DNA of 64,000 nucleotides, taken from contig NC_135719.1 of the NCBI RefSeq assembly GCF_964656455.1, forward strand, positions 72,032,283-72,096,282. The letters are read 5' to 3'. Every line of letters starts with the position of its first letter. Within the stretch, counting starts at the first letter, position 1. Made by a program: the position numbers and the translations under genes. The stretch comes from Halichoerus grypus (lineage: Eukaryota; Chordata; Mammalia; Carnivora; Phocidae). Positions 1-64,000 of the stretch are shown one piece after another. Under the pieces are notes generated by a model. That model was not told where the DNA came from. It saw nothing but the letters and a program-made list of their open reading frames with translations, and made no database searches.

Positions 1-1692
1 TGTGAAGGTAACTCTTGTATTTTTCGAAAACAACCTAAGATTCAGGATATATAACCTGTCCACATTCACACATTTAGAAAGTGGTAGAATTGAGACTTGA
101 ACCCCAGGTTTTATGACCCTCATTCCCATTATCTCTAATATCAGCTATTTACATTTTTGATTGACTTTAAATCCTAGGTTTCCTTTTTCCCAGGAAGTCA
201 CATTTTAAGGCTCATCATACATTGTGGATATAAGATTTTATTCTGTTCTTGTGAATCTTAAGTACTAAAAAATTGGTAGAATAAAGTTTTTAGGAAACCC
301 CTATTTTATCTCAGAATAAAGCTAGACCTGAGCATGACCACCTTTATCACTCAGCCCTCTGAACACCCTGAATGTTTTGTGGAAAGTAGAATGAGAAGAG
401 GAAAATGTAAAGAGAGAGAGAGGATTCCTGCATCCTCAAGTGAATCCTTTTCCTGAACACAGCTGGCCTCCCCCGAAGAGACTTCTGAGAAGGTCAATGT
501 GTATTGGTCATGGTCATTCAGTGTTCTAGGCAACATGACAGGCAGCTAGTAATCTGGGGACTAACAAGTTCGAAGACTCTTAAAGAAACAAGACCTGGGT
601 ATAGAGTCCAATTTTATTGCTTCAATTTTGCTGTAAGCAAGCACATGTATGAAGACTATATCAAGGTCATCTCAACTCTGTGTACTCTCTCTTTAGCTTA
701 AGATTTTCCTAAGTATTTTTAAAGAGTAATGTACATGCAAAGGGTTGAACAGTTGTAAGCATTTGTGCGCTATTAAGGTACTAGAATTTAGGCACTAGCA
801 TCAAGTGGTTCTTTTGCATTTCAATGATTAATACCATAAAAAAGGAACACTCAAATAAAGATATGCCTGTGGCTTTGGAACAATGCAAATAGGACTTCTG
901 TGATAAGGGACCAATGAGTAGACTGAGAAATGCTGTAGATATTAATTATTTGAGGACAAGAGACGAATAAGAGGGAGATTGATTTGACCAGTTCACTGGT
1001 TTTCATCGCTTTTATCCAACATAGAAATTTCTAATTCTTTGTTTCTCTTACTGAAAAAAAAATTAACAGTTATGTTAGAGATATTGTAATGCTGCAAAAT
1101 GACAGAAACAACAACCTGCATATAATTGGAATATGCATGAAAGTGGATGGCTTCTCATAGATATCAGATTCACAGTAACCCACCAAATAATTTCAGATCG
1201 GATGTCTTCTGCATGCATTTCTTTTGCTTTTCCACAAACTACAAGAGCTAGCTGTCATCATGAGATCCAAACCCGAAAAAAGTCATACTAAAAATTTGCC
1301 ACCATAGGCATCAACAGTAATGTTTAAGATATTCAAGACTGAAAGAATCTCTTAAAATTTAACTTCATTTTGAAACATAAAGTACGGAATTCTAGAATTG
1401 CAAAATGCTAACAAACAGAACTTATTAAAACCCAACATTAATTAAAACAACCCAAGTCATGGGCCAGTTCTAAGTTTTACAGAGCTGTTTTGAATAGTTT
1501 AAAAGCTGAGACTTATGCTAAGTCAACATGCCTGGTCCATCCAGAGCCCTATGAGTGTCCAAGACAGCCACAAAAATGCTGACGAGAGTCCATAGCCTTG
1601 AATTCAGAGCCTCCATGACTGTGCCTATTGTTTGTGAATGTGGTTGGAAACTAGAGCTCAAGCCTCAAAGGCATGAAACCTGCCTGATAAAG
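1..1692. other. Unassigned non-coding sequence
   Basis: AT-rich sequence with no repeat I recognise and no credible coding frame. Short frames near 351-701 lack any familiar protein pattern. Confidence 0.5.
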
Positions 1693-1706
1693 AAAGTAGC
1701 TTTCTA

Positions 1707-1905
1707 GGGGCGCCTGGGTGGCTCAGTCCTTAGGCGTCTGCCTTCGGCTCAGGTCATGATCCCAGGGTCCTGGGATGGAGCCCCCCATCAGGCTCCCTGC
1801 TTGGCGGGAAGCCTGCTTCTCCTTCTCCCACTCCCCCTGCTTGTGTTCCCTCTCTCTCTGTGTCTCTCTCTGTCAAATAAATAAATAAAATCTTAAAAAA
1901 AAAAA
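1707..1905 (+). mobile_element. CanSINE (tRNA-Lys-derived SINE)
   Basis: Sense copy. It starts with the carnivoran SINE head (GGGGCGCCTGGGTGGCTCAG), carries the A/B-box-derived region and CT-rich body, and ends in AAATAAATAAATAAAATCTT plus an A tail. The flanks AAAGTAGCTTTCTA (from 1693) and AAAGTAGCTTCTA (from 1903) form a near-perfect target-site duplication, so both insertion boundaries are visible. Confidence 0.97.
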
Positions 1906-2074
1906 GTAGCTTCTATAATGGCAGTGCCCTGAACAGATTCTGGAGGGTTGAAAGGCTCCAGGATATAAAGTTTAAGGATGAATGTTAGGTAGTTAATCTG
2001 TTAGTGCTTGACATGTTGGTCTAGGGTGGGTGGGGCAGGATGTAAAGGCACCAGCTCAAGCAGAACCAGGAATT

Positions 2075-2265
2075 CATCCACCATCCTGCCATTAAGTAGT
2101 TGCACATCGTCTTGGCTCCCTCTGAATCTCTCAGTGGTTCTGTTTTCTTATTGGTAAAATGTGGGGAGAGTGATTGTCGCTGCCTCTCCCAGGATTAATG
2201 AGGTGGTATTCACAAAGAGCATTGTACTCGTAGAAAGGAATGCTCTGTGGCAACACATTATAGGG
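2075..2265 (-). mobile_element. MIR fragment
   Basis: Antisense MIR pattern: a stretch like the complement of the MIR core (TTGGTAAAATGTGGGGAGAG), then GGATTAATGAGGTGGTATTCAC and an AGAGCATTGTAC block. It is strongly diverged, as expected for an ancient tRNA-derived SINE shared by all mammals. Confidence 0.7.
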
Positions 2266-2984
2266 CAATAACATTAAGCATGTTTAAAACATGTGCCTGC
2301 TGTTACCAAGTGGATGCTACGGCTGAACGGTCTTGTATCTCAAATACAAACCATTGCACATGGAACTGCTTATGGGTAACAGATGACAGGCTGAATAAGT
2401 GAGATAGTTGATTATTATACGGAAGGTAGTTCATGCTTCAAAAATGCTTTATCCTTGCTATTTCATCCTCAATACACTGAAGACATACTTGAGAAATCCC
2501 ATTTAGATAATCACTGGCCATTGATGATGGAAATTAGAAACGGAGAAAAGGACCGGGTCACCGAGTCTGTTTCCCAGGAGACAACATGGAAGAAGCAATT
2601 CCAGTCACAATGCCTGGATGCTCCTGCTGTGTGTTAACTCAGCTTCGTAAGCTTGCCTCTCTAAGTGTGGCTGTGATAAATGCTAGACAAACCCCAGCAT
2701 GGCTACCCCCGGCCTTACTCTTCACTGTTGCCTGAAGTCTTTTATGCAAGGACCACATCATAAACCTCCAGGATCCACAAGGAAATAGCAAGGTTCTGTA
2801 ATAAAAGTGACACCTGTGAACGTCCCACCTTGCTTGTGCAATTTATTCAGACACATTGCCATTTCTCCGGCAGATACTAAGCCAGCTGCTTCCTGAAGAG
2901 CATCTTTTCCTATATTTGGAGGTTCTGGGATTCATTGCATTGATCAGCTTGCTGAAATCAGTTAATTTTATTCCCCTAACTAAA
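2266..2984. other. Unassigned non-coding sequence
   Basis: No repeat or gene recognised. Short reading frames here lack protein-family features. Confidence 0.45.
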
Positions 2985-3478
2985 ATTCTCCAGAGGATTC
3001 CCATTGCACTTAAGAAAGAAAGAAAAAAAATCCCATCTTTTTACCCCAGTCATCAGAGCCCTACCAGAGCTGGCCTCTCACCTCCTCTTGGACCAGCTTC
3101 CCCTTGTTTGCCATGCCGCGCTTTAGGCTCATTCCCACCCCAAGCCTCTGCCCTTACTGTTCCTTCTGGCTAAAGTGCTCTGCCCCAGATTCTATGCTGG
3201 AAGCTTCATATCTCAGCTCAAATGGCACTGTCTCAGTGAGGCCTTCCTTCACCATCTGATCTAACATCCTGCCCTCTCCCTCCCTACTTTTTATCATATC
3301 ACCTTATTATATTGTTTTTCAAAGCACTTACATTTACTGCAATTACCTTACTCATTTGTCATCTTGATTATTGTTTCCTCCTCATGGAAGTAGACAGCTT
3401 GACTATCTTCATCGCCTCATAGCCCTTGTGCCTGGAAGAGCACTTGGAACATAATAGCTTCTTAGCAAATATGACTTC
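2985..3478 (+). mobile_element. L2 LINE 3' fragment
   Basis: Sense 3' region of an L2 element. Diagnostic order: a CCATGCCGCGCTTTAGGC-like block, TGTTCCTTCTGGCTAAAGTG, a GGCACTGTCTCAGTGAGGCC block (decayed ORF2 C-terminus), the TACTGCAATTACCTTACTCA segment, and a terminal CTTGTGCCTGGAAGAGCACT-like block. The short frame at 2856-3173 is a chance frame running into this repeat. Confidence 0.8.
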
Positions 3479-3814
3479 AGCGGATGGATTAGTAGGCAGC
3501 ATTCGGGATTTGAGTTTTCAAGTTCTTTGTGGGGTTTTTTACTACTAGTCACTGTGATTAATAGTCACGGGGATATGCTTGCTCTGAGAAAGTCTTTCGT
3601 CTAATGTATAATTAAGATAGCCTGGGATCATTCCACTCATCATGGCTTAGCTTTATGGATAAGAGAGAACTTATAGAGAATGGGATCTAGAGAGACAGAT
3701 ATTGTTGGAGTGATTAAACCCGAAGAGACTTCTTACTTACTTTTAGTTTTCTATATAGATAGAGGGTGTCACAAAAGATCAGAGCTCAAATCTCAATTTC
3801 CTCACTAGCAGAAG

Positions 3815-3965
3815 GTTGGAAAGAAACTCAACCTTTCTGACTTTGTATTCTCATGTATTGCCTGCCTGATTTCTAATCTAAAGGATGTTATGAGGACAAA
3901 GTGAGATAATGTGGCCAAAATGCTCTGAAATAGCTTTAAACTGCTATTTGGATGTAAGATATCAG
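3815..3965 (-). mobile_element. MIR fragment
   Basis: Antisense MIR-like order: TTTCTGACTTTGTATTCTCA, then GGATGTTATGAGGACAAAGTG and AGATAATGTGGCC, matching the complement of the MIR core (decayed CTCATAGGGTTGTTGTGAGG-type sequence). Diverged. Confidence 0.6.
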
Positions 3966-3999
3966 TGTTTACATATGAGCATCTTCAGTGATGTATCTG

Positions 4000-4112
4000 T
4001 TGACCCCTGTCTTCCTCACTAGGTGATCACTTTTTGCTCCTTTTTGTATCTGCAGTGCCCAGTGCAGTAGGTATTCAATACATTATCGAATGAATGAATG
4101 AGCGAATACTAC
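4000..4112 (+). mobile_element. L2 LINE 3' terminus
   Basis: Sense L2 tail: TGTATCTGCAGTGCCCAGTG, then AGTAGGTATTCAATACATTA and the characteristic TGAATGAATGAATGAG end. It may be the same L2 lineage as the copy at 2985-3478 but is a separate 3' end. Confidence 0.75.
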
Positions 4113-4180
4113 TATTATTCCTATCTTTCTCTTGGTCAACTCCTATCTACTTACTGTAAGCCTTATTGACTTTGTAGTTA

Positions 4181-4382
4181 TTTTTTTTTTTTTTTTTAAA
4201 GATTTTATTTATTTATTTGGGAGAGAGAGAATGAGAGAGAGCACATGAGAGGGGGGAGGGTCAGAGGGAGAAGCAGACTCCCCGGCGAGCAGGGAGCCTG
4301 ATGCGGGACTCGATCCAGGGACTCCAGGATCATGACCTGAGCTGAAGGCAGTCGCTTAACCAACTGAGCCACCCAGGCGCCC
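4181..4382 (-). mobile_element. CanSINE, young subfamily
   Basis: Antisense CanSINE: T tract, AAAGATTTTATTTATTTATT, GA-rich body, and the complement of the head at the right end. The target-site duplication GACTTTGTAGTTATTTTT (from 4168 and 4383) is perfect, which points to a fairly recent insertion. The body shares a distinctive series (GCGGGACTCGATCCAGGGAC, GCAGTCGCTTAACC) with the copy at 22394. Confidence 0.97.
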
Positions 4383-4400
4383 GACTTTGTAGTTATTTTT

Positions 4401-6800
4401 CACTCTCTCTTTTTTGTAAGCTGTTGGCCATTAAATGGAACGGTTTCATAGGAACATCTCTCATTTAAGGTAATTTTAGTGTGACTTTCTGCTGTTATTG
4501 TCAGTGTATATGGCCTGGACATGGGTTTTGGCATCCCAGAGTACTATAAGGGAGAGAGAGAGCATCTGCCCAATAAACAAAGTGAAAGGCACAGATCATA
4601 CTGGTCATGGCCTTCTAGGGTATAGACTCAGAATATTTGAGACTTTTATTAATCACAACCCCAGCCCACTCCAATCTATGTGCTGTATCCATTGAGGAAA
4701 CTGAATTTAAGAACTTAGTGAATCATGTCCTAGTCTGTTGGGCATTACCTTTATTTTGGGATTTGGGTTATTTGCAGATTGCCTTTTTTTGGTATAAATG
4801 AGCATCACTGTTTATTTCCATTTTGCAATAAAAAGCTACTGGCTGTTTAGCCAGAAAGCAAATATTTTCACTTTGAATTGCTTTCTGGACATTTTTCCAA
4901 CAGTTTGATTTGAAGCTGTGAAACACATTACTCCCTTTCCCTCCTCCCATCCACCCTCCCCATCATTTCCTTTGAGGTCCTTCAAAACCAATGCTTCAAA
5001 AAATAAAGCCAGTATTCTTTGATTGCTTCTTTACCATATGAAAGGATCAGAGGGGCTGAAATAAATGCTTGTTTGGACCCAAAATGCTACATGCAGTCAA
5101 GGAAAGTCTGCCAGCCAACCAGGTATTCCAGAATATCTTGCTTTAGGCCAGCCTGCCCAGGGACTGGCATTGAAATGTGTCTGGGCTTTGGTATTTTCTG
5201 TGTAGCTTAAAATGCTATCTTTGGGCACATTTATTGGGCTGCATAAGAAATATTGTACAATCTGCATAGTGATGAAGTTACGTATGTCTTAAACATGTTC
5301 TCCAGTCATAGAATATTCCTTTTGCAGACCTTTGGATCCCTTAGGTTGTTTTTAAATTTAATTTTAATTTTCTATTTTTCCATCTGGATGCACTTTCCAG
5401 TCACCATTTATTTAAAAATTTCCAGCTTGTTTGGATCTTTATCCATTCAAAACCTTACCTCCAAACCTATGCCCTGTTACACAATAACATACACACACCC
5501 CAAAACAAATTTTAAAAATCTTAAATTTAAGAGTTTAATTTCATTTCCAGCTATAATTTACTATCAGTAGCCTGGATGTCCTTTATTTTAGTCATTTCCA
5601 GCCCTGCTTGGTTCAACTTAAGGCACTCAGATCCCAATTGCCTCATAGTCTAGGTATTTAGTAGATTTGTAACTTTCCTTTTTATTTTGGTGACATTGCT
5701 TAGGTATGCCCTGCCATTCTTGACATAGCTGATAATGGGAAGCCTTCAAAAGACATTTTTCTTACTTTTTAATAACAACAAGTGATAGCAGTTGAATAAA
5801 AAAAGGAAGAAAGAAAAAGAAAAAGAATTTCAAAAAGAATCATCATGAACAAAACAGCAATGAATCGCAAATTTTCAGAAATAGGTTGGGTATTAATATT
5901 TCAGATTCCTAAAAAGTAGGTGAACTGTTTTCTTCTCATTTTTTCCATAGTGTCCTTTAAGTAGAGGATGAAGGATGTTTTATAGAGGTGAATAAAATTC
6001 ACTGCCCTGTCATTATGGAGGGCTGACTCAAACTTTCAAATATTTTGGGTGGTAGGAAAAAGTAAACACAAGATAATTTTATGAGTTTTAAAAGTGTTGT
6101 CTGAACCCCAGGGAAAGATCCAACTGGACCACACCTGCTTTATCCCTCCTGGATACATAATACACACTGGCAAATTAAAGGCTTTGAGATGTCCTATCGT
6201 AACGAATCTTGTTTAATTTGGTATTTCCCACGCTTAACAGACTATGAAATTCTCTTCTCATAGAGTAAGAATTAACTTTCATAGAAAATGTCCACAGAAC
6301 GCAGTTAAAGAAAGGTTCTGATCATTCTAAAACAGAGGGTGGGTGTATGGGGCATTGTCTTTGCCATGTGATCAGCAAGAGAGAACCAGGAGAAGTAATC
6401 AAGTTCAATGGCTACCAGCTAGAACCTAGGGATGAGAGCACAAGATATGCTCTTGAGTGGAGAGCCTCTGCCCACAGTAAGAACAAGACTGAGGGAGAGA
6501 AGAGTTACTGAGATGGTGACCCTGAGCAGGCATGCAGAAAGGTTCATCTTTCTGGTAAGCCAAGCTTTTCCAACTTCGTTGGATATTTGAATCATGTACT
6601 TGTTTTATGTTGCCTTGAAGACAATTGACTGAGTTTCTGTTTTTCAACGTATATAGAGAAAAACAACATTCCTGAATCATTAATTCAATAATTACTCAGC
6701 ATATCCCGGGGGAGTGTTCATAATCATATTTTTAAAACAGGTTCAAATTATTTGTCATTGTTTTCAATTTAAAACACATCAGTTAGAGTTCCTACAAATT
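4401..6800. other. Unassigned non-coding sequence
   Basis: About 2.4 kb without a repeat I can name and without a supportable gene. An AT-rich frame at 5253-5570 (105 codons) is rich in Leu, Ile and Phe because the DNA is T-rich, and it matches no family I know. Confidence 0.45.
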
Positions 6801-6850
6801 ACACACATGTGTGTGGGTGCACACACACACACACACCACTCACACCCACA
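6801..6850. repeat. (CA)n microsatellite
   Basis: Interrupted dinucleotide run with an uninterrupted (CA)9 core at about 6820-6837, flanked by ACACACATGTGTGTG and CACACCCACA. Confidence 0.9.
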
Positions 6851-9460
6851 TGTCTGTTTCTCATTCTGTGGTGACATGTAATGAAAGGTTATTGTGAACC
6901 TGGTCTACATAAGACAGCTGTCCTGCAGATGTTCCAGAACTATATTAAATGCTCTACACATTCATATTCGCTTCTGGGAGTCTGAAGCTCTCACCCCAAC
7001 CCAAGTACTTCAACTTCTCATTCCTCTTTCATTTACTTTCAAACTGAATGATTAAGGGACAATATGAAAAACACATGGAAAATGCCCACTGAGTTTTCTT
7101 TTCTTTTCTTTTTTCCTTTCTTTTTCATACATAAAAACAATGGGGGAAAGCCAACGTAGAGGTACTGGGGCCAACCAGTGGTTTACTTTGAAGCTTACCA
7201 GGGACACTAGGGAAATTTGCCAGGACATGGATTATGTTTGAAGAGTCAGATCAAAGAAAGAAATATGGAGTGTCAGAGCCTGGCATCTCCTGGGCTTGGA
7301 TGTCCACAGTGCAATGTTCAAAGCAATTTTCATTCCTTGTCCATGTTGCGTTTTGTGTCACTCTTCTCTTCCAAAAAGTCCTTGAAGCGAAAAGGCATAT
7401 GTTCGTTGTGGACAAAGATGTAAACTATCATCACATTTTAAAAATGGAATTGTCAAGTAGCCTTGGATTTAGATTTCATTTGGGGATTCACTGATCCCTG
7501 GAGAGGTTTAAATCCCTGGTTAGTGAAGTATTTCATGTCCTTTATCCTTTCTAAGGATAGTCTCTAAGTTCATTTAACTTCTAATTATTTTTTTCCTTAA
7601 TATTCCAGGGTCCCGAAGGGAACAATTTTCTGTGACTTTACCCCTCTTGGAAGGAATGAGGGAAAGTTCAAAAGGACTCTCTGGTGAGAATGGGCATGAA
7701 AAATAGACCAATACATGGTGGCTTAGGCTTTGTACCTACTAAGACGTTACACTTTTCAGGATAATAAGGGGAGCTGTGGCTTCTGAAGTTCCAAGTGGAG
7801 GCATGGAGTGCTCCTGATGGCAGTATTTCATGGAGAATGTAATTGATGTTTGTACTCTAAACTCCAAACCTAGCAAGTCGTTTGAGTGTGATTTGAGAGA
7901 GAAAAAGTCTGTGCCTTGATCATCGATAATCTGCCCTTCTCACAGACCCCAGCGCCACAAAGGAGCAGAGCCCCTTCATTTGGCCTTCTACTGCCATATC
8001 TTCTCTGCTACTGCTCTTCAAAATTCTGGGAATCTTCTGAGTCTGGTAAAAAAAGGTGGATGCTACATATATTTCTGATTTTGATTCTCATAATAACATT
8101 CCCTAAGATTTCCAAAAGGCCAACACCTTGAAAAAGCATGTTAAATGGCATAGTGTTTGGTTTTTTAATGTTTTAAATGCTGCATGCAACTTTGGTTGGT
8201 CCTGGGTATGCATACTGCATTGAATTAGAAATCAATGCAGTGATCCTTTTCTGCTTTATTTTCTGCAAGAAGGTTTAGTAGTAGACAACTCTGTCTGTGG
8301 AGCTGGGGTGACTTTCCAAAAGGGAACATGGAGCCAAGGTTTTCTTTCTCCTTAAGCACCAGAGCAAGGCTTGGCCTCACACATGTAAGTTGTGACAGGT
8401 CCATTTCTGGCTGTGTCGTTGGATCCCAGAATATGATTTCCTCTTGTATTTCATGATTCTGTCACTCCAGTGTTGGAGTCACTCACTCTGTTACCATCTT
8501 AGATTTCAGTTTCTATAATGGGACCATCTGAATTCAGCATTAATTTTCTTTTCCCTGGGAAGAAAATACCAGATCGTTTATTTAACCCCTTGAGTCATCA
8601 ATTCATCAATAGGCCAGATTCTGTACTTTGGGATAGTTCAACAAATACTTTTACCATTGACCACAGAGTTGGATAGAATAATCCCTTTCTGTAGAGAGCA
8701 CAGGGGATGATCCAAGTCAGGGCATATGGGGAATGATTTCTCTTGCCATCTGCATTTTGCATAGGATCATGTAACCACCAGACCAGTAGGCCCTCTCATT
8801 CACCCTGTCAGCTCTAAATAGAGCAGACTTCCCAAAAAAATGTGTAGCTAAATCCGAACAAAGAAATGGTTTATACTCTTCTCATCACATCCTTGCATCG
8901 TAGGCATTAAAATGCTTCTTTTCTTTTCCTCTTAAGATCTTTTACTTTAAAATTTTTAAAAGCTCACAGTGTATCAGCATAGTCTTCTTACATGTTTGTT
9001 TGTTTTTATTGTTGTTTAAGAATTAAACAAACAAAAAACATTCTCCCCATCCAGTTTGAACTCCTGTTTTTGTTAAGCTTATGTTGTTACCCTTTTCACT
9101 AGGGTTCATTTAAATTAATCCTCAAAGGTTTGAAACAAAATGAACTAACATATGTATGTTAAAGTTCATGTCTATATACAAATCTGTTTGACTATTTTGA
9201 CTAAATATATGAAACTACTTAGTAAATGGAATGAAAATTTGGGACTCTCATACCAACCAGTTATTTAGGGATGTATATCTTATTAAATGATTTGGGTGAA
9301 ACTTGTACTTTTCTGTTAGGTATTTGTGTCCCATAGATAAATGAACAAACTATAAGACTAAGAGGGAAATTCACCTGACAATAATTACAGGTTTTTTTTT
9401 TTTCCAATGACTGAGAACCATGGAATTGTGAGAATTTTTTGTTGTATTCAGTTCTTCTCA
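6851..9460. other. Unassigned non-coding sequence
   Basis: No gene or named repeat. It contains a TTTTC-rich pyrimidine tract at 7093-7126 and a loose inverted repeat at 8993-9042 (a TGTTTGTTTGTTTTT run facing AAACAAACAAAAAAC). Confidence 0.45.

Positions 9461-9462
<2 letters not shown>

Positions 9463-9490
<28 letters not shown>
9463..9490. repeat. (TG)n microsatellite
   Basis: Fourteen uninterrupted TG units, long enough to be length-variable between individuals. Confidence 0.95.
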
Positions 9491-9493
<3 letters not shown>

Positions 9494-10174
9494 CTGTATG
9501 CCTAACCCATTACCTTGACGGATATTCTATTCATTGATACTCCACTTGTTGCTAATTGATTCCTTTGAAATTCCTTCTCACTTTGTGACAATGCTGACTC
9601 CATTGTTGGTGGATGACATTATGGGAAGAATAAATTGTGCATATAGACTTCAGATTGTACCTCCATGCATTCTTTGTGCCAAAGTAGAGAAGAGTGATAG
9701 AAACCACAGTGAGGGGGGAAGATCCGTGGAAAGTTTTGGCCTGCTGCTGCCTCTGCAGACTATCACACAGGTGGCCTTTCTGACCAGGGGTTTTAAGGGA
9801 TGCTTCATTTGTCAGTGTAGAAAACTTCAGAATGAGCACCTTCTCAGAAATCCCAGAACAGCAGCATCTTTGTTACTTGCTGTTCCCTTGGAAGGTTCTA
9901 GAAGATAGGGGAAGAGACCATGCTGATTCGGGAAGGGAAGAGCCCAGTCTTCCTATCAGCACCTCAGGGATCAATCTGTCGTCTGTCCCCTGTAATCTCA
10001 GGCGGCTGAGGCAACCATGTGTTTAATAATATCGAGGACATTGTGACTTACAGAAGTCAGAGCCAGGTCTGGAATCAATGTGCATCCATCCTTTCTCTTG
10101 GGAGAAGGATTTGTGTTTCATCACTCCTGAATATTGCAGGGTGCTTAATAGTGAAATAATGGCCTTACTTGTAA
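9491..10174. other. Unassigned non-coding sequence
   Basis: A 124-codon frame (9534-9908) and an opposing 95-codon frame overlap here. Neither shows a domain, signal peptide or family pattern, so I treat both as chance frames. Confidence 0.45.
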
Positions 10175-10355
10175 CTTTGGCAGCTAATAATTACTGAGTG
10201 TTCACTATGAACAAAACAATACACTAAGCACTTCATAAACATTACCTTATTTAATCTTGATCATGATTCTACAGTGTTATTATGAGTATTCTCACCTTAA
10301 TGACAGGAGAATTTACTCTTAAAGCTTATATAACTTGCCCAAGGTCACACAGCTG
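10175..10355 (+). mobile_element. MIR, 5' and core part
   Basis: Sense MIR: TTACTGAGTGTTCACTATGA, CATTACCTTATTTAATCTTG, then the conserved AACTTGCCCAAGGTCACACA core. The element stops at CAGCTG where an LTR is inserted and resumes at 10817. Confidence 0.85.
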
Positions 10356-10816
10356 GTATAGAGGTTTGAATAGTTGTCCCCAAAAGATATGTCCAAGTCC
10401 TAATCCCTAGTACTTGTGAATGTGACCTTATTTAGAAATAGGGTCTTTGCAGATGTCATTAAAGTAAGGATCTTGAGATGAGATTATCCTGGATTTAGGG
10501 TGGGCCCTAAATCCAATGTTAAGTCTCCTTATGGAAGAAAGGAGAGGAAGATTTGTGACACACACAGAGATGGCCATATGAAGATAGAGGCAGAGATTGG
10601 AGTGACACATCTATAGAACAAGTGACATCAAAGATTTGCTGGCCACCACCAGAAGCTTGGAGAAAGGCATGGAATGGATTTCCCCTCAGCCTCCAGAAGC
10701 AACCAATCCTGCCAACACCTTGATTTATGGCCTCCAGAACTGTAAGCAAATAATTTATGTTGGTTTAGGCCACACAGTTTGTGGTCACATGTTAACGCAA
10801 CCCTAGCAAACTAATA
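10356..10816 (+). mobile_element. Solo LTR, MaLR (MLT1-like), inside a MIR
   Basis: MaLR LTR pattern in order: a GGTTTGAATAGTTGTCCCC start, GTGAATGTGACCTTATTTAG, AATAGGGTCTTTGCAGATG, a GGGTGGGCCCTAAATCC block, CCTCCAGAACTGTAAGCAAA, and a CACACAGTTTGTGG 3' region. It interrupts a MIR, with CAGCTG before it and CAGCTA after it as a 6-bp near-perfect target duplication. No internal retroviral region is present, so this is a solo LTR. Confidence 0.85.
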
Positions 10817-10945
10817 CAGCTAGTAAGTGATGGGAACAGCATCGAAAACTGAACACCAAAGCCAATGTTTTGAGCCCTATTCCTTATACATCCACCGTCT
10901 TGACTAGGCCAATGCTGTGTGTCTAATAAACATTCAATAAATGTT
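10817..10945 (+). mobile_element. MIR 3' part, then L2-like tail
   Basis: CAGCTAGTAAGTGATGGGAA continues the MIR interrupted at 10355, down to about 10900. A short L2-like tail follows (CATTCAATAAATGTTGCTGG, about 10929-10948). Confidence 0.7.
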
Positions 10946-10948
10946 GCT

Positions 10949-11287
10949 GGGTTTAAACTTATTTGAGAGAAGCAGATGGTTGAATTTTGATTCTTCTCAT
11001 TTCTTTGGAAAAATGTTAGTGAAAGAAAGCATTTGGAGTAAGAACAGCTGTATTTTTTGGTGGTAGCCATTTGGAACACTGTGAGCATGTTCCTGTAAGA
11101 TTTTCCTTTTGATTACATAAATAGCAAATGATTAAAATCTCAGAGATTTAGCATTTTAGATTCATTGATCAGACATTTGCTAAAAACCTCCTGAAATGAT
11201 AAAGGCAGTCCCCAGACAGAAAACTCCCCAAAACATCTTCCAAGAGCACCACCTTAGTTGTTTTCTTATTTTTACTTCAGTGGAGAT
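10949..11287. other. Unassigned non-coding sequence
   Basis: Nothing recognised between the L2-like tail and the next CanSINE. Confidence 0.4.
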
Positions 11288-11303
11288 GATTATGTTAGTT
11301 TAT

Positions 11304-11517
11304 TTTGTTTTATTTTTTTTTTAAGATTTTATTTATTTATTTGAGAGAGAGAGAGAGAGAGCACAAGCGGGGTGAGGGGCAGAGGGAGAGAGAGAGGCAG
11401 ACTCCCTGCTAAGCAGGAGCCCAATGCGAAGTGGGGCTCGATTTCAATCCCAGGACTCTGGGATCATGACCTGAGCCAAAGGCAGACACTTAACTGACTG
11501 AGCCACCCAGGCGCCCC
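11304..11517 (-). mobile_element. CanSINE
   Basis: Antisense copy: T-rich tail, AAGATTTTATTTATTTATTT, a GA dinucleotide run, then the complement of the tRNA-like head ending GCCACCCAGGCGCCCC. Perfect 16-bp target duplication GATTATGTTAGTTTAT at 11288-11303 and 11518-11533. Confidence 0.97.
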
Positions 11518-11533
11518 GATTATGTTAGTTTAT

Positions 11534-12107
11534 GAGTGTCTCATTTTAACGGGGCTTGCAGTTTACTCTGCAGAAGTATAAAGCGGTGGAGCAAGTTAAT
11601 AGTGAAGAGGGCATGGAGAGGAAGGAGGGAGGGCAGGATTTCAGGTATCACCCACAATAAGACGGCAAGTGCAAGAGGAGAAAGTACTACCAGGAAATGG
11701 CTGATGGAAAAATACAACATGTTGCTCGTGGTACAGGTTTGAATAAAACAATGGACTTAAACCTTTCTGCCATAAATGGTTTCTCTCAAAGAGAGGATTT
11801 TAGAGGACTTAGACCAGAGGTATGGATTGCTCTCCTTCTCAATTTACATTAGATTCTGGTTTTGGTAAGAAGCATTCTTTTCCTATGCCCTTTGTCAACA
11901 CCATCCAGGGGCTGCAATGGTCAAGGAGAAAGGTCACCCCACAAGCCTCTGACCTCTGAGAGTGCGGGCAACACCTCGCCCGAGTGATGACTCAAATCTC
12001 ATTCTGCTGAAACCAATGGCTTTTTCAGTGTAGCACTGAAATGGCAGAGCGTTTGTATGGCTTTTCCCCCCAAACCATTTGTGTCCTTTTTGTAAAATTT
12101 ATTCTTT
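11534..12107. other. Unassigned non-coding sequence
   Basis: No repeat or gene recognised. A purine-rich patch lies around 11608-11640. Confidence 0.4.
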
Positions 12108-12215
12108 ATTGGAACTCCATAAGCTTGGCATTATTATCCCTATTTTTCAGATGAGGAATTGAGGTCTGGGGATGTTAAGTGGCCTGCCTCAGACCACATG
12201 GCTCTCAAAGAGTCC
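12108..12215 (+). mobile_element. MIR fragment
   Basis: Sense MIR core: GGCATTATTATCCCTATTTT, CAGATGAGGAATTGAGGTC, then a diverged GTTAAGTGGCCTGCCTCAGA stretch in place of the usual 'taacttgcccaaggtca' segment. Confidence 0.75.
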
Positions 12216-12904
12216 TGGGATCTCTGGGGATATTTCCTGATCTGTTTCTAAGTGGAAGAGTGGTTGGGAGCTGCGGGCCTTTGCTTCACCAACCCTCAGG
12301 CCATTCCGGGCCAGTGTAAGTCTGGTGCCATTGCTGAGAATAAGCTGTAGAAATGCTTAAGAGTTGGATGCTACAGTAAACTAAAAACACAGGAAAGGAA
12401 AATGGATTAAATATCCCTTTCATTCCAGGAGAGTTATATGCATCTAGTTATAGAAAACACCCTGGAGCCGCCAAGGTTTCGTTTTTGTTTTTTTCTCCTC
12501 ATCTCCTTGGGGGAAGATAAACGAGAGAATTTTTAAAAATACTGTTGACATTGTTAAATTCTAAACCTCCCTCTGCTCCTATAGTAACTTTCCAATAGCT
12601 AAATAGGAGCAATTTAGGCATAGTACATAAGACAAAGTAAATCCACTAATACCCAGTTGTCTGTTTTCCCAGGTGTTAAAGTGTGTATTTCCAGCAACTA
12701 AATTAAAATCAAAGATTGCCAGCAACTATTTCTAACCAACTGTGTCTTGGTGCTTGAATTTAAGAAGGATGTAGTTCAAAAAACTGTAAGAATATTTTTT
12801 AGTCTTGAAAAGAAACACCTCTTCAGAGACATAGATAAACTACTTCATTCCATTTAATCACCTTACTCTTTGTCTTTACTATCTTAGTAACATTTTCTTT
12901 AATT
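12216..12904. other. Unassigned non-coding sequence
   Basis: No repeat or gene recognised. Confidence 0.4.
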
Positions 12905-14610
12905 AAAAAAAAATCATCTTAAATCTACATAAAATTCCTTGGCTTTTATAAACACATAAAAACTTTGGAAAGAAAACAAAAATTACTTGTAACCCCACCA
13001 TTTGATGATGACAACTGGTAGCATTTTGAGATACAGCCTTCTAGTTAGTCATGTGTTTGTATGTGCATATGTGTACGTGTGTGCATGTATGTGTGATTTT
13101 ACAAAATCCAAACTGTATTATTTTAAAATATGCTTTTACGCTTAGCCATATATTATGAACATTTTTTCATATCACTATTATTCTGTGGCATCATTTTAAG
13201 TAACTTTATAATATTTGCTTTAATCTTTTTGTTTTATATTTTTAGAAGTATAAATAACATGCTGTTAATAGCCACTACATAAATCTTAGAAAATGTCTCT
13301 GATTTCCTTAGAGGAATTTATGATTGAAAGAGTATGCACACATTTAAGGTTTTGGATACATTTTGTCATTTTATCCTCCTAGAAAGTAGGAAATATTTAC
13401 ACTTTCACCAGCAGTGGATTAAAGACCCCATTTCCTTGTACCCACACTTTGTTTCAATAATTGCCAATGTGGTAGGCAAAATACAGTATTTTGTTACTTA
13501 AATTTAAATCTATTATTAAAAAGGGTAAAATTCTTCTGTTATTCAGTCATGTTCTTCTTTTCTGAATTGTACATTATTTATTATATTTTTGAACATATTT
13601 TTAGGTCTTTATTTTTTTGTTTTTATTGCTGATTTCTAAGTGCTGTATAATTGAATAAAATCTTTTTTCTTGCCATGAATTCCTTTTACATTATTATTTG
13701 TGTGTGAGTGAATTTTCCATTTTTAATTTTTAAATTGTTTTAATTTTAATTAAGTTTTTAATTTTGTTGATGGCATTTTTGACATTAAGAAATTTGCTTT
13801 TTAGGTAGTCAAATCTATCAGGCTTGTCTTTTATTGATTCTATCCTTAAAATATTTACTTCTTCATAACTTCTATTGCCCCAGGATCAGAAAAATGTTGG
13901 TAATTTTTTCTTTTTATTTTTAAAGATTTTATTTATTTATTTGACAGAGAGAGACACAGCAAGAGAGGGAACACAAGCAGGGGGAGTGGGAGAGGGAGAA
14001 GCAGGCTTCTCGCTGAGCAGGGAGCCCAATGCAGGACTCGACCCCAGGACCCTGGGATCATGACCTGAGCCGAAGGCAGACGCTTGACTGAGCCACCCAG
14101 GTGCCCCAATAATAATTTTTTCTAACAGATTTTTTTTAGTTCATATTTAGTTCTTGAGTACATCTGGAATTTAATTTGGTATTTTTTATGAGGGAAGAAG
14201 TTAACGCCTTCCTTTATATTTAGCCTAGCATCCAAATAATTCCTTATTCTTCTGATGTTTGACATGAGACCCTTTCCTTTCATATGCCATGTTTTATACG
14301 CACTTGTGTTTTTCTGAACTTCATATTTTGTTCTATTTATCTGTTTATTCTTAGACTTCTACCACACTGTTTTAATTATTTGTTTTATAATATGGTTTAA
14401 CAACGTGAATGAATTCTCTCTGCTTGTTACTATTTCCATCTTTATAATTTAAAACTTTTTTCTTGGACACTTTGATAGTTCACTCTCCCAGGTATATTTT
14501 AGAATAATCTTGTCAGATCAAATATTAAAAAAAATAAATGTCCCATTGGTATTTTGATTAAAATTGCAATTGAATTTAATGTGTTAATCTTGGGTGATCT
14601 TTTCAGTCTT
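12905..14610 (-). mobile_element. Ancient LINE-1 fragment(s), antisense, split by a CanSINE
   Basis: AT-rich block with the usual order of an old antisense L1 3' half: a CCCCACCATTTGATGATGAC area, AGAGTATGCACACATTTAAG with TTTTGGATACATTTTGTCAT, a TTTACACTTTCACCAGCAGT block, and an ORF2-derived part (GGTATTTTGATTAAAATTGC, CAATTGAATTTAATGTGTTA). It is heavily diverged and may be more than one insertion. The CanSINE at 13912-14107 interrupts it. Confidence 0.65.
13912..14107 (-). mobile_element. CanSINE inside old LINE-1
   Basis: Antisense CanSINE with ATTTGACAGAGAGAGACACA body and GAGCCACCCAGGTGCCCC end. The 11-bp duplication TAATTTTTTCT is present at 13901-13911 and 14113-14123. The frame at 13875-14063 is an artefact of this SINE. 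Confidence 0.95.
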
Positions 14611-14844
14611 CAGTCTTAACTCAGGCTCTTTATTTGTGAAGTGACCTTATCCTCTACAGACACTTTCTGAGGTTGTATCAGATATTTCTAATTAATTCTG
14701 CACAGGGTGTAGATGTCACGTGTTCTATATGCACCCCACAATTTGCCTTAGAGGCTGCCAGCCTAGAACCTGGCATGCCTAAGCAGTGATGTGGCCATTT
14801 TGCAAAGGCTAAGTATCTAACCTGGGCTTATATCCTATGCCTGC

Positions 14845-14890
14845 ACACACGCACGCACGCACGCACACGCACACACACATGCACCCACCA
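14845..14890. repeat. Compound (CA)n/(GCAC)n microsatellite
   Basis: CACACACGCACGCACGCACG followed by CACACGCACACACAC. The alternating purine-pyrimidine run with CG steps is Z-DNA-prone. Confidence 0.9.
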
Positions 14891-14947
14891 GCCTGCGCGC
14901 CTATGCAGCTTCACTTTCAAGCAGCGCACTTGAGGTTGATTAAGCAA

Positions 14948-14975
14948 GGAGGAGGAGGGAGAGGAGGAAGAGGAG
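14948..14975. repeat. Purine-only (GGA)n-like tract
   Basis: GGAGGAGGAGGGAGAGGAGG followed by AAGAGGAG, a short polypurine tract. Confidence 0.85.
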
Positions 14976-15639
14976 TTTGACCAAGGACCGGAGAGAACAG
15001 GTGATTTATTTTAAAAATCCCTTCTTTAGTTGATGGAGAGATAAATTACCATAGAGTAGGAGGTAAATTTCCCAGAACCATGAATAATATTATTTAGATC
15101 GTGAAGACTACTAGAGATGACAAAGGCTGTTGCGGAACTGAGCTGGTGTCTCAGGGTACACAGCATTCTGCTCTCAAAGATGGGAGTGGGGAATGAGCTG
15201 AGCCTGACCACTCAGGTGTTCCTGGACTCCTTCCTTGGCCCTTTTCCTCTCTTTCTTCGCCTTTTCTCAACTTTGTGCTTCTGTGTGTCATTAAGAGGGC
15301 AATGAAGGTGGCTGCACTGTGATTAATGATTTTGACTATAAATAATCTACTTGTTAACCTTACTCCTAATTAATCATGGATTCATCCAGTAAGATAAATG
15401 TTTAAAGGATGCTTGGGAATGGGGGTTGCATAAAACACTTAGACATTGAAATAAATTGTTTCACTGATCTATGTTGGTCTTTGCTTTTCTCTCTCTTTCT
15501 TTTACACACACACACTACTATGGGTTCCCCCTAGCTATTTTATGAACTAACTTTTGGGACAATGATTTTTATCTTCAACTATTATTTAGAAAATAAATAT
15601 TAATTTCTTTTGCTATTTAGGGGAAGCTGTAAATACATT

Positions 15640-15834
15640 TTTTAAAAAAGATTTCTTTTATTTTGGGGGGAGGGGCAGAGGGAGAGGGAGAGGGAGGGAG
15701 AATCTCAAGCAGATTTCCCACTGAGAACAGACGCCCCTCCCCCAACATGGGGCTCGATCTTACAACCCTGAGATCATGATCTGAGCTGAAATCAAGAGTC
15801 TGAACCCTAACCACTGAGCCACCCAGGCATCCCC
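15640..15834 (-). mobile_element. CanSINE, older subfamily
   Basis: Antisense CanSINE with a diverged body (ATGATCTGAGCTGAAATCAA, then GAGTCTGAACCC) and a GAGCCACCCAGGCATCCCC end. Target duplication GAAGCTGTAAATACATT (15623) against GAAGCTGTAGATACATT (15835), one mismatch. The AAATCAAGAGT signature marks an older subfamily shared with the copy at 34021. Confidence 0.93.
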
Positions 15835-15851
15835 GAAGCTGTAGATACATT

Positions 15852-18717
15852 CTTAAGTAATTTTAAGACTTCTCCCCTCAATTTATCCCTCTTGCCATCT
15901 GAAATCTCAGGTTTTTGTGGCCCCCTCATTTCCTTCTTCCCTGACACTGAATTGCCCTCTAACAGGGATATTCAGAACACCACTTTATACATTTTCTACC
16001 CGAAGTCCTTCACTCCTGATTGATATGCCTAAATGAAAGGTGCAACTATTAATCACCTGGCCTTTTAAAGGGGAAGGGACCTTTGTCCTTCTGATAATTG
16101 CGAACACTTTAACAACAAAAAACTGCCAGACAGGTAACAAAGTGAAACATGTTCTTTATGTATCCTCTGGGACTTCAAAAAAAGATAAGGAAATGAGTGT
16201 AGTTTAGAGGATAACGGATTTCTCCCTGCAGGAGAAGCTATAGAAAGCAGTACTGAATTTTCAGTTCTAACAGTGTCCTGGCAGATGCTGAAGAAGGAGG
16301 AGGAAATGGGAAGGGAGACAACAGGAAGGAAAGTGAGTCACATCACTCTGTGAACCTTACAGTTGGGATCTCCTGCACCCCAATCACCTTTTGTTGTGGT
16401 ACAACTCTCCTCAGAATTCCGGGATACTTAAAGAACCCTCTTCTAGGCATCTGGACACAGCAGACTCAGCATTACCTGGTTATGTGCCTTGTTTTCTTCA
16501 CAAAACAGCCTGCGCTGGCAGATAAAAAGGATCCCATGTCTCTTGGGACTTTTCCACAGGTCCTTGTCCAGGGCCACCTGTTAAAGGTACTTGAATAATT
16601 CTAAACAGTGCTTGATATCAGGGCTTTCCCGGAATGGTCTCAAGAATTGACTCATTCCTTGCTTTTCTCTCTTCCATTATCCTAGAAAATTGGAGGGGGT
16701 GGACAGGATTGGGAAATAGAGGCCTGGTTTTTTACCTGGAAATAGTCTTAAAATTGCCTCACCACTGCCAAATTAGCCATCTGGTCACTTTTACTTTGAG
16801 GAGAAGGTCATTGAAGGTTAAGAGTTGAATTAAAACTGTGTAAAGACTGTTTTTGTTTCTAAAACAATTGTTAAGAAAAATAAAGTATTTTGTCTCTGGG
16901 GAGGATGCATGTACTTATGCATCTCAGATTTTGTGTTCTGGTCTGATACTATATTCTAGACTCACCCTTCACCCTTAGGATGATAATTATAAGGCCAGCG
17001 AGCACACAGATAAGGATAACGTGTCATGAACCTATTTCATGTAAAATTTTGTTCTAATTTTCCCTTTTAGGAATGCAAACAAATTATCTGAGAAAAATTC
17101 TGGGAAAGTAAGAATCCTGGGGACATGAGGAGAAGGTGGTGGCAGGGTGGTCTTTGCTCCTTTTTCCACCCTAGGTTTCGCACAGCCCTACATTTTTGGT
17201 GTTTGTGACACCACACAGCACTCAAGTATTGTTTGTGATGTGTTTATCTTCTGGATGCAGTTTCTTGCAGTTGGCTTGGAGTTCGATTTTTGAAGAGTTG
17301 ATTTTGGGGCAACAGTCTGTTCCATACTTGTAGGAGGAGTTCATTATGGGAAATGCAGGGGGTAGGAAGCTTTCCTCTGTCACAGCCAGAGGACTAGAAT
17401 AAAGCAAACACCTCTAAATTGCTGGCCTTTGGGTTAGAGTTTTGTCTTTGGCTTTCTGCGGTGTATATAACAGAATCCATTTGATTTCCTGAGCTATGGG
17501 CAAGTCTCAAAGTCAGGGCTTTGAATTTTTGATCTTTGCAATGTCCCCATTACAGCATGAAAACCCAGTAAGGTCCGAAGACATGAAAAATGTTTCCCTG
17601 GAAAATTTTGGATGTGAAATCAAAAGAGAGGTGCTAGACAAGAGTTTTGGTATTTTTTAGTCTTGAACAAAACATAACTTAGATATCAGAGCCAACCTAA
17701 TTTGGTTCAAACCAAGTTTTACTTCTGTCTGTCCTATTTTATCTGGGACACTCAGAAGCATTTATGAATTTCTGCTGGAGAAAAGGAAACATAGGTATGG
17801 AGTTCACTAATTATAAGAAAAGGAAGGATAGATAGGAGCAAAATAGAAAGACAGATAATATGTTGCAGAGAGCGTAGAGAGGGAGGAACAATTCATTCTA
17901 ATTGTGGGGAGTAAGGGAGATCTCTAGAGAGGAGGTGGTATCTGAGGGAACTTAGAATGTTTCAGTACATTGAGCGTTGGAGTATGGGGGACTTGTCAAA
18001 CTGAGGCAACGGCTGTAGCAGCTGGTGTAGACACCAGCACGGAAGCATGCACAGACTTCCTGCTGCAGAATGCTCATTCCCAGAAGGCGTGAACTACAAG
18101 TAGAATAACTCCCATGTGTGCTCACATCAGCCATTACCTAGCAGCAAAATATGCTCATCAAGTCAGCTTCATAAGTGCAAAATCAGGCGCAGATCACTGT
18201 CTCAGGATGACACCTTGGAGTCCTCAGACATCTCAAGATGTGGGCATTGACTGAAAATGAATAGATCCTTGGAGGGGAAAAAAGCTTTGATCAGTCTTTA
18301 TGCTGCCACATAAATGGATTTTTCAGATTACTTGGAATCTTAGTAGATTCTTTTTCTTTTATTTGCAGTATAACTCATGAGGCTTGAGAATAAAAAATAA
18401 AATTTCTTAGAATTTATTCCATATGGAAAGAAACACCCTTTTGTGATTAATAGTGACCATGACTTATCACTGCTCTGAATTTTCAGCACTGGGGATACAA
18501 CCTTCTGTGCTTGTTAATATTTCACTTCAAGCAGGTTAAGCATAGACCTAAATTAGACAGAGTTGCTCTGGAGTATGGGTGGGTTTTAACAGCATCTCTT
18601 ACTTTGTGGTTCTGTAATAGAAAAACCAGGACACATTTTACCAGTAAATGAGAAATCTACTTTATAGCATCCAGATGTCATTCTTCTTTTACATGGATCC
18701 ATGTGAGCAAGACTTTT
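15852..18717. other. Unassigned non-coding sequence
   Basis: About 2.9 kb of average composition with no recognisable repeat or gene. Purine-rich patches lie at about 16268-16335 and 17815-17890. None of the frames (60-82 codons) has family features. Confidence 0.45.
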
Positions 18718-18771
18718 GCCTTTTTTTTTCCTTCCCCCCCTACCCCCTTTTTTTTTTTTTTTTTTTTTTTG
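18718..18771. repeat. Pyrimidine tract (T/C-rich)
   Basis: A pyrimidine run interrupted by one A: T9-10, a C-rich block, CCCCC, then 24 Ts. It produces the Phe/Pro-rich chance frames in this area. Confidence 0.9.
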
Positions 18772-19699
18772 GTGTATTCATGATCTGGCTGTTATCTTTG
18801 TGGAGCATAATAACTTTCTTAAAGGCCTTCTAAGAATAGCAAATGAATCAGGGGGAAGAGAAGGAGGATTGAGAAGTTTTTTGATTAACCACTTAACTAT
18901 GTCACATGTGAGTATTGAATCCTGGGTCTTTGAGAATGCCGAAGCAAAGAAGGAAGATGGAGGATTATGGAAAATGTGTGCTCACACACATGAATGCAAA
19001 GAAGTGACACTTACCTGCCCCAGGTAATGCCCAAAAGCTGAAAAGGAAAAGTTCAGCTGAAAGGCAAGTGAAAATGTGTACATGTCTACCTCTTTGGGTT
19101 CTGTTTTTCTCTAGAGGACAGTGGGTACAGGAAAATCCTAGCTATCTCATGTAGTAAGGGATAGGCTCTTTGCATTAACTGAAGATCCCATATCTACTGA
19201 TGACGAGTTCTGAAAGACTTGAAATAATCCAAATATGTTTGTCACAATGACAAAGCTGTCCCTAATGAATCTCGGGTGATTCAAAAGCAGTTTAGGTTGA
19301 TGGCAATGGTATCTTACATTGCCATAGAATCATCGTCAGGAACATTAAGATGGTTATGTTTTTTAAATACTCTTTTGATAGAGATTTAGTTTTATTGACA
19401 TAAGATGTAAGGAAAACTTGAATTCAGTAAATGTCTGCTTGATATAAAATTTAAAGGCTACCAGCCATCTTTCAATTTGCTTGAACGGATGTCTACTGCT
19501 TAGTGCCTAAGAGAGGAAGAATTATCTCATTGAGTAAGAGATGAAAGAGTTTTAAAATGCTTCTTCAAGTAGTATGCAACAAAGTGAATAAAAAGAAAAA
19601 AGTGTCTGTATTCTTATTGATTCAGAGAATTAACCACAAAAATGCATTCTCTCTAAAAACATCTGGTATTAAATTTGTGTAGCACCATAGAGTACAAAA
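18772..19699. other. Unassigned non-coding sequence
   Basis: No repeat or gene recognised. Confidence 0.4.
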
Positions 19700-19880
19700 C
19701 ATTGTTATTTATATTTATTTATTGATTTTTATAACAAGTCTCTGTGCTCCATTTCATGGATAAGGCGTGGGGAGATTAATTAATCATGGATCCAAAACTA
19801 AGCAGCTAAGAAATGGCCAAGATGGGACTTGAAACAGATATTCTTACTGCAGGCGCCATCCCTTTTCTACCAAACCATGC
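19700..19880 (+). mobile_element. MIR fragment
   Basis: Diverged sense MIR: CTGTGCTCCATTTCATGGAT, AACTAAGCAGCTAAGAAATG, then GATGGGACTTGAAAC and a GCCATCCCTTTTCTACCA end, following the order of the MIR 3' half. Confidence 0.6.
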
Positions 19881-20030
19881 TTTAACTTGAGTCTTCATTT
19901 CTTCAAAGCTTTTGAGCAGAGATTTGCAAATTTTCAAGAGAACTTTTCCAATAGGCAAGACCATGAGGCAAGCTCATGGACTCATGGGGCAAACATCCTC
20001 TGTTTCCTGTTTCAGCTGTGGTTTTGGTTT

Positions 20031-20152
20031 TGAATCTTCTCCTCCTTCTCCTCTTTTACCTCCTGTTCTTCCTTCTCTTCATCTTCTTCCACTTCCATCA
20101 CCATCACATCAACATCATCATTATTGTCATCACATCATCAAACTCAACTTGC
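20031..20152. repeat. CTT/CTC pyrimidine tract and ATC-rich repeat
   Basis: CTTCTCCTCCTTCTCCTCTT leads into CATCACCATCACATCAACAT, a degenerate trinucleotide-rich region. It creates low-complexity Leu- and His-rich frames that are not genes. Confidence 0.85.
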
Positions 20153-22376
20153 AAATGAGGCAGACAGTGTGGTGATGGGGGTGTAATCATTCTATGCTAC
20201 CCACCTCTTTCTTTATTTGAGTTAAAATTTATCTAGTTATCGACCAAAGAAGGGAAAATATTCTTTCCTTTATTCTTTCTCTCTCTCAATAATCTTCCTC
20301 TTCTTTCTTTTTCCCTTCACTTTATCCTTTATGTCTTCTCCACTTTATCAGCTCTCCCCCAAATATCTAACCACAGAAATTCCAAAGCAGCTGTTTTCTG
20401 GGACAGAACAACCATCTGCCCGCCTGCTTGGGCACCACCCTTACATACCAGAGATGGACAGGCTGTTCTCATTTCTCTCTGCCTCAGAATCTAGTTAACC
20501 ACCTTCACAGGATTCGTTCCACAGGCCACACATCAATGTGTGGCTTCAGTAATATGTAAAGATATATTTGTTAAATTTCAGTTCAGGAGCAGAAACCAGT
20601 GTATTTTGCCCATGGTGGCAGTAAATTCAGCTCCCCCCTCCCTACATGCATACACACAAATCACTCTCAGCTGTATCAACAAACAGAGCTTTAATTTAAA
20701 ATCCAAACTCTGAGATCATAGTTTCTCCACTTTAGGAAGTCTTCTTCTAAACCAGGCCGTATCAGGCCAAAAGTAGCAGTGTGGGGACCTCTATGGATAT
20801 GGAAATCATTTCTTCCTCAGATGTGGGATTGCCCTTTGGTCCATTCTAAATAGTACCAAGGATCTAGGTAGAAAGATAGACTTAGTTTAGTTTCGGGAGT
20901 GGAAGTTCCAATCTCCCAGAGAGTCAAAGATAAGCCAAAAGTAACAGCAACAAGAACAGCAACAAAAGATGCTTCAGTTGAATTTGGTATTTACATAAGT
21001 CATCAGCTGTGGCCGTGTAGTCATTGGTCAGTCTCAGGGATAGGTAGATTCATGATCTCTGAGGCTGTGGAGTGGAGGGAGTGGTGCTCCACTTGGATCC
21101 CACTTCAGTACTGAGGTACTCATTACTCCATAGGCTGGAAGTGTTGATTCTTCTCCAGGAGTTGCCCCTGGCCACCATACACCCTCCCCAGAGACCAGCC
21201 CACATCCAATGGCTGGTCCAGGTGCTCCAAGGCAGGAAGACTGGAGGGTCATCCTGCCCCAGAGCTCCCCGTAGAATTAGCGCAGGTTTCTGCTGTGTGT
21301 GAATCATAGCCTCTGTCTTTGTCTACTCCTAAAAGCAGTCCCCAAAGACAGCTCTTGCACGCAGTTTCACAGGCTCAGAGTCTATTCCCTGGGGAACCCA
21401 ACCTACCACAGATTTTTTTGAAACAGTTGAAATATGTCAGGACTTGCTGGAGTAAGATGTCCCTGGATATCCACCACAGTTATTCTCTCATATTCCAGGG
21501 AATAAAACAAAACCTTTTTATTTTTTAATAAAGAATTCTTAGAACTTCCCTGGCCAGGAAAGAGACTACAACTACCTTCATGTCCCATCAACCCATGTAG
21601 GTGAGATGCAAACTGATCCATCAGGTACAACAGCTGTGTGTGTCACTTCCCTCTGGTCGTTACCAGTTCCTTCATGGGGGACATTTTGATCAACAGATTT
21701 CTTAAGAAGTCAGAAGGTGCTCCCTCATCAATAGCTATAAAATAATAATTATAAAATATAAAAGGATGTTTACTGTTGTTATATAGTCCACGAGTCATTT
21801 TCTCAGCTAAACCTATGATGACTGTACGTATGTGGTATCAAAAGCACAATCATTTAAGAAAATTCTTTGGGATAAAAACTGAACGTTGATAAAATGTTAT
21901 CCCTAAATTACTTTTTTGGTTGTTTCTGTGAATTATAGAAGGACACTATAAAAACAGCATTTACTGAAAAATTATCATCCTTCAGTAGCTATGCTGAGCA
22001 CTTTATATGTTGTTAAAAAATGATTAGAGAAGACAATGCAAGTGATACAAACATACTTTGACACTTCATGAAGTGGACAGTCTCCTTTTGGAGAACAGCA
22101 AAATGGGGTGGAAAAGCAGGAAGGTTTTATGGGATAAAGAAAAAGAACAAGGAAGAGACAAATAGAAAATGTTTTATTGGCTGGGGCCATGTAGGCAACT
22201 TTGTTTGAGGAGAGAAGGCTCAGAGTTGGCTTGGTGTTTGGAGATTGACTATCTGGATACACTGCATTTCTGGTCAAGCAGAACATTTACAGGGACAGGA
22301 CAGTTATCTAAGTGTTGGTCTGCTAATGTGGCACTTCAGGCAGGAGCAGCTCCATCTTGGGTCTAGGAAGTTATTT
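20153..22376. other. Unassigned non-coding sequence
   Basis: About 2.2 kb with no repeat I can name. It is pyrimidine-rich at 20262-20345. Several 60-100-codon frames overlap on both strands at 20900-21310, typical of a GC-moderate segment rather than a gene. Confidence 0.4.
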
Positions 22377-22393
22377 CAGCAGTCCCCACTTTT

Positions 22394-22610
22394 TTTTTAT
22401 TTTTTTAATTTATTTTTATTTTTTTTAAAGATTTTATTTATTTATTTGAGAGAGAGAGAATGAGAAAGAACACATGAGAGGGGATAAGGCCAGAGGGCAA
22501 AGCAGACTCCCTGCCAAGCAGGGAGCCTGATGCGGGACTCGATCCAGGGACTCCAGGATCATGACCTGAGCCGAAGGCAGTCGCTTAACCAACTGAGCCA
22601 CCCAGGCGCC
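22394..22610 (-). mobile_element. CanSINE, young subfamily
   Basis: Antisense CanSINE with a long T-rich tail and a body nearly the same as the copy at 4181. The perfect 17-bp target duplication CAGCAGTCCCCACTTTT occurs at 22377-22393 and 22611-22627. Confidence 0.97.
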
Positions 22611-22627
22611 CAGCAGTCCCCACTTTT

Positions 22628-23101
22628 GATCCTCTTCTTGACCATTCTTCTTGACCAAGAAGTTTGATTTAAAAAAATGGGTTTTCTTGAGCACATTATA
22701 CTAAGCAAGTGTTTTGATGATTGACCCCTGGGAGGGTGCAAGGAGGGAGGCCCAGGTCTTTTAGGTTTCTGGGCTTGGAGCTGTTGCAGTTGTAAAGCCA
22801 CTAGTTTGGTGGATTTTTGTTTAAAGTCTTGTGGTCTTTTAGAGTGGAAAGGCAATTCAGACAGAGGGTTAGTAGAATGAATACTCAAGTAAATGAGGAT
22901 AGGGGGCAATAGTAGGAGTCATGGTCAGTCTTACAGAGTTGTTTGTTTTGGGTACCCCTTGTGTCTTTAATTTTTCATTAGCCTTTTGCAATGAATCTTC
23001 CAATGAAGCTATTTTGGAATCTTGAAACCTTTTGGAGTCTTTTGCTTTCCAATTGACATAGGTATCCCATTCTTTTTGTTTGATTTGAGGACCCTTACTT
23101 T
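22628..23101. other. Unassigned sequence, possibly old retroelement
   Basis: No coding potential seen. The style of the sequence, continuing after the LINE-1 at 23116-23426 into 23441-23660, suggests an old LTR-retrotransposon interior, but I cannot assign it. Confidence 0.3.
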
Positions 23102-23115
23102 CAAGTGTACTTCTT

Positions 23116-23426
23116 TTTTTTTTAATTTTATTTTATTATGTTATGTTAGTCACCATACAATACATCATTAGTTTTTGATGTGGTGATCCACGCTTCATTG
23201 TTTTTGTATAACACCCAGTGCTCCATGCAGTGTCTGCCCTCCTTAATACCCATCACCGGGCTAACCCATTCCCCCACCCCCCTCCCCTCTAAAACCCTCA
23301 GTTTGTTTCTCAGAGTTCATAATCTCTCATGGTTCATCTCTCCCTCTGATATCCCCCCCTTCATTGTTCCCTTCCTTCTCCTAATGTCCTCCATGCTATT
23401 CCTTATGTTCCACAAATAAGTGAAAC
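23116..23426 (-). mobile_element. Carnivoran LINE-1 3' end, 5'-truncated
   Basis: Antisense 3' UTR of a young carnivoran L1: ATGTTATGTTAGTCACCATA, CAATACATCATTAGTTTTTG, AACACCCAGTGCTCCATGCA, CCATCACCGGGCTAACCCAT. The T-rich left end is its A tail. A 14-bp target duplication CAAGTGTACTTCTT lies at 23102-23115 and 23427-23440. The same 3' UTR occurs at 49060. Confidence 0.95.
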
Positions 23427-23672
23427 CAAGTGTACTTCTTAGATGAATGCTTTTGTCTAATTGGAATGCTCCTCTTAATGGCCATTGTAAATTCTAGGCT
23501 GTCTTAGTAATATTTTGCTTTTTTTTTTTTAGATAGCTAAAGCTTCTGGGGCCACAGTTCTTAGACATAAAATAAGCAGGTGTCCTGGAAGGTGGAGTGC
23601 TCAAGTCTTTGCAAGTTTTTTGGGTGAACACCAAGGAGAAGAATTCAGGACTGAGTAATATTTGGCATTTTA

Positions 23673-23915
23673 GGCTTTCTAATTTTAACCATTCTAGTGG
23701 TTGTGTAGCATATCTCATTGTGGTTTTACTTTGCATTTCCTTGATGACTAATGATGTTGAGCATTTTTATACCTTTTTTTTGTGAAATGTCTGTTCAAGT
23801 CTTTGCCCATGTTTATTGGATTACTTGTATTTTTTTTTAAATTACTCAATTGTAGGAATTTTGTATATAGCCTGAAATCATATACTTTGTCAAATATATG
23901 TATATTTATGTTTTG
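23673..23915 (-). mobile_element. LINE-1 ORF2 fragment, antisense
   Basis: Complement of the L1 ORF2 3' part: ATCTCATTGTGGTTTTACTT, TGCATTTCCTTGATGACTAA, GATGTTGAGCATTTTTATAC, TGTCTGTTCAAGTCTTTGCC. Diverged, with no usable frame. Confidence 0.85.
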
Positions 23916-25100
23916 TGTCTTCTCTTGGTCTTTTATCTTTATCTTTTTTGCTTTATTCTGCAGTAGTTGCTCTAGGGACTACAATGTACATACCTAACTG
24001 ACTATAGTAGATCTTGAATTAATATAATACCTCTCTATGTATAATGTAAGATGGTTATACCAATATAATTCCATTTGCCTTCCATCCTTTTTTCAATTGT
24101 TGTCATCTAATTTGCTACAACATGTTAGAGATCCCAAAAGACAATGTTTTTATTTTTATTTTTTATTTATTTAGTTTTTTTTAAAAGATTTTATTTATTT
24201 ATTTGAGAGGGAGAGAGAACATGAGCAGGGGCAGAGGGAGAGGGAGAAGCAAACTCCCCACTGAGCAGGGAGCCCAACCTGGGGCTCCATCCCAGGACCC
24301 TGGGATCATGACCTGAACCAAAGGCAGACGCTTAACTGACTGAGCCACCTGGGTGCCCCAAGACAGTGTTTTTAATTTTACTTTAAACAGATATCTTTCA
24401 AATAAATTAGGAAAAAAACCCCAGTATTATATATTTACCCATTCATTTACCAGTTCAGGCACTTTCCAAACCTTTCTGTAGAACCAAATCACCATTTTCA
24501 AACTGGTATCATTCCACTTGGTTCTGAAGAACTTGGTTTAGCATTTCTCCCAAGTATAGCTTTCCTGGCAGTGGATTCTCTCAGCTTTAATTTATATGCA
24601 GTTTTTTTTGGAAGGATAGTATTACTGGATATATGTAATTCTAGGTTGATAGGCCCCCTTTTTTTGAAGCAGAATTGCATTGTTTTCTTTGAAAAGTCAG
24701 TCATCATTTTTCTTGTTGTACCTCAATATACTGTTCTAAGGATATTCCCTTTCTCTTTGTTTTTCAGAATTTGTTACTATATGCCTATAATGTATGGCCA
24801 TTTTTCCTTCAAATATTTTTTTTCTTGCTCTAATCTTCTTTGGAGACTCTCCTTATGTATATGTTTGACTGTTTGATACTGTTCTATAGGTCAGTAGTGC
24901 TCTGTTTAGTTTCGTCTCATTTTTTCTTTTGCTTTATTTTGGATAATTTCTTCATGTGCTAAATCCCACATCAGGGCCCACTCAGAGACAATTTCTATTA
25001 ACTGATATATTTCCTGAATATAGGTCATACCATCTTATTTTTTTGCCTATCTCATACTATTTTGTTGAAAACTAGTGATTTTAGAAAATATAGTAAAACT
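23916..25100 (-). mobile_element. Old LINE-1-like block, antisense, split by a CanSINE
   Basis: T-rich sequence in the order I associate with antisense old L1M upstream regions: GCAGTAGTTGCTCTAGGGAC, GGATATATGTAATTCTAGG, TTTTTCTTGTTGTACCTCAA, CCTTCAAATATTTTTTTTC and a TCAGTAGTGCTCTGTTTAG area. Subfamily and exact limits are uncertain. The right-hand flank to about 25830 may be its GC-richer 5' region. The CanSINE at 24153-24359 interrupts it. Confidence 0.6.
24153..24359 (-). mobile_element. CanSINE inside LINE-1-like block
   Basis: Antisense CanSINE (AAAAGATTTTATTTATTTAT, CCCAGGACCCTGGGATCATG, GAGCCACCTGGGTGCCCC). Target duplication AAGACAATGTTTTTA (24138) against AAGACAGTGTTTTTA (24360), one mismatch. 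Confidence 0.95.
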
Positions 25101-27214
25101 CTAGGTTCTGATAGTTCCCCCCCTGCCGCCCCGCCGAAAGTTGTTGTTGTTTGTTTGTTTTTGTTTTTGCTGCTTTGTGGTTTTAGTAACTTGCCTGGAG
25201 GTAATCAGCAGAATCTGTCTCCTCCATGATGTCAGTTTTTCTCTTCTTTTCATTTTTATTCTTTTCATTTTCTTAGTCTGGCTTCCTAGGTGTTGCAGAG
25301 TGGTGAACCAATGACTAGTCAGAGGTTGTGCTCAAACACTTCGAGCCATCGGAGCGTCCACCCTCTGCTGATGGATCTGTGTGTCCCCCGGGAGCATGTT
25401 CAAAGTCAGGCAGTTTTTAAGTCTGCCCTGTGTTTTACTTTGTATGGGCCCTCTTGGGTCTCCCCTGTGTGTGTGTGCAGCATCCCACCCAGCTGGGGGT
25501 CTTATCCAGGCCCTCTATCATGCTCTCATTCCTAGGATCTCCCCCTTTAAACGTCTGGTTAGTCTGCTACTCACCCCAACTGTGGCTGCATCCTCAGGCT
25601 GAAAGAACTGAGGGGTTCTCCACTTATTTCCCACCCGTCTTGCTACTTTTACGGACAGTCCCACTGGGCCCAAGTGAACCTCTCTAGGAAAGCTGCTGGT
25701 TTTCCAGCCAGCCCTGCCCTGCTCTGGTAGAACAAAGAAGCTGCCAGAGCTGGAGGGATGGTGGGAGCAGCCCCAGGCAAGAAGGCCACAGAGTTCCATT
25801 CTTTGTACCCAAAATTTGTCAGTTTTTTATAAGTAAATACCTCTCAGTTGTTTGCCTTTGCTTAGTTTCCAAAGCCCTGAAATGGCTGTTTGTGACAATT
25901 TTTATCCCATGTTATCGTTGTTCCCTGGGGAGACTTTTTGATGACTTCTTTATTTTATCATAGTCAGAAGTCTTGCCCTGACATATATTTTGACAAAGAA
26001 AAGGAGAGGCAGAAGACAAAGGCCCTAGCAGGAGGAAGCTACCAGGGACAATAGTCCGTGTGATTTGTAAGCCTGTAGCCAAGCCATCAGGGTGCTGGTT
26101 CAAGGAGCTGTAGCAATTAAATGCCCCTGTATAGAGTTATTTTTAACCAAATGAGTCAAAGGTGAAATGTGTTTAATGATATACATAATTACTGTGTTAT
26201 GGCAATTAAATACCAGTGATAAAGTATTCACAGCAAAATATATAATTACTCACAGAACAAATACGTATTTATTAACACCTTTTCTAGCCCAGAAACTCTT
26301 TAGATTTTCCTTGTCGTGAGATTGATTATAGATCCTAGAAGGCTATCAGTATCAACATTTTCCCTTGATACTTCAGGTAGTGATCACTGACATCCTCCTA
26401 ACTCATTCATGTTGAATAGTAAGTGTTCTGTCCCCTTGCTCCCGCATTTCTGTGTGACATGAGGAGCATAGAAACGTCCTTCCCTTCACCACTGCCTCTA
26501 ACCGTCTGACACCTTTTGCAGGACCTCAGATTCCCTTAACTAGGAGCAGAGCCCTTTCCCTCAATAAGTGAGGAAAGGTAGAGAACACTAAGGGGTCATC
26601 AGTTTTCAACCCATTGCCAGGTGGTTGGAGCACAGCTTTCCCAACTTGTATGAAGAAAGGAGTTTGTGGGAAACCTGAAGTTTCTGGCCCTGAGGAGATA
26701 GAACCAAGAAGGCATCAGGAAGCTGGGGCTGTTTCCTGGGAGGCCTCTTCCTTATATCACCCTGCTCACCTTCCTCCGGGCTCTGGCACACAGGGCAGCT
26801 GCCATGGGCATCTGGGCCTGTGTGGCAAATCCCCGCCCTAGGGCATCTGAGGAGAGCACCTGGGCCCTGAGGGCCTGTGGGGAGGGGGCAGGGGGCCAGC
26901 CACTCGCATATACTTCCTCCTGTTCATTGAGCGGAAGCTGAGCTGTCTAAAGACCTTATTGCTTTTCACTAAACTTCTGCTAGGTTGCCTGTAACATTTT
27001 TTTCGGGGCTTGAGAACTGTACTCATCAAGCTTCACCTTTTATTTGTGTGTTTTGTCTCCACCAGATTTCAGGTTGGGGCCCAGTGACATTTCTTTTTTC
27101 TACTATCTTTCTATCCCTCCTTCCCTATATCTTGGCAGGCCCAGCTAGCATGAACTCCTCAGACCAATTTTAATGGTTGCTCCAAATAGAATACAAAATA
27201 TCCTGGAAATTCTC
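25101..27214. other. Unassigned non-coding sequence
   Basis: About 2.1 kb. The GC-richer part 25290-25830 has overlapping short frames on both strands and may be the 5' end of the antisense LINE-1 to its left. The rest shows no named repeat except the G-rich run at 26862. A TTG-rich simple patch lies at 25141-25172. Confidence 0.4.
26862..26895 (+). other. G-quadruplex-prone G-rich run
   Basis: Five G runs (GGG, GGG, GGGG, GGGGG, GGGGG) separated by loops of 6, 5, 1 and 2 bases fit the standard G3+N1-7 quadruplex pattern on the plus strand. Confidence 0.7.
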
Positions 27215-27350
27215 GAATGCAGAGTTTCTCAGTCGTAGCTGCTCATTAGACTCACCGGAGGAGTTTTTAAAACACGTGGTGCCCAGGCTGCGCTTGAGAC
27301 CAGTGAAATCAGACTCTAGTGATGGGATCCAGGTGGCTCGTGTTAAGAAA
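27215..27350 (+). mobile_element. MER5-like hAT-Charlie fragment
   Basis: Follows the MER5A pattern: CAGAGTTTCTCAGTCGTAGC, GCTCATTAGACTCACCGGAG, GAGTTTTTAAAACACGTGGTG, then AAATCAGACTCTAGTGATGG. It is a non-autonomous DNA-transposon relic with only the 5' half preserved. Confidence 0.7.
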
Positions 27351-27371
27351 CAAAGCTCGGTGAAAAATACT

Positions 27372-27853
27372 ATAGTCCTGCCTTATCCTGGCTTTTGCGA
27401 TCTGTGGTTTCGCTTTAGCAGTTTCAGTAACCTGTGGCCAACTGCGGTCCCCGAAGCAGATGATCCTCCTTCTGACGAATCATCGAGTCGTGGGCAGGTA
27501 ATAGTTGCCCGAGGCTGCGTCACAGCGCCTACGTCATTCACCTCACCTACTCTCATCACGGCATTTTGTCATCTCACATCGTCATAAGAAGAAAAAGGGT
27601 AAGTAAAATAAAGGTATTTTGAGGCAGAGAGGACATTCACGTAACTTTTATTATAGTATATTGTTATAATTGTTCTGTTTTATTATTATTGTTGCTAATC
27701 TCTTAGTGTGCCTGATTTGTAAATTTCACTTTATCATGGGTATATATGCATAGGTGAAACATAGTATATTATAGGATTCAGGACTGTCTGTGGTTTCAGG
27801 CATCCACTGGGGGTCTTGGAATGTATACCCCTGGGATAAGAGGGGTTTGCTGT
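27372..27853. mobile_element. Tigger-like (TcMar) non-autonomous DNA transposon
   Basis: About 480 bp bounded by imperfect terminal inverted repeats: TAGTCCTGCCTTATCCTGGC on the left and CCCTGGGATAAGAGGGGTTT on the right, flanked by TA. Interior blocks (TTTATTATAGTATATTGTTA, GGTTTCAGGCATCCACTGGG) match a family I know as Tigger-related, but I cannot fix the subfamily. The 136-codon frame at 27177-27587 overlaps this element and is not a gene. Confidence 0.75.
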
Positions 27854-28750
27854 ACCTTTATGTAGCACGCTAATATTTGTCTTTACTTTTTTTATCTTAA
27901 ACCAACATTTACCACATCCTTGAAGGACACATTGTCATATTAGTTGGCAGAAATTATAGCAATGCAGAAATTTAATCATTTCATGATTTCATTGCAGTGT
28001 CAATACTTCTGAGGTCATGTTGGCAAAATGCCCCTCAGTGTCCTTTATTCAGTAGCCACTTTGGTGGCTGACAGCCTAAGAGACTTGCCTCATGAGAGCA
28101 AATAAGAAAAAAAACCCCAAACCTGTAGATATGAAACATGTCAGATTTCAGACTGCTGGCCCATTGTGTAAAATGCAGTGACACATTTGTACAAATATTT
28201 ACCTTCACCTTTCTCTCCTGGAGTCTTTGTTCTCATTTAAACACCGATGGCCATTGACTTCTTTTCAAAGGGAAAAAGGAAAGTGGTAAATCTGTCACTA
28301 CCTTTTTTGTAAGATCTTTTTGAGCACTTAGATTTCCTATTCTTGCTTTTCGAGATGACATGATTGTGATCATTTCAAGCTCTGTGGTTCATTTCTCTAA
28401 CTCAAAGACAGATGAAGCTTCCTTTTGGCCATGGATAGAAAGTTGCTTGAAGAAAGCCCAGCAAATATTTGCCACTTTTGGATCCCAAACTTGCACAAAC
28501 CAACTTTTGAGTCTTTTCCTTTTAATGAGAAGCTGAGTGGAGGAGTGAGTATAATTTTCCAGGACCTGGAGGAATGTTTTCAGCACTGAGTCCTCTGGTG
28601 CTTAGCAAGGTGCTGGCTAATGGTACAAGACCACAGATGATTGTGGAAAGCCTGAAACTTTGTGCTTGATGGAGCCCTCTTCTCTTTTCTGTCCATCCAC
28701 CTGTGGGGTTACGGGCCTAGCACACTTCTGCTGCACCACTCTGCTCACAC
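27854..28750. other. Unassigned non-coding sequence
   Basis: No repeat or gene recognised. Confidence 0.4.
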
Positions 28751-28764
28751 TCTCCTCTGTTTTT

Positions 28765-28938
28765 GTTTTTATTTTTTTAAACTTTTATTTTTTAAATATT
28801 TTATTTTTTTAAGAGAGCAAAAGTGAGAGAGAGCACAGAGGGAGAGGGAGAAGCAGACTCGCTGCTGAAAGGAGAGCCCAATGGACTCTGAGATCATGAA
28901 GGCAGACGCTTAACCAACTGAGCCACCCAGGCACCCCA
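28765..28938 (-). mobile_element. CanSINE with internal deletion
   Basis: Antisense CanSINE that jumps from GGAGAGCCCAATGG to ACTCTGAGATCATGA, so roughly 40 bp of the tRNA-related body is missing. The end GAGCCACCCAGGCACCCC is intact. Target duplication TCTCCTCTGTTTTT at 28751-28764 and 28939-28952 is perfect. Confidence 0.93.
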
Positions 28939-29057
28939 TCTCCTCTGTTTTTAATACTGATGATGTATTAGAGGGCTAGTGATCAGGAAGTTTCCTGGTA
29001 GGAGAAATGAGAGGCAAGATTGCATCATTCAGTAGAATTGTAGCAGTTCCTTTTTAG

Positions 29058-29145
29058 ATTTTTTTTTTTTTTTTTTGAGGGGAAGGGAGATTGTCCGCTT
29101 ATTTTTATTTTTTATTTTTTATTTTTTTTCACTTGTTTTTTTTTT
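29058..29145. repeat. T-rich low-complexity tract
   Basis: A run of about 18 Ts, a short G/A-rich spacer, then (TTTTTA)n-like sequence and another T run. It resembles retroposon tails without a recognisable body. Confidence 0.7.
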
Positions 29146-30269
29146 AAACAAAGACTCAGAGTGATTTCTAGATGAATAAAACTTTTATTATTGAGACTAG
29201 AATTTAATAACTCCTGAGGGTTCCTATTAGGCCTGTAGTCCTAGAAGATAATATATTCAGGGATATTTAAAGCAAAAACATATTTCAAGACTCAGTGCTT
29301 CTCCTCCAAGTTTTCCCATATTGTACAAGTTTGTTAGGTACGTTTCTATACTCATGAGAAAGAGTAAATGACAATCTGAAGTAGGAGGTTCAGAAGGGCC
29401 ATTGCATAAGATATGAAGGTTGTGCACTACAAATGCCCAGGGGACCCCATTACTGAGATTATAGGGTGAGCAGTATTCCCTGGAATTGTGAATTGGGTGG
29501 TCCTGGGAAAGATATTGGCCTTCATGCCAGGTGTAGTCACAATCCCTGCCTGTGATTTTTATTTGATAATGAATTTAATGTATTCAATGATTTCATTTTA
29601 TAGTCTGGTCTATATATTACTAATTTCGTCCATTTTAGTAAAAAAATACACTCTGATGACATATGTATCATTCTTTGGGCAATAGTATTCCTAGGAGGAA
29701 GGGTCAGTGGGTGCCTTCAGTCAGTGTTTCAAATTGTTTTCTTCTAGTCAATGGCACCATAGCCAAGGGTATTATGATGTACAGCTAGTTTTCCTAGCAG
29801 AGGTCAGAATACAGTTTGCCTCATAGAGCAATCTCAGCCTAGAAGTATTATTATTACTGTCATTTTCTCCTAGTTCATCCTGTCATTTCCATTGTAAAAT
29901 ATTAGCTCATTACTACCCAAGTGTCATAGGAAAGTGGAGGAATGGCTTGGCTTGGACCTCTGGGTTGAACATCATTTGGCATTGTCGGAGTGAGGGTCGT
30001 CTCTTAGCCCAGGCACCTAGACTTCACGTGGTTCTGAAATCTGGGTGCTCCTTGGACACTCCCAGAGGTACCTCTGGAGAAGAGATAGTCTACCCAGGGC
30101 ACAGCCAAGATAGGAGGGTGTTGGGGCTTTAGAAAGTGAGAAGAAGATTCTCAGGCTAATGGGCTGTATCTCGTTCATTTCTGGAGAAGTGTTTGCTAGA
30201 TGGTTGTCCCAGCTCAAACTGATTGTTTGAGGACCTTTATCCATATATTTCATGACTTATAAATGTCTA
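29146..30269. other. Unassigned non-coding sequence
   Basis: No repeat or gene recognised. Confidence 0.4.
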
Positions 30270-30500
30270 CAGTATTCAGGGGAACAGACGAAGTGCAGAA
30301 TAGAATGTAAGACACAAGTTTTCCCCATTCCAGGAACTTACAGTCTTATTGAGGAAAAACGTGTCCATGAAAGTGTTAAAGCACCACCATACTGGAGCAT
30401 GTCCCCAGTGTGGTTTGGAGTGATCAGGGAGGTGCTGGCGAGGGAAGGAGTTGAGTTGGGTCTCGAAACTACAGAACATGCCTAGATGGAGGGGAGGGAA
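30270..30500 (+). repeat. Ancient dispersed repeat, family not named
   Basis: Contains CCAGGAACTTACAGTCTTAT, GGGAGGTGCTGGCGAGGGAA-like and GAGTTGGGTCTCGAAAC-like blocks. The order is shared with parts of 31565-31740, 38190-38345, 40235-40415 and 47022-47258. I recognise it as a common mammalian interspersed sequence but cannot assign a name. Confidence 0.5.
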
Positions 30501-31046
30501 AAACATACTCTTTGTAGTGGTAGACTGCAATCGCTTGGATCAAACCTGAGGTTCAGAGTTTCACACCAAGAAACTAGAACCATTGTATTCATTTGACTTC
30601 TGTACATTTGTCCCAGGAGTTAGCTGCTGATGTGCCTCAGGTCTGGGAAGGTTTTGAACTTTCACTAGAATATGTCCTCAGACTCATGGTCGGCCCATCC
30701 CAGTATGTTAGACCAGCACTGTACTGTAGGCTGGACATTCTGGAGCATAAATGGCAAGAGGCAAAATGACAGAGCAGGACACTGGGGAGCTGTTTCTACT
30801 CTTTGTTACAAGTTCTGCTGATAGCATCTTGCTCCCCATTTGGCTTGGCCTTATTCGTTTTTGAGTTCTGTGCTTGTGAGTGGGCTGGAGAGAATTTGTG
30901 CTGTTGCTACTTTGTTGATCTCCTCCTCCTACTGAAGAAGAAAGCATAATTTAGAGCCCAGGATAGCTCCCTGGATTATTCTGCAGCTTTACCTCAGAAA
31001 GCCACGCCGTCTCTTCAAGGATGATGCCCTATCAGGACCTTATAGA
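30501..31046. other. Unassigned non-coding sequence
   Basis: No repeat or gene recognised. Confidence 0.4.
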
Positions 31047-31196
31047 GCAGTGCTTGCATATGACTTGCCTGGGAATCTTGTTTGAAAGATCCTGATCCTT
31101 TAAGACTGAGATATAGCCCAATATTCTGCATTTTTATTAAGTCCTGGCATGATGCTGATGCTGATGGTGGAGGACAAACTTGGTAGCAAGCCTCAG
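31047..31196 (+). mobile_element. MER5-like hAT-Charlie element
   Basis: MER5A order: CAGTGCTTGCATATGACTTG, CCTGGGAATCTTGTTTGAAA, ATTCTGCATTTTTATTAAGT, TGATGCTGATGCTGATGGTG. Diverged but nearly full length. Confidence 0.75.
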
Positions 31197-31564
31197 ACCA
31201 GACGGTAGCACAGATGCTTATGGCAACAGAGTGGCCCAGAGAGGTTGAGTGTAGGAAGGAGCAAGATGGAGTGGAAATACTTTTCATGTGAGATTCTAGC
31301 CACCCAGGCTCCCACATAGACTTGACAATGAGTCATGGTCATTAGCCACCCAGGCCCTAGCTTCTCATTAAAAGGCATTCCCCCAGAACGCGCCTACATT
31401 GAAGCCCCAGCTTGGTAACGTCTTTTCCATCAGAAACCCAGTGAAGAAGCTTATGACTTTCCAGCAGTGAAAAAGGCAGGGGTAAGCTGAATGCTCATTT
31501 GGTTTTACCTTTTTTCCTCATCAGTCACATTGTAAATTGGAAGATGAATCTGGTGGTTCTTTTC

Positions 31565-31740
31565 ACTCTCTTCAACCCCCAGTGTGCGTTTATTGCATAT
31601 ATGCTCTGGGCCTAACACTGTGCTAAGTATGTGGATCTCTGATAAAGGGTGAAAAGTAGTCTCTGCTTCTAGGGACTTACGGTATTATTGAGAAGGGGGA
31701 AACAGAACACTTATAAGCGATGAAAGAAAAACACGAAAGA
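31565..31740 (+). repeat. Ancient dispersed repeat, same unnamed family
   Basis: TATGCTCTGGGCCTAACACT, GTGCTAAGTATGTGGATCTC and TAGGGACTTACGGTATTATT follow the order of the copy at 30270. Confidence 0.5.
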
Positions 31741-33129
31741 GCAGGGATATAATTATGTGTTAAATTGAATATAACCAAGTGCCAATCCTATGACCCAAAC
31801 ATTAAGTGCTGTGAAAAGTCAGGCAGGTTTAGATGCTGGCTTAGCTCTCTCAAACCAGTTACAGTTTTTAAATTGAGATCTCTATTGTTTGAATTGTGTT
31901 GCGATTTTAGAAATGTTATGCATACAGAATTTGGAGCTACTGGGTGGGAAAGCGAAAGACAGAGTCCAGCACAGAAACACAATTCATTTGTTTCAGGTAG
32001 TAAGAGCTCCACAGTGAATGCAAATCACACCTCCTACACCCCGGACCTTCCCATCCCTCCAGTGAATGAAGCATTTCTTTAAATGAAATCACCTCTAGAT
32101 AATGAGATCATGGCTACATTGTGCTGAGTTTGATTGGACACTCCCACAGCTTGTAGAGGATTCAGACCTAAAGTGAGTTCTTTCCATAGAGCACGAATAA
32201 TGATGAGGCTTAATGGGAAAGGCCATCTCAGGATCTCAGGGCAGATACCTTATAGCTTATAGATGGGGAGGACAAAAGGAGAAGGGGCTGGGAAAGGCCC
32301 TCAAAGGCAGAGAGGGATGCCTATCTTTTATCTTGTCCATGAAAGCCCTGTGGAAGAACAATGCCATTCAGTATTTATATGGCACTGTAAACTCTTTTAT
32401 AAACATCAGCTGGTAAAGTCACATGGCACCTCTAGGGAGCAAATGCACATTGGTCTTCTCTTATTTCTAAGAGTGAATTATGGGTACAGAGCCTATACGT
32501 GTTTGGCAGAAACGCTAAATCATGCATCCCTTGGCCTGCCAAACTGGGAGGACAGGCCAATCTCAACATGGCAGATATACCAGGTGGCTTATCTGTGTCG
32601 TGCATGAACCATGCACTAGTCTTCCATACCTCACAGTGTGAGGAACAAATAGCAGGTTCTCTGAGTTGTCCCATGAAACATCCCTCTCCTAGCTAGGACT
32701 GGGGGAGAAGACAGCACCTCCCCTCCTCCCTGCACTCCTAGGGAGTTAGGAGATTCACTCTGAGTTCCCTTCAAAGAGGTCCTCCTCAAGTGCTCTCTCC
32801 TCTCTGCACTGTGCCTTATTCTTATATCCTTTTCTGGCCTAGTAGACCAAGAGTCACAGGATCTCTTGTTGAATGTTTCCTGCATGGATTTTCCATATGG
32901 GGTCTGTTTCATGCTCACTCTGGTATCTGAGACCTATTGTGGTGGTGCCTCAGGCCAGACTGAGGCAGGAAGAGTGTTTCTGTAAACCTTGAATCACACC
33001 AGCAGCTGTTTTCCATCGATGGGAAAAGGCTGATAGGAAATTGCCAAAATTTATCATTAGGCTGAACTTGAAAGAAACCCTTTTCATTTGCTGGTCTTAC
33101 CTTCTCTAACAGGAGCATTTGGAGGCCCA
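31741..33129. other. Unassigned non-coding sequence
   Basis: About 1.4 kb with no named repeat. Overlapping frames of 65-114 codons (31765-32082, 32263-32607, 32631-32918) have no family pattern. Confidence 0.4.
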
Positions 33130-33430
33130 ACCGTTTCCAATTGGAAGCCTGTAGGCCAAATCTGGCTCACAGATGCATTTTTTTTTTTTTTTTAAAGCAG
33201 ATCTTGTGGTTTATAAAAATCTGGATTAGTTTTTAACATTTTTAAATGAGTGTATTTTTATATAAAAATTAGAATTTCTGGCTTCTTTCGAAAAAAAAAC
33301 TGTGAGGAGCTGGCAACCCTGGGCCCATGCTACTGCTTGGAAACGTTGAGCCTGGGCGGTGGAGCAACCCTGTGCTCTTCACTTGGTCCCTACCACCCTT
33401 GGTCCGCTGTACCCATTTCTTCACTAGCCC
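33130..33430. mobile_element. Possible decayed DNA-transposon end
   Basis: GGCCAAATCTGGCTCACAGA, a T run, then GGATTAGTTTTTAACATTTT and GGCAACCCTGGGCCCATGCT. This style (a 'ggccaaatctggcccacagatgca' motif) recurs in mammalian hAT relics. Family unknown. Confidence 0.35.
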
Positions 33431-34020
33431 AGCCTCTGTGCACATTTGAAGTTTTGACCTTGATGAGTCACAAATATAGACTGCATTTATTTCATCTTGA
33501 TATTATGGGGGGCATGCCTAAGGCAGAGAAGAAGTCAGTGTAGGTTTGGGTAGGAGTGAGTGGTTAAGGAAAAGTAGAATGCTGATTTTGGGACAGCTTA
33601 GAAATGCTCCAAACTGGAGGCATAGAAGAAATTTATGAGTGTATCTTAGACCATCTGTGGAAAAGGACCAGTTCATTCGTTTTTCACTTTCCAGTACATC
33701 ACAGACCTGTACTTTTATAAAATATGATATATATGAATTCCTAGAAAAATAAAGGGACTGAGAGAGGTAAAATACAAGCCAAAGTTTATTGTTAGATTCT
33801 ACAGACATTAAAATTATTTTGATAAACATGTTCAGAATAAACATAACATGGGGAAAAAATAATTACAAAGCTTATATTGTCCATTTAATGTGGGCACATA
33901 AGCTGTAACTATAGAGAATCAGTGTTATGTTCATAGTTTTCTGTCTCTCTGCAATTATAAACTAATGAAAAGTTATGAATGGAATAGCAGTTTCCCATAC
34001 TAAATGTCTATATGCACACT

Positions 34021-34197
34021 TCTTTAAAAAAAAGATTTATTTGAGAGAGAGGAAAAGCGAGTGGAGGGGAGGGACGGAGGGAGATTCCCTGCTGAGCGTG
34101 GAGCTTGATGCAGGGCTCAATCCCAGGACCCTGAGTTCATGACCTAAGACGAAATCAAGAGTTGGATGATTAACTGACTGAGCCATCCAGGTGCCCC
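34021..34197 (-). mobile_element. CanSINE, older subfamily
   Basis: Antisense CanSINE with the AAATCAAGAGTTGGATGATT signature of the older group and a shortened GA-rich body. Target duplication CTATATGCACACT (34008) against CTATCTGCACACT (34198). Confidence 0.93.
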
Positions 34198-34425
34198 TAT
34201 CTGCACACTTTTAACAAGACCATGTATATTAATATTTAAGGTTTTTTAATGCAATAAGTAAGCGTGTTTCTTGCTTGTTAATTTAGCTAGTATAGTTGAG
34301 TTGGCAATGACATTACTCACGGGGAAGAATTTCCTGTGTTTTCTTTCAGCAAAAATGCACAGTAGAGAATCTGGTCTCACAGAGGTATTTTGACATGAAT
34401 AGGACATGAACAAATTTGTTTTCTT

Positions 34426-34615
34426 TTTTTTTAAGACTTTATTTACTTATTTTTGAGAGAGAGAGCACAAGTAGGCAGAGTGGCAGGCAGAGGGAGAGGG
34501 AGAAGCAGGCTCCCCACTGAGCAGGGAACCCGACGTGGGGCTCGATCCCAGGACCCCGGGATCATGACCTGAGCAGAAGGCAGACGCTTAACCAACTGAG
34601 CCAACTTGGGGCCCC
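34426..34615 (-). mobile_element. CanSINE inside hAT transposase pseudogene
   Basis: Antisense CanSINE (AAGACTTTATTTACTTATTT, GCTCGATCCCAGGACCCCGG, right end GAGCCAACTTGGGGCCCC). Target duplication AACAAATTTGTTTTCTT (34409) against AACAAATTTGTTTCTT (34616). It splits the transposase C-terminus just before the YLCET motif. Confidence 0.95.
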
Positions 34616-34632
34616 AACAAATTTGTTTCTTG

Positions 34633-34685
34633 ACATGAACAAATTTTAAAGTAACTTCTTAACATGAACAAATTTTAAAGTAACT
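34633..34685. repeat. 29-bp tandem duplication in transposase pseudogene
   Basis: The 24-base block ACATGAACAAATTTTAAAGT plus AACT occurs at 34633-34656 and 34662-34685 with a 29-base period. A third, partial ACATGAACAAATTT lies at 34404-34417 on the far side of the CanSINE. Confidence 0.9.
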
Positions 34686-35919
34686 GCAGCAAATTCAGGA
34701 TATTCATTTTTGACTTTTCTCCAGTATGAATCAAATAATACAGTATTTCCAAAATTGATCTTTAATCCTTAATTAGTAGCAAATTTGGACAATTTATTCT
34801 ATAAAGTTAAGATTATAATTAATTTAACTTTCAGTAAAAGAAATGGATTCTGGGTCCGTGGATTTCCTGTGTGTGAATATTCTTACAATGGAAAGTAAAA
34901 TTCAAGGCCTTTCCAGAATTTTTAAGATGTATGTCAATAACTGTGGATATGTAATTTCAAAATCATCACCTGCTTTATTATTAATTATTATTAAATTACA
35001 AGACTATTGACACCCTGTAGAAACTGTTTCTCCAAGCTTCTAAACTTTTCTTTTTGCCCTTTGATCCTACCTGCCATTGAAAACATGTCACATCCTTTAT
35101 TTGAAGGGAAGTATTAAGATCTTTAAAAATATAAAAGGTATCAAACAAATTAGCATGACAGACTGATTTATATCTTTGAAATGTTGAAACTGGTTCTTAT
35201 CTTGCAGAAACACAATAGGTTTGTTCAGTAGTTCAGATATTCCTAATGAAACTTTTCACCTCAGTAACAATCATATCTTAGTAGTTATTTATAATCAGCT
35301 TCTACATTATTACAAATAAAGAATGATTTCAAATTTGGTGCATTAACTTTTATGTAATTTACAGTGTACACTAAGTGCACTTTGTAGTTCAGCCAACATT
35401 TCAGTTTTGTTTTGTAATAAGACTCTTGATGAAGGAAGCAGCCCCTTGATTTACACTGTGCTGCAGCTCTTCCGGAATGCTTTCCTGTTATTATAGCTGT
35501 GCCATTAGTACATACTCCTAAAATTTAAAGTCCATGTCACATTTGTTGATTAATCCTACATTGTTCTATGTAGTGTAGAACTGGTTGTTTTTGAAAATGA
35601 ACCTTAAAAAACAATTCTTCCTTTGTGTCCCCATCATGTTCAAATTGCACATATATTCAAGGAATTGCCACTTTAGTAGTATTTATACACCTGTCTATGC
35701 AACGAAAATTGTCTTACTAGCTTTATTTTATAGTTGATCCGACATAATATTAAGCTTTGGTGTTTGAAAATAACATTTGGAAAATGGCAGTTGAGCTGTC
35801 TTGTTTGATGAGATTCTTTCAGCATTTCCAAGAAAACGTCTTTGATACAGTCTCTTATTAATATTTCAGCACATGTAAGTAGGACTTAGACTTAGCAACT
35901 CAAAGTATTATTTTATAAG

Positions 35920-35952
35920 AAGCCAGCAAAGCACATTAGTTTTTGCTGGCTT
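35920..35952. other. 11-bp perfect stem-loop
   Basis: AAGCCAGCAAA (35920-35930) and TTTGCTGGCTT (35942-35952) are exact complements around an 11-base loop. It lies in the segment after the BED finger of the decayed transposase. Confidence 0.8.
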
Positions 35953-36312
35953 TTTAATTTAATACTCTTTTTTGAAACAGTGATTCCTTTGGTTTTGAAT
36001 TTACTTTTTATAATTTAGATAAAAATATTCATTGGGTCTTAATAGTTTTATTGACTGGAACATCCCTTCAAATAACACACTGTCATTTTACCTCTTAAGC
36101 ATCAATTATGGCTGCAAAACGGAATTCAATATAAAAGAATCATACTTCCAAGTAAAGCTGGTACAACTTTTTGATCTTTATTTCTTTGGAGTGTTGTTCA
36201 TTGCCATCATTTAGTTAACATTATGTTTGCAATCAGGATAGGTTGATCTGTTCTGGACAAAAATGCCCAGTAAAGCTTTTTTTTTAATCTGTAAATTGTG
36301 GTTGAAATTAAT

Positions 36313-36812
36313 ATAGATTTCCCCTGCTATCCAGAAGTAGAACATTCCTATGAAACCTTTTGTAAGCCAAAACAGCATCAGGTAAAGAAGCAATTACCAT
36401 TAATTTATGTGGAAACATTTTTGAGCATTCCCAGACTGAAAAAATAATCTCTCTTAGATTTCTCTGATACCTTAGGATACATCTTGCTAATTAATGGATG
36501 AACAATATAAATTGAGATAAAGCACAGATGCTCACGGGCACAACTCAGGGCTATGGTGGCATGGTGCTGAGATGCTGAGTGTAGTTCTCAGGGAAAGAGC
36601 TTGGGGGGCCACTCTCACTGTTCGGCGTGTGTGCTGCCTCTGTAACAGCTTGCTGCGAAACAAATGCTGAACGCTATTTTTGCTTTTAGCCTTTTTTTCG
36701 TAAAAGCAAAAATCCTCTTTGGATTTCTTTTGGTTAGCAAAAACAGGTACTAATGTAGATCTTTTGTAAAAGCAAAGTGGTGTCATGTGAACTTTAGAAA
36801 AGTGAAGGATAC
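36313..36812. mobile_element. Non-autonomous DNA transposon (Tigger/mariner type)
   Basis: About 500 bp with imperfect inverted termini: left TTTCCCCTGCTATCCAGAAG with GAAACCTTTTGTAAGCC, right CTTTTGTAAAAGCAAAGTGG with ACTTTAGAAAAGTGAAGGAT. Interior GCTGAGTGTAGTTCTCAGGG and TTTCGTAAAAGCAAAAATCC. TA dinucleotides sit at both edges. The minus frame at 36532-36786 lies inside and is not a gene. It sits in the presumed 5' leader of the hAT element. Confidence 0.65.
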
Positions 36813-37152
36813 CTGTAATGCCAATTTCAGATTCCTAACACAGCTAGTGATGTTAAAAGTAGATTTGAAACAGGTTTGGTTAGAATGAAAACTATCAAAG
36901 TGACCTCAAAAGGAACATGTCATGAAGTTCTGTTAGATACAATTAGTAGGCAGCTTGTGTTATATGTGATTTACCAGGAAAGTTCACTGACATCCAAGCT
37001 GGTTCAGTGAGATGAGTCTGGGAATGTGAAATTGCTATGAAAGTTTCTAAATGCTTACTCTCGCATTCTCTTGTTATCTTGTCATGGACCCATAACAAAT
37101 GGCTTGTGGATTGTCACTGGTTCACGGACAACATTTTGTGTAGCACTAAAAT

Positions 37153-37873
37153 AGATGCCTCCTCCAAAACCCTTATGAAGCTGTCATAAGTTCTCCAATA
37201 TTTGCTGAGAGTTACTGGACTGATAACCTACTCCTCTCAGTCATAAAATAAGATTAGGGATTACATTTGGCCATGTGTATCAAAACAAAGCAAATAATGT
37301 GACTTATACAAGGTAGCAGTTATTTTAAAGGCATCTGGTGTGGGTTGTATAGTCAGTGATCCTTTGCATCAGGAACTCAGGCTTTTTCTGTCATTGTTTC
37401 ACTGGACATGGCTTTCTTTTTCACTGTACCTCATGATTCAAGATGGCTTATGTCCACATTCCAGCCAGGGAATGGGATGGGAGAGCGGGAGCTTGGAAGA
37501 GCCTTTTAAGGCACTTTCTGGAATTTGCATGTATTGTTTCCACACACATTTCATTGACAAGAGCTTTAGTTGTAAAACCAGCCATACCAAGTTGCAAGAA
37601 ATTTTCTGAAATGTAATAATTATTCCAGGAAGTTGTGTTCACCTAAGATACTTCAGAACATTAGGCTATCAGGTAGAAAAGAATGTCAGGATTCCATTAG
37701 GCGGCACAAACTATTACAGATTTTTAGCATGAGATAGTGTGATTTACCCCTTTTAGTGACAGGATCTACTCAGGGTCTATGAAGATTTATCCAATTTAGA
37801 ATTTTATAACTGACTTGCATTTTTAAACAACCCCATACTAAATGTATGCAGATTTCTAGCCCGGATGCTAGAT
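37153..37873. other. Unassigned non-coding sequence
   Basis: No repeat or gene recognised between the hAT region and the next CanSINE. Confidence 0.4.
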
Positions 37874-37889
37874 TGGTACATATGTTTTC

Positions 37890-38101
37890 TTTTTTTTTTT
37901 TTTTTTTTTTTTAAAGATTTTGTTTATTTATTTGACAGAGAGAGACACAGCGAGAGAGGGAACACAAGCAGGGGGAGTGGGAGAGGGAGAAGCAGGCTTC
38001 CCGCGGAGCGGGGAGCCCGATGCGGGGCTCGATCCCAGGACCCTGGGATCATGACCTGAGCCGAAGGCAGACGCTTAACGACTGAGCCACCCAGGCGCCC
38101 C
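37890..38101 (-). mobile_element. CanSINE, youngest-looking copy
   Basis: Antisense CanSINE that looks nearly consensus throughout, with CpG sites still intact in the body (CCCGCGGAGCGGGGAGCCCG) and a long unbroken T tail. The 16-bp target duplication TGGTACATATGTTTTC is exact at 37874-37889 and 38102-38117. These are signs of a recent insertion. Confidence 0.98.
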
Positions 38102-38189
38102 TGGTACATATGTTTTCCAAATAAAATTATGTACAGCTGTGGCAAGAGACACCCTCGTAGCCAAGATTCAAAACCTGCAGCTGGATACT

Positions 38190-38345
38190 GTCTGTGAGAG
38201 GTGCTGTGGATATGGCAGTGGACAAGGCAGGGTCTGTCATTACAGAGCTTACAGCCTAGCAAAGGAGATAACAAGTAGACAGATAATGGCAATATGGTAT
38301 GAAATGGGCTTTGAAGGATACCGTCAGAGTGATTTCAGAGCAGAC
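38190..38345 (+). repeat. Ancient dispersed repeat, same unnamed family as 30270
   Basis: GTCATTACAGAGCTTACAGC, CTAGCAAAGGAGATAACAAG and GACAGATAATGGCAATATGG follow the shared order. Confidence 0.5.
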
Positions 38346-39346
38346 TAAAAGACTTCCAGTTGGAATCAGATTCAGTCTATTCTTGTGGAAGTATTATGTC
38401 CAGCAGAGGTTCTGCTGCTTAGCTAAAAATTACTTGAGGCAGGAAGGACTGCCACTAGATATGTTAACATAATGTTGCCAGTTCGTTTCCCCTAAACTCT
38501 GCTCATTAAGTCTAGATGGGAACACCCATTATTGGAGAAACCCCAGGTCTTAGAAATCCTAGAAGGGAGCCTCTCTATAGCACCACATTGGCAACAAGAG
38601 TTTCTCTCTCTCTATAAAATTTACTTAAAAAAAGCCTTTAAAAAAACAAAACAAAACAAAACTTGAGTGAATGTGCTTTTAGCAATGGAAGCTATTTAAG
38701 AAATGTGTCCGTTTGTTCAGGTTAATAAATTAGAATCAAGACTGCTGAAATGTGGGGATATGGGCAAATATGTCCACTCTTGTATATACATATAGATAGG
38801 TAAATATTTTTGCATATTTTACTTTACACTTATTTCTTTGTGGCCAAGACACTGATGCTGAGGTCTGTGCATCAGACTTCTGTAACCAACAGAAACGCAG
38901 CTCCCTTTACATATATTCAGTTACCGAGTTCTCCTAACAGGGACTTTTTCCAGGTGTTTCAAACTTTTGTTCTTCATAGATCTCTTCTTGTTTTTTTTTT
39001 TTTTTTTTCAGAGATTTCATTCCATTCTCATATGGTTAGATACCTTCAGATTGCTGTTTTTTGAAATCTGCCTCAGAAGGAAACTATTATGGAGTCTTGT
39101 ATTTGTAGAACTAGCTAATGTATCTTTCATGAAACCTTTCTCCGTCATCTCAGATCAAATTCATTCGCTTTCCCTCTGTCAGTCTCAGGGCGACTGGTTT
39201 TTCTTGCTTTCTTGGAATTTCTGTCAGATTAGGTACAACAGTTATCTATGGGCAGACATGTTGGTTTTTCCACTCCCCAACCAACTTCTAGGTTGTATCT
39301 TTTTTGAGAAAGTCAGTGTCTTTCTCATATTCTCCAATTTATTACT
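38346..39346. other. Unassigned sequence with (AAAAC)n
   Basis: A short (AAAAC)n run at 38639-38662 follows TTTCTCTCTCTCTATAAAAT, which could be the tail of a severely truncated SINE. Nothing else recognised. Confidence 0.4.
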
Positions 39347-39732
39347 TGTTATGTATTGAGTCCCAACCTCCCACATTAATATATAGAAACCCTAACCCCC
39401 AATGTGACTGTATTTGGAGATAGGGCCTTTAAGGAGGTAATTAGGTTTAAGTAAAGTGTTAAGGGTGGGCCCCTAATCAGGACTGGTATTCTTATCAGAG
39501 GTGGAAGAGATACAAGATCTCAGTCTCTCCTTCTCTCTCTCTCTGCACAGAGAGAGAAGGTCATGGGAGGGCACATCTAGGTGGTAGACACCTGCAAGCC
39601 TGGGAGAGAAGGCTTGCCAGAAACCAACTTTTTTGGCACCTTGTTCTTGGACTTGTAGCATCCAGAACAATTTCTATTGTTTAAGTCCCCCAGTCTGTGG
39701 TATTTTGTTATGGCAGCTCTAGCAGACTATAC
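39347..39732 (+). mobile_element. Solo LTR, MaLR (MLT1-like)
   Basis: MLT1 order: TGTTATGTATTGAGTCCCAA, CCCCCAATGTGACTGTATTT, GGAGATAGGGCCTTTAAGGA, GGGTGGGCCCCTAATCAGGA, a GAAACCAAC block, CCCCCAGTCTGTGGTATTTT, and a GGCAGCTCTAGCAGACTA end. No internal region. Confidence 0.9.
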
Positions 39733-39908
39733 GTTACCTAGCACACAGTATTTAGCATATAATTTCTACTCAATAGATACTTATTTCTTATTGACAGTAA
39801 TTAATTATTTTTGTGGGGAAGAACTTAGTTCTATAATTATCTTACATTCTTGTATTAGAGAAGTCATTTCTAAGAGTTTATTTAAATGCCTCTCCCCAGC
39901 GTCTTAAT

Positions 39909-39917
39909 ACACACGCG

Positions 39918-39949
<32 letters not shown>
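39909..39949. repeat. (CA)n microsatellite
   Basis: ACACACGCGCACACACACAC continuing as pure CA to CACACGCACAC. Confidence 0.95.
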
Positions 39950-40234
39950 TCCATGCATGTGCTTGGCATTAGCCATTTTGAGTGCACAGAATGGCCACTA
40001 AATTTGCTTTTGTACCAGATAAATTGTCTAATTTCAAACTGTTGATAGACAGGAGATACTAAAGAACACAGTATGTTTCCTTAGAATCCTCCTCCTTGCA
40101 AGATACTTGTCATCCTAGTTTATTATTTCCCTCAAAGCCCATTTTTTGATATCTGAATCCATAACTTTTTGCTCATTTTTGTCATTAGCACCTATCCAGA
40201 TAGGCTGCTGTGGAGGAAGGGGCATTTAAACATT

Positions 40235-40415
40235 CATTCACTTATTTACTCACTCAATCACTTAAAACAGTTTTAGAGATTTCCTATTGCCAAGCACTAT
40301 TCTGGGAACTATAATAAATATAGGGGTAAAAAGAGGATGTCCCTACTTTTATGTTTATCGTCTAGTGCTGGAAGATTCAGGCTATATACATGTGAACAAG
40401 CAAATAAATAAGATG
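40235..40415 (+). repeat. Ancient dispersed repeat, same unnamed family
   Basis: CCAAGCACTATTCTGGGAAC, a diverged GGATGTCCCTACTTTTATGT block, then GTGAACAAGCAAATAAATAA, following the family order (size summary, body, AAATAAATAA). Confidence 0.45.
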
Positions 40416-40424
40416 ATTTTATTT

Positions 40425-41095
40425 TTTATACTTTTTTATTTTGGTGAAATAAACATAACATAAAATTTACCATTTTAATCATTTAAAGCATACAATTCCA
40501 TGCCATTAAATACTATCATAATATGTTTTAATCCCTTCTTTTTAAAACAATTTTTTTATTTGAGTATAATTGACACACAATGTTGCATTGGTTTTAGGTA
40601 TACAACATAATGATTCAACTTCTCTGTACATTATGCTATGTTTACCACAAGTGTAATTGCTGTCAGTCACCATGTAATGCTACGACAGTATCACTAACCA
40701 TAATTCTTACCCTGTGCCTTTTATTCCCATGACTTATTCATTCCATAACTGGAAGCCTGTGTCTCCCACTCCTTTTCATGCATTTTGCCCATCCTCCATC
40801 CCCCTTCCCTCTGGCAAGCATCAGTTTGTTCTATTTATAGATCTGATTCCGCTCTTTGTTTATTCATTTGTTTTGTTTTTTAGATTGCACATATGAATGA
40901 AATCATATATTTGTCTTTCTTTAACTTACTTCACTTAACATAATACCCTCTAGGTCCATGTTATCACAAATGGCAAGATCTCATCCTTTTTATGGCCTTG
41001 TAATATTTCATTGTATGTCTGAATGTACGTATACACACACACACACGCACACACTTATACATACCTACATACACACATGGACACATCTTCCTTTT
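40425..41095 (-). mobile_element. LINE-1 (L1MA-like) 3' end, antisense; two adjoining L1 tails
   Basis: Left part (AACATAACATAAAATTTACC) is a separate old L1 tail. From about 40545: TTGAGTATAATTGACACACA, TTTTAGGTATACAACATAAT, then the ORF2 end in antisense (TAACTTACTTCACTTAACAT, AAATGGCAAGATCTCATCCT). A CA-rich microsatellite lies at 41031-41080. Confidence 0.85.
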
Positions 41096-42122
41096 AAAAA
41101 GAAGTATGGAGATATCTGAGCATTTTTAATTCCGGGTTTGTGGGGATGTATATCATGTATATTCTAATACATGATGATTGAAAGACAAAGCTATCTGAAT
41201 TTCCTAATTAACCACAACTAGTTATATACTAAGAAATGCAGATAACATGACCTAAAGTTAAAAATTGCTAGTACTTTTCACTGGATTCATGAAAAAAGTT
41301 AGATGCTAAAAATTCTTGGTAGAATGCATGGGGATAATAGGTTAAGGGCTTAATCTAAGATTGTGAATTTAGTAGTCAAGTTTGAGCTCCAACACTATGT
41401 TCATTGCCACCATATTGCTTTACCTTTTAAGCTTCAGCCAGCTGATCTATTGTTCAGGGAATATGATGCATATTATTCTGTCCTGTTTCTATTATTCAAG
41501 AACCACACAAAAAGAGTGAAATAATTTAACAGTTATAAAAGGTTTGAGAAATATGCAATCTCTAACATTTGATAATTTCCCTTATTTTCCCAAACATACA
41601 CTCAAACACCACAGAAACAACCAAGTAATATCAAATTACTGAACTAATCAAATTATCTGGGCAGTTGTCTCATCTCCCTACTTCCTATGCCTGAATAGAA
41701 AAGGTGACTCAATGAGAGCATTGCATGTGGACATGTCTGGGAAAACCCCATAGAGGGAGCAAATACACCTGTTATGGAAACATCTGTGGCTATTCCTAAG
41801 GAGAGGAATAAGCAGGATTAACACTATGTGTCAGTGACAGATGTTGCTCTACATCTCTAACCACAGAGGTCATGCTCATTTGTCCAGTATAGGACTGTCG
41901 CATACCCTGGGTTACTCACTCTTTATTCCCTGATCCTTTTGGGGTAGTAGGCTATGGCATACTTGTGGGAAAGTATCCTATATGCCCCAGTGATTGGAGC
42001 TTTAAACTATAAATACATATATTTAGCAAATACATATCTGGAGTAACCAACTTTACTGACCATGTGTCCTCTGTTAACCCCTTTGAATCTCATGCTGTTT
42101 TTATAAAATGGTCCTCATTGCT
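41096..42122. other. Unassigned non-coding sequence
   Basis: No repeat or gene recognised. Confidence 0.4.
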
Positions 42123-42510
42123 CTAATAGTCTGCTTGGGCTGCCATAACAAAAAAATCATGGACTGGGTAGCTTAACAACAGAAATTTATTTTTCTGCAG
42201 TTCTGGAGGCTGGAAGTCTGAGATCACTATGCCATCATGGTCAGTTTCTGGTGAGAGCTCTCTTCCTGGCTTGCACATGGCCACCTTCTTGCTGTGTCCT
42301 AAAATGCGTAGAGACAAAGATTTCTCTTTTTCTGTTCTTATAAAGCCACCAATCCTATCAGATAAGGGCCCCACCTTTTGATCTTATTTAACCTTAATAG
42401 TCTCCTAAAGCCTTACCTTTAAATATAGTCACATTGGGGGTTGGGGCTGCAACAAATGAATTTGGTAGTGGGTGGCGGGTGTAGGGGGACACAGTTCAGT
42501 CCACAGCATA
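42123..42510 (-). mobile_element. Solo LTR, MaLR (MLT1-like), antisense
   Basis: Complement of an MLT1 LTR: AGTCTGCTTGGGCTGCCATA, CAGTTCTGGAGGCTGGAAGT, GAGAGCTCTCTTCCTGGCTT, TCCTATCAGATAAGGGCCCC, TATAGTCACATTGGGGGTTG, ACACAGTTCAGTCCACAGCA. Confidence 0.9.
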
Positions 42511-42744
42511 TGGATATGTGAGGGTTAAGTGACAACAAGGTCAATTGTGAATACTTATTCAAGAAAAAAATTGTCTAGGAGTTTCATATCCAAGTCACAT
42601 TTTCTTTAAGTCAGTACCCTGCAAATGTCTTAGGTCAAGTATCATCTTTCCTTGAATGATTTTTTCCTTGATTTAAAAACTGGTGAAAGGTGATGGGGGC
42701 TTGAGTTGAATCAGATGGGAGACGACGAGCTGTCTTAACAGGGA

Positions 42745-42860
42745 AGTGGGTGAAGCATAATGGAAAGAACATTTGGCTTAAATATTCTCAGTTTTTAGTT
42801 CAGGCAAATAATTTAATCTCTCTAAGCTTTATCAGTAAGATGGAAACATTGATAACTACT
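42745..42860 (-). mobile_element. MIR fragment
   Basis: Antisense MIR: GGCAAATAATTTAATCTCTC, TAAGCTTTATCAGTAAGATG, GAAACATTGATAACTAC. Confidence 0.65.
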
Positions 42861-42864
42861 TTCT

Positions 42865-43428
42865 TTTTTGAATTTAAAATTTTTTATTGAGGTGTTGACA
42901 TATAACATTATAATTATCAAATTTTGATATTTGCATACACTGTGAAATAATAACCATGATAAGTCTAATTCTCATCCCAGGCCTAGTTACACATTTGTTT
43001 TTTTTTTTTTATGATGAGAACTTTTAAGATTTACTCTATTAGCAACTTTCAAATATGCAATATAGTATTATTAACTATAGTCACCATGTTGTACATTGTA
43101 TCCCCATGAATTTGTACTCTTTGACCCTCTTCACCCATTTTGCCCATCCCCATCCCCTCCCTTCTGGCAACCATCAACTTGTTTTTGGTATCTATGAGCT
43201 TGGTTTTTGTTTGTTTTGTTTTGATTTTTTTTTTTTTTTTTTAGATTCCACATTGTAAGTAAAATCATATGGTATTTGTCTTTCTTTCTTTGACTTATTT
43301 CACTTAGCATGCCGTCAGACCCCATCCATGTTGTCACAAATGGCAAGATTCCATTCTTTTTATATGGCTGAGTAGTATGCCATTATGTGTGTGTGTATAC
43401 ATTTTCTTTGTCCACTTATCCATTGATG
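42865..43428 (-). mobile_element. LINE-1 3' part of a twin-primed insertion
   Basis: Antisense L1MA-like 3' UTR and ORF2 end: TATTATTAACTATAGTCACC, CTTTGACTTATTTCACTTAG, CACAAATGGCAAGATTCCAT, CTTTGTCCACTTATCCATTG. At 43428 the orientation flips. Confidence 0.9.
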
Positions 43429-43882
43429 GGCACGTAGAAGACATACAGATGGCCAGCAGATACATGAAAAGATGATGAACAACACGAATCACCAGGGAAA
43501 TGCAAATCAAAACCACAATGATATCTCACACTTGATGGGGTGACTACTATTAAAAAGATGAGAAATGAGTGTTGGTGAGGATGTGGAGAAAAGGGAACTC
43601 TTATGTACTGTTGAAGGCAGTGCAAACTGGTGCAGCCACTATGAAAAACATATGGGGAAATAAAAACAAAAAAAAAACCTTAAAATAAAATAAAAATAGA
43701 AAATGTACGGGAGTTCCTAAAAAAAGTTTAAAGTAGAACTGTATGATCCAGCAATTCCACTTCTGGGTATTTATCTGAAGAAAAGTAAAACTGGGCATTT
43801 ACCTGAAGAAAATTAAAAAAGATATATGCACCCCCATGTTTACTGCAGCATTATTTATAATAGCCAAGATATGGATAACTAC
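43429..43882 (+). mobile_element. LINE-1 inverted 5' part of the same insertion
   Basis: Sense L1 ORF2 sequence: ATGGCCAGCAGATACATGAA, ACCAGGGAAATGCAAATCAA, TGTTGGTGAGGATGTGGAGA, CCAGCAATTCCACTTCTGGG, GCATTATTTATAATAGCCAA. In normal L1 order its right end (about 43882) comes immediately before the sequence that starts the antisense part at 43428. Confidence 0.9.
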
Positions 43883-44249
43883 CTCTTAATGTATCTTTGG
43901 AGTTTGAATGACTGAATAAAGTGCTTAGTGCAGGGACTTAGACATAGTAAGATGTTATGTATATTTCTCTTTCTTCCCCTTTCTTATTCTAATCAAGTTA
44001 AGCTACAATTTAGTTACTTATGAATTCCAACATGTGGGTTCAGTTCCAATTTGCAGTTTCAGGAAATCAAGAAGTGTGGAGACATTGTATGAGCAGTGTC
44101 ATGAAATATAAGAAAGTGAGGAGTCCAGCTTCAGTAATCTTTAAATTCTCCTTTAGTTGAAGGTGAGCTTAAGTGACACAGTTATGCAAAAAGTGAATTA
44201 ACCTTGCTTGCAATAGTAGGCAGTCTTTAAGAAATTAATGAATAGATTT

Positions 44250-44335
44250 CTTGAAGTGAAGCACAGTACCTTATTGCCTGTTATATTCCCAGTGCCTAGC
44301 ATAGTCCTGGCATATAGGACATTTTAAATGAATTC
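44250..44335 (+). mobile_element. L2 LINE 3' terminus
   Basis: TATTCCCAGTGCCTAGCATA, GTCCTGGCATATAGGACATT, TTAAATGAATTCTC: a diverged L2 tail. Confidence 0.65.
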
Positions 44336-46439
44336 TCTGCTGTTGCTAGAGTAAAATTTAATCAGGAGTAGGCAGTGTTGAATTGATTTGATTTTCTAAG
44401 CAGTATTAATTGCCTGCACATATAGACAATAAAAACAACAACAAAAATACCTGCCAAGAAATTGGTGCCTTGAAGCACCTTGTGAATATTGATGAGCATG
44501 TTTCCTATTTGTTTCTAGTGTTGGTCAAAAAACTAAACTCAGTAACTTCATTTCACCCTATGGAAGGGCCTGCAGTTCTTTTATATTCAGAACCACTGGA
44601 GTGAGGCATGTTAAATAATTCAAATGAGAAATTTCTAGTTTCTACCTTTATATATCTCCTGGGTTTTGTTTTGTTCACCCAGTCATCTGCAAAAACCATC
44701 AAATGCTCAAATTCATAGTCTGTGATTTGGTGACCCTGAACCTCTTGGTGGCCTGGAATGAACATGAAATACTCTTATCGAGCACTTGGAACCCAGTCAG
44801 ACATTAGTTTTCCTGCCATGAAATCCTCTGATGCCAATGAAGAGGGAAATCAGAAACAGAAATCAGACAATTCTGGCCCACTGCCTTCCAATACAATGGA
44901 TGAGTCACTGACAGAAATGGGGCTGGATGCTGGATATCTCTCTCCTAAATCCTTTTATCCCAGTTATTTAAGTTTGTTACTTCTTGGAGCCATGAAATTG
45001 AAGAATACTTTGCTGAGGTGATGAAGATTTTAGATTCTAAAATGTCCCCCTGCATCTCCTGTCGGGAAGTGTGAGCCTTGATTGGGGTGAGAGTTAATTT
45101 TCTGATGTTTATACACTCTTGTATAACTCATGTTCCACCCAAGAGAATGAATTTTCTGTACAAGAAGCCACGCCAATCCATTGAAAATCCTTGGGTTGCA
45201 TGTTTGTTTATAACTTTTCCATATAGTTGGTTCTGCTCCAACTCATTTGAAAGGGACATCTGTTGGATGATTTGGTCAATATCTATGTTTGCTAAAAGTC
45301 TACTCTGACAGGTCAGTGTAAAAGAACCCGAGATGGGGTGGGGGGAACTCAGTCACATGCTGAGGGGCTTGTAATTACAGGAATAGATTTGAGATGATTA
45401 TCCAAGACAGTGACTACAAGATTAAACTAGGCCACGGAGTTAGCCACAGGGCTTTGCAAATTCTTTGTGGTTCAATCCTCTAGGGTGTCCTGTCACTGTG
45501 CTTGCCAGTAATGAATATCACTTCCATGTGGGAGCTTTCAGGTCCTCTTGACGCACTCTGAAGCCATACATGTCTCAGTCACATCAGACATCATTCTGCT
45601 CTTCAACTTGAAGAACAGTCTGAGCAAGTTAGTGAGGTTTGCCATGGCATCAGACCTTCTAAAACCCACATCTCTTGAATAATAACTGTGATTCTGAATA
45701 GTTGACTCATGAATATTTCCTGCTAAGGAACAACAGGAGTAGTCTGAGGAAATGAAATCCATACAAGTAATTACCAAGCTTTATTTCATTCTGTGTTTGA
45801 ATACTCTTTAACTTCAGATGTTTTTACCAGACTGGTAACACATAGAAAAATCAGTTGATATGACTATCCTCTTCTTTTTTCCTTCACTTCTCTAGTGTGG
45901 TGCTAACTGTAGGGAAGGAAGTGGCACGAGAAAACAAAAATCAGCCATCCCAGTCCATTTCTCTCTCTCCTGGCAATCCTGTTTTGAAGGCAGTCAAGCC
46001 AAAATCAATCAGAGATGGGGTGGGAAACCTCTGTAGCACTATGATACACGATAAGCTTATGTAAATGGTCAAGTTACAGATTGTTGGCACTGAGTCTCTT
46101 CTTTAAAATGGTCTTATGCTCTTGGCATAACTATAAGAGTGAGTCCCCAGGAAAGCCTGCCTTGAAGTACCACATTGCTGAAGAGTATGATAGTACTCAG
46201 TATTATGGAACAGCGTAAGAATCCAGGCACCTTCTCAAGTCTAGAGGGAGCCAGAAGTATGCTTCTTTATAGGAAGAGTGACACTGGAACCCTCCTGAGC
46301 TCTCTGAGGTCCCTAAGTATACCACCCCCTCACCCCTGCAACTACCCAAGTGATGTCCTGTAAATGATTAGATTGTGGTCTATAGAAGAGTTTCTGCATA
46401 TGAAAAAAAAAATCAATTTTGGAATAAGAGTTGTCACCA
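44336..46439. other. Unassigned non-coding sequence
   Basis: About 2.1 kb without a named repeat. An 87-codon plus-strand frame at 44758-45021 opens with Met-Asn-Met-Lys-Tyr-Ser-Tyr, has a hydrophilic Ser/Glu/Lys/Asn-rich middle and is not low-complexity. It has an in-frame stop just upstream and no family I recognise. A 70-codon frame on the other strand (44553-44765) abuts it. I do not call either a gene. Confidence 0.4.
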
Positions 46440-46645
46440 GAAAGATTTCCATTTATCAAGCACCTATTAGGAAGCAGACTCTTTGTGAGGGACATTACAG
46501 ATACTCTTTTATGTACTTCTCACCAGGATACATTTAGGTCTTGTTCCCATTGTACAGGTGAGGAAAATGAAGCATCAGGGGATTAGGTAGCTAGTCTCAG
46601 GCAACCCATTTATCAAGTGGCAGAACCTGGAGTTGAGTTCAGGTC
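46440..46645 (+). mobile_element. MIR
   Basis: Sense MIR, almost full: CATTTATCAAGCACCTATTA, CCATTGTACAGGTGAGGAAA, CAGAACCTGGAGTTGAGTTC. Confidence 0.85.
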
Positions 46646-46750
46646 AGAATGAAGCTCCTTAAGGTCAGAATTTTTCTCTCTTTGCTCCTGAAGTATTCCT
46701 AAGTACCTGGAAGAGTGCCTGGCCGATTGTAGGTGCTCAGCCTATGTTGT
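46646..46750 (+). mobile_element. L2 LINE 3' terminus
   Basis: AGCTCCTTAAGGTCAGAATT, GAGTGCCTGGCCGATTGTAG, GTGCTCAGCCTATGTTG: an L2 tail next to the MIR. Confidence 0.7.
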
Positions 46751-47021
46751 CAGGTGATTGCGTTAATGAAGATTCTAGCACATGTACTCATAACCGTTAC
46801 TTTACACTGTCTTGTCTCTGTCTCTTCACTCTAGTCATTCGTCTGTCTCTGTCTCCCACACTTTTCCATAGGGAACTGGAACCCAGGCTGCTTCAGCCTG
46901 CTGTGCAGAGTTACATCCCCATATGAATACATCCTGCTGAAGGAATGCAGCAGTTGTCAGGAGGTAGTCTCCCTGGGTCTGATTCCCTCCCTCTTTCCAT
47001 CTCATCCTCCTTCCCACAAAG

Positions 47022-47258
47022 ATACTGAGGACCTGCTAGGTGGGCTGAGCATTGGAGATTCACTATGAGCAAAGCTGACATGGTTCCCATCCTCAGGCAG
47101 TTTACTGGTTAAATTATGTGTATGACCAGTGTTTTGGCAGAAAATTAGAGGGTGTTATAGGAGCATACAAAAAGGGGACCCGACCTATTCTTTGGGGTCA
47201 CTGAAGACTTGCACATTTGAACTTTAAGATGAGACCTAAGGAATGCTGGCTAAGGTCT
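47022..47258 (+). repeat. Ancient dispersed repeat, 5' half
   Basis: GAGGACCTGCTAGGTGGGCT, TTCCCATCCTCAGGCAGTTT, AACTTTAAGATGAGACCTAA, GGAATGCTGGCTAAGGTC. It breaks off where a LINE-1 begins. The presumed 3' half is at 48655. Confidence 0.6.
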
Positions 47259-47262
47259 GAAA

Positions 47263-48113
47263 AAAAGGGAACCGTCATGCACTGTTGTGGGAATGCAAAC
47301 TGGTGCAGCTGCTATGGAAAACAGTATGGAGGTTCCTCAAGAAATTAGAAGTAGGACTGCCATGTGATCCAGCAATCCCACTTCTGGGTATATATCCAAA
47401 GGGAACAAAATCATTATCTGTAAGAGATGTCTGTTTTTCCATGTCCATTGCAGCATTATTCACAATAGCCAAGGTATGGAAACAATCTAATTATCTCTCA
47501 ATGTACAAATAGATAAATGTGACCTATACCTGTGAGAGATCGATTGATTGATCCATCAATAGATATGTATATACACATACACACACACATAGAAGTACTG
47601 TTCACCCTTAAGAAGGAAATTCTGCCATTTGCAGCAACACAGATGAATCTGGAAGGCTTTATGCTAAGTGAATAAACCAGAAAGAGAAAGATGAATACTT
47701 CATGATAATCACTTATATGTGGAATATATATATATATATATAAAGGAAGAAAGTTGAACTCAGAAACCAGAATAGAATGGTGGTTGCCAGAAGCCGAGAC
47801 TAGGGGAAATGGGCAGAGGTTGATAAAAGGGTATAAAATTTCAGTTATAAGATGAATAAGGTCTGAGGATCTAATGTATATAACATGGTGACTATAGTTG
47901 ATAAGACTGTATTGTATAATTGAAATTTGGTAAGAAAGTAGCACTTAAATTTAAGTGCTCACCAAAAAAAAAAAAAAAGGTAAATTTGTGAGGTGATGGA
48001 TGTGTTTAACTTGATTATGGGAATCCTTTCATAATGTGTATGTATATCAAGTCATCATGTTGCACACTTTAAATATATTACAATTTTATTTGTCAATTAT
48101 ATCTCAGTAAAGC
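47263..48113 (+). mobile_element. LINE-1 (L1M) 3' end, sense
   Basis: ORF2 end and 3' UTR in sense: GGGAATGCAAACTGGTGCAG, CCAGCAATCCCACTTCTGGG, GCATTATTCACAATAGCCAA, GAATGGTGGTTGCCAGAAGC, CATGGTGACTATAGTTGATA, and the terminal GTCAATTATATCTCAGTAAAG. A (TA)n run lies at 47725-47742. The 20-base perfect palindrome AGCACTTAAATTTAAGTGCT is at 47940-47959. Confidence 0.92.
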
Positions 48114-48136
48114 TGGGGAAGGAAAGGAAGAGTAGG

Positions 48137-48652
48137 AGTTCTTAAAGTATAGCCTGGGATCACTGGAGGTCCCTGCCTAAGACACTGTTAGTGGGTTCAG
48201 GAGTCAAATGTATTCTTGTAATAATACTTAGAAGTAATTAGCTGTTTTCATTCTCACTCTTTTACAAGTGTACAGTGGAGTTTTCCAGAGGCTACATGAT
48301 GTGTGATGTTACAACAAATTGGATGTAGAATTAGATATGAGAATCCATCTGTTTTCTATTAAGCCAGACATTAAAGAGATTTGCAAAAATGTAAAACAGT
48401 GCCATTCTTTTTACTGATATGTTTTTGGTTTGGGAGAATGTAGTTATTTTTCATAAAATATTTATGTTAAAGTGTAATCAGTTTACTATGTTATTTTTAG
48501 ATGAATTTAATATTTAAAAATTTCCTGGTTTTAATTTGTAACATGTAAATATCCATAGATAGAATCCACATTTTTAAAAAATGCTCTTTGGAATCCTTAA
48601 TAACTTTTAAGAGTATAGGGGAGTCCTGAGTCCAAAAAGTTTGAAAATTGTT
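48137..48652. mobile_element. hAT (Charlie-like) non-autonomous DNA transposon, near full length
   Basis: Both ends visible: left GTTCTTAAAGTATAGCCTGG with ATCACTGGAGGTCCCTG, right GAGTCCTGAGTCCAAAAAGT with TTGAAAATTGTTGA. The interior has AGTGTACAGTGGAGTTTTCC, AGGCTACATGATGTGTGATG, TTAAGCCAGACATTAAAGAG, TTTGCAAAAATGTAAAACAG, a layout I know from a mammalian hAT family whose name I cannot fix. The hAT-style termini (TTCTTAAA and its diverged complement) are preserved. Confidence 0.75.
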
Positions 48653-48654
48653 GA

Positions 48655-48895
48655 GCTAAGTAAAGAGGAGGATGGAATGTTTCATGTTGAAGAAGAAGCA
48701 TGTGGAAAAGCCCTGATTTAGGCCACAACTTACAGTTTTGAGGAAATTGAAGAAGTCCAGTGTGGTTGGAGCATAGATAGTGAGGAGAGGCTGTAAAATA
48801 AAGGTTAGTGGATAAGCAATGCCGGATTTGGGGGCAAGAACGTCTCAGCTCAGTGGGAGGTCACTGATGGGTTTTAAGCAGGCTGGAGTTGTTCA
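48655..48895 (+). repeat. Ancient dispersed repeat, 3' half
   Basis: GCATGTGGAAAAGCCCTGAT, GAAGTCCAGTGTGGTTGGAG, GGTTTTAAGCAGGCTGGAGT follow the usual second half of the family whose first half is at 47022-47258. The gap holds a LINE-1 and a hAT element. Confidence 0.55.
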
Positions 48896-48904
48896 GATGT
48901 ATGT

Positions 48905-48987
48905 TGAAGGAAAGAAGGAAGGAAAGAAAGAAAAAGAAGGAAGGAAGGCAGGAAGGAAGGAGGGAGGGAGGAGGGGAGGAAAGGAAG
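48905..48987. repeat. (GGAA)n/(GAAA)n microsatellite
   Basis: Purine-only tetranucleotide run with GGAAGGAAGGCAGGAAGGAA and a (GGGA)n 3' part. Confidence 0.95.
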
Positions 48988-49059
48988 GTCAGTGAAGAGG
49001 CTTTTGGGGAAACCTTGGTAAGTCCTGAGTTGGGGGCAGTAGGATTGGATAGAAGATGG

Positions 49060-49643
49060 ATTTATTATTATTATGTTATGTTAATCACCATACATTACAT
49101 CATTAGTTTTTGATATAGTGTTCCATGATTCATTGCGTATAACACCCAGTGCTCCATGCAGAACGTGCCCTCTTTAATACCCATCACCAGGCTAACCCAT
49201 CCTCCCACCCCGCTCCCCTCTAGAACCCTCAGTTTGTTTTTCAGAGTCCATCGTCTCTCATGGTTTGTCTCCCCCTCCGATCCCCCCCCTTCATTCTTCC
49301 CCTCCTGCTATCTTCTTCTTCTTTTTTTTTTTTAACATATAATGTATTATTTGTTTCAGAGGTACAGATCTGTGATTCAACAGTCTTGCACAATTCACAG
49401 CGCTCACCATAGCACATACCCTCTCCAATGTCTATCACCCAGCCACCCCATCCCTCCCATCCCCCACCACTCCAGCAACCCTCAGTTTGTTTCCTGAGAT
49501 TAAGAATTCCTCCTATCAGTGAGGTCAGATGATACATGTCTTTCTCTGATTGACTTATTTCGCTCAGCATAACACTCTCCAGTTCCATCCATGTCGTTGC
49601 AAATGGCAAGAGTTCATTCCTTTTGATGGCTGCATAATATTCC

Positions 49644-49703
<60 letters not shown>

Positions 49704-49797
49704 CACACACCACATCTTCTTTATCCATTCATCTGTCGATGGACATCTTGGCTCTTTCCACAGTTTGGCTATTGTGGACATCGCTACACAACTTGAT
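49060..49797 (-). mobile_element. Carnivoran LINE-1 3' end, antisense, with microsatellite
   Basis: Antisense young carnivoran L1: 3' UTR (TTAATCACCATACATTACAT, CCATCACCAGGCTAACCCAT) then the ORF2 C-terminus. The minus frame at 49241-49708 contains MEYYAAIKRNELLPFATTWM, the standard end of L1 ORF2. 5'-truncated at about 49797. Confidence 0.95.
49646..49711. repeat. Compound (TG)n(TA)n(CA)n microsatellite
   Basis: About 19 TG units, then about nine TA units, then CACACAC. It sits where the L1 consensus has a short TA/CA segment in the ORF2 end, so it grew within the L1. Confidence 0.95.
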
Positions 49798-49799
49798 TT

Positions 49800-49995
49800 T
49801 TAAATCCTAGTGCTACCCTACTAGTTCTGTGACCATGGGCAAGTTTTTTAACCTCCATAAGCTATAATTTTCTCATCAGTAAAAAAAAATAAGGATAAGA
49901 ATCATGTCTCATGTGGTAGTCAAAATGATCCAAAAAAAAAGCAAACATATCTAATATAGTAACTGGAATATCATAATTATTTAATAATTACCTAA
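49800..49995 (-). mobile_element. MIR
   Basis: Antisense MIR: AGTTCTGTGACCATGGGCAA, CCTCCATAAGCTATAATTTT, CTCATCAGTAAAAAAAAATA, TATTTAATAATTACCTAAC. Confidence 0.8.
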
Positions 49996-51129
49996 CTTTG
50001 TAGAATTCTCTTCCCCGGCAGCTACCATTTACAGACAAAATAATTTAGGAGGAGAGTTAGGATAGTCTTTAAGTGATTATAAATGAAACCTGGTAGTCCT
50101 GAGGGAAAATCCCCTGACTGGGGCCTGAGCTATCTTCTGTCATTGTTTTTCTTATCTTTTGAAAGGCTGTTCTCAAATGCCTTGACATGAGAATTTAGGG
50201 TGGTATTCCATTGAAGGGTTGGGGGTTGGGGGTGGGGGAAGAGACCATGAGCTCCAGGGTCATAGGACCATGAGAATGCTTTGCATTTTGTCAAGTGGCC
50301 CTTATAATGGAGAAACAGAGCCCAGGAGGTGAGCAGAGGAGAGCATGAGTCTGGCAGTCTGGCCTGAGACAATGAGCTTTGTCTGCACGCAGATTCCCAG
50401 CGCACAGACGGTCCACATTTGAATAGAGCCCATTGTTTACCACTTGGGTGGAAAACAGAGGAAGTAGGCCAGTGAGTCAGGCACCCACTTGTTTTAAGAG
50501 GAATTTTTCTAGTGATTTCAGAGAAATATAAGCAAAGCCAGGAGTTCAAGGGAAGATGAAGGGGGCAAGAACAAATAAGAACTCCTTGATGCTAATGACG
50601 TTCTTCAGTCTTTGCTGAGAGCCTGTCATCCCTTGGCTGTGGGTTCCACCCCTGAACCTCAATCCAAATGGAAAGCTAATTCCATACTGGGGGGAGATTC
50701 TAAGATCTAATCTGAAGTAACTTGGAGTAATTGATCTTCTCTCTTTCTCCATTTAAAGGACATTTGCTTGAAATGCCTTCCTCTTCACAGCAGCTGAGGA
50801 ACAGAGAGAGGGTATTACACCGTGTATAATTTTCTTTATAGTAACTGATGAACAAATGACATAAACTTAGAATCTTATCTTGGTCCTGCTCTGTGACTTG
50901 ATTTCCTGATCTGCAGATGCTCACACTGACATTCCATTTTCCAGTGGCTCAGTGCTTGGTGTAGCAATGGTCTTTCCATTGTGTCATCTCAGTTGGGAAA
51001 AATGCGTGGTAGTGATATAAATGCCACTGAAAAGAAGGAAATGACTTGGTGTCCATGGCAAAGACTCAACTATGTTTTGCTGAAAGCTTCAGATTGCAAT
51101 TCAAACTTGATTCATTTTCTTTTTTTATT
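49996..51129. other. Unassigned non-coding sequence
   Basis: No named repeat. A 139-codon minus frame at 50130-50549 has no domain, no matching family and no promoter context. A G-quadruplex-prone run lies at 50216-50238. Confidence 0.4.
50216..50238 (+). other. G-quadruplex-prone run
   Basis: Four G runs (GGG, GGGGG, GGGGG, GGGGG) separated by loops of 2, 2 and 1 bases: a short-loop quadruplex motif on the plus strand. Confidence 0.8.
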
Positions 51130-51470
51130 TTCAGTAACTTTTTTTTTTCAAATTTGGTTACAAAGGAATAAAACTCAGAAATTGCAGAAAGATCCTAAGG
51201 AAGAAAATAAAAACAGCCTGTAATCCAACCCTTAGAGACAACCTAGTATGCTGCTATATCTTTTAGCATTGTGTAATTAATGGAATACTTTGTACTGTTC
51301 AGTAACCTACCTTCATCTGTAATTTGTATTACAGTTTTTATATGACTATATATTCTTCCTCAACATAATTTCAAAGACAACATTTTTAAGTAGCTTTCTA
51401 TTTTTGAACATTAAGATTAGTTTCAGTTTTCACTATTAAAATATTTCTTACTCAGGTTTTGTAATGAGCA
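51130..51470 (-). mobile_element. Ancient LINE-1 3' fragment, antisense
   Basis: Same style as 12905-13400: GTAATCCAACCCTTAGAGAC, TAGCATTGTGTAATTAATGG, TTTCTATTTTTGAACATTAA, GATTAGTTTCAGTTTTCACT. A 5' piece of this block makes the chance frame at 50981-51223. Confidence 0.6.
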
Positions 51471-51474
51471 TTCA

Positions 51475-51600
51475 TTCATTTGTTATTCAACAAATTTTCC
51501 TTGTATACTTACCATGTTCAAGTCATGAAATTAGGCATTGTTTTTAGGGGACAAAAAGACAAGATACAAATAGTTCTTTCCTTCAAGGGACTGACTGAAA
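51475..51600 (+). repeat. Ancient dispersed repeat, same unnamed family
   Basis: TTGTATACTTACCATGTTCA, TTAGGCATTGTTTTTAGGGG and GTTCTTTCCTTCAAGGGAC follow the order seen at 30270 and 47022. Confidence 0.4.
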
Positions 51601-52353
51601 AGGGCTAATGTCTCCGTAATGAAAGTCACTGCTTAAGAAGGGCCCCTTTCTTTTTCTTCTATGAGTTTCATGTCCCATTGTAGTCTCTGTAAGTCTGGTT
51701 CATGAAACCAACTCCTGGGGCTGATTTTGGTCCATCTTCTTTCTTTCAGAAAGTATTGTGTAAGAGCCCAATAAAATTATATGGGTTGATTTGTTAGAGA
51801 TTTTGTTTAACTCATAAAGCTAAAAATATATGTTAGGAAATATTCAAAATAGTATTACAGTGATTATAGCTGGTATGCTTTTGTAACAATAAATACAAAG
51901 TACACAGAGAAATAGCTGAAATTTAATTCTGTTATAGTCAGCAGCTTAATCATATTTAGCTCAGAAACTCTAGATTGCAAAATATAACTGAAATTGTGAT
52001 TCGACAGCAGGATAGCTGAGTTACCAACTCAGGTGGTGGTCACAACCTTACTTTTTTGGGGCAATGGAATATTTTAATAGAATTATTGTCATCTCATTCT
52101 GCCACTGAAATCAAGACTGCCTTTATTATTACTTGCCCAGTGGGGATGGCTGCTTTGCTTACTTGTGTAGCACACCCTTCTTCTGAAGTCAAGAGTATGG
52201 GAGTGATTCCATTTGAATCAGTGATTCTCTAACTGCTTCAGGACTGCAAGTTGCATTTCTTGATTCTAGGCATCCCCTGTAGAAAATCTTATCCTTGTCA
52301 TAGACAAAAAGATGAAAAAAATAGAGATACATTTGATTGAAAGTAGCACAATC
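51601..52353. other. Unassigned non-coding sequence
   Basis: No repeat or gene recognised. Confidence 0.4.
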
Positions 52354-52836
52354 ATGGTTGTAGAATGCAAAATTTTAAGATGACTCCATGACCCCTGCCT
52401 CCCCGCCCCCCGGTGTTACTCCCATGATTATGTTAAGCTATATGGTTAAGTGGGAGATTGCTGGGTGGGCTAAGCTAATTATACAAACCCTTTAAAAGGA
52501 GAGTTTTCTCTGGCTGGGAGTAGACGAAGTCAGAGAGATTTGAAGCATGAGAAGGACTCAGCTTACCATTGCTGGCTTGAAGATAGAAGGGCCACGTGGA
52601 AAGGGTAATAAGGAAATGAATTCTATCAACAACCAGTGAGCTTGGAAGAGAACCTGGAGATCCAAATGAGAACTGCAGTTGGTTGACACCTTGCGTGTGA
52701 GACTTTGAGCAGAGGAACCAGCTGAGCCTACCTAGAATTCTGACCTACAGAACTGTCAGATAATAAATGGCTGTTGCTTCAAGCTACTCTCAGTTTGTGG
52801 TAATTCGTTATTTAGCAGTAAAAAATTATTGGTTAA
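52354..52836 (+). mobile_element. LTR, ERVL/MaLR type
   Basis: LTR-like order: GTGTTACTCCCATGATTATG, TTAAGTGGGAGATTGCTGGG, CCTTTAAAAGGAGAGTTTTC, GACGAAGTCAGAGAGATTTG, CCATTGCTGGCTTGAAGATA, GACCTACAGAACTGTCAGAT, AATAAATGGCTGTTGCTTCA (polyadenylation region), TTTGTGGTAATTCGTTATTT. Subfamily not fixed. No internal region seen. Confidence 0.75.
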
Positions 52837-54504
52837 ATAACTAATGGTTATTGTTATAACCATTGTATTATGGTTATAACAACTCAGATTTTATGCCTTA
52901 CTGCTAGTAGGTTGGTCACATATCTACCGTCAACCAAGGGCATAACATTTTTTAAAAAATGTAAATGAAGCAAGAGTAAATTTTATGAAACTCTTAACTA
53001 AACCCCCAAATAATAAAAGAAATGGTATATCATCAAAAGAATGAAGTCCATAATATATGCGTTTTTTATATTACTGAAGCTTCTTATAATTTGTAACAAA
53101 CTAATACATAATAGTTCAACAAATGACATAATAAAAATATATTTAGGCTGGTGTTAGGTACAGAGAAGGGTCACCTTAACCGTACCTGGGCAATACAGGA
53201 AGTTCTTCCTATTGGAAGTGGTGATTGTCAAGGGAATGCAGGAGGTAGCTTACCTTATGTTTACAGATCCAAGGAAAATCATTTTTTCTGATACTATGTG
53301 TGGAAAAAAAATGGGGAAATAGAAGACAATTGTGATGAGCTAAGACGAGTGGAATAGGAAATGGACAAGAAAACAGGATTTCATTTCCTCTCCTACTTCC
53401 AAGTCTTAGGATGATCATCTTAGAGAAGGATGCTCTTGTCCAGACCTTTCCTCAAAAAACTCCCCTGGGAATGAAAGGAGCTTCGATTACAGGGGCTAAG
53501 GATGGCATTTTATTACTAAACTAAAGCCTTTGAGGCTTTAGATGTAAGTTAAGTTTAATGGATGACACCCCTGCTGGGGGGTGGGGGTCTAAACCAAAGG
53601 CATCTGAGACAAACTTAGGTAAGGGCTGAATGCAAATTATTATATTGCTTAGAATTCACAACCTAGAAAGGGCTAAACAAATCATTATTACTGCTTTTTC
53701 TTGAATTTATAAAATCAGAATAATAACCATTCCATGTCCATGTTATTAAACCAATATGGTGACAAATGAAAAGTTGTTCTGAATAAGATCCTTTTGTAGA
53801 AGGAACATTGTATGAAATATAGAAATTGAATCATTTCTTCTTCAGATGTCTTTGTGCCTTGCAAAACATGGAAGGCTATGGAGCTCTTTGTGTCCTTTTG
53901 GGCCTTCTGTGCTTGCAGTGAGTGTACTTGTTGGAATATATGGAGTTGAAGGTGATTGCAGGGAAAGCATAGATGCCTTTTGGAGGATCCTACCTCTATT
54001 AACTTGTGAGTGATTCCTAGGAGTTAAGGGTATGACAGGATTTAGATTAATGACAAACAAAAGGCCCATTGGATCCATATGAGCATAAAGAGAGACAAAG
54101 CATGCAAAATATCACTCATTCTTATTATGCTATCATTCCACAAGTGATTATAAAAGTAATCTTTTCACTCTCCAATGGTCCTGTCCATCAGGAATCATAT
54201 TAATGGCTGGTGCCAACCCAAATGTTTGCCTTTATCTTATGTTATTATTGATGATGTTGCAGAAATCAGGATGTTTTTCTCCACTCTGAGATGTCCTGTT
54301 GAGCAGGTTTTAGTATGATCAAGGAAATATCTCACTGTTCTGGCTGCTTTGGCACCCCTCCGGGTACATGCTGAATGAGATCATATATTTAGTAGGGTGA
54401 TGTCTTACCTAAGAGAGCTGAGACAAATAGAGACATTTCTATATCCGCCATTCAGAAACAAAAGCTACAGGGAAGAGATTTTAGGATATAATGTAATATG
54501 TTGG
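52837..54504. other. Unassigned non-coding sequence
   Basis: About 1.7 kb with no named repeat. It contains the hairpin at 52851 and a second small hairpin at 53521-53541 (CTAAAGCC and GGCTTTAG, 5-base loop). Confidence 0.4.
52851..52882. other. 13-bp perfect hairpin
   Basis: TTGTTATAACCAT and ATGGTTATAACAA are exact complements around the loop TGTATT. It lies 15 bp beyond the LTR end at 52836. Confidence 0.8.
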
Positions 54505-54650
54505 GATGCGCTTACTCACTGTGTGATCTTGAGCAAGTTTTTCACCTCCTCTGAGTTATATAATTGCCATGAAGTTTGCTTCGGATAATGCGTGACAGAG
54601 TATCGGCTCAATGTCAGTTCATTTCCTTTTCTTCTTACCATCCGGTTTCA
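54505..54650 (-). mobile_element. MIR
   Basis: Antisense MIR: CTCACTGTGTGATCTTGAGC, AAGTTTTTCACCTCCTCTGA, GTTATATAATTGCCATGA. Confidence 0.75.
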
Positions 54651-55884
54651 GGAAAATTTGCTTGTGATTTAAGAGCTCAAAAGAATTACAAATGCCTATG
54701 TCCTATGGAGCAAGAAACTTTGTATCATTATTTTACCCTTAGCTCAGAGTTTATCTTGCCCTTCTTTTTCAGGGCTAGTGATCACAGGAACACCAACCAG
54801 TAAAGGGGATACTTCAAAGCCTGAGGTAATGAGATGGATAGTTGGAGAAGCGAGTCGGATTGAGGCTTCAGATTATTCACCTTGGGCATTTACATACTGT
54901 CTGAAACTGACTTAACCAATTTAAACTGTTGTTTAAATCTTTTTTGGAATTTTTTCCCTTGAAAGTTTTTACATGAACATTTGGAAAGCTTTTTTCTGGG
55001 CAAAGGTGATAGGTGTGATATTCCCTTTCTGATCTGTCCACAAAATGGCATTCAATAAATAAAGCTTCCATCTGACTGAGCTTTTGAATATCCCCCCCCC
55101 AAAGAGGTTCTTTGTTTTTGTTTGTTTCCCCCTCTGTTTCATAATGGCTTTATGAAGCAGCCAAGAAGTTCCCTCCTTGGCCTCCTAAAACAATGTGACC
55201 GGGGACCCACTTGGTCCCTCTGGTCTTGAAGATCCCATTGATGACCATGGAATGTGGTAGTGATCTCTCTCTCAGTTTCTTCTGACCAGCAAAGACATTT
55301 TTCAGAGGGAGAGCAAGGCCCTTTCCAAGTCTGATCTCAACCCTGGCTGTGTCCGGATTGTGTCACAGGCTGTGTCCACATTGTGGTTTCAGGCACTTGC
55401 ATTTACCAGCTTGGTTTTGGCTGGAGAACGAAGAGTTCCTATCGTGAATATACCCAGTTGCCTCATGATCCCAAGATTAAAGAAAGCAGATATGCACAAT
55501 CTACTTCATCCTCACCCAACTTTTATTTCTCTACCTCTGGTTCTACTCAGGAACAGGAGAAATTTGATTTTAGCTCTTTAGTTCTTTCAGGCAGATTATT
55601 TCTCTGTAAATTCATACGTGTTTAATGGGACTTCATGAGACTAACTTTGTTCATCATTACTTAATATTTTCATTCAGGGAAATTTCTAGGGTCAAAACTC
55701 TATCAATTTATGTGGTATTTGTCATGTATAGCTGTACTTTAGCATTTAGGAATCCACTAGTTTTCCTAAAAGAGCTCACACATGTTAGAGTGTTATATGT
55801 ATTTTTGCTTTAAAAAAACTTGTGATAACTTTTAAGCTAATAATAATAGTGGCAACAATAGCAAGAACAACAGCATCAATAATA
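54651..55884. other. Unassigned non-coding sequence
   Basis: No named repeat and no supportable gene. Overlapping frames at 55360-55813 lack family features. A C run lies at 55094-55102. Confidence 0.4.
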
Positions 55885-56115
55885 AATGCTACCTCTTCAT
55901 GAATCTGTATATGTTTCAGGTACTGTGCTAGCTCTTCACGTGAATTATGGAATTCAATCCTCACAAAGGCCTAGTGAAGTAGGTAATTTATTTTCTCTGT
56001 TTTTCAGTTGAGGAAACTGAAGCTTTGAGAGATTTAATGACTTGTTCAAGGTCACAGAAGAGATAAGTGTTCACTAGATTTTGAACCAGGTAGTCTCCTT
56101 TCAATTTAATGCCTA
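55885..56115 (+). mobile_element. MIR
   Basis: Sense MIR, nearly complete: GGTACTGTGCTAGCTCTTCA, CAATCCTCACAAAGGCCTAG, TCAGTTGAGGAAACTGAAGC, TTGTTCAAGGTCACAGAAGA. Confidence 0.85.
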
Positions 56116-56127
56116 TCTAAGAGTGAA

Positions 56128-56385
56128 TGTAGCTAAACATCATTAATTGTTAGGGAAATACAAATCAAAAACACAAGGAAGTACCACTTTATATACATTA
56201 GGATAGCTTTTAGCAAAAAACCAGAAACTAACAAGTGTTGATGAGAATGTAGAGAAATTGGAACCCCATAAGCATTGCTGGTGGGAATATGAAAATTGTA
56301 TAGCTGCTATGGAAAAGAATATGGCACTTCCTTAAAAATTTAAACATTTACCATTTGATCCAGCATTTTCACTTCTGAGTATCTA
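56128..56385 (+). mobile_element. LINE-1 ORF2 end, 5' part of a split copy
   Basis: TAGGGAAATACAAATCAAAA, TGTTGATGAGAATGTAGAGA, GGTGGGAATATGAAAATTGT, TTTGATCCAGCATTTTCACT. Stops at a TA where a DNA transposon is inserted. Continues at 56880. Confidence 0.88.
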
Positions 56386-56879
56386 CAGATGGTCCCTGAC
56401 TTATGATGGTTTGACTTATGATTTTTTTTGAGTTGATGGTAATATGAGAATGATATGCATTCAGTAGAAATTGTACTTCAGATTTGGATTTGGATCTTTT
56501 CCCCGGGCTAGTGATATGTGCTGTTATATTCTCTTGTGACGCTGGGCATTGGCAGTGAGTTGCAGCTCTCAGTCAACCACGTGATTATGAGGGTAAACAA
56601 CTGATAACACTTTCAACCATTCTGCACCCGTACAACCATTCTGGTTTTCAGAGTGTTCAATAAATTACATGAGATTTTCAACACCTTACTATAAAATAGG
56701 CTTTGCGTTGTATGATTTTGCCCAACTATAAGCTAATGTGTTTTGAGCACGTTTAAGGTAGGCTAGTCTAAGCTATAATGGTTGGTAGGTTAGGTGTATT
56801 AAATACATTTTTGACTTAAGATACTTCACATTGGGCTTATCAGGACATAAGCCCATCATAGGTGAGGAAGATCTATCTA
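56386..56879. mobile_element. Tigger-like (TcMar) non-autonomous DNA transposon inside LINE-1
   Basis: About 494 bp. The left terminus CAGATGGTCCCTGACTTATG and the right region CCCATCATAGGTGAGGAAGA form a diverged inverted pair. TA occurs at both edges, the usual Tc1/mariner-pogo target. Interior: ACAACCATTCTGGTTTTCAG, AATTACATGAGATTTTCAAC, AAAATAGGCTTTGCGTTGTA, GAGCACGTTTAAGGTAGGCT, a family I know as Tigger-related but cannot subtype. Confidence 0.8.
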
Positions 56880-57462
56880 TACTCAAAAGAATTGAAAGCA
56901 GGGACTCAAATAGATATTTATCCACCCATATTTATAGCAGCTTATTCACAATAGCCAATAGGTAGAAACAACCCAATATCTATCAGCAAAGGAACTGAAA
57001 AACAAATGCAAACAATATATGTAACAAATGTAAATGAACTTGTAAAATAAATTCTATAGACATACAATGGACTATTATTCAGCTTTAAAAAGAAATGAAA
57101 TTCTGGCACATGCTACAACATGGATGAACCTTGAGGGCATCATTATGCTAAGTAAAATAAGCCAGACACAAAGGGATAAATACTGTGTAATTCCACTTAT
57201 ATGAGGGTTCTTGAATATTCAAATTCATAGAGACAGAAAATAGCATGGTTTCCAGGTACTGAGGGCAGAGGGAAATGCAACATTAGTGTTTAATGGGTAT
57301 AGAGTTTCAGTTTTGGAAGATGAGTTGTAGAGATGGATGGTGGTGATGGTTGCACAATAATGCGAATGTGCTTAATGCTGCTGAACTGTACACTTAAAAT
57401 GGCTACAATGGTAAAATTTTATGTGGTGTATATTTTATCACAATAAAAAATGATTACTAGAA
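56880..57462 (+). mobile_element. LINE-1 3' end, second part of the split copy
   Basis: Picks up the reading exactly where 56385 stopped: CTCAAAAGAATTGAAAGCAG, TTATTCACAATAGCCAATAG, ACATGGATGAACCTTGAGGG, ATTCCACTTATATGAGGGTT, AACTGTACACTTAAAATGGC, GGTGTATATTTTATCACAAT, A-rich end. Confidence 0.9.
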
Positions 57463-58108
57463 AACAACAAAATTAAAAAAAAGATTTGAAAAGTGAATAT
57501 TGAACCAGAGTGTCTTCAAATGATGGATTCAACTATGTTTTAACTTAAATCAGTGAAATCTGTTGTAAGTAATGAGTAACAATTACCTTATGGGAGGTAG
57601 TCCTTATCTCTTTTCAATAGAAGCATCACCTGACCTCTCTTTTCAGTGCTTTGGTAATGTTCCCATGGGGTCTTTTAGGAGAGAGACAAAGCAAGGTCCT
57701 CATTTTTATGCCTTCATTTTTAGTTCTGCTTCCTTATCCTTTCCCTTCAGCTAAACCATTTACTCTCCACACCTCCATGAGGGGAATGTATTATAAGCTT
57801 TTAACCTTCACTGGTCTGAAGATTTTCTTTTTCCTCTTCTTGCTCTGTCAACCCCCCATGGAATTAGCAGCAGCTTATGTGACAAAGATGACAGTTCAGT
57901 TTTTGTTGGCCCATTTTTTAGTTGCTACCACCTCATATTCCTTTCACTCACTCAAGCAGAGTCTCCAGCCCTGGGGTCTGACAGTAGGCATATGGTTAAA
58001 GACAACCAAAATGGCCCACACAACACAGGTTTTGGCCTCAGCCTTCTACTTTTTTTTATTTTTATTTTTATTTTTATTTTTATTTTTTTTTAAAATTCTA
58101 GCTAAGTT
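57463..58108. other. Unassigned sequence with (TTTTTA)n
   Basis: A 158-codon frame starts at 57651 but its last part reads the T-rich tails (58050-58093, a (TTTTTA)n run). I see no family match and call no gene. Confidence 0.4.
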
Positions 58109-58308
58109 CTTTTTTTTTTTTTTTTAAAGATTTTATTTATTCATTTGACACACACAGCACAAGCAGGGGGAGCAGCAGGCAGAGGGAGAGGGAGAAGCAG
58201 GCTCCCCGCTGAGCAGGGAGCCCGATGTGGGGCTCAGATCCCAGGATCCTAGGACCATGGCCTGAGCTGAAGGCAGAAACTTAACTGACTGAACCACCCA
58301 GGTACTCC
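58109..58308 (-). mobile_element. CanSINE
   Basis: Antisense CanSINE (AAAGATTTTATTTATTCATT, GGCAGAGGGAGAGGGAGAAG, GCTCAGATCCCAGGATCCTA, diverged right end ACCACCCAGGTACTCC). T runs on both sides hide the target duplication. Confidence 0.92.
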
Positions 58309-59524
58309 TTTTTTTTTTTTTTTTTCAATGTGGTGAGTCCTTGCCTATAAAATACCTAATTAAAGGTAATGCTTAATGTGGGGAGAAAAAGCTTCTGTCA
58401 AGGTCTTCAAATAAGCCATGGCTTTTTTTTTTGGTTTTGGTTTTTTGGTTTTTTTGGTGGGTCTCCCGCTAGATCCTAGCGAACAGTCTCCTAAACTAAC
58501 AATGAAATCTAGGGCACTGAACCACTGTATACGTCCTGCCTCTATTTCGTACAGTTTTGAAAAAGCTATAGTAAGTATGTGGACATTTTCAATTTATTTT
58601 TAGATATATATTTATTCATTTTGAGAGGAAGAGATTAAATTTGGAAACTTTTAATCTCTATAACTAGGTAATGTTCTATATTTACTTAGATATAAAAATT
58701 ATTCAGTTCTTTGGAAAAATATAACCAGTTGCAGTGTTACTTTGCACTAAGTCCATTGCTATAATCTGCCTTTGTGTGGACATGCTTTACTGATAAACAT
58801 TTGGAAGAATCCTGCCATAGGTTTTTTCACCTTATTGGAACTCATCATTGTTAGTGAATTTATCAACCATGAAAAACTGATGACTAAGAGCATGTGTGAC
58901 TTTTTAGGGAATGCAGATTAATTGAAGAAGGGAATTATCTATATGTGTTTGCCAAATTAGCAGCGGACCACATAAAATGTGTATGATGTCAATAAGGATA
59001 AGTACTTGGTAAAAAATTAGATTGTATTTTTTAAAAAAGGCAGACATGGCCCACTGTGGAAGGTAGAAACTTATCTTCTGATGACTGTCCCATCTAGACA
59101 TTCATTGGCCGAGGCATGAATCTGCATTGATTAAGACATCTTTGACCACTCCAATAGTATGTTTAGGGTTGTGCCCCTTTCCCTCACAAATTCAGTCGGG
59201 GAAAATACCTGTATACTATCCGCACTTACGAGAAGTGAGTTGTTTCTGCTCTCAGCCTGGACATTACAACCTCTCCCATGTGACTGATTAAGGAATAATC
59301 TGCCTCTGTCACTTTGCTCTTTCATTTGTCCTCCATGTCCAAAATTCTACCCCCATCTCTACCCTCTGTCCTTTGCTTTGCCTTTCTTGACCAGGCACAT
59401 CTTCTTCAAGGTCAGTGGTAGAAAAATAATGGAAGAACCAGTTAGTTGGTGTATTCCCAGGAGACCCCTGAAAGACCGCCCCCCTACCTAGAGGATTTGG
59501 GGATGGAAGGCAACTGTATGTACA
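58309..59524. other. Unassigned non-coding sequence
   Basis: No gene or named repeat. A small palindrome CGCTAGATCCTAGCG lies at 58467-58481. Confidence 0.4.
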
Positions 59525-59650
59525 AGGCTTAGGTCTGTGTGGTTTAGTTCAAAAAGCGTGGATTTCTTACAGGCTCCATCACCTTAGGTGAGTAACTTGT
59601 CTTCTCCAAGACTTCTGTTTTTAATCTACACAACGGGAGAAGTAAGTCTT
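59525..59650 (-). mobile_element. MIR fragment
   Basis: GGTGAGTAACTTGTCTTCTC and AATCTACACAACGGGAGAAG match the complement of the MIR 3' half, diverged. Confidence 0.5.
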
Positions 59651-59760
59651 TTTAGCAACTGGTGTTAGAAAACTGGATAACTACATGCAGAAAAAGGTCG
59701 AAATTGGCTCCCTATGTTACACCAACTCATAAAAATTAAGATGGATTAAAGTCTTAAACA
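59651..59760 (+). mobile_element. LINE-1 ORF2 fragment, sense
   Basis: AAACTGGATAACTACATGCA, then CAACTCATAAAAATTAAGAT and GGATTAAAGTCTTAAACATC follow the L1 ORF2 nucleotide pattern. Confidence 0.7.
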
Positions 59761-59763
59761 TCA

Positions 59764-59935
59764 TCTGATATCAGGGGCACTCTTTTACCACTTCTGGTTT
59801 GGCACTGCCTGATTTGAATAGATTTTTGTTTAAATAAACTCTTAAAAATTTTAGTATGACTCAGTTTATGTTTTAATAGCTCTGGTGTCAGAAGAGGGAA
59901 CCGAAGGAGACCCCCTGAGGGCACCCAGAAGTGAT
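59764..59935 (+). mobile_element. Possible ERVL-type LTR 3' end with primer-binding site
   Basis: A short stretch with AATAAACTCTTAAAAATTTT looks like an LTR R/U5 end. TGGTGTCAGAAGAGGGAA (59883-59900) closely resembles the tRNA-Leu primer site that names the ERVL group (TGGTGTCAGGAGTGGG is the tRNA-derived form). Only about 120 bp of LTR and a few tens of bases beyond it remain. No gag, pol or env sequence is visible. Confidence 0.45.
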
Positions 59936-61109
59936 GAGCTTTAAATCTAGAACATAAAAATCTCTTGATCTCCATCTTAGTTGAACATTCTCATCCCTGA
60001 TATAAAGAAGAAAATTGAGGATAATGTAGCTGGACGGCTTGATATCATTCAGGTGGCAATCCAGTTCTTTGAGGAATTAGAAGCAACTGTACTTGTCTTA
60101 TAAATCAGTTCTTTATAAGAACAGAAAGGCAGCTCTAGAAATAGTTCTGAGCCCACTTTTTACCAATCCAAAACCTTGAGTTGTTAGAAACTGTGCTAGT
60201 GTTTGGTTAAGTGTCTTAGTGTGTGTCTTTGGGGGTGTGAAGGGGCAGGGACGAAATCCTCTGTGCTGGGAGTCTGCTGTTTTCACAGCCCGAGGTGGAG
60301 GCCTAGTTGAGAAAAGGGCTTAAAGGGGCCTCACTGAAGTTGGGGCAAGGAGACTCACTGAAGTTGGGGCAAGGAGATATAGTCTTTGCCTCCTCTTCCA
60401 CTGGGTCCTGTCAGTGTTTCAGAATCATCAGTGCCAAAGCATCAGGCACCAAGACATCAGGGATCTGTACTCCTCTTACTGCCACTCTGAATATTCACTC
60501 TCCCTGCCAGCATGACCCTTCAGCTCCAGCAGCTCTTTGTTGCTCCTTGTCACGCTCATCACACAGGAATGTTCCGTAAATCCTGGTGGCCATTGACTCA
60601 TCCCCCTACAGACAACTGGAAGTCAGGTCTGGGATACTGCCATGAAGCGGGCACGAGGCCTGCACACCTGCCCCCAGCAGGGGAGTTTCTTTTAGTTTAG
60701 GGACAAAACTCCTCTGTCCCATCTATTTTTTTTTTTTTTTCTCAAGCATGTATGCTTTTTCCATCAAACTCTCTCCTCCTCAGTGAGCTTAGGCTTTTGA
60801 AGATATAATTCAGGAAGTTTTTCATGCCACTGTTATTTCTGCTCAGTTACATATCTCCCTGAGGCATTGAAACAGAGCCTCTTGAATTGACTAGGGGAAA
60901 GGGAAAAATTCAGAGAGAGAAAAACAAGAATGAATATCTTAGAATATTTTCCAGCCACACATACCAGTTGACATCGAAGAGATGAACCTAGGTTTAGCAG
61001 TTCACCCCTGGACATGATAGAATATTTCTATTAGTTCTGTGGCTTCCATAATGCACTTGGGTGAATGTAAGAGGAAACACACCAGGTGGGTTGGAAGATC
61101 ATTGTTTTG
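59936..61109. other. Unassigned non-coding sequence
   Basis: No named repeat or gene. It contains a 24-bp tandem duplication at 60330 and a T run at 60727-60740. Confidence 0.4.
60330..60377 (+). repeat. 24-bp perfect tandem duplication
   Basis: The block CTCACTGAAGTTGGGGCAAG plus GAGA occurs twice in direct succession, 60330-60353 and 60354-60377, without a mismatch. Confidence 0.95.
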
Positions 61110-61192
61110 GTTCTTCTTTTGCCCAGTGTCACCTGACTGCAGTTTTTTATCTGTGAAATGAGTAAGTTGGATCGTTATCTCTTCCAGCAATC
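61110..61192 (-). mobile_element. MIR/MIR3-like fragment
   Basis: CAGTTTTTTATCTGTGAAAT, GAGTAAGTTGGATCGTTATC, TCTTCCAGC match the complement of the MIR3-type 3' region. Confidence 0.55.
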
Positions 61193-62645
61193 ATATTTTT
61201 AACTTAAAATAGTAAATACTCTTCATTGGCAGTAAATATCCTATTAGTACATAGATTACCACATCAGTTAGCACCTAAACAGTGCTGCTGGCTGATTTTC
61301 ATATATTATCTAGAGGGGTTTACTTGATGTTCAGTACCATCTCATACAATCATTTCAGTTGATTCAGAAAAAAAAATCCATCATGTCAGTTACTAATGTG
61401 AAAGATGACCCTTTCTGATGGAATTTTTGACTTTTATTATAAAGTACAGATACTCTCTTCTCTGACATGAATGGGACATGACCTTGCCTCTGGAAAGAGT
61501 AATGGACATGTGCCCTCAGAACTTCTCTCCCTTGTCTCCTGGAACCACTTTTCAGGATGACAGTAATTTTCCTTCTTTCAGAAGTATGATTTTTTTTTTT
61601 TTTTAAAGAAAGAGTCACAATGTCTGCTAATACAACGACCCACTTTTCCTTTTACCAAGCAGCCTGGCTAGTGGCTGAAAAATGATAATCAATAGGGTTT
61701 CCATTTGTAATGGAAACGTATTGATGTTCATCTGTCTTGTAAGTAAAAAGACACAGGCCCAAAAAGGTGCTTTGAAATGCCTATTGAAATACATATCAGC
61801 AGACCTGTTGTCAGCTCTCTCCAGACGTTTCCTTCACCACGGTTTCTTTCCTCTTCTGTGGTATGTAATGTGACAGTCTAAGTGGTCTTCTGTTGCACTC
61901 AAGATTTTATCCCTTTTACATTTTTTCCCCTTTCTCTCACTTGGCACTTGGTAGTACTGCTTTGCCGCAGCTGTTTATAACATAGAAGATGAATGTTTTT
62001 CATGGGTGTATTCCTAATTTCTCCCTCCTGAGTCGCATATGAATATTGGTATCTGATGGAATTTGTTATAAGCAAATGGATATCAGAGTCCCGTGCGGAC
62101 TTCTTTCTTTTCGTCTTCCCCCGCGGCTCCCTCAATATGTGCAATCTCTGTGTTTTGTGGAGTGTCTTACTCAGGGCCAGCCATTCTTGGCTGGACTTCA
62201 GGACACATCCTGATTCTGTTTACAGGTGAGGAAGGCCCAAAGTCTAGTGCCCTGGAGAGAATGGGGGACATAGAGTTAATCATCATAGGACGTGTCGGAC
62301 AAAAGCAAACAAGAAACTAGTTGGCTTCCTCTGGAGTTTGATGTCACAATCAGACTTGTTGTTTCCTGATGTTGGCAGACGCTGAAGCCAGGACAACTCT
62401 ATATTATGTTTATTTCCATCTACTGAATTACAATTGCTTCCTGCAAAATACAGTGACTACTGAAGAGGTGGAATGTGTTCTTGGCCATGTGTTGTCTCTA
62501 ATCTCTGCATGCGTCTAAAATGGAAATGACTGATTTTTCTTGAATGCTCTTCTGTCTCCAGAATGACCTCTCTCTAAGAGTTTCCTAAGGCTTTCATTGA
62601 ACCAGGGGCCTGTTTCCGAGGTCTGAGTGTGCACCTGTCATGGTT
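61193..62645. other. Unassigned non-coding sequence
   Basis: About 1.5 kb with no gene. A short MIR-like core (TTTACAGGTGAGGAAGGCCC) lies at 62219-62238. Confidence 0.4.
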
Positions 62646-64000
62646 TTGTGGGCAGAGGAAGCCAGTGAGGGTCAAAACATTTTTTCCATACACTTGCCAA
62701 CACTTGTTATTTCTTGTCTCTTTTATTTTAGCCATTCTGACAGATGATATCTTATTGTAGTTTTGATTTGTATTTTCCTGATGATTAGTGATGTTGAACA
62801 TCTTTTCATGTGTCTGTTGGCCACCTGCATGTCTTTTTGGGAAAAATATTCAAGTCCTCTGACCATTTTTTAATCAGACTGTTTGTTTTATTGGTGTTGA
62901 ATTGTAGAAGTCCTTTTTTTTTTTTTTTTAAAGATTTTCTTTATTTATTTGACAGAGAGAGCACAAGCGGGTGGAGTGGCAGGCAGAGGGAAAGGGAGAA
63001 GCAGGCTCCCCACTGAGCAGAGAGCCTGATGCTGAGCTCAGTCCCAGGATCCTGGGATCATGACCTGAGCCGAAGGCAGACGCTTAACCGATTGAGCCAC
63101 CCAGGAGCCCCTGAATTGTATAAGTTCTTTATATATTTTTGATACTAACCCTTTATTGGATATATCATTTGCAAATATCTTTTCTCATTCAGTAGATTGC
63201 CCTTTCATTTTGTTGATGGTTCCCTTTGCTGTACAAAAATTTTTTAAGTAGTTTATTTTTGCTTTTATTTCCTTTGTCTGAAGAGACAATCTAGAAGTAT
63301 GTTGCTATGGCTAATGTCAGAGAAATTATTGCCTGTGTTCTAGACTTTTTATGTTTTCAGGTCTCACTTTTAGGTCTTTGAGTTTATTTTTGTGTATGGT
63401 GTAAGAAAGTGGTCCAGTTTCATTCTTTTACATGTGGCTGTCCAGTTTTCCCAGCACAATATGTTGAAGAGACTGTCCTTTCCCCTTGTATAGGCTTGCC
63501 TCCTTTGTCATAGATTAATTGACCATATAATCATGGGTTTATTTCTGAGCTCTCTATTCTGTTCCATTGTTCTCTGCATCTATTTTTGTGTCAGTATCAT
63601 ACTCTTTTGATTACTACAGCTTTGCAGTATATTTTGAAACCTGGAATTGTGACAAAATGGATTAAAAAAATAAGACCAATCTATACGCTGCTATTCATTT
63701 TTCTTAAGATTGCCTTGGCTATTCAGAGTCTTTTTGGTTCTATGGAAATTATAGTATTATTTGTTTTAGTTTTGTGAAAAATATTGTTGGTATTTTGATA
63801 GGGATTGCATTGAATCTGTAGATTGCTTTCAATAATTTTTCCAATCCATGAGCATGAAATATCTTTCCATTTCTTTGTGTCATCTTCATTTTCTTTTGTC
63901 AGTGTTTTAAGGTTTTCGGAGTACAGGTCTTTCACCTCTTTGGTTAAGTTTATTCCTAGGTATTTTATACTTTTTGGTGCAATTCTAAATAGAATTGTTT
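62646..64000 (-). mobile_element. LINE-1 ORF2 (decayed), antisense, continues past window end
   Basis: Complement of L1 ORF2 over 1.3 kb: TTTTAGCCATTCTGACAGAT, GTTTTGATTTGTATTTTCCT, CCCTTTATTGGATATATCAT, CAGTTTTCCCAGCACAATAT, GGCTATTCAGAGTCTTTTTG, GATAGGGATTGCATTGAATC, TTTATTCCTAGGTATTTTAT. The minus frame at 63723-63935 is a broken ORF2 remnant. The CanSINE at 62913-63111 interrupts it. Confidence 0.93.
62913..63111 (-). mobile_element. CanSINE inside LINE-1
   Basis: Antisense CanSINE (AAAGATTTTCTTTATTTATT, GACAGAGAGAGCACAAGCGG, CCGATTGAGCCACCCAGGAG). Target duplication TGAATTGTAGAAGT (62899) against TGAATTGTATAAGT (63112), one mismatch. The L1 sequence on both sides joins when the SINE is removed. 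Confidence 0.96.

Follow-up and report, generated by a model that had tools for sequence, protein, structure and literature searches.

The question raised by this locus is whether a series of short peptide motifs on the minus strand of a 64,000-nucleotide stretch of the Halichoerus grypus genome (NC_135719.1; hereafter the window) is the remnant of a hAT transposase and, if so, whether it arrived as an old Charlie-type element or as a retrocopy of a ZBED-like gene, the two origins that a sequence-only reading of the region 34330-36215 had proposed. All seven motif strings listed in that reading were recovered on the minus strand at the starts given there:

36071..36082, minus strand: QCVI, remnant of the BED finger (string search, profile alignment, alignment to the L002 ORF)
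start 35932, minus strand: ALLASYK (string search)
start 35632, minus strand: GDTKEELFF (string search)
35471..35518, minus strand: GVCTNGTAIITGKHSG, which we take to be a catalytic-core landmark of hAT transposases (string search, profile alignment, alignment to the L002 ORF)
start 35210, minus strand: FLQDKNQF (string search)
34682..34723, minus strand: WRKVKNEYPEFAAV, landmark of the C-terminal region (string search, alignment to the L002 ORF)
34361..34387, minus strand: YLCETRFST, C-terminal motif past the SINE (string search, profile, alignment to the L002 ORF)

The motifs had been described as lying largely in one frame down to 35288; six of the seven do share a frame, and FLQDKNQF is in another. 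The longest minus-strand stretch between stop codons inside 34330-36215 is 79 amino acids, in agreement with the statement that no single frame spans the region. As set out below, the sequence is very probably what is left of an autonomous Buster/Charlie-type hAT DNA transposon, now dead, from the family that supplied the hAT exon of the SCAND3 gene.

A transposase remnant detected by a family-specific profile

A seed alignment of ZBED5, FAM200A and ZBED8 was compared with a protein database; of the 7980 candidates scored, 1184 matched at E≤0.001. The profile used here was built from the best 120 of these 1184 database proteins, which include named ZBED5-like, FAM200C-like and DUF4371 proteins, and not from the three seed sequences. 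Searches of the whole window by tblastn with the 120 proteins gave 107 rows at E≤0.01, confined to two places: 84 were on the minus strand with midpoints at 34.5-36.0 kb and 23 were at 48.3 kb on the plus strand. With the ZBED5 seed sequence alone, four of the five best tblastn rows were located in the 34330-36215 region, with a best E of only 0.19.

All six frames of the window, with stops read as X, were scanned with the profile. Four minus-strand matches collinear with the transposase profile were obtained: at 36136-35276 (profile 36-351, E 4.3e-12), at 35092-34670 and 35154-34873 (E 2.7e-4 and 3.5e-4, respectively, both inside profile 399-559), and at 34405-34325 (profile 561-587), the last being weak by itself (E 0.092). 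A frameshift-tolerant alignment scored 152 bits over positions 22-587 of the 617 in the profile, compared with a mean of 21.5 bits and a maximum of 32.4 bits for 100 dinucleotide shuffles. Of 82 overlapping 3-kb stretches covering both strands of positions 1-63001, just two outside this locus exceeded 30 bits, and both contain the 48.3-kb fragment (45 bits). With a significant profile match and motifs that are collinear along it, the proposal of a buried hAT transposase stands.

Pfam searches with seven single open pieces yielded unrelated weak matches only, all under the cut-off, and the read-through with X at stops produced one weak unrelated match with neither zf-BED nor Dimer_Tnp_hAT. A family-specific profile was needed because Pfam misses both the open pieces and the read-through. 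The read-through matched no protein in the database at E≤0.001 and none in the PDB. The ZBED5 seed sequence matched no PDB chain and no viral contig, the alignment of ZBED5, FAM200A and ZBED8 had no match in viral contigs, and scans of the window with Rfam at gathering scores and for tRNA genes were empty. The fossil is thus a worked example of a protein remnant that is invisible to Pfam and visible to a family profile.

The plus-strand matches mark a second hAT remnant at 48313-48408 (within ~48100-48650) that comprises the last ~30 residues of a transposase. Its best match was protein P0060 (67.7% over 31 amino acids, E 1.5e-7) and its profile E was 8.8e-5. The surroundings have the look of what we presume to be a short non-autonomous Charlie-type copy.

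Dispersed copies and an intact relative

The genome that holds the window (2.4 Gb, 170 contigs) was searched with the DNA of positions 35000-36200, and 14 matches were found, counting the window, at 13 loci on six contigs. The other 13 matches were 66-81% identical with E down to 1.1e-27, and two of these belong to one copy. The 12 other loci comprise one intact sequence, L002, and eleven broken copies (L010-L020), several of which are partial and whose residue identity to the intact L002 ORF is 45-58%.

Positions 971-2887 of L002, minus strand, form an intact ORF of 638 codons. In the jaguarundi, SCAN domain-containing protein 3 isoform X3 has a SCAN domain in addition to a hAT part, and this hAT part shares 92% identity with the protein encoded by L002. 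We accordingly interpret the L002 ORF as the SCAND3 hAT exon (presumably the gene is also named ZBED9); it is the closest intact relative of the window fossil found in the genome. In Pfam searches the intact ORF matched Dimer_Tnp_hAT (5.4e-05), with zf-BED under the cut-off (17.6 vs 20.6 bits).

Alignment of the window to residues 1-638 of the L002 ORF showed 258 of 584 residues to be identical, interrupted by 16 internal stops and 15 frameshifts. The alignment has one jump, over a SINE, and the profile alignment jumps from 34666 to 34406. In the BED finger remnant, QCVI and its neighbors were aligned in place, with stops at 36097, 36085 and 36070, and the alignment covers the C-terminal dimerization region to either side of the SINE, the insertion of which accounts for most of the spacing between WRKVKNEYPEFAAV and YLCETRFST. 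The aspartate of the C[ST]DG motif, which we take to be a catalytic residue, is replaced by asparagine (CTNG) in the window, and the catalytic residues are not intact. The CTNG change and the broken frame are expected of a fossil, and thus bear on activity and not on descent.

Extent, termini and later insertions of the element

The element, its parts and its later inserts are as follows:

33637..37148, minus strand: the complete hAT element in its decayed state, gross length 3512 bp (flank homology to other copies)
37129..37148, minus strand: TAGTGCTACACAAAATGTTG, terminal inverted repeat of the 5′ end (16/20 in agreement with the majority motif from five other copies)
36818..37128, minus strand: outer part of the 5′ untranslated region (L016 upstream region, two blocks)
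36314..36815, minus strand: TA-flanked high-copy repeat of ~502 bp in the hAT 5′ untranslated region (genome search)
34249..36288, minus strand: transposase pseudogene from the BED-type N terminus to the C terminus (alignment to the L002 ORF, profile match)
34627..34684, minus strand: 29-bp tandem duplication in the coding fossil (repeat family D2, 97%)
34426..34615, minus strand: SINE in the coding fossil (target duplication 34616-34631 / 34409-34425, 16/17 bp)
34246-34248, minus strand: stop codon position after the pseudogene (alignment to the L002 ORF)
34022..34196, minus strand: second SINE, within the 3′ untranslated region (13/14 identical target duplication at 34197-34210 / 34008-34021)
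33637..33686, minus strand: 3′ terminal region (alignment of the final 60 nt from L013 and from L015)

The interval 34330-36215 that had been assigned to the fossil is too short: the coding fossil runs from 36288 to 34249 and the whole element from ~37148 to ~33637. Subtraction of the three inserts and the 29-bp tandem duplication leaves a net element of ~2.58 kb, compared with 2534 bp between the terminal repeats of L013. In the copies compared, shared 3′ flank reaches ~400 bp past the stop and shared flank is also present upstream of the start.

At the 5′ end, the terminal repeat agrees at 16 of 20 positions with a motif formed by the majority of five other copies, a score that was reached by one of 500 shuffles of the 1200-bp flank. 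The 5′ flank has 18 matches in the genome, the window included. When the query was extended by 552 bp past the 5′ end, 22 of 29 loci matched (23 rows) and none continued beyond 37160; the outermost starts were at 37160 (L039), 37155 (L044), 37149 (L050), 37147 (L047) and 37147 (L013). An initial scan for terminal repeats employed motifs that were built partly from the window, which made the window scores circular, and was set aside.

At the 3′ end, homology extends to 33638 in L013 and L015. Alignment of the last 60 nt was equaled in 6 of 500 shuffles for L013 and in 4 of 500 for L015, and was not significant for the other three of the five copies, L010, L012 and L014. The 16-base 3′ repeat motif by itself lacked significance in the window, where 324 of 500 shuffles did as well. 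The 5′ end is supported by the repeat and by the shared end; the 3′ terminal repeat is weak. Termini of a CAG...CTG-like form recur among the copies.

A candidate 8-bp target duplication, ATCTATTT/ATAAATTT, agrees at 6 of 8 positions, the octamers having been picked by eye; agreement of at least 6/8 has a chance probability of 0.0075 for one fixed octamer pair, and the window pair was eye-picked. Automated pairing of octamers gave the window 2/8 only, having taken another 3′ end, and across 24 copies the automated test was mostly negative, with two copies at 6/8 and one at 5/8.

The TA-flanked repeat at 36314-36815 has TA on both sides and is situated 25 bp upstream of the position of the fossil start codon. 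It has 1278 candidate places in the genome, of which 40 were scored and 39 others were 77-81% identical; by its ends we take it to be Tigger-like. The hAT upstream homology resumes past this insertion. Both SINEs are, we assume, of the carnivore type.

The short copy L050 carries both terminal repeats (18/20 and 17/20) 232 bp apart between flanks that agree at 6/8. This arrangement is as expected of a non-autonomous derivative, and the element family seems to have such derivatives, represented by L050 and by other short matches to the 5′ flank.

Transposon copy, retrocopy or exapted DNA

By plain identity, the sequences closest to the window are three SCAND3 proteins (45-47%), which speaks for a processed retrocopy of the SCAND3 gene (or of another ZBED-like gene) that was made via LINE machinery and later decayed. 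However, SCAND3 is expected to be closest on this measure because it changes slowly and stays near the common ancestor. The homology, moreover, passes beyond the exon into both flanks that are common to other copies and up to a shared end, and no poly-A was found at 33637 when the sequence was read at both element ends.

Substitution patterns separate the fossils from SCAND3. Pooled mismatch between fossils at codon positions 1, 2 and 3 was 0.433, 0.394 and 0.443, which is nearly flat, as in neutral decay, and mismatch between fossils and SCAND3 was 0.336, 0.286 and 0.423, a pattern that looks as if one side were constrained. A position was counted as diagnostic when ≥60% of the remaining fossils had a common base that differs from that of SCAND3. 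Of 160 such positions, the window agrees with the fossils at 108, with SCAND3 at 29 and with neither at 23, a pattern that resembles that of other fossils. The amino acid version, with 23 sites (11 fossil, 6 SCAND3, 6 other), pointed the same way more weakly. Comparison with outgroup transposases at 47 sites was ambiguous (10 SCAND3-like, 6 transposase-like, 25 other, 6 missing): the excess of SCAND3 states over transposase states lends the retrocopy some support, but an excess of 10 to 6 is what one would expect were SCAND3 and the fossils descended from a common element.

In a phylogenetic tree, from which fossil L019 was left out with <250 aligned residues, the fossils and SCAND3 were split from all other proteins with support of 1.000. 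The three SCAND3 sequences formed a clade of their own (1.000) that excludes the window fossil, and the fossils were on long tips with short internal branches. Overall, the codon-position, site and tree tests speak for a separate transposon copy in neutral decay rather than for a retrocopy of SCAND3. The retrocopy origin, one of the two proposed, is disfavored by the flanks, the diagnostic sites and the tree, and we judge it highly improbable. The other, an old Charlie-type element, is supported by the dispersed copies, the flank homology to shared ends, the CAG...CTG-like termini and the fossil-like site pattern.

A decayed element might also have been exapted as non-coding DNA, for example as an enhancer, and be conserved at the locus on that account. 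Ancient transposon protein fossils that are conserved in non-coding roles have been reported (PMC9004415), and the near-flat codon-position divergence does not touch this case as it bears on coding constraint only. Nevertheless, three later insertions and a tandem duplication have been tolerated within the element, and there is very little likelihood that it was retained for such a role. Chance assembly of short peptide motifs, with which the failure of all seven open pieces to match Pfam above the cut-off when taken alone would agree, is refuted for practical purposes by the score of 152 bits, where 100 shuffles gave 32.4 at most, the collinear alignment to 638 residues and the DNA matches at other loci (E down to 1.1e-27).

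Probable mode of life, decay and age of the transposon

The preferred reading is thus a dead autonomous hAT transposon. It is of an ordinary kind, an ancient hAT fossil with at least a dozen dead copies in the genome; Charlie serves as a provisional family name. An intact element would encode a transposase, the BED finger of which would bind DNA, and the enzyme would be predicted to excise the element and to insert it at an 8-bp target, a cut-and-paste mode suggested by membership of the family. After insertion, the window copy decayed by stops, frameshifts, the tandem duplication, the TA-flanked repeat and the two SINEs, with no sign of coding constraint. Judged from its sequence, the copy cannot transpose because the frame is broken throughout. 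Its present state is most likely that of inert, neutrally decaying DNA that presumably lacks a function.

The pooled mismatch between fossils of ~0.42 corresponds to ~0.3 substitutions per site per copy (Jukes-Cantor), and the mammalian substitution rate is near 2.2e-9 per year. The age of the element is probably >100 million years, an estimate that is inflated by misalignment and is a rough guide.

Proposed capture of the family as the SCAND3 exon

A 5′ terminal repeat of hAT-like form is located 419 bp upstream of the ATG of the SCAND3 exon (L002/L009; 15/20; 3 of 500 shuffles), which suggests in-place capture of an element. A 3′ element end was looked for at the exon and was not found.

Proteins P0123-P0128, P0133, P0153, P0164, P0177 and P0197 cover 45-100% of the mammalian SCAND3 exon and, within the covered part, share 58-70% identity with it. 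They derive from the glass sponge Oopsacas minuta, the acanthocephalan Pomphorhynchus laevis, a sea turtle and others known from contigs. This degree of identity in invertebrate and other proteins raises either horizontal transfer or contamination as a possible source. We tentatively entertain, at somewhat less than even likelihood, that the fossil is from a family that was captured in place as the SCAND3 hAT exon and that, given the similarity of the contig-derived and invertebrate proteins to the exon, this family entered mammals by horizontal transfer.

The locus itself is of little import, being another dead DNA transposon, and what modest interest it has comes from its link to SCAND3. The family connects datable dead copies to a living gene, such that the capture could be dated and polarized.

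Comparison with SCAND3 and other hAT-derived systems

The SCAND3 hAT exon is collinear with the window over the whole protein (258/584 residues identical). SCAND3 has an intact frame, which in the jaguarundi protein is joined to a SCAN domain, whereas the window copy has 16 stops and 15 frameshifts. ZBED5 (Buster1), FAM200, ZBED8 (Buster3), ZMYM6 and their relatives have the same hAT architecture as the window, as seen in the profile match. The eleven proteins of the ZBED5/FAM200/ZBED8/ZMYM6 type in the tree, some without a database name, are 22-27% identical to the window fossil over aligned residues and thus much further from it than is SCAND3. Repeats of the hAT-Charlie group have CAG...CTG termini and a size near 2.6 kb, and the termini and size of the window element would fit these features.

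In the literature, ZBED5 is placed in the Buster branch of hAT elements, with Buster2-4 proposed as ZBED7-9 (PMC3606216), and Repbase is described as holding many Charlie families (PMC5753468). SCAND3 has been called related to the human Buster proteins (PMC3499496) and, in another paper, is listed among retroelement (rve) genes and as an exceptional fusion (PMC3257199). Among the matches listed for literature that joins SCAND3 and transposons, none describes this element family in the portions available.

TcBuster, of the Buster branch, is active whereas the window copy is dead. According to the TcBuster study, human Buster1, Buster3 and SCAND3 failed to mobilize TcBuster, and its target duplications are 8-bp nnnTAnnn sequences (PMC3499496). 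The candidate duplication of the window fits this nnnTAnnn pattern on one side, ATCTATTT.
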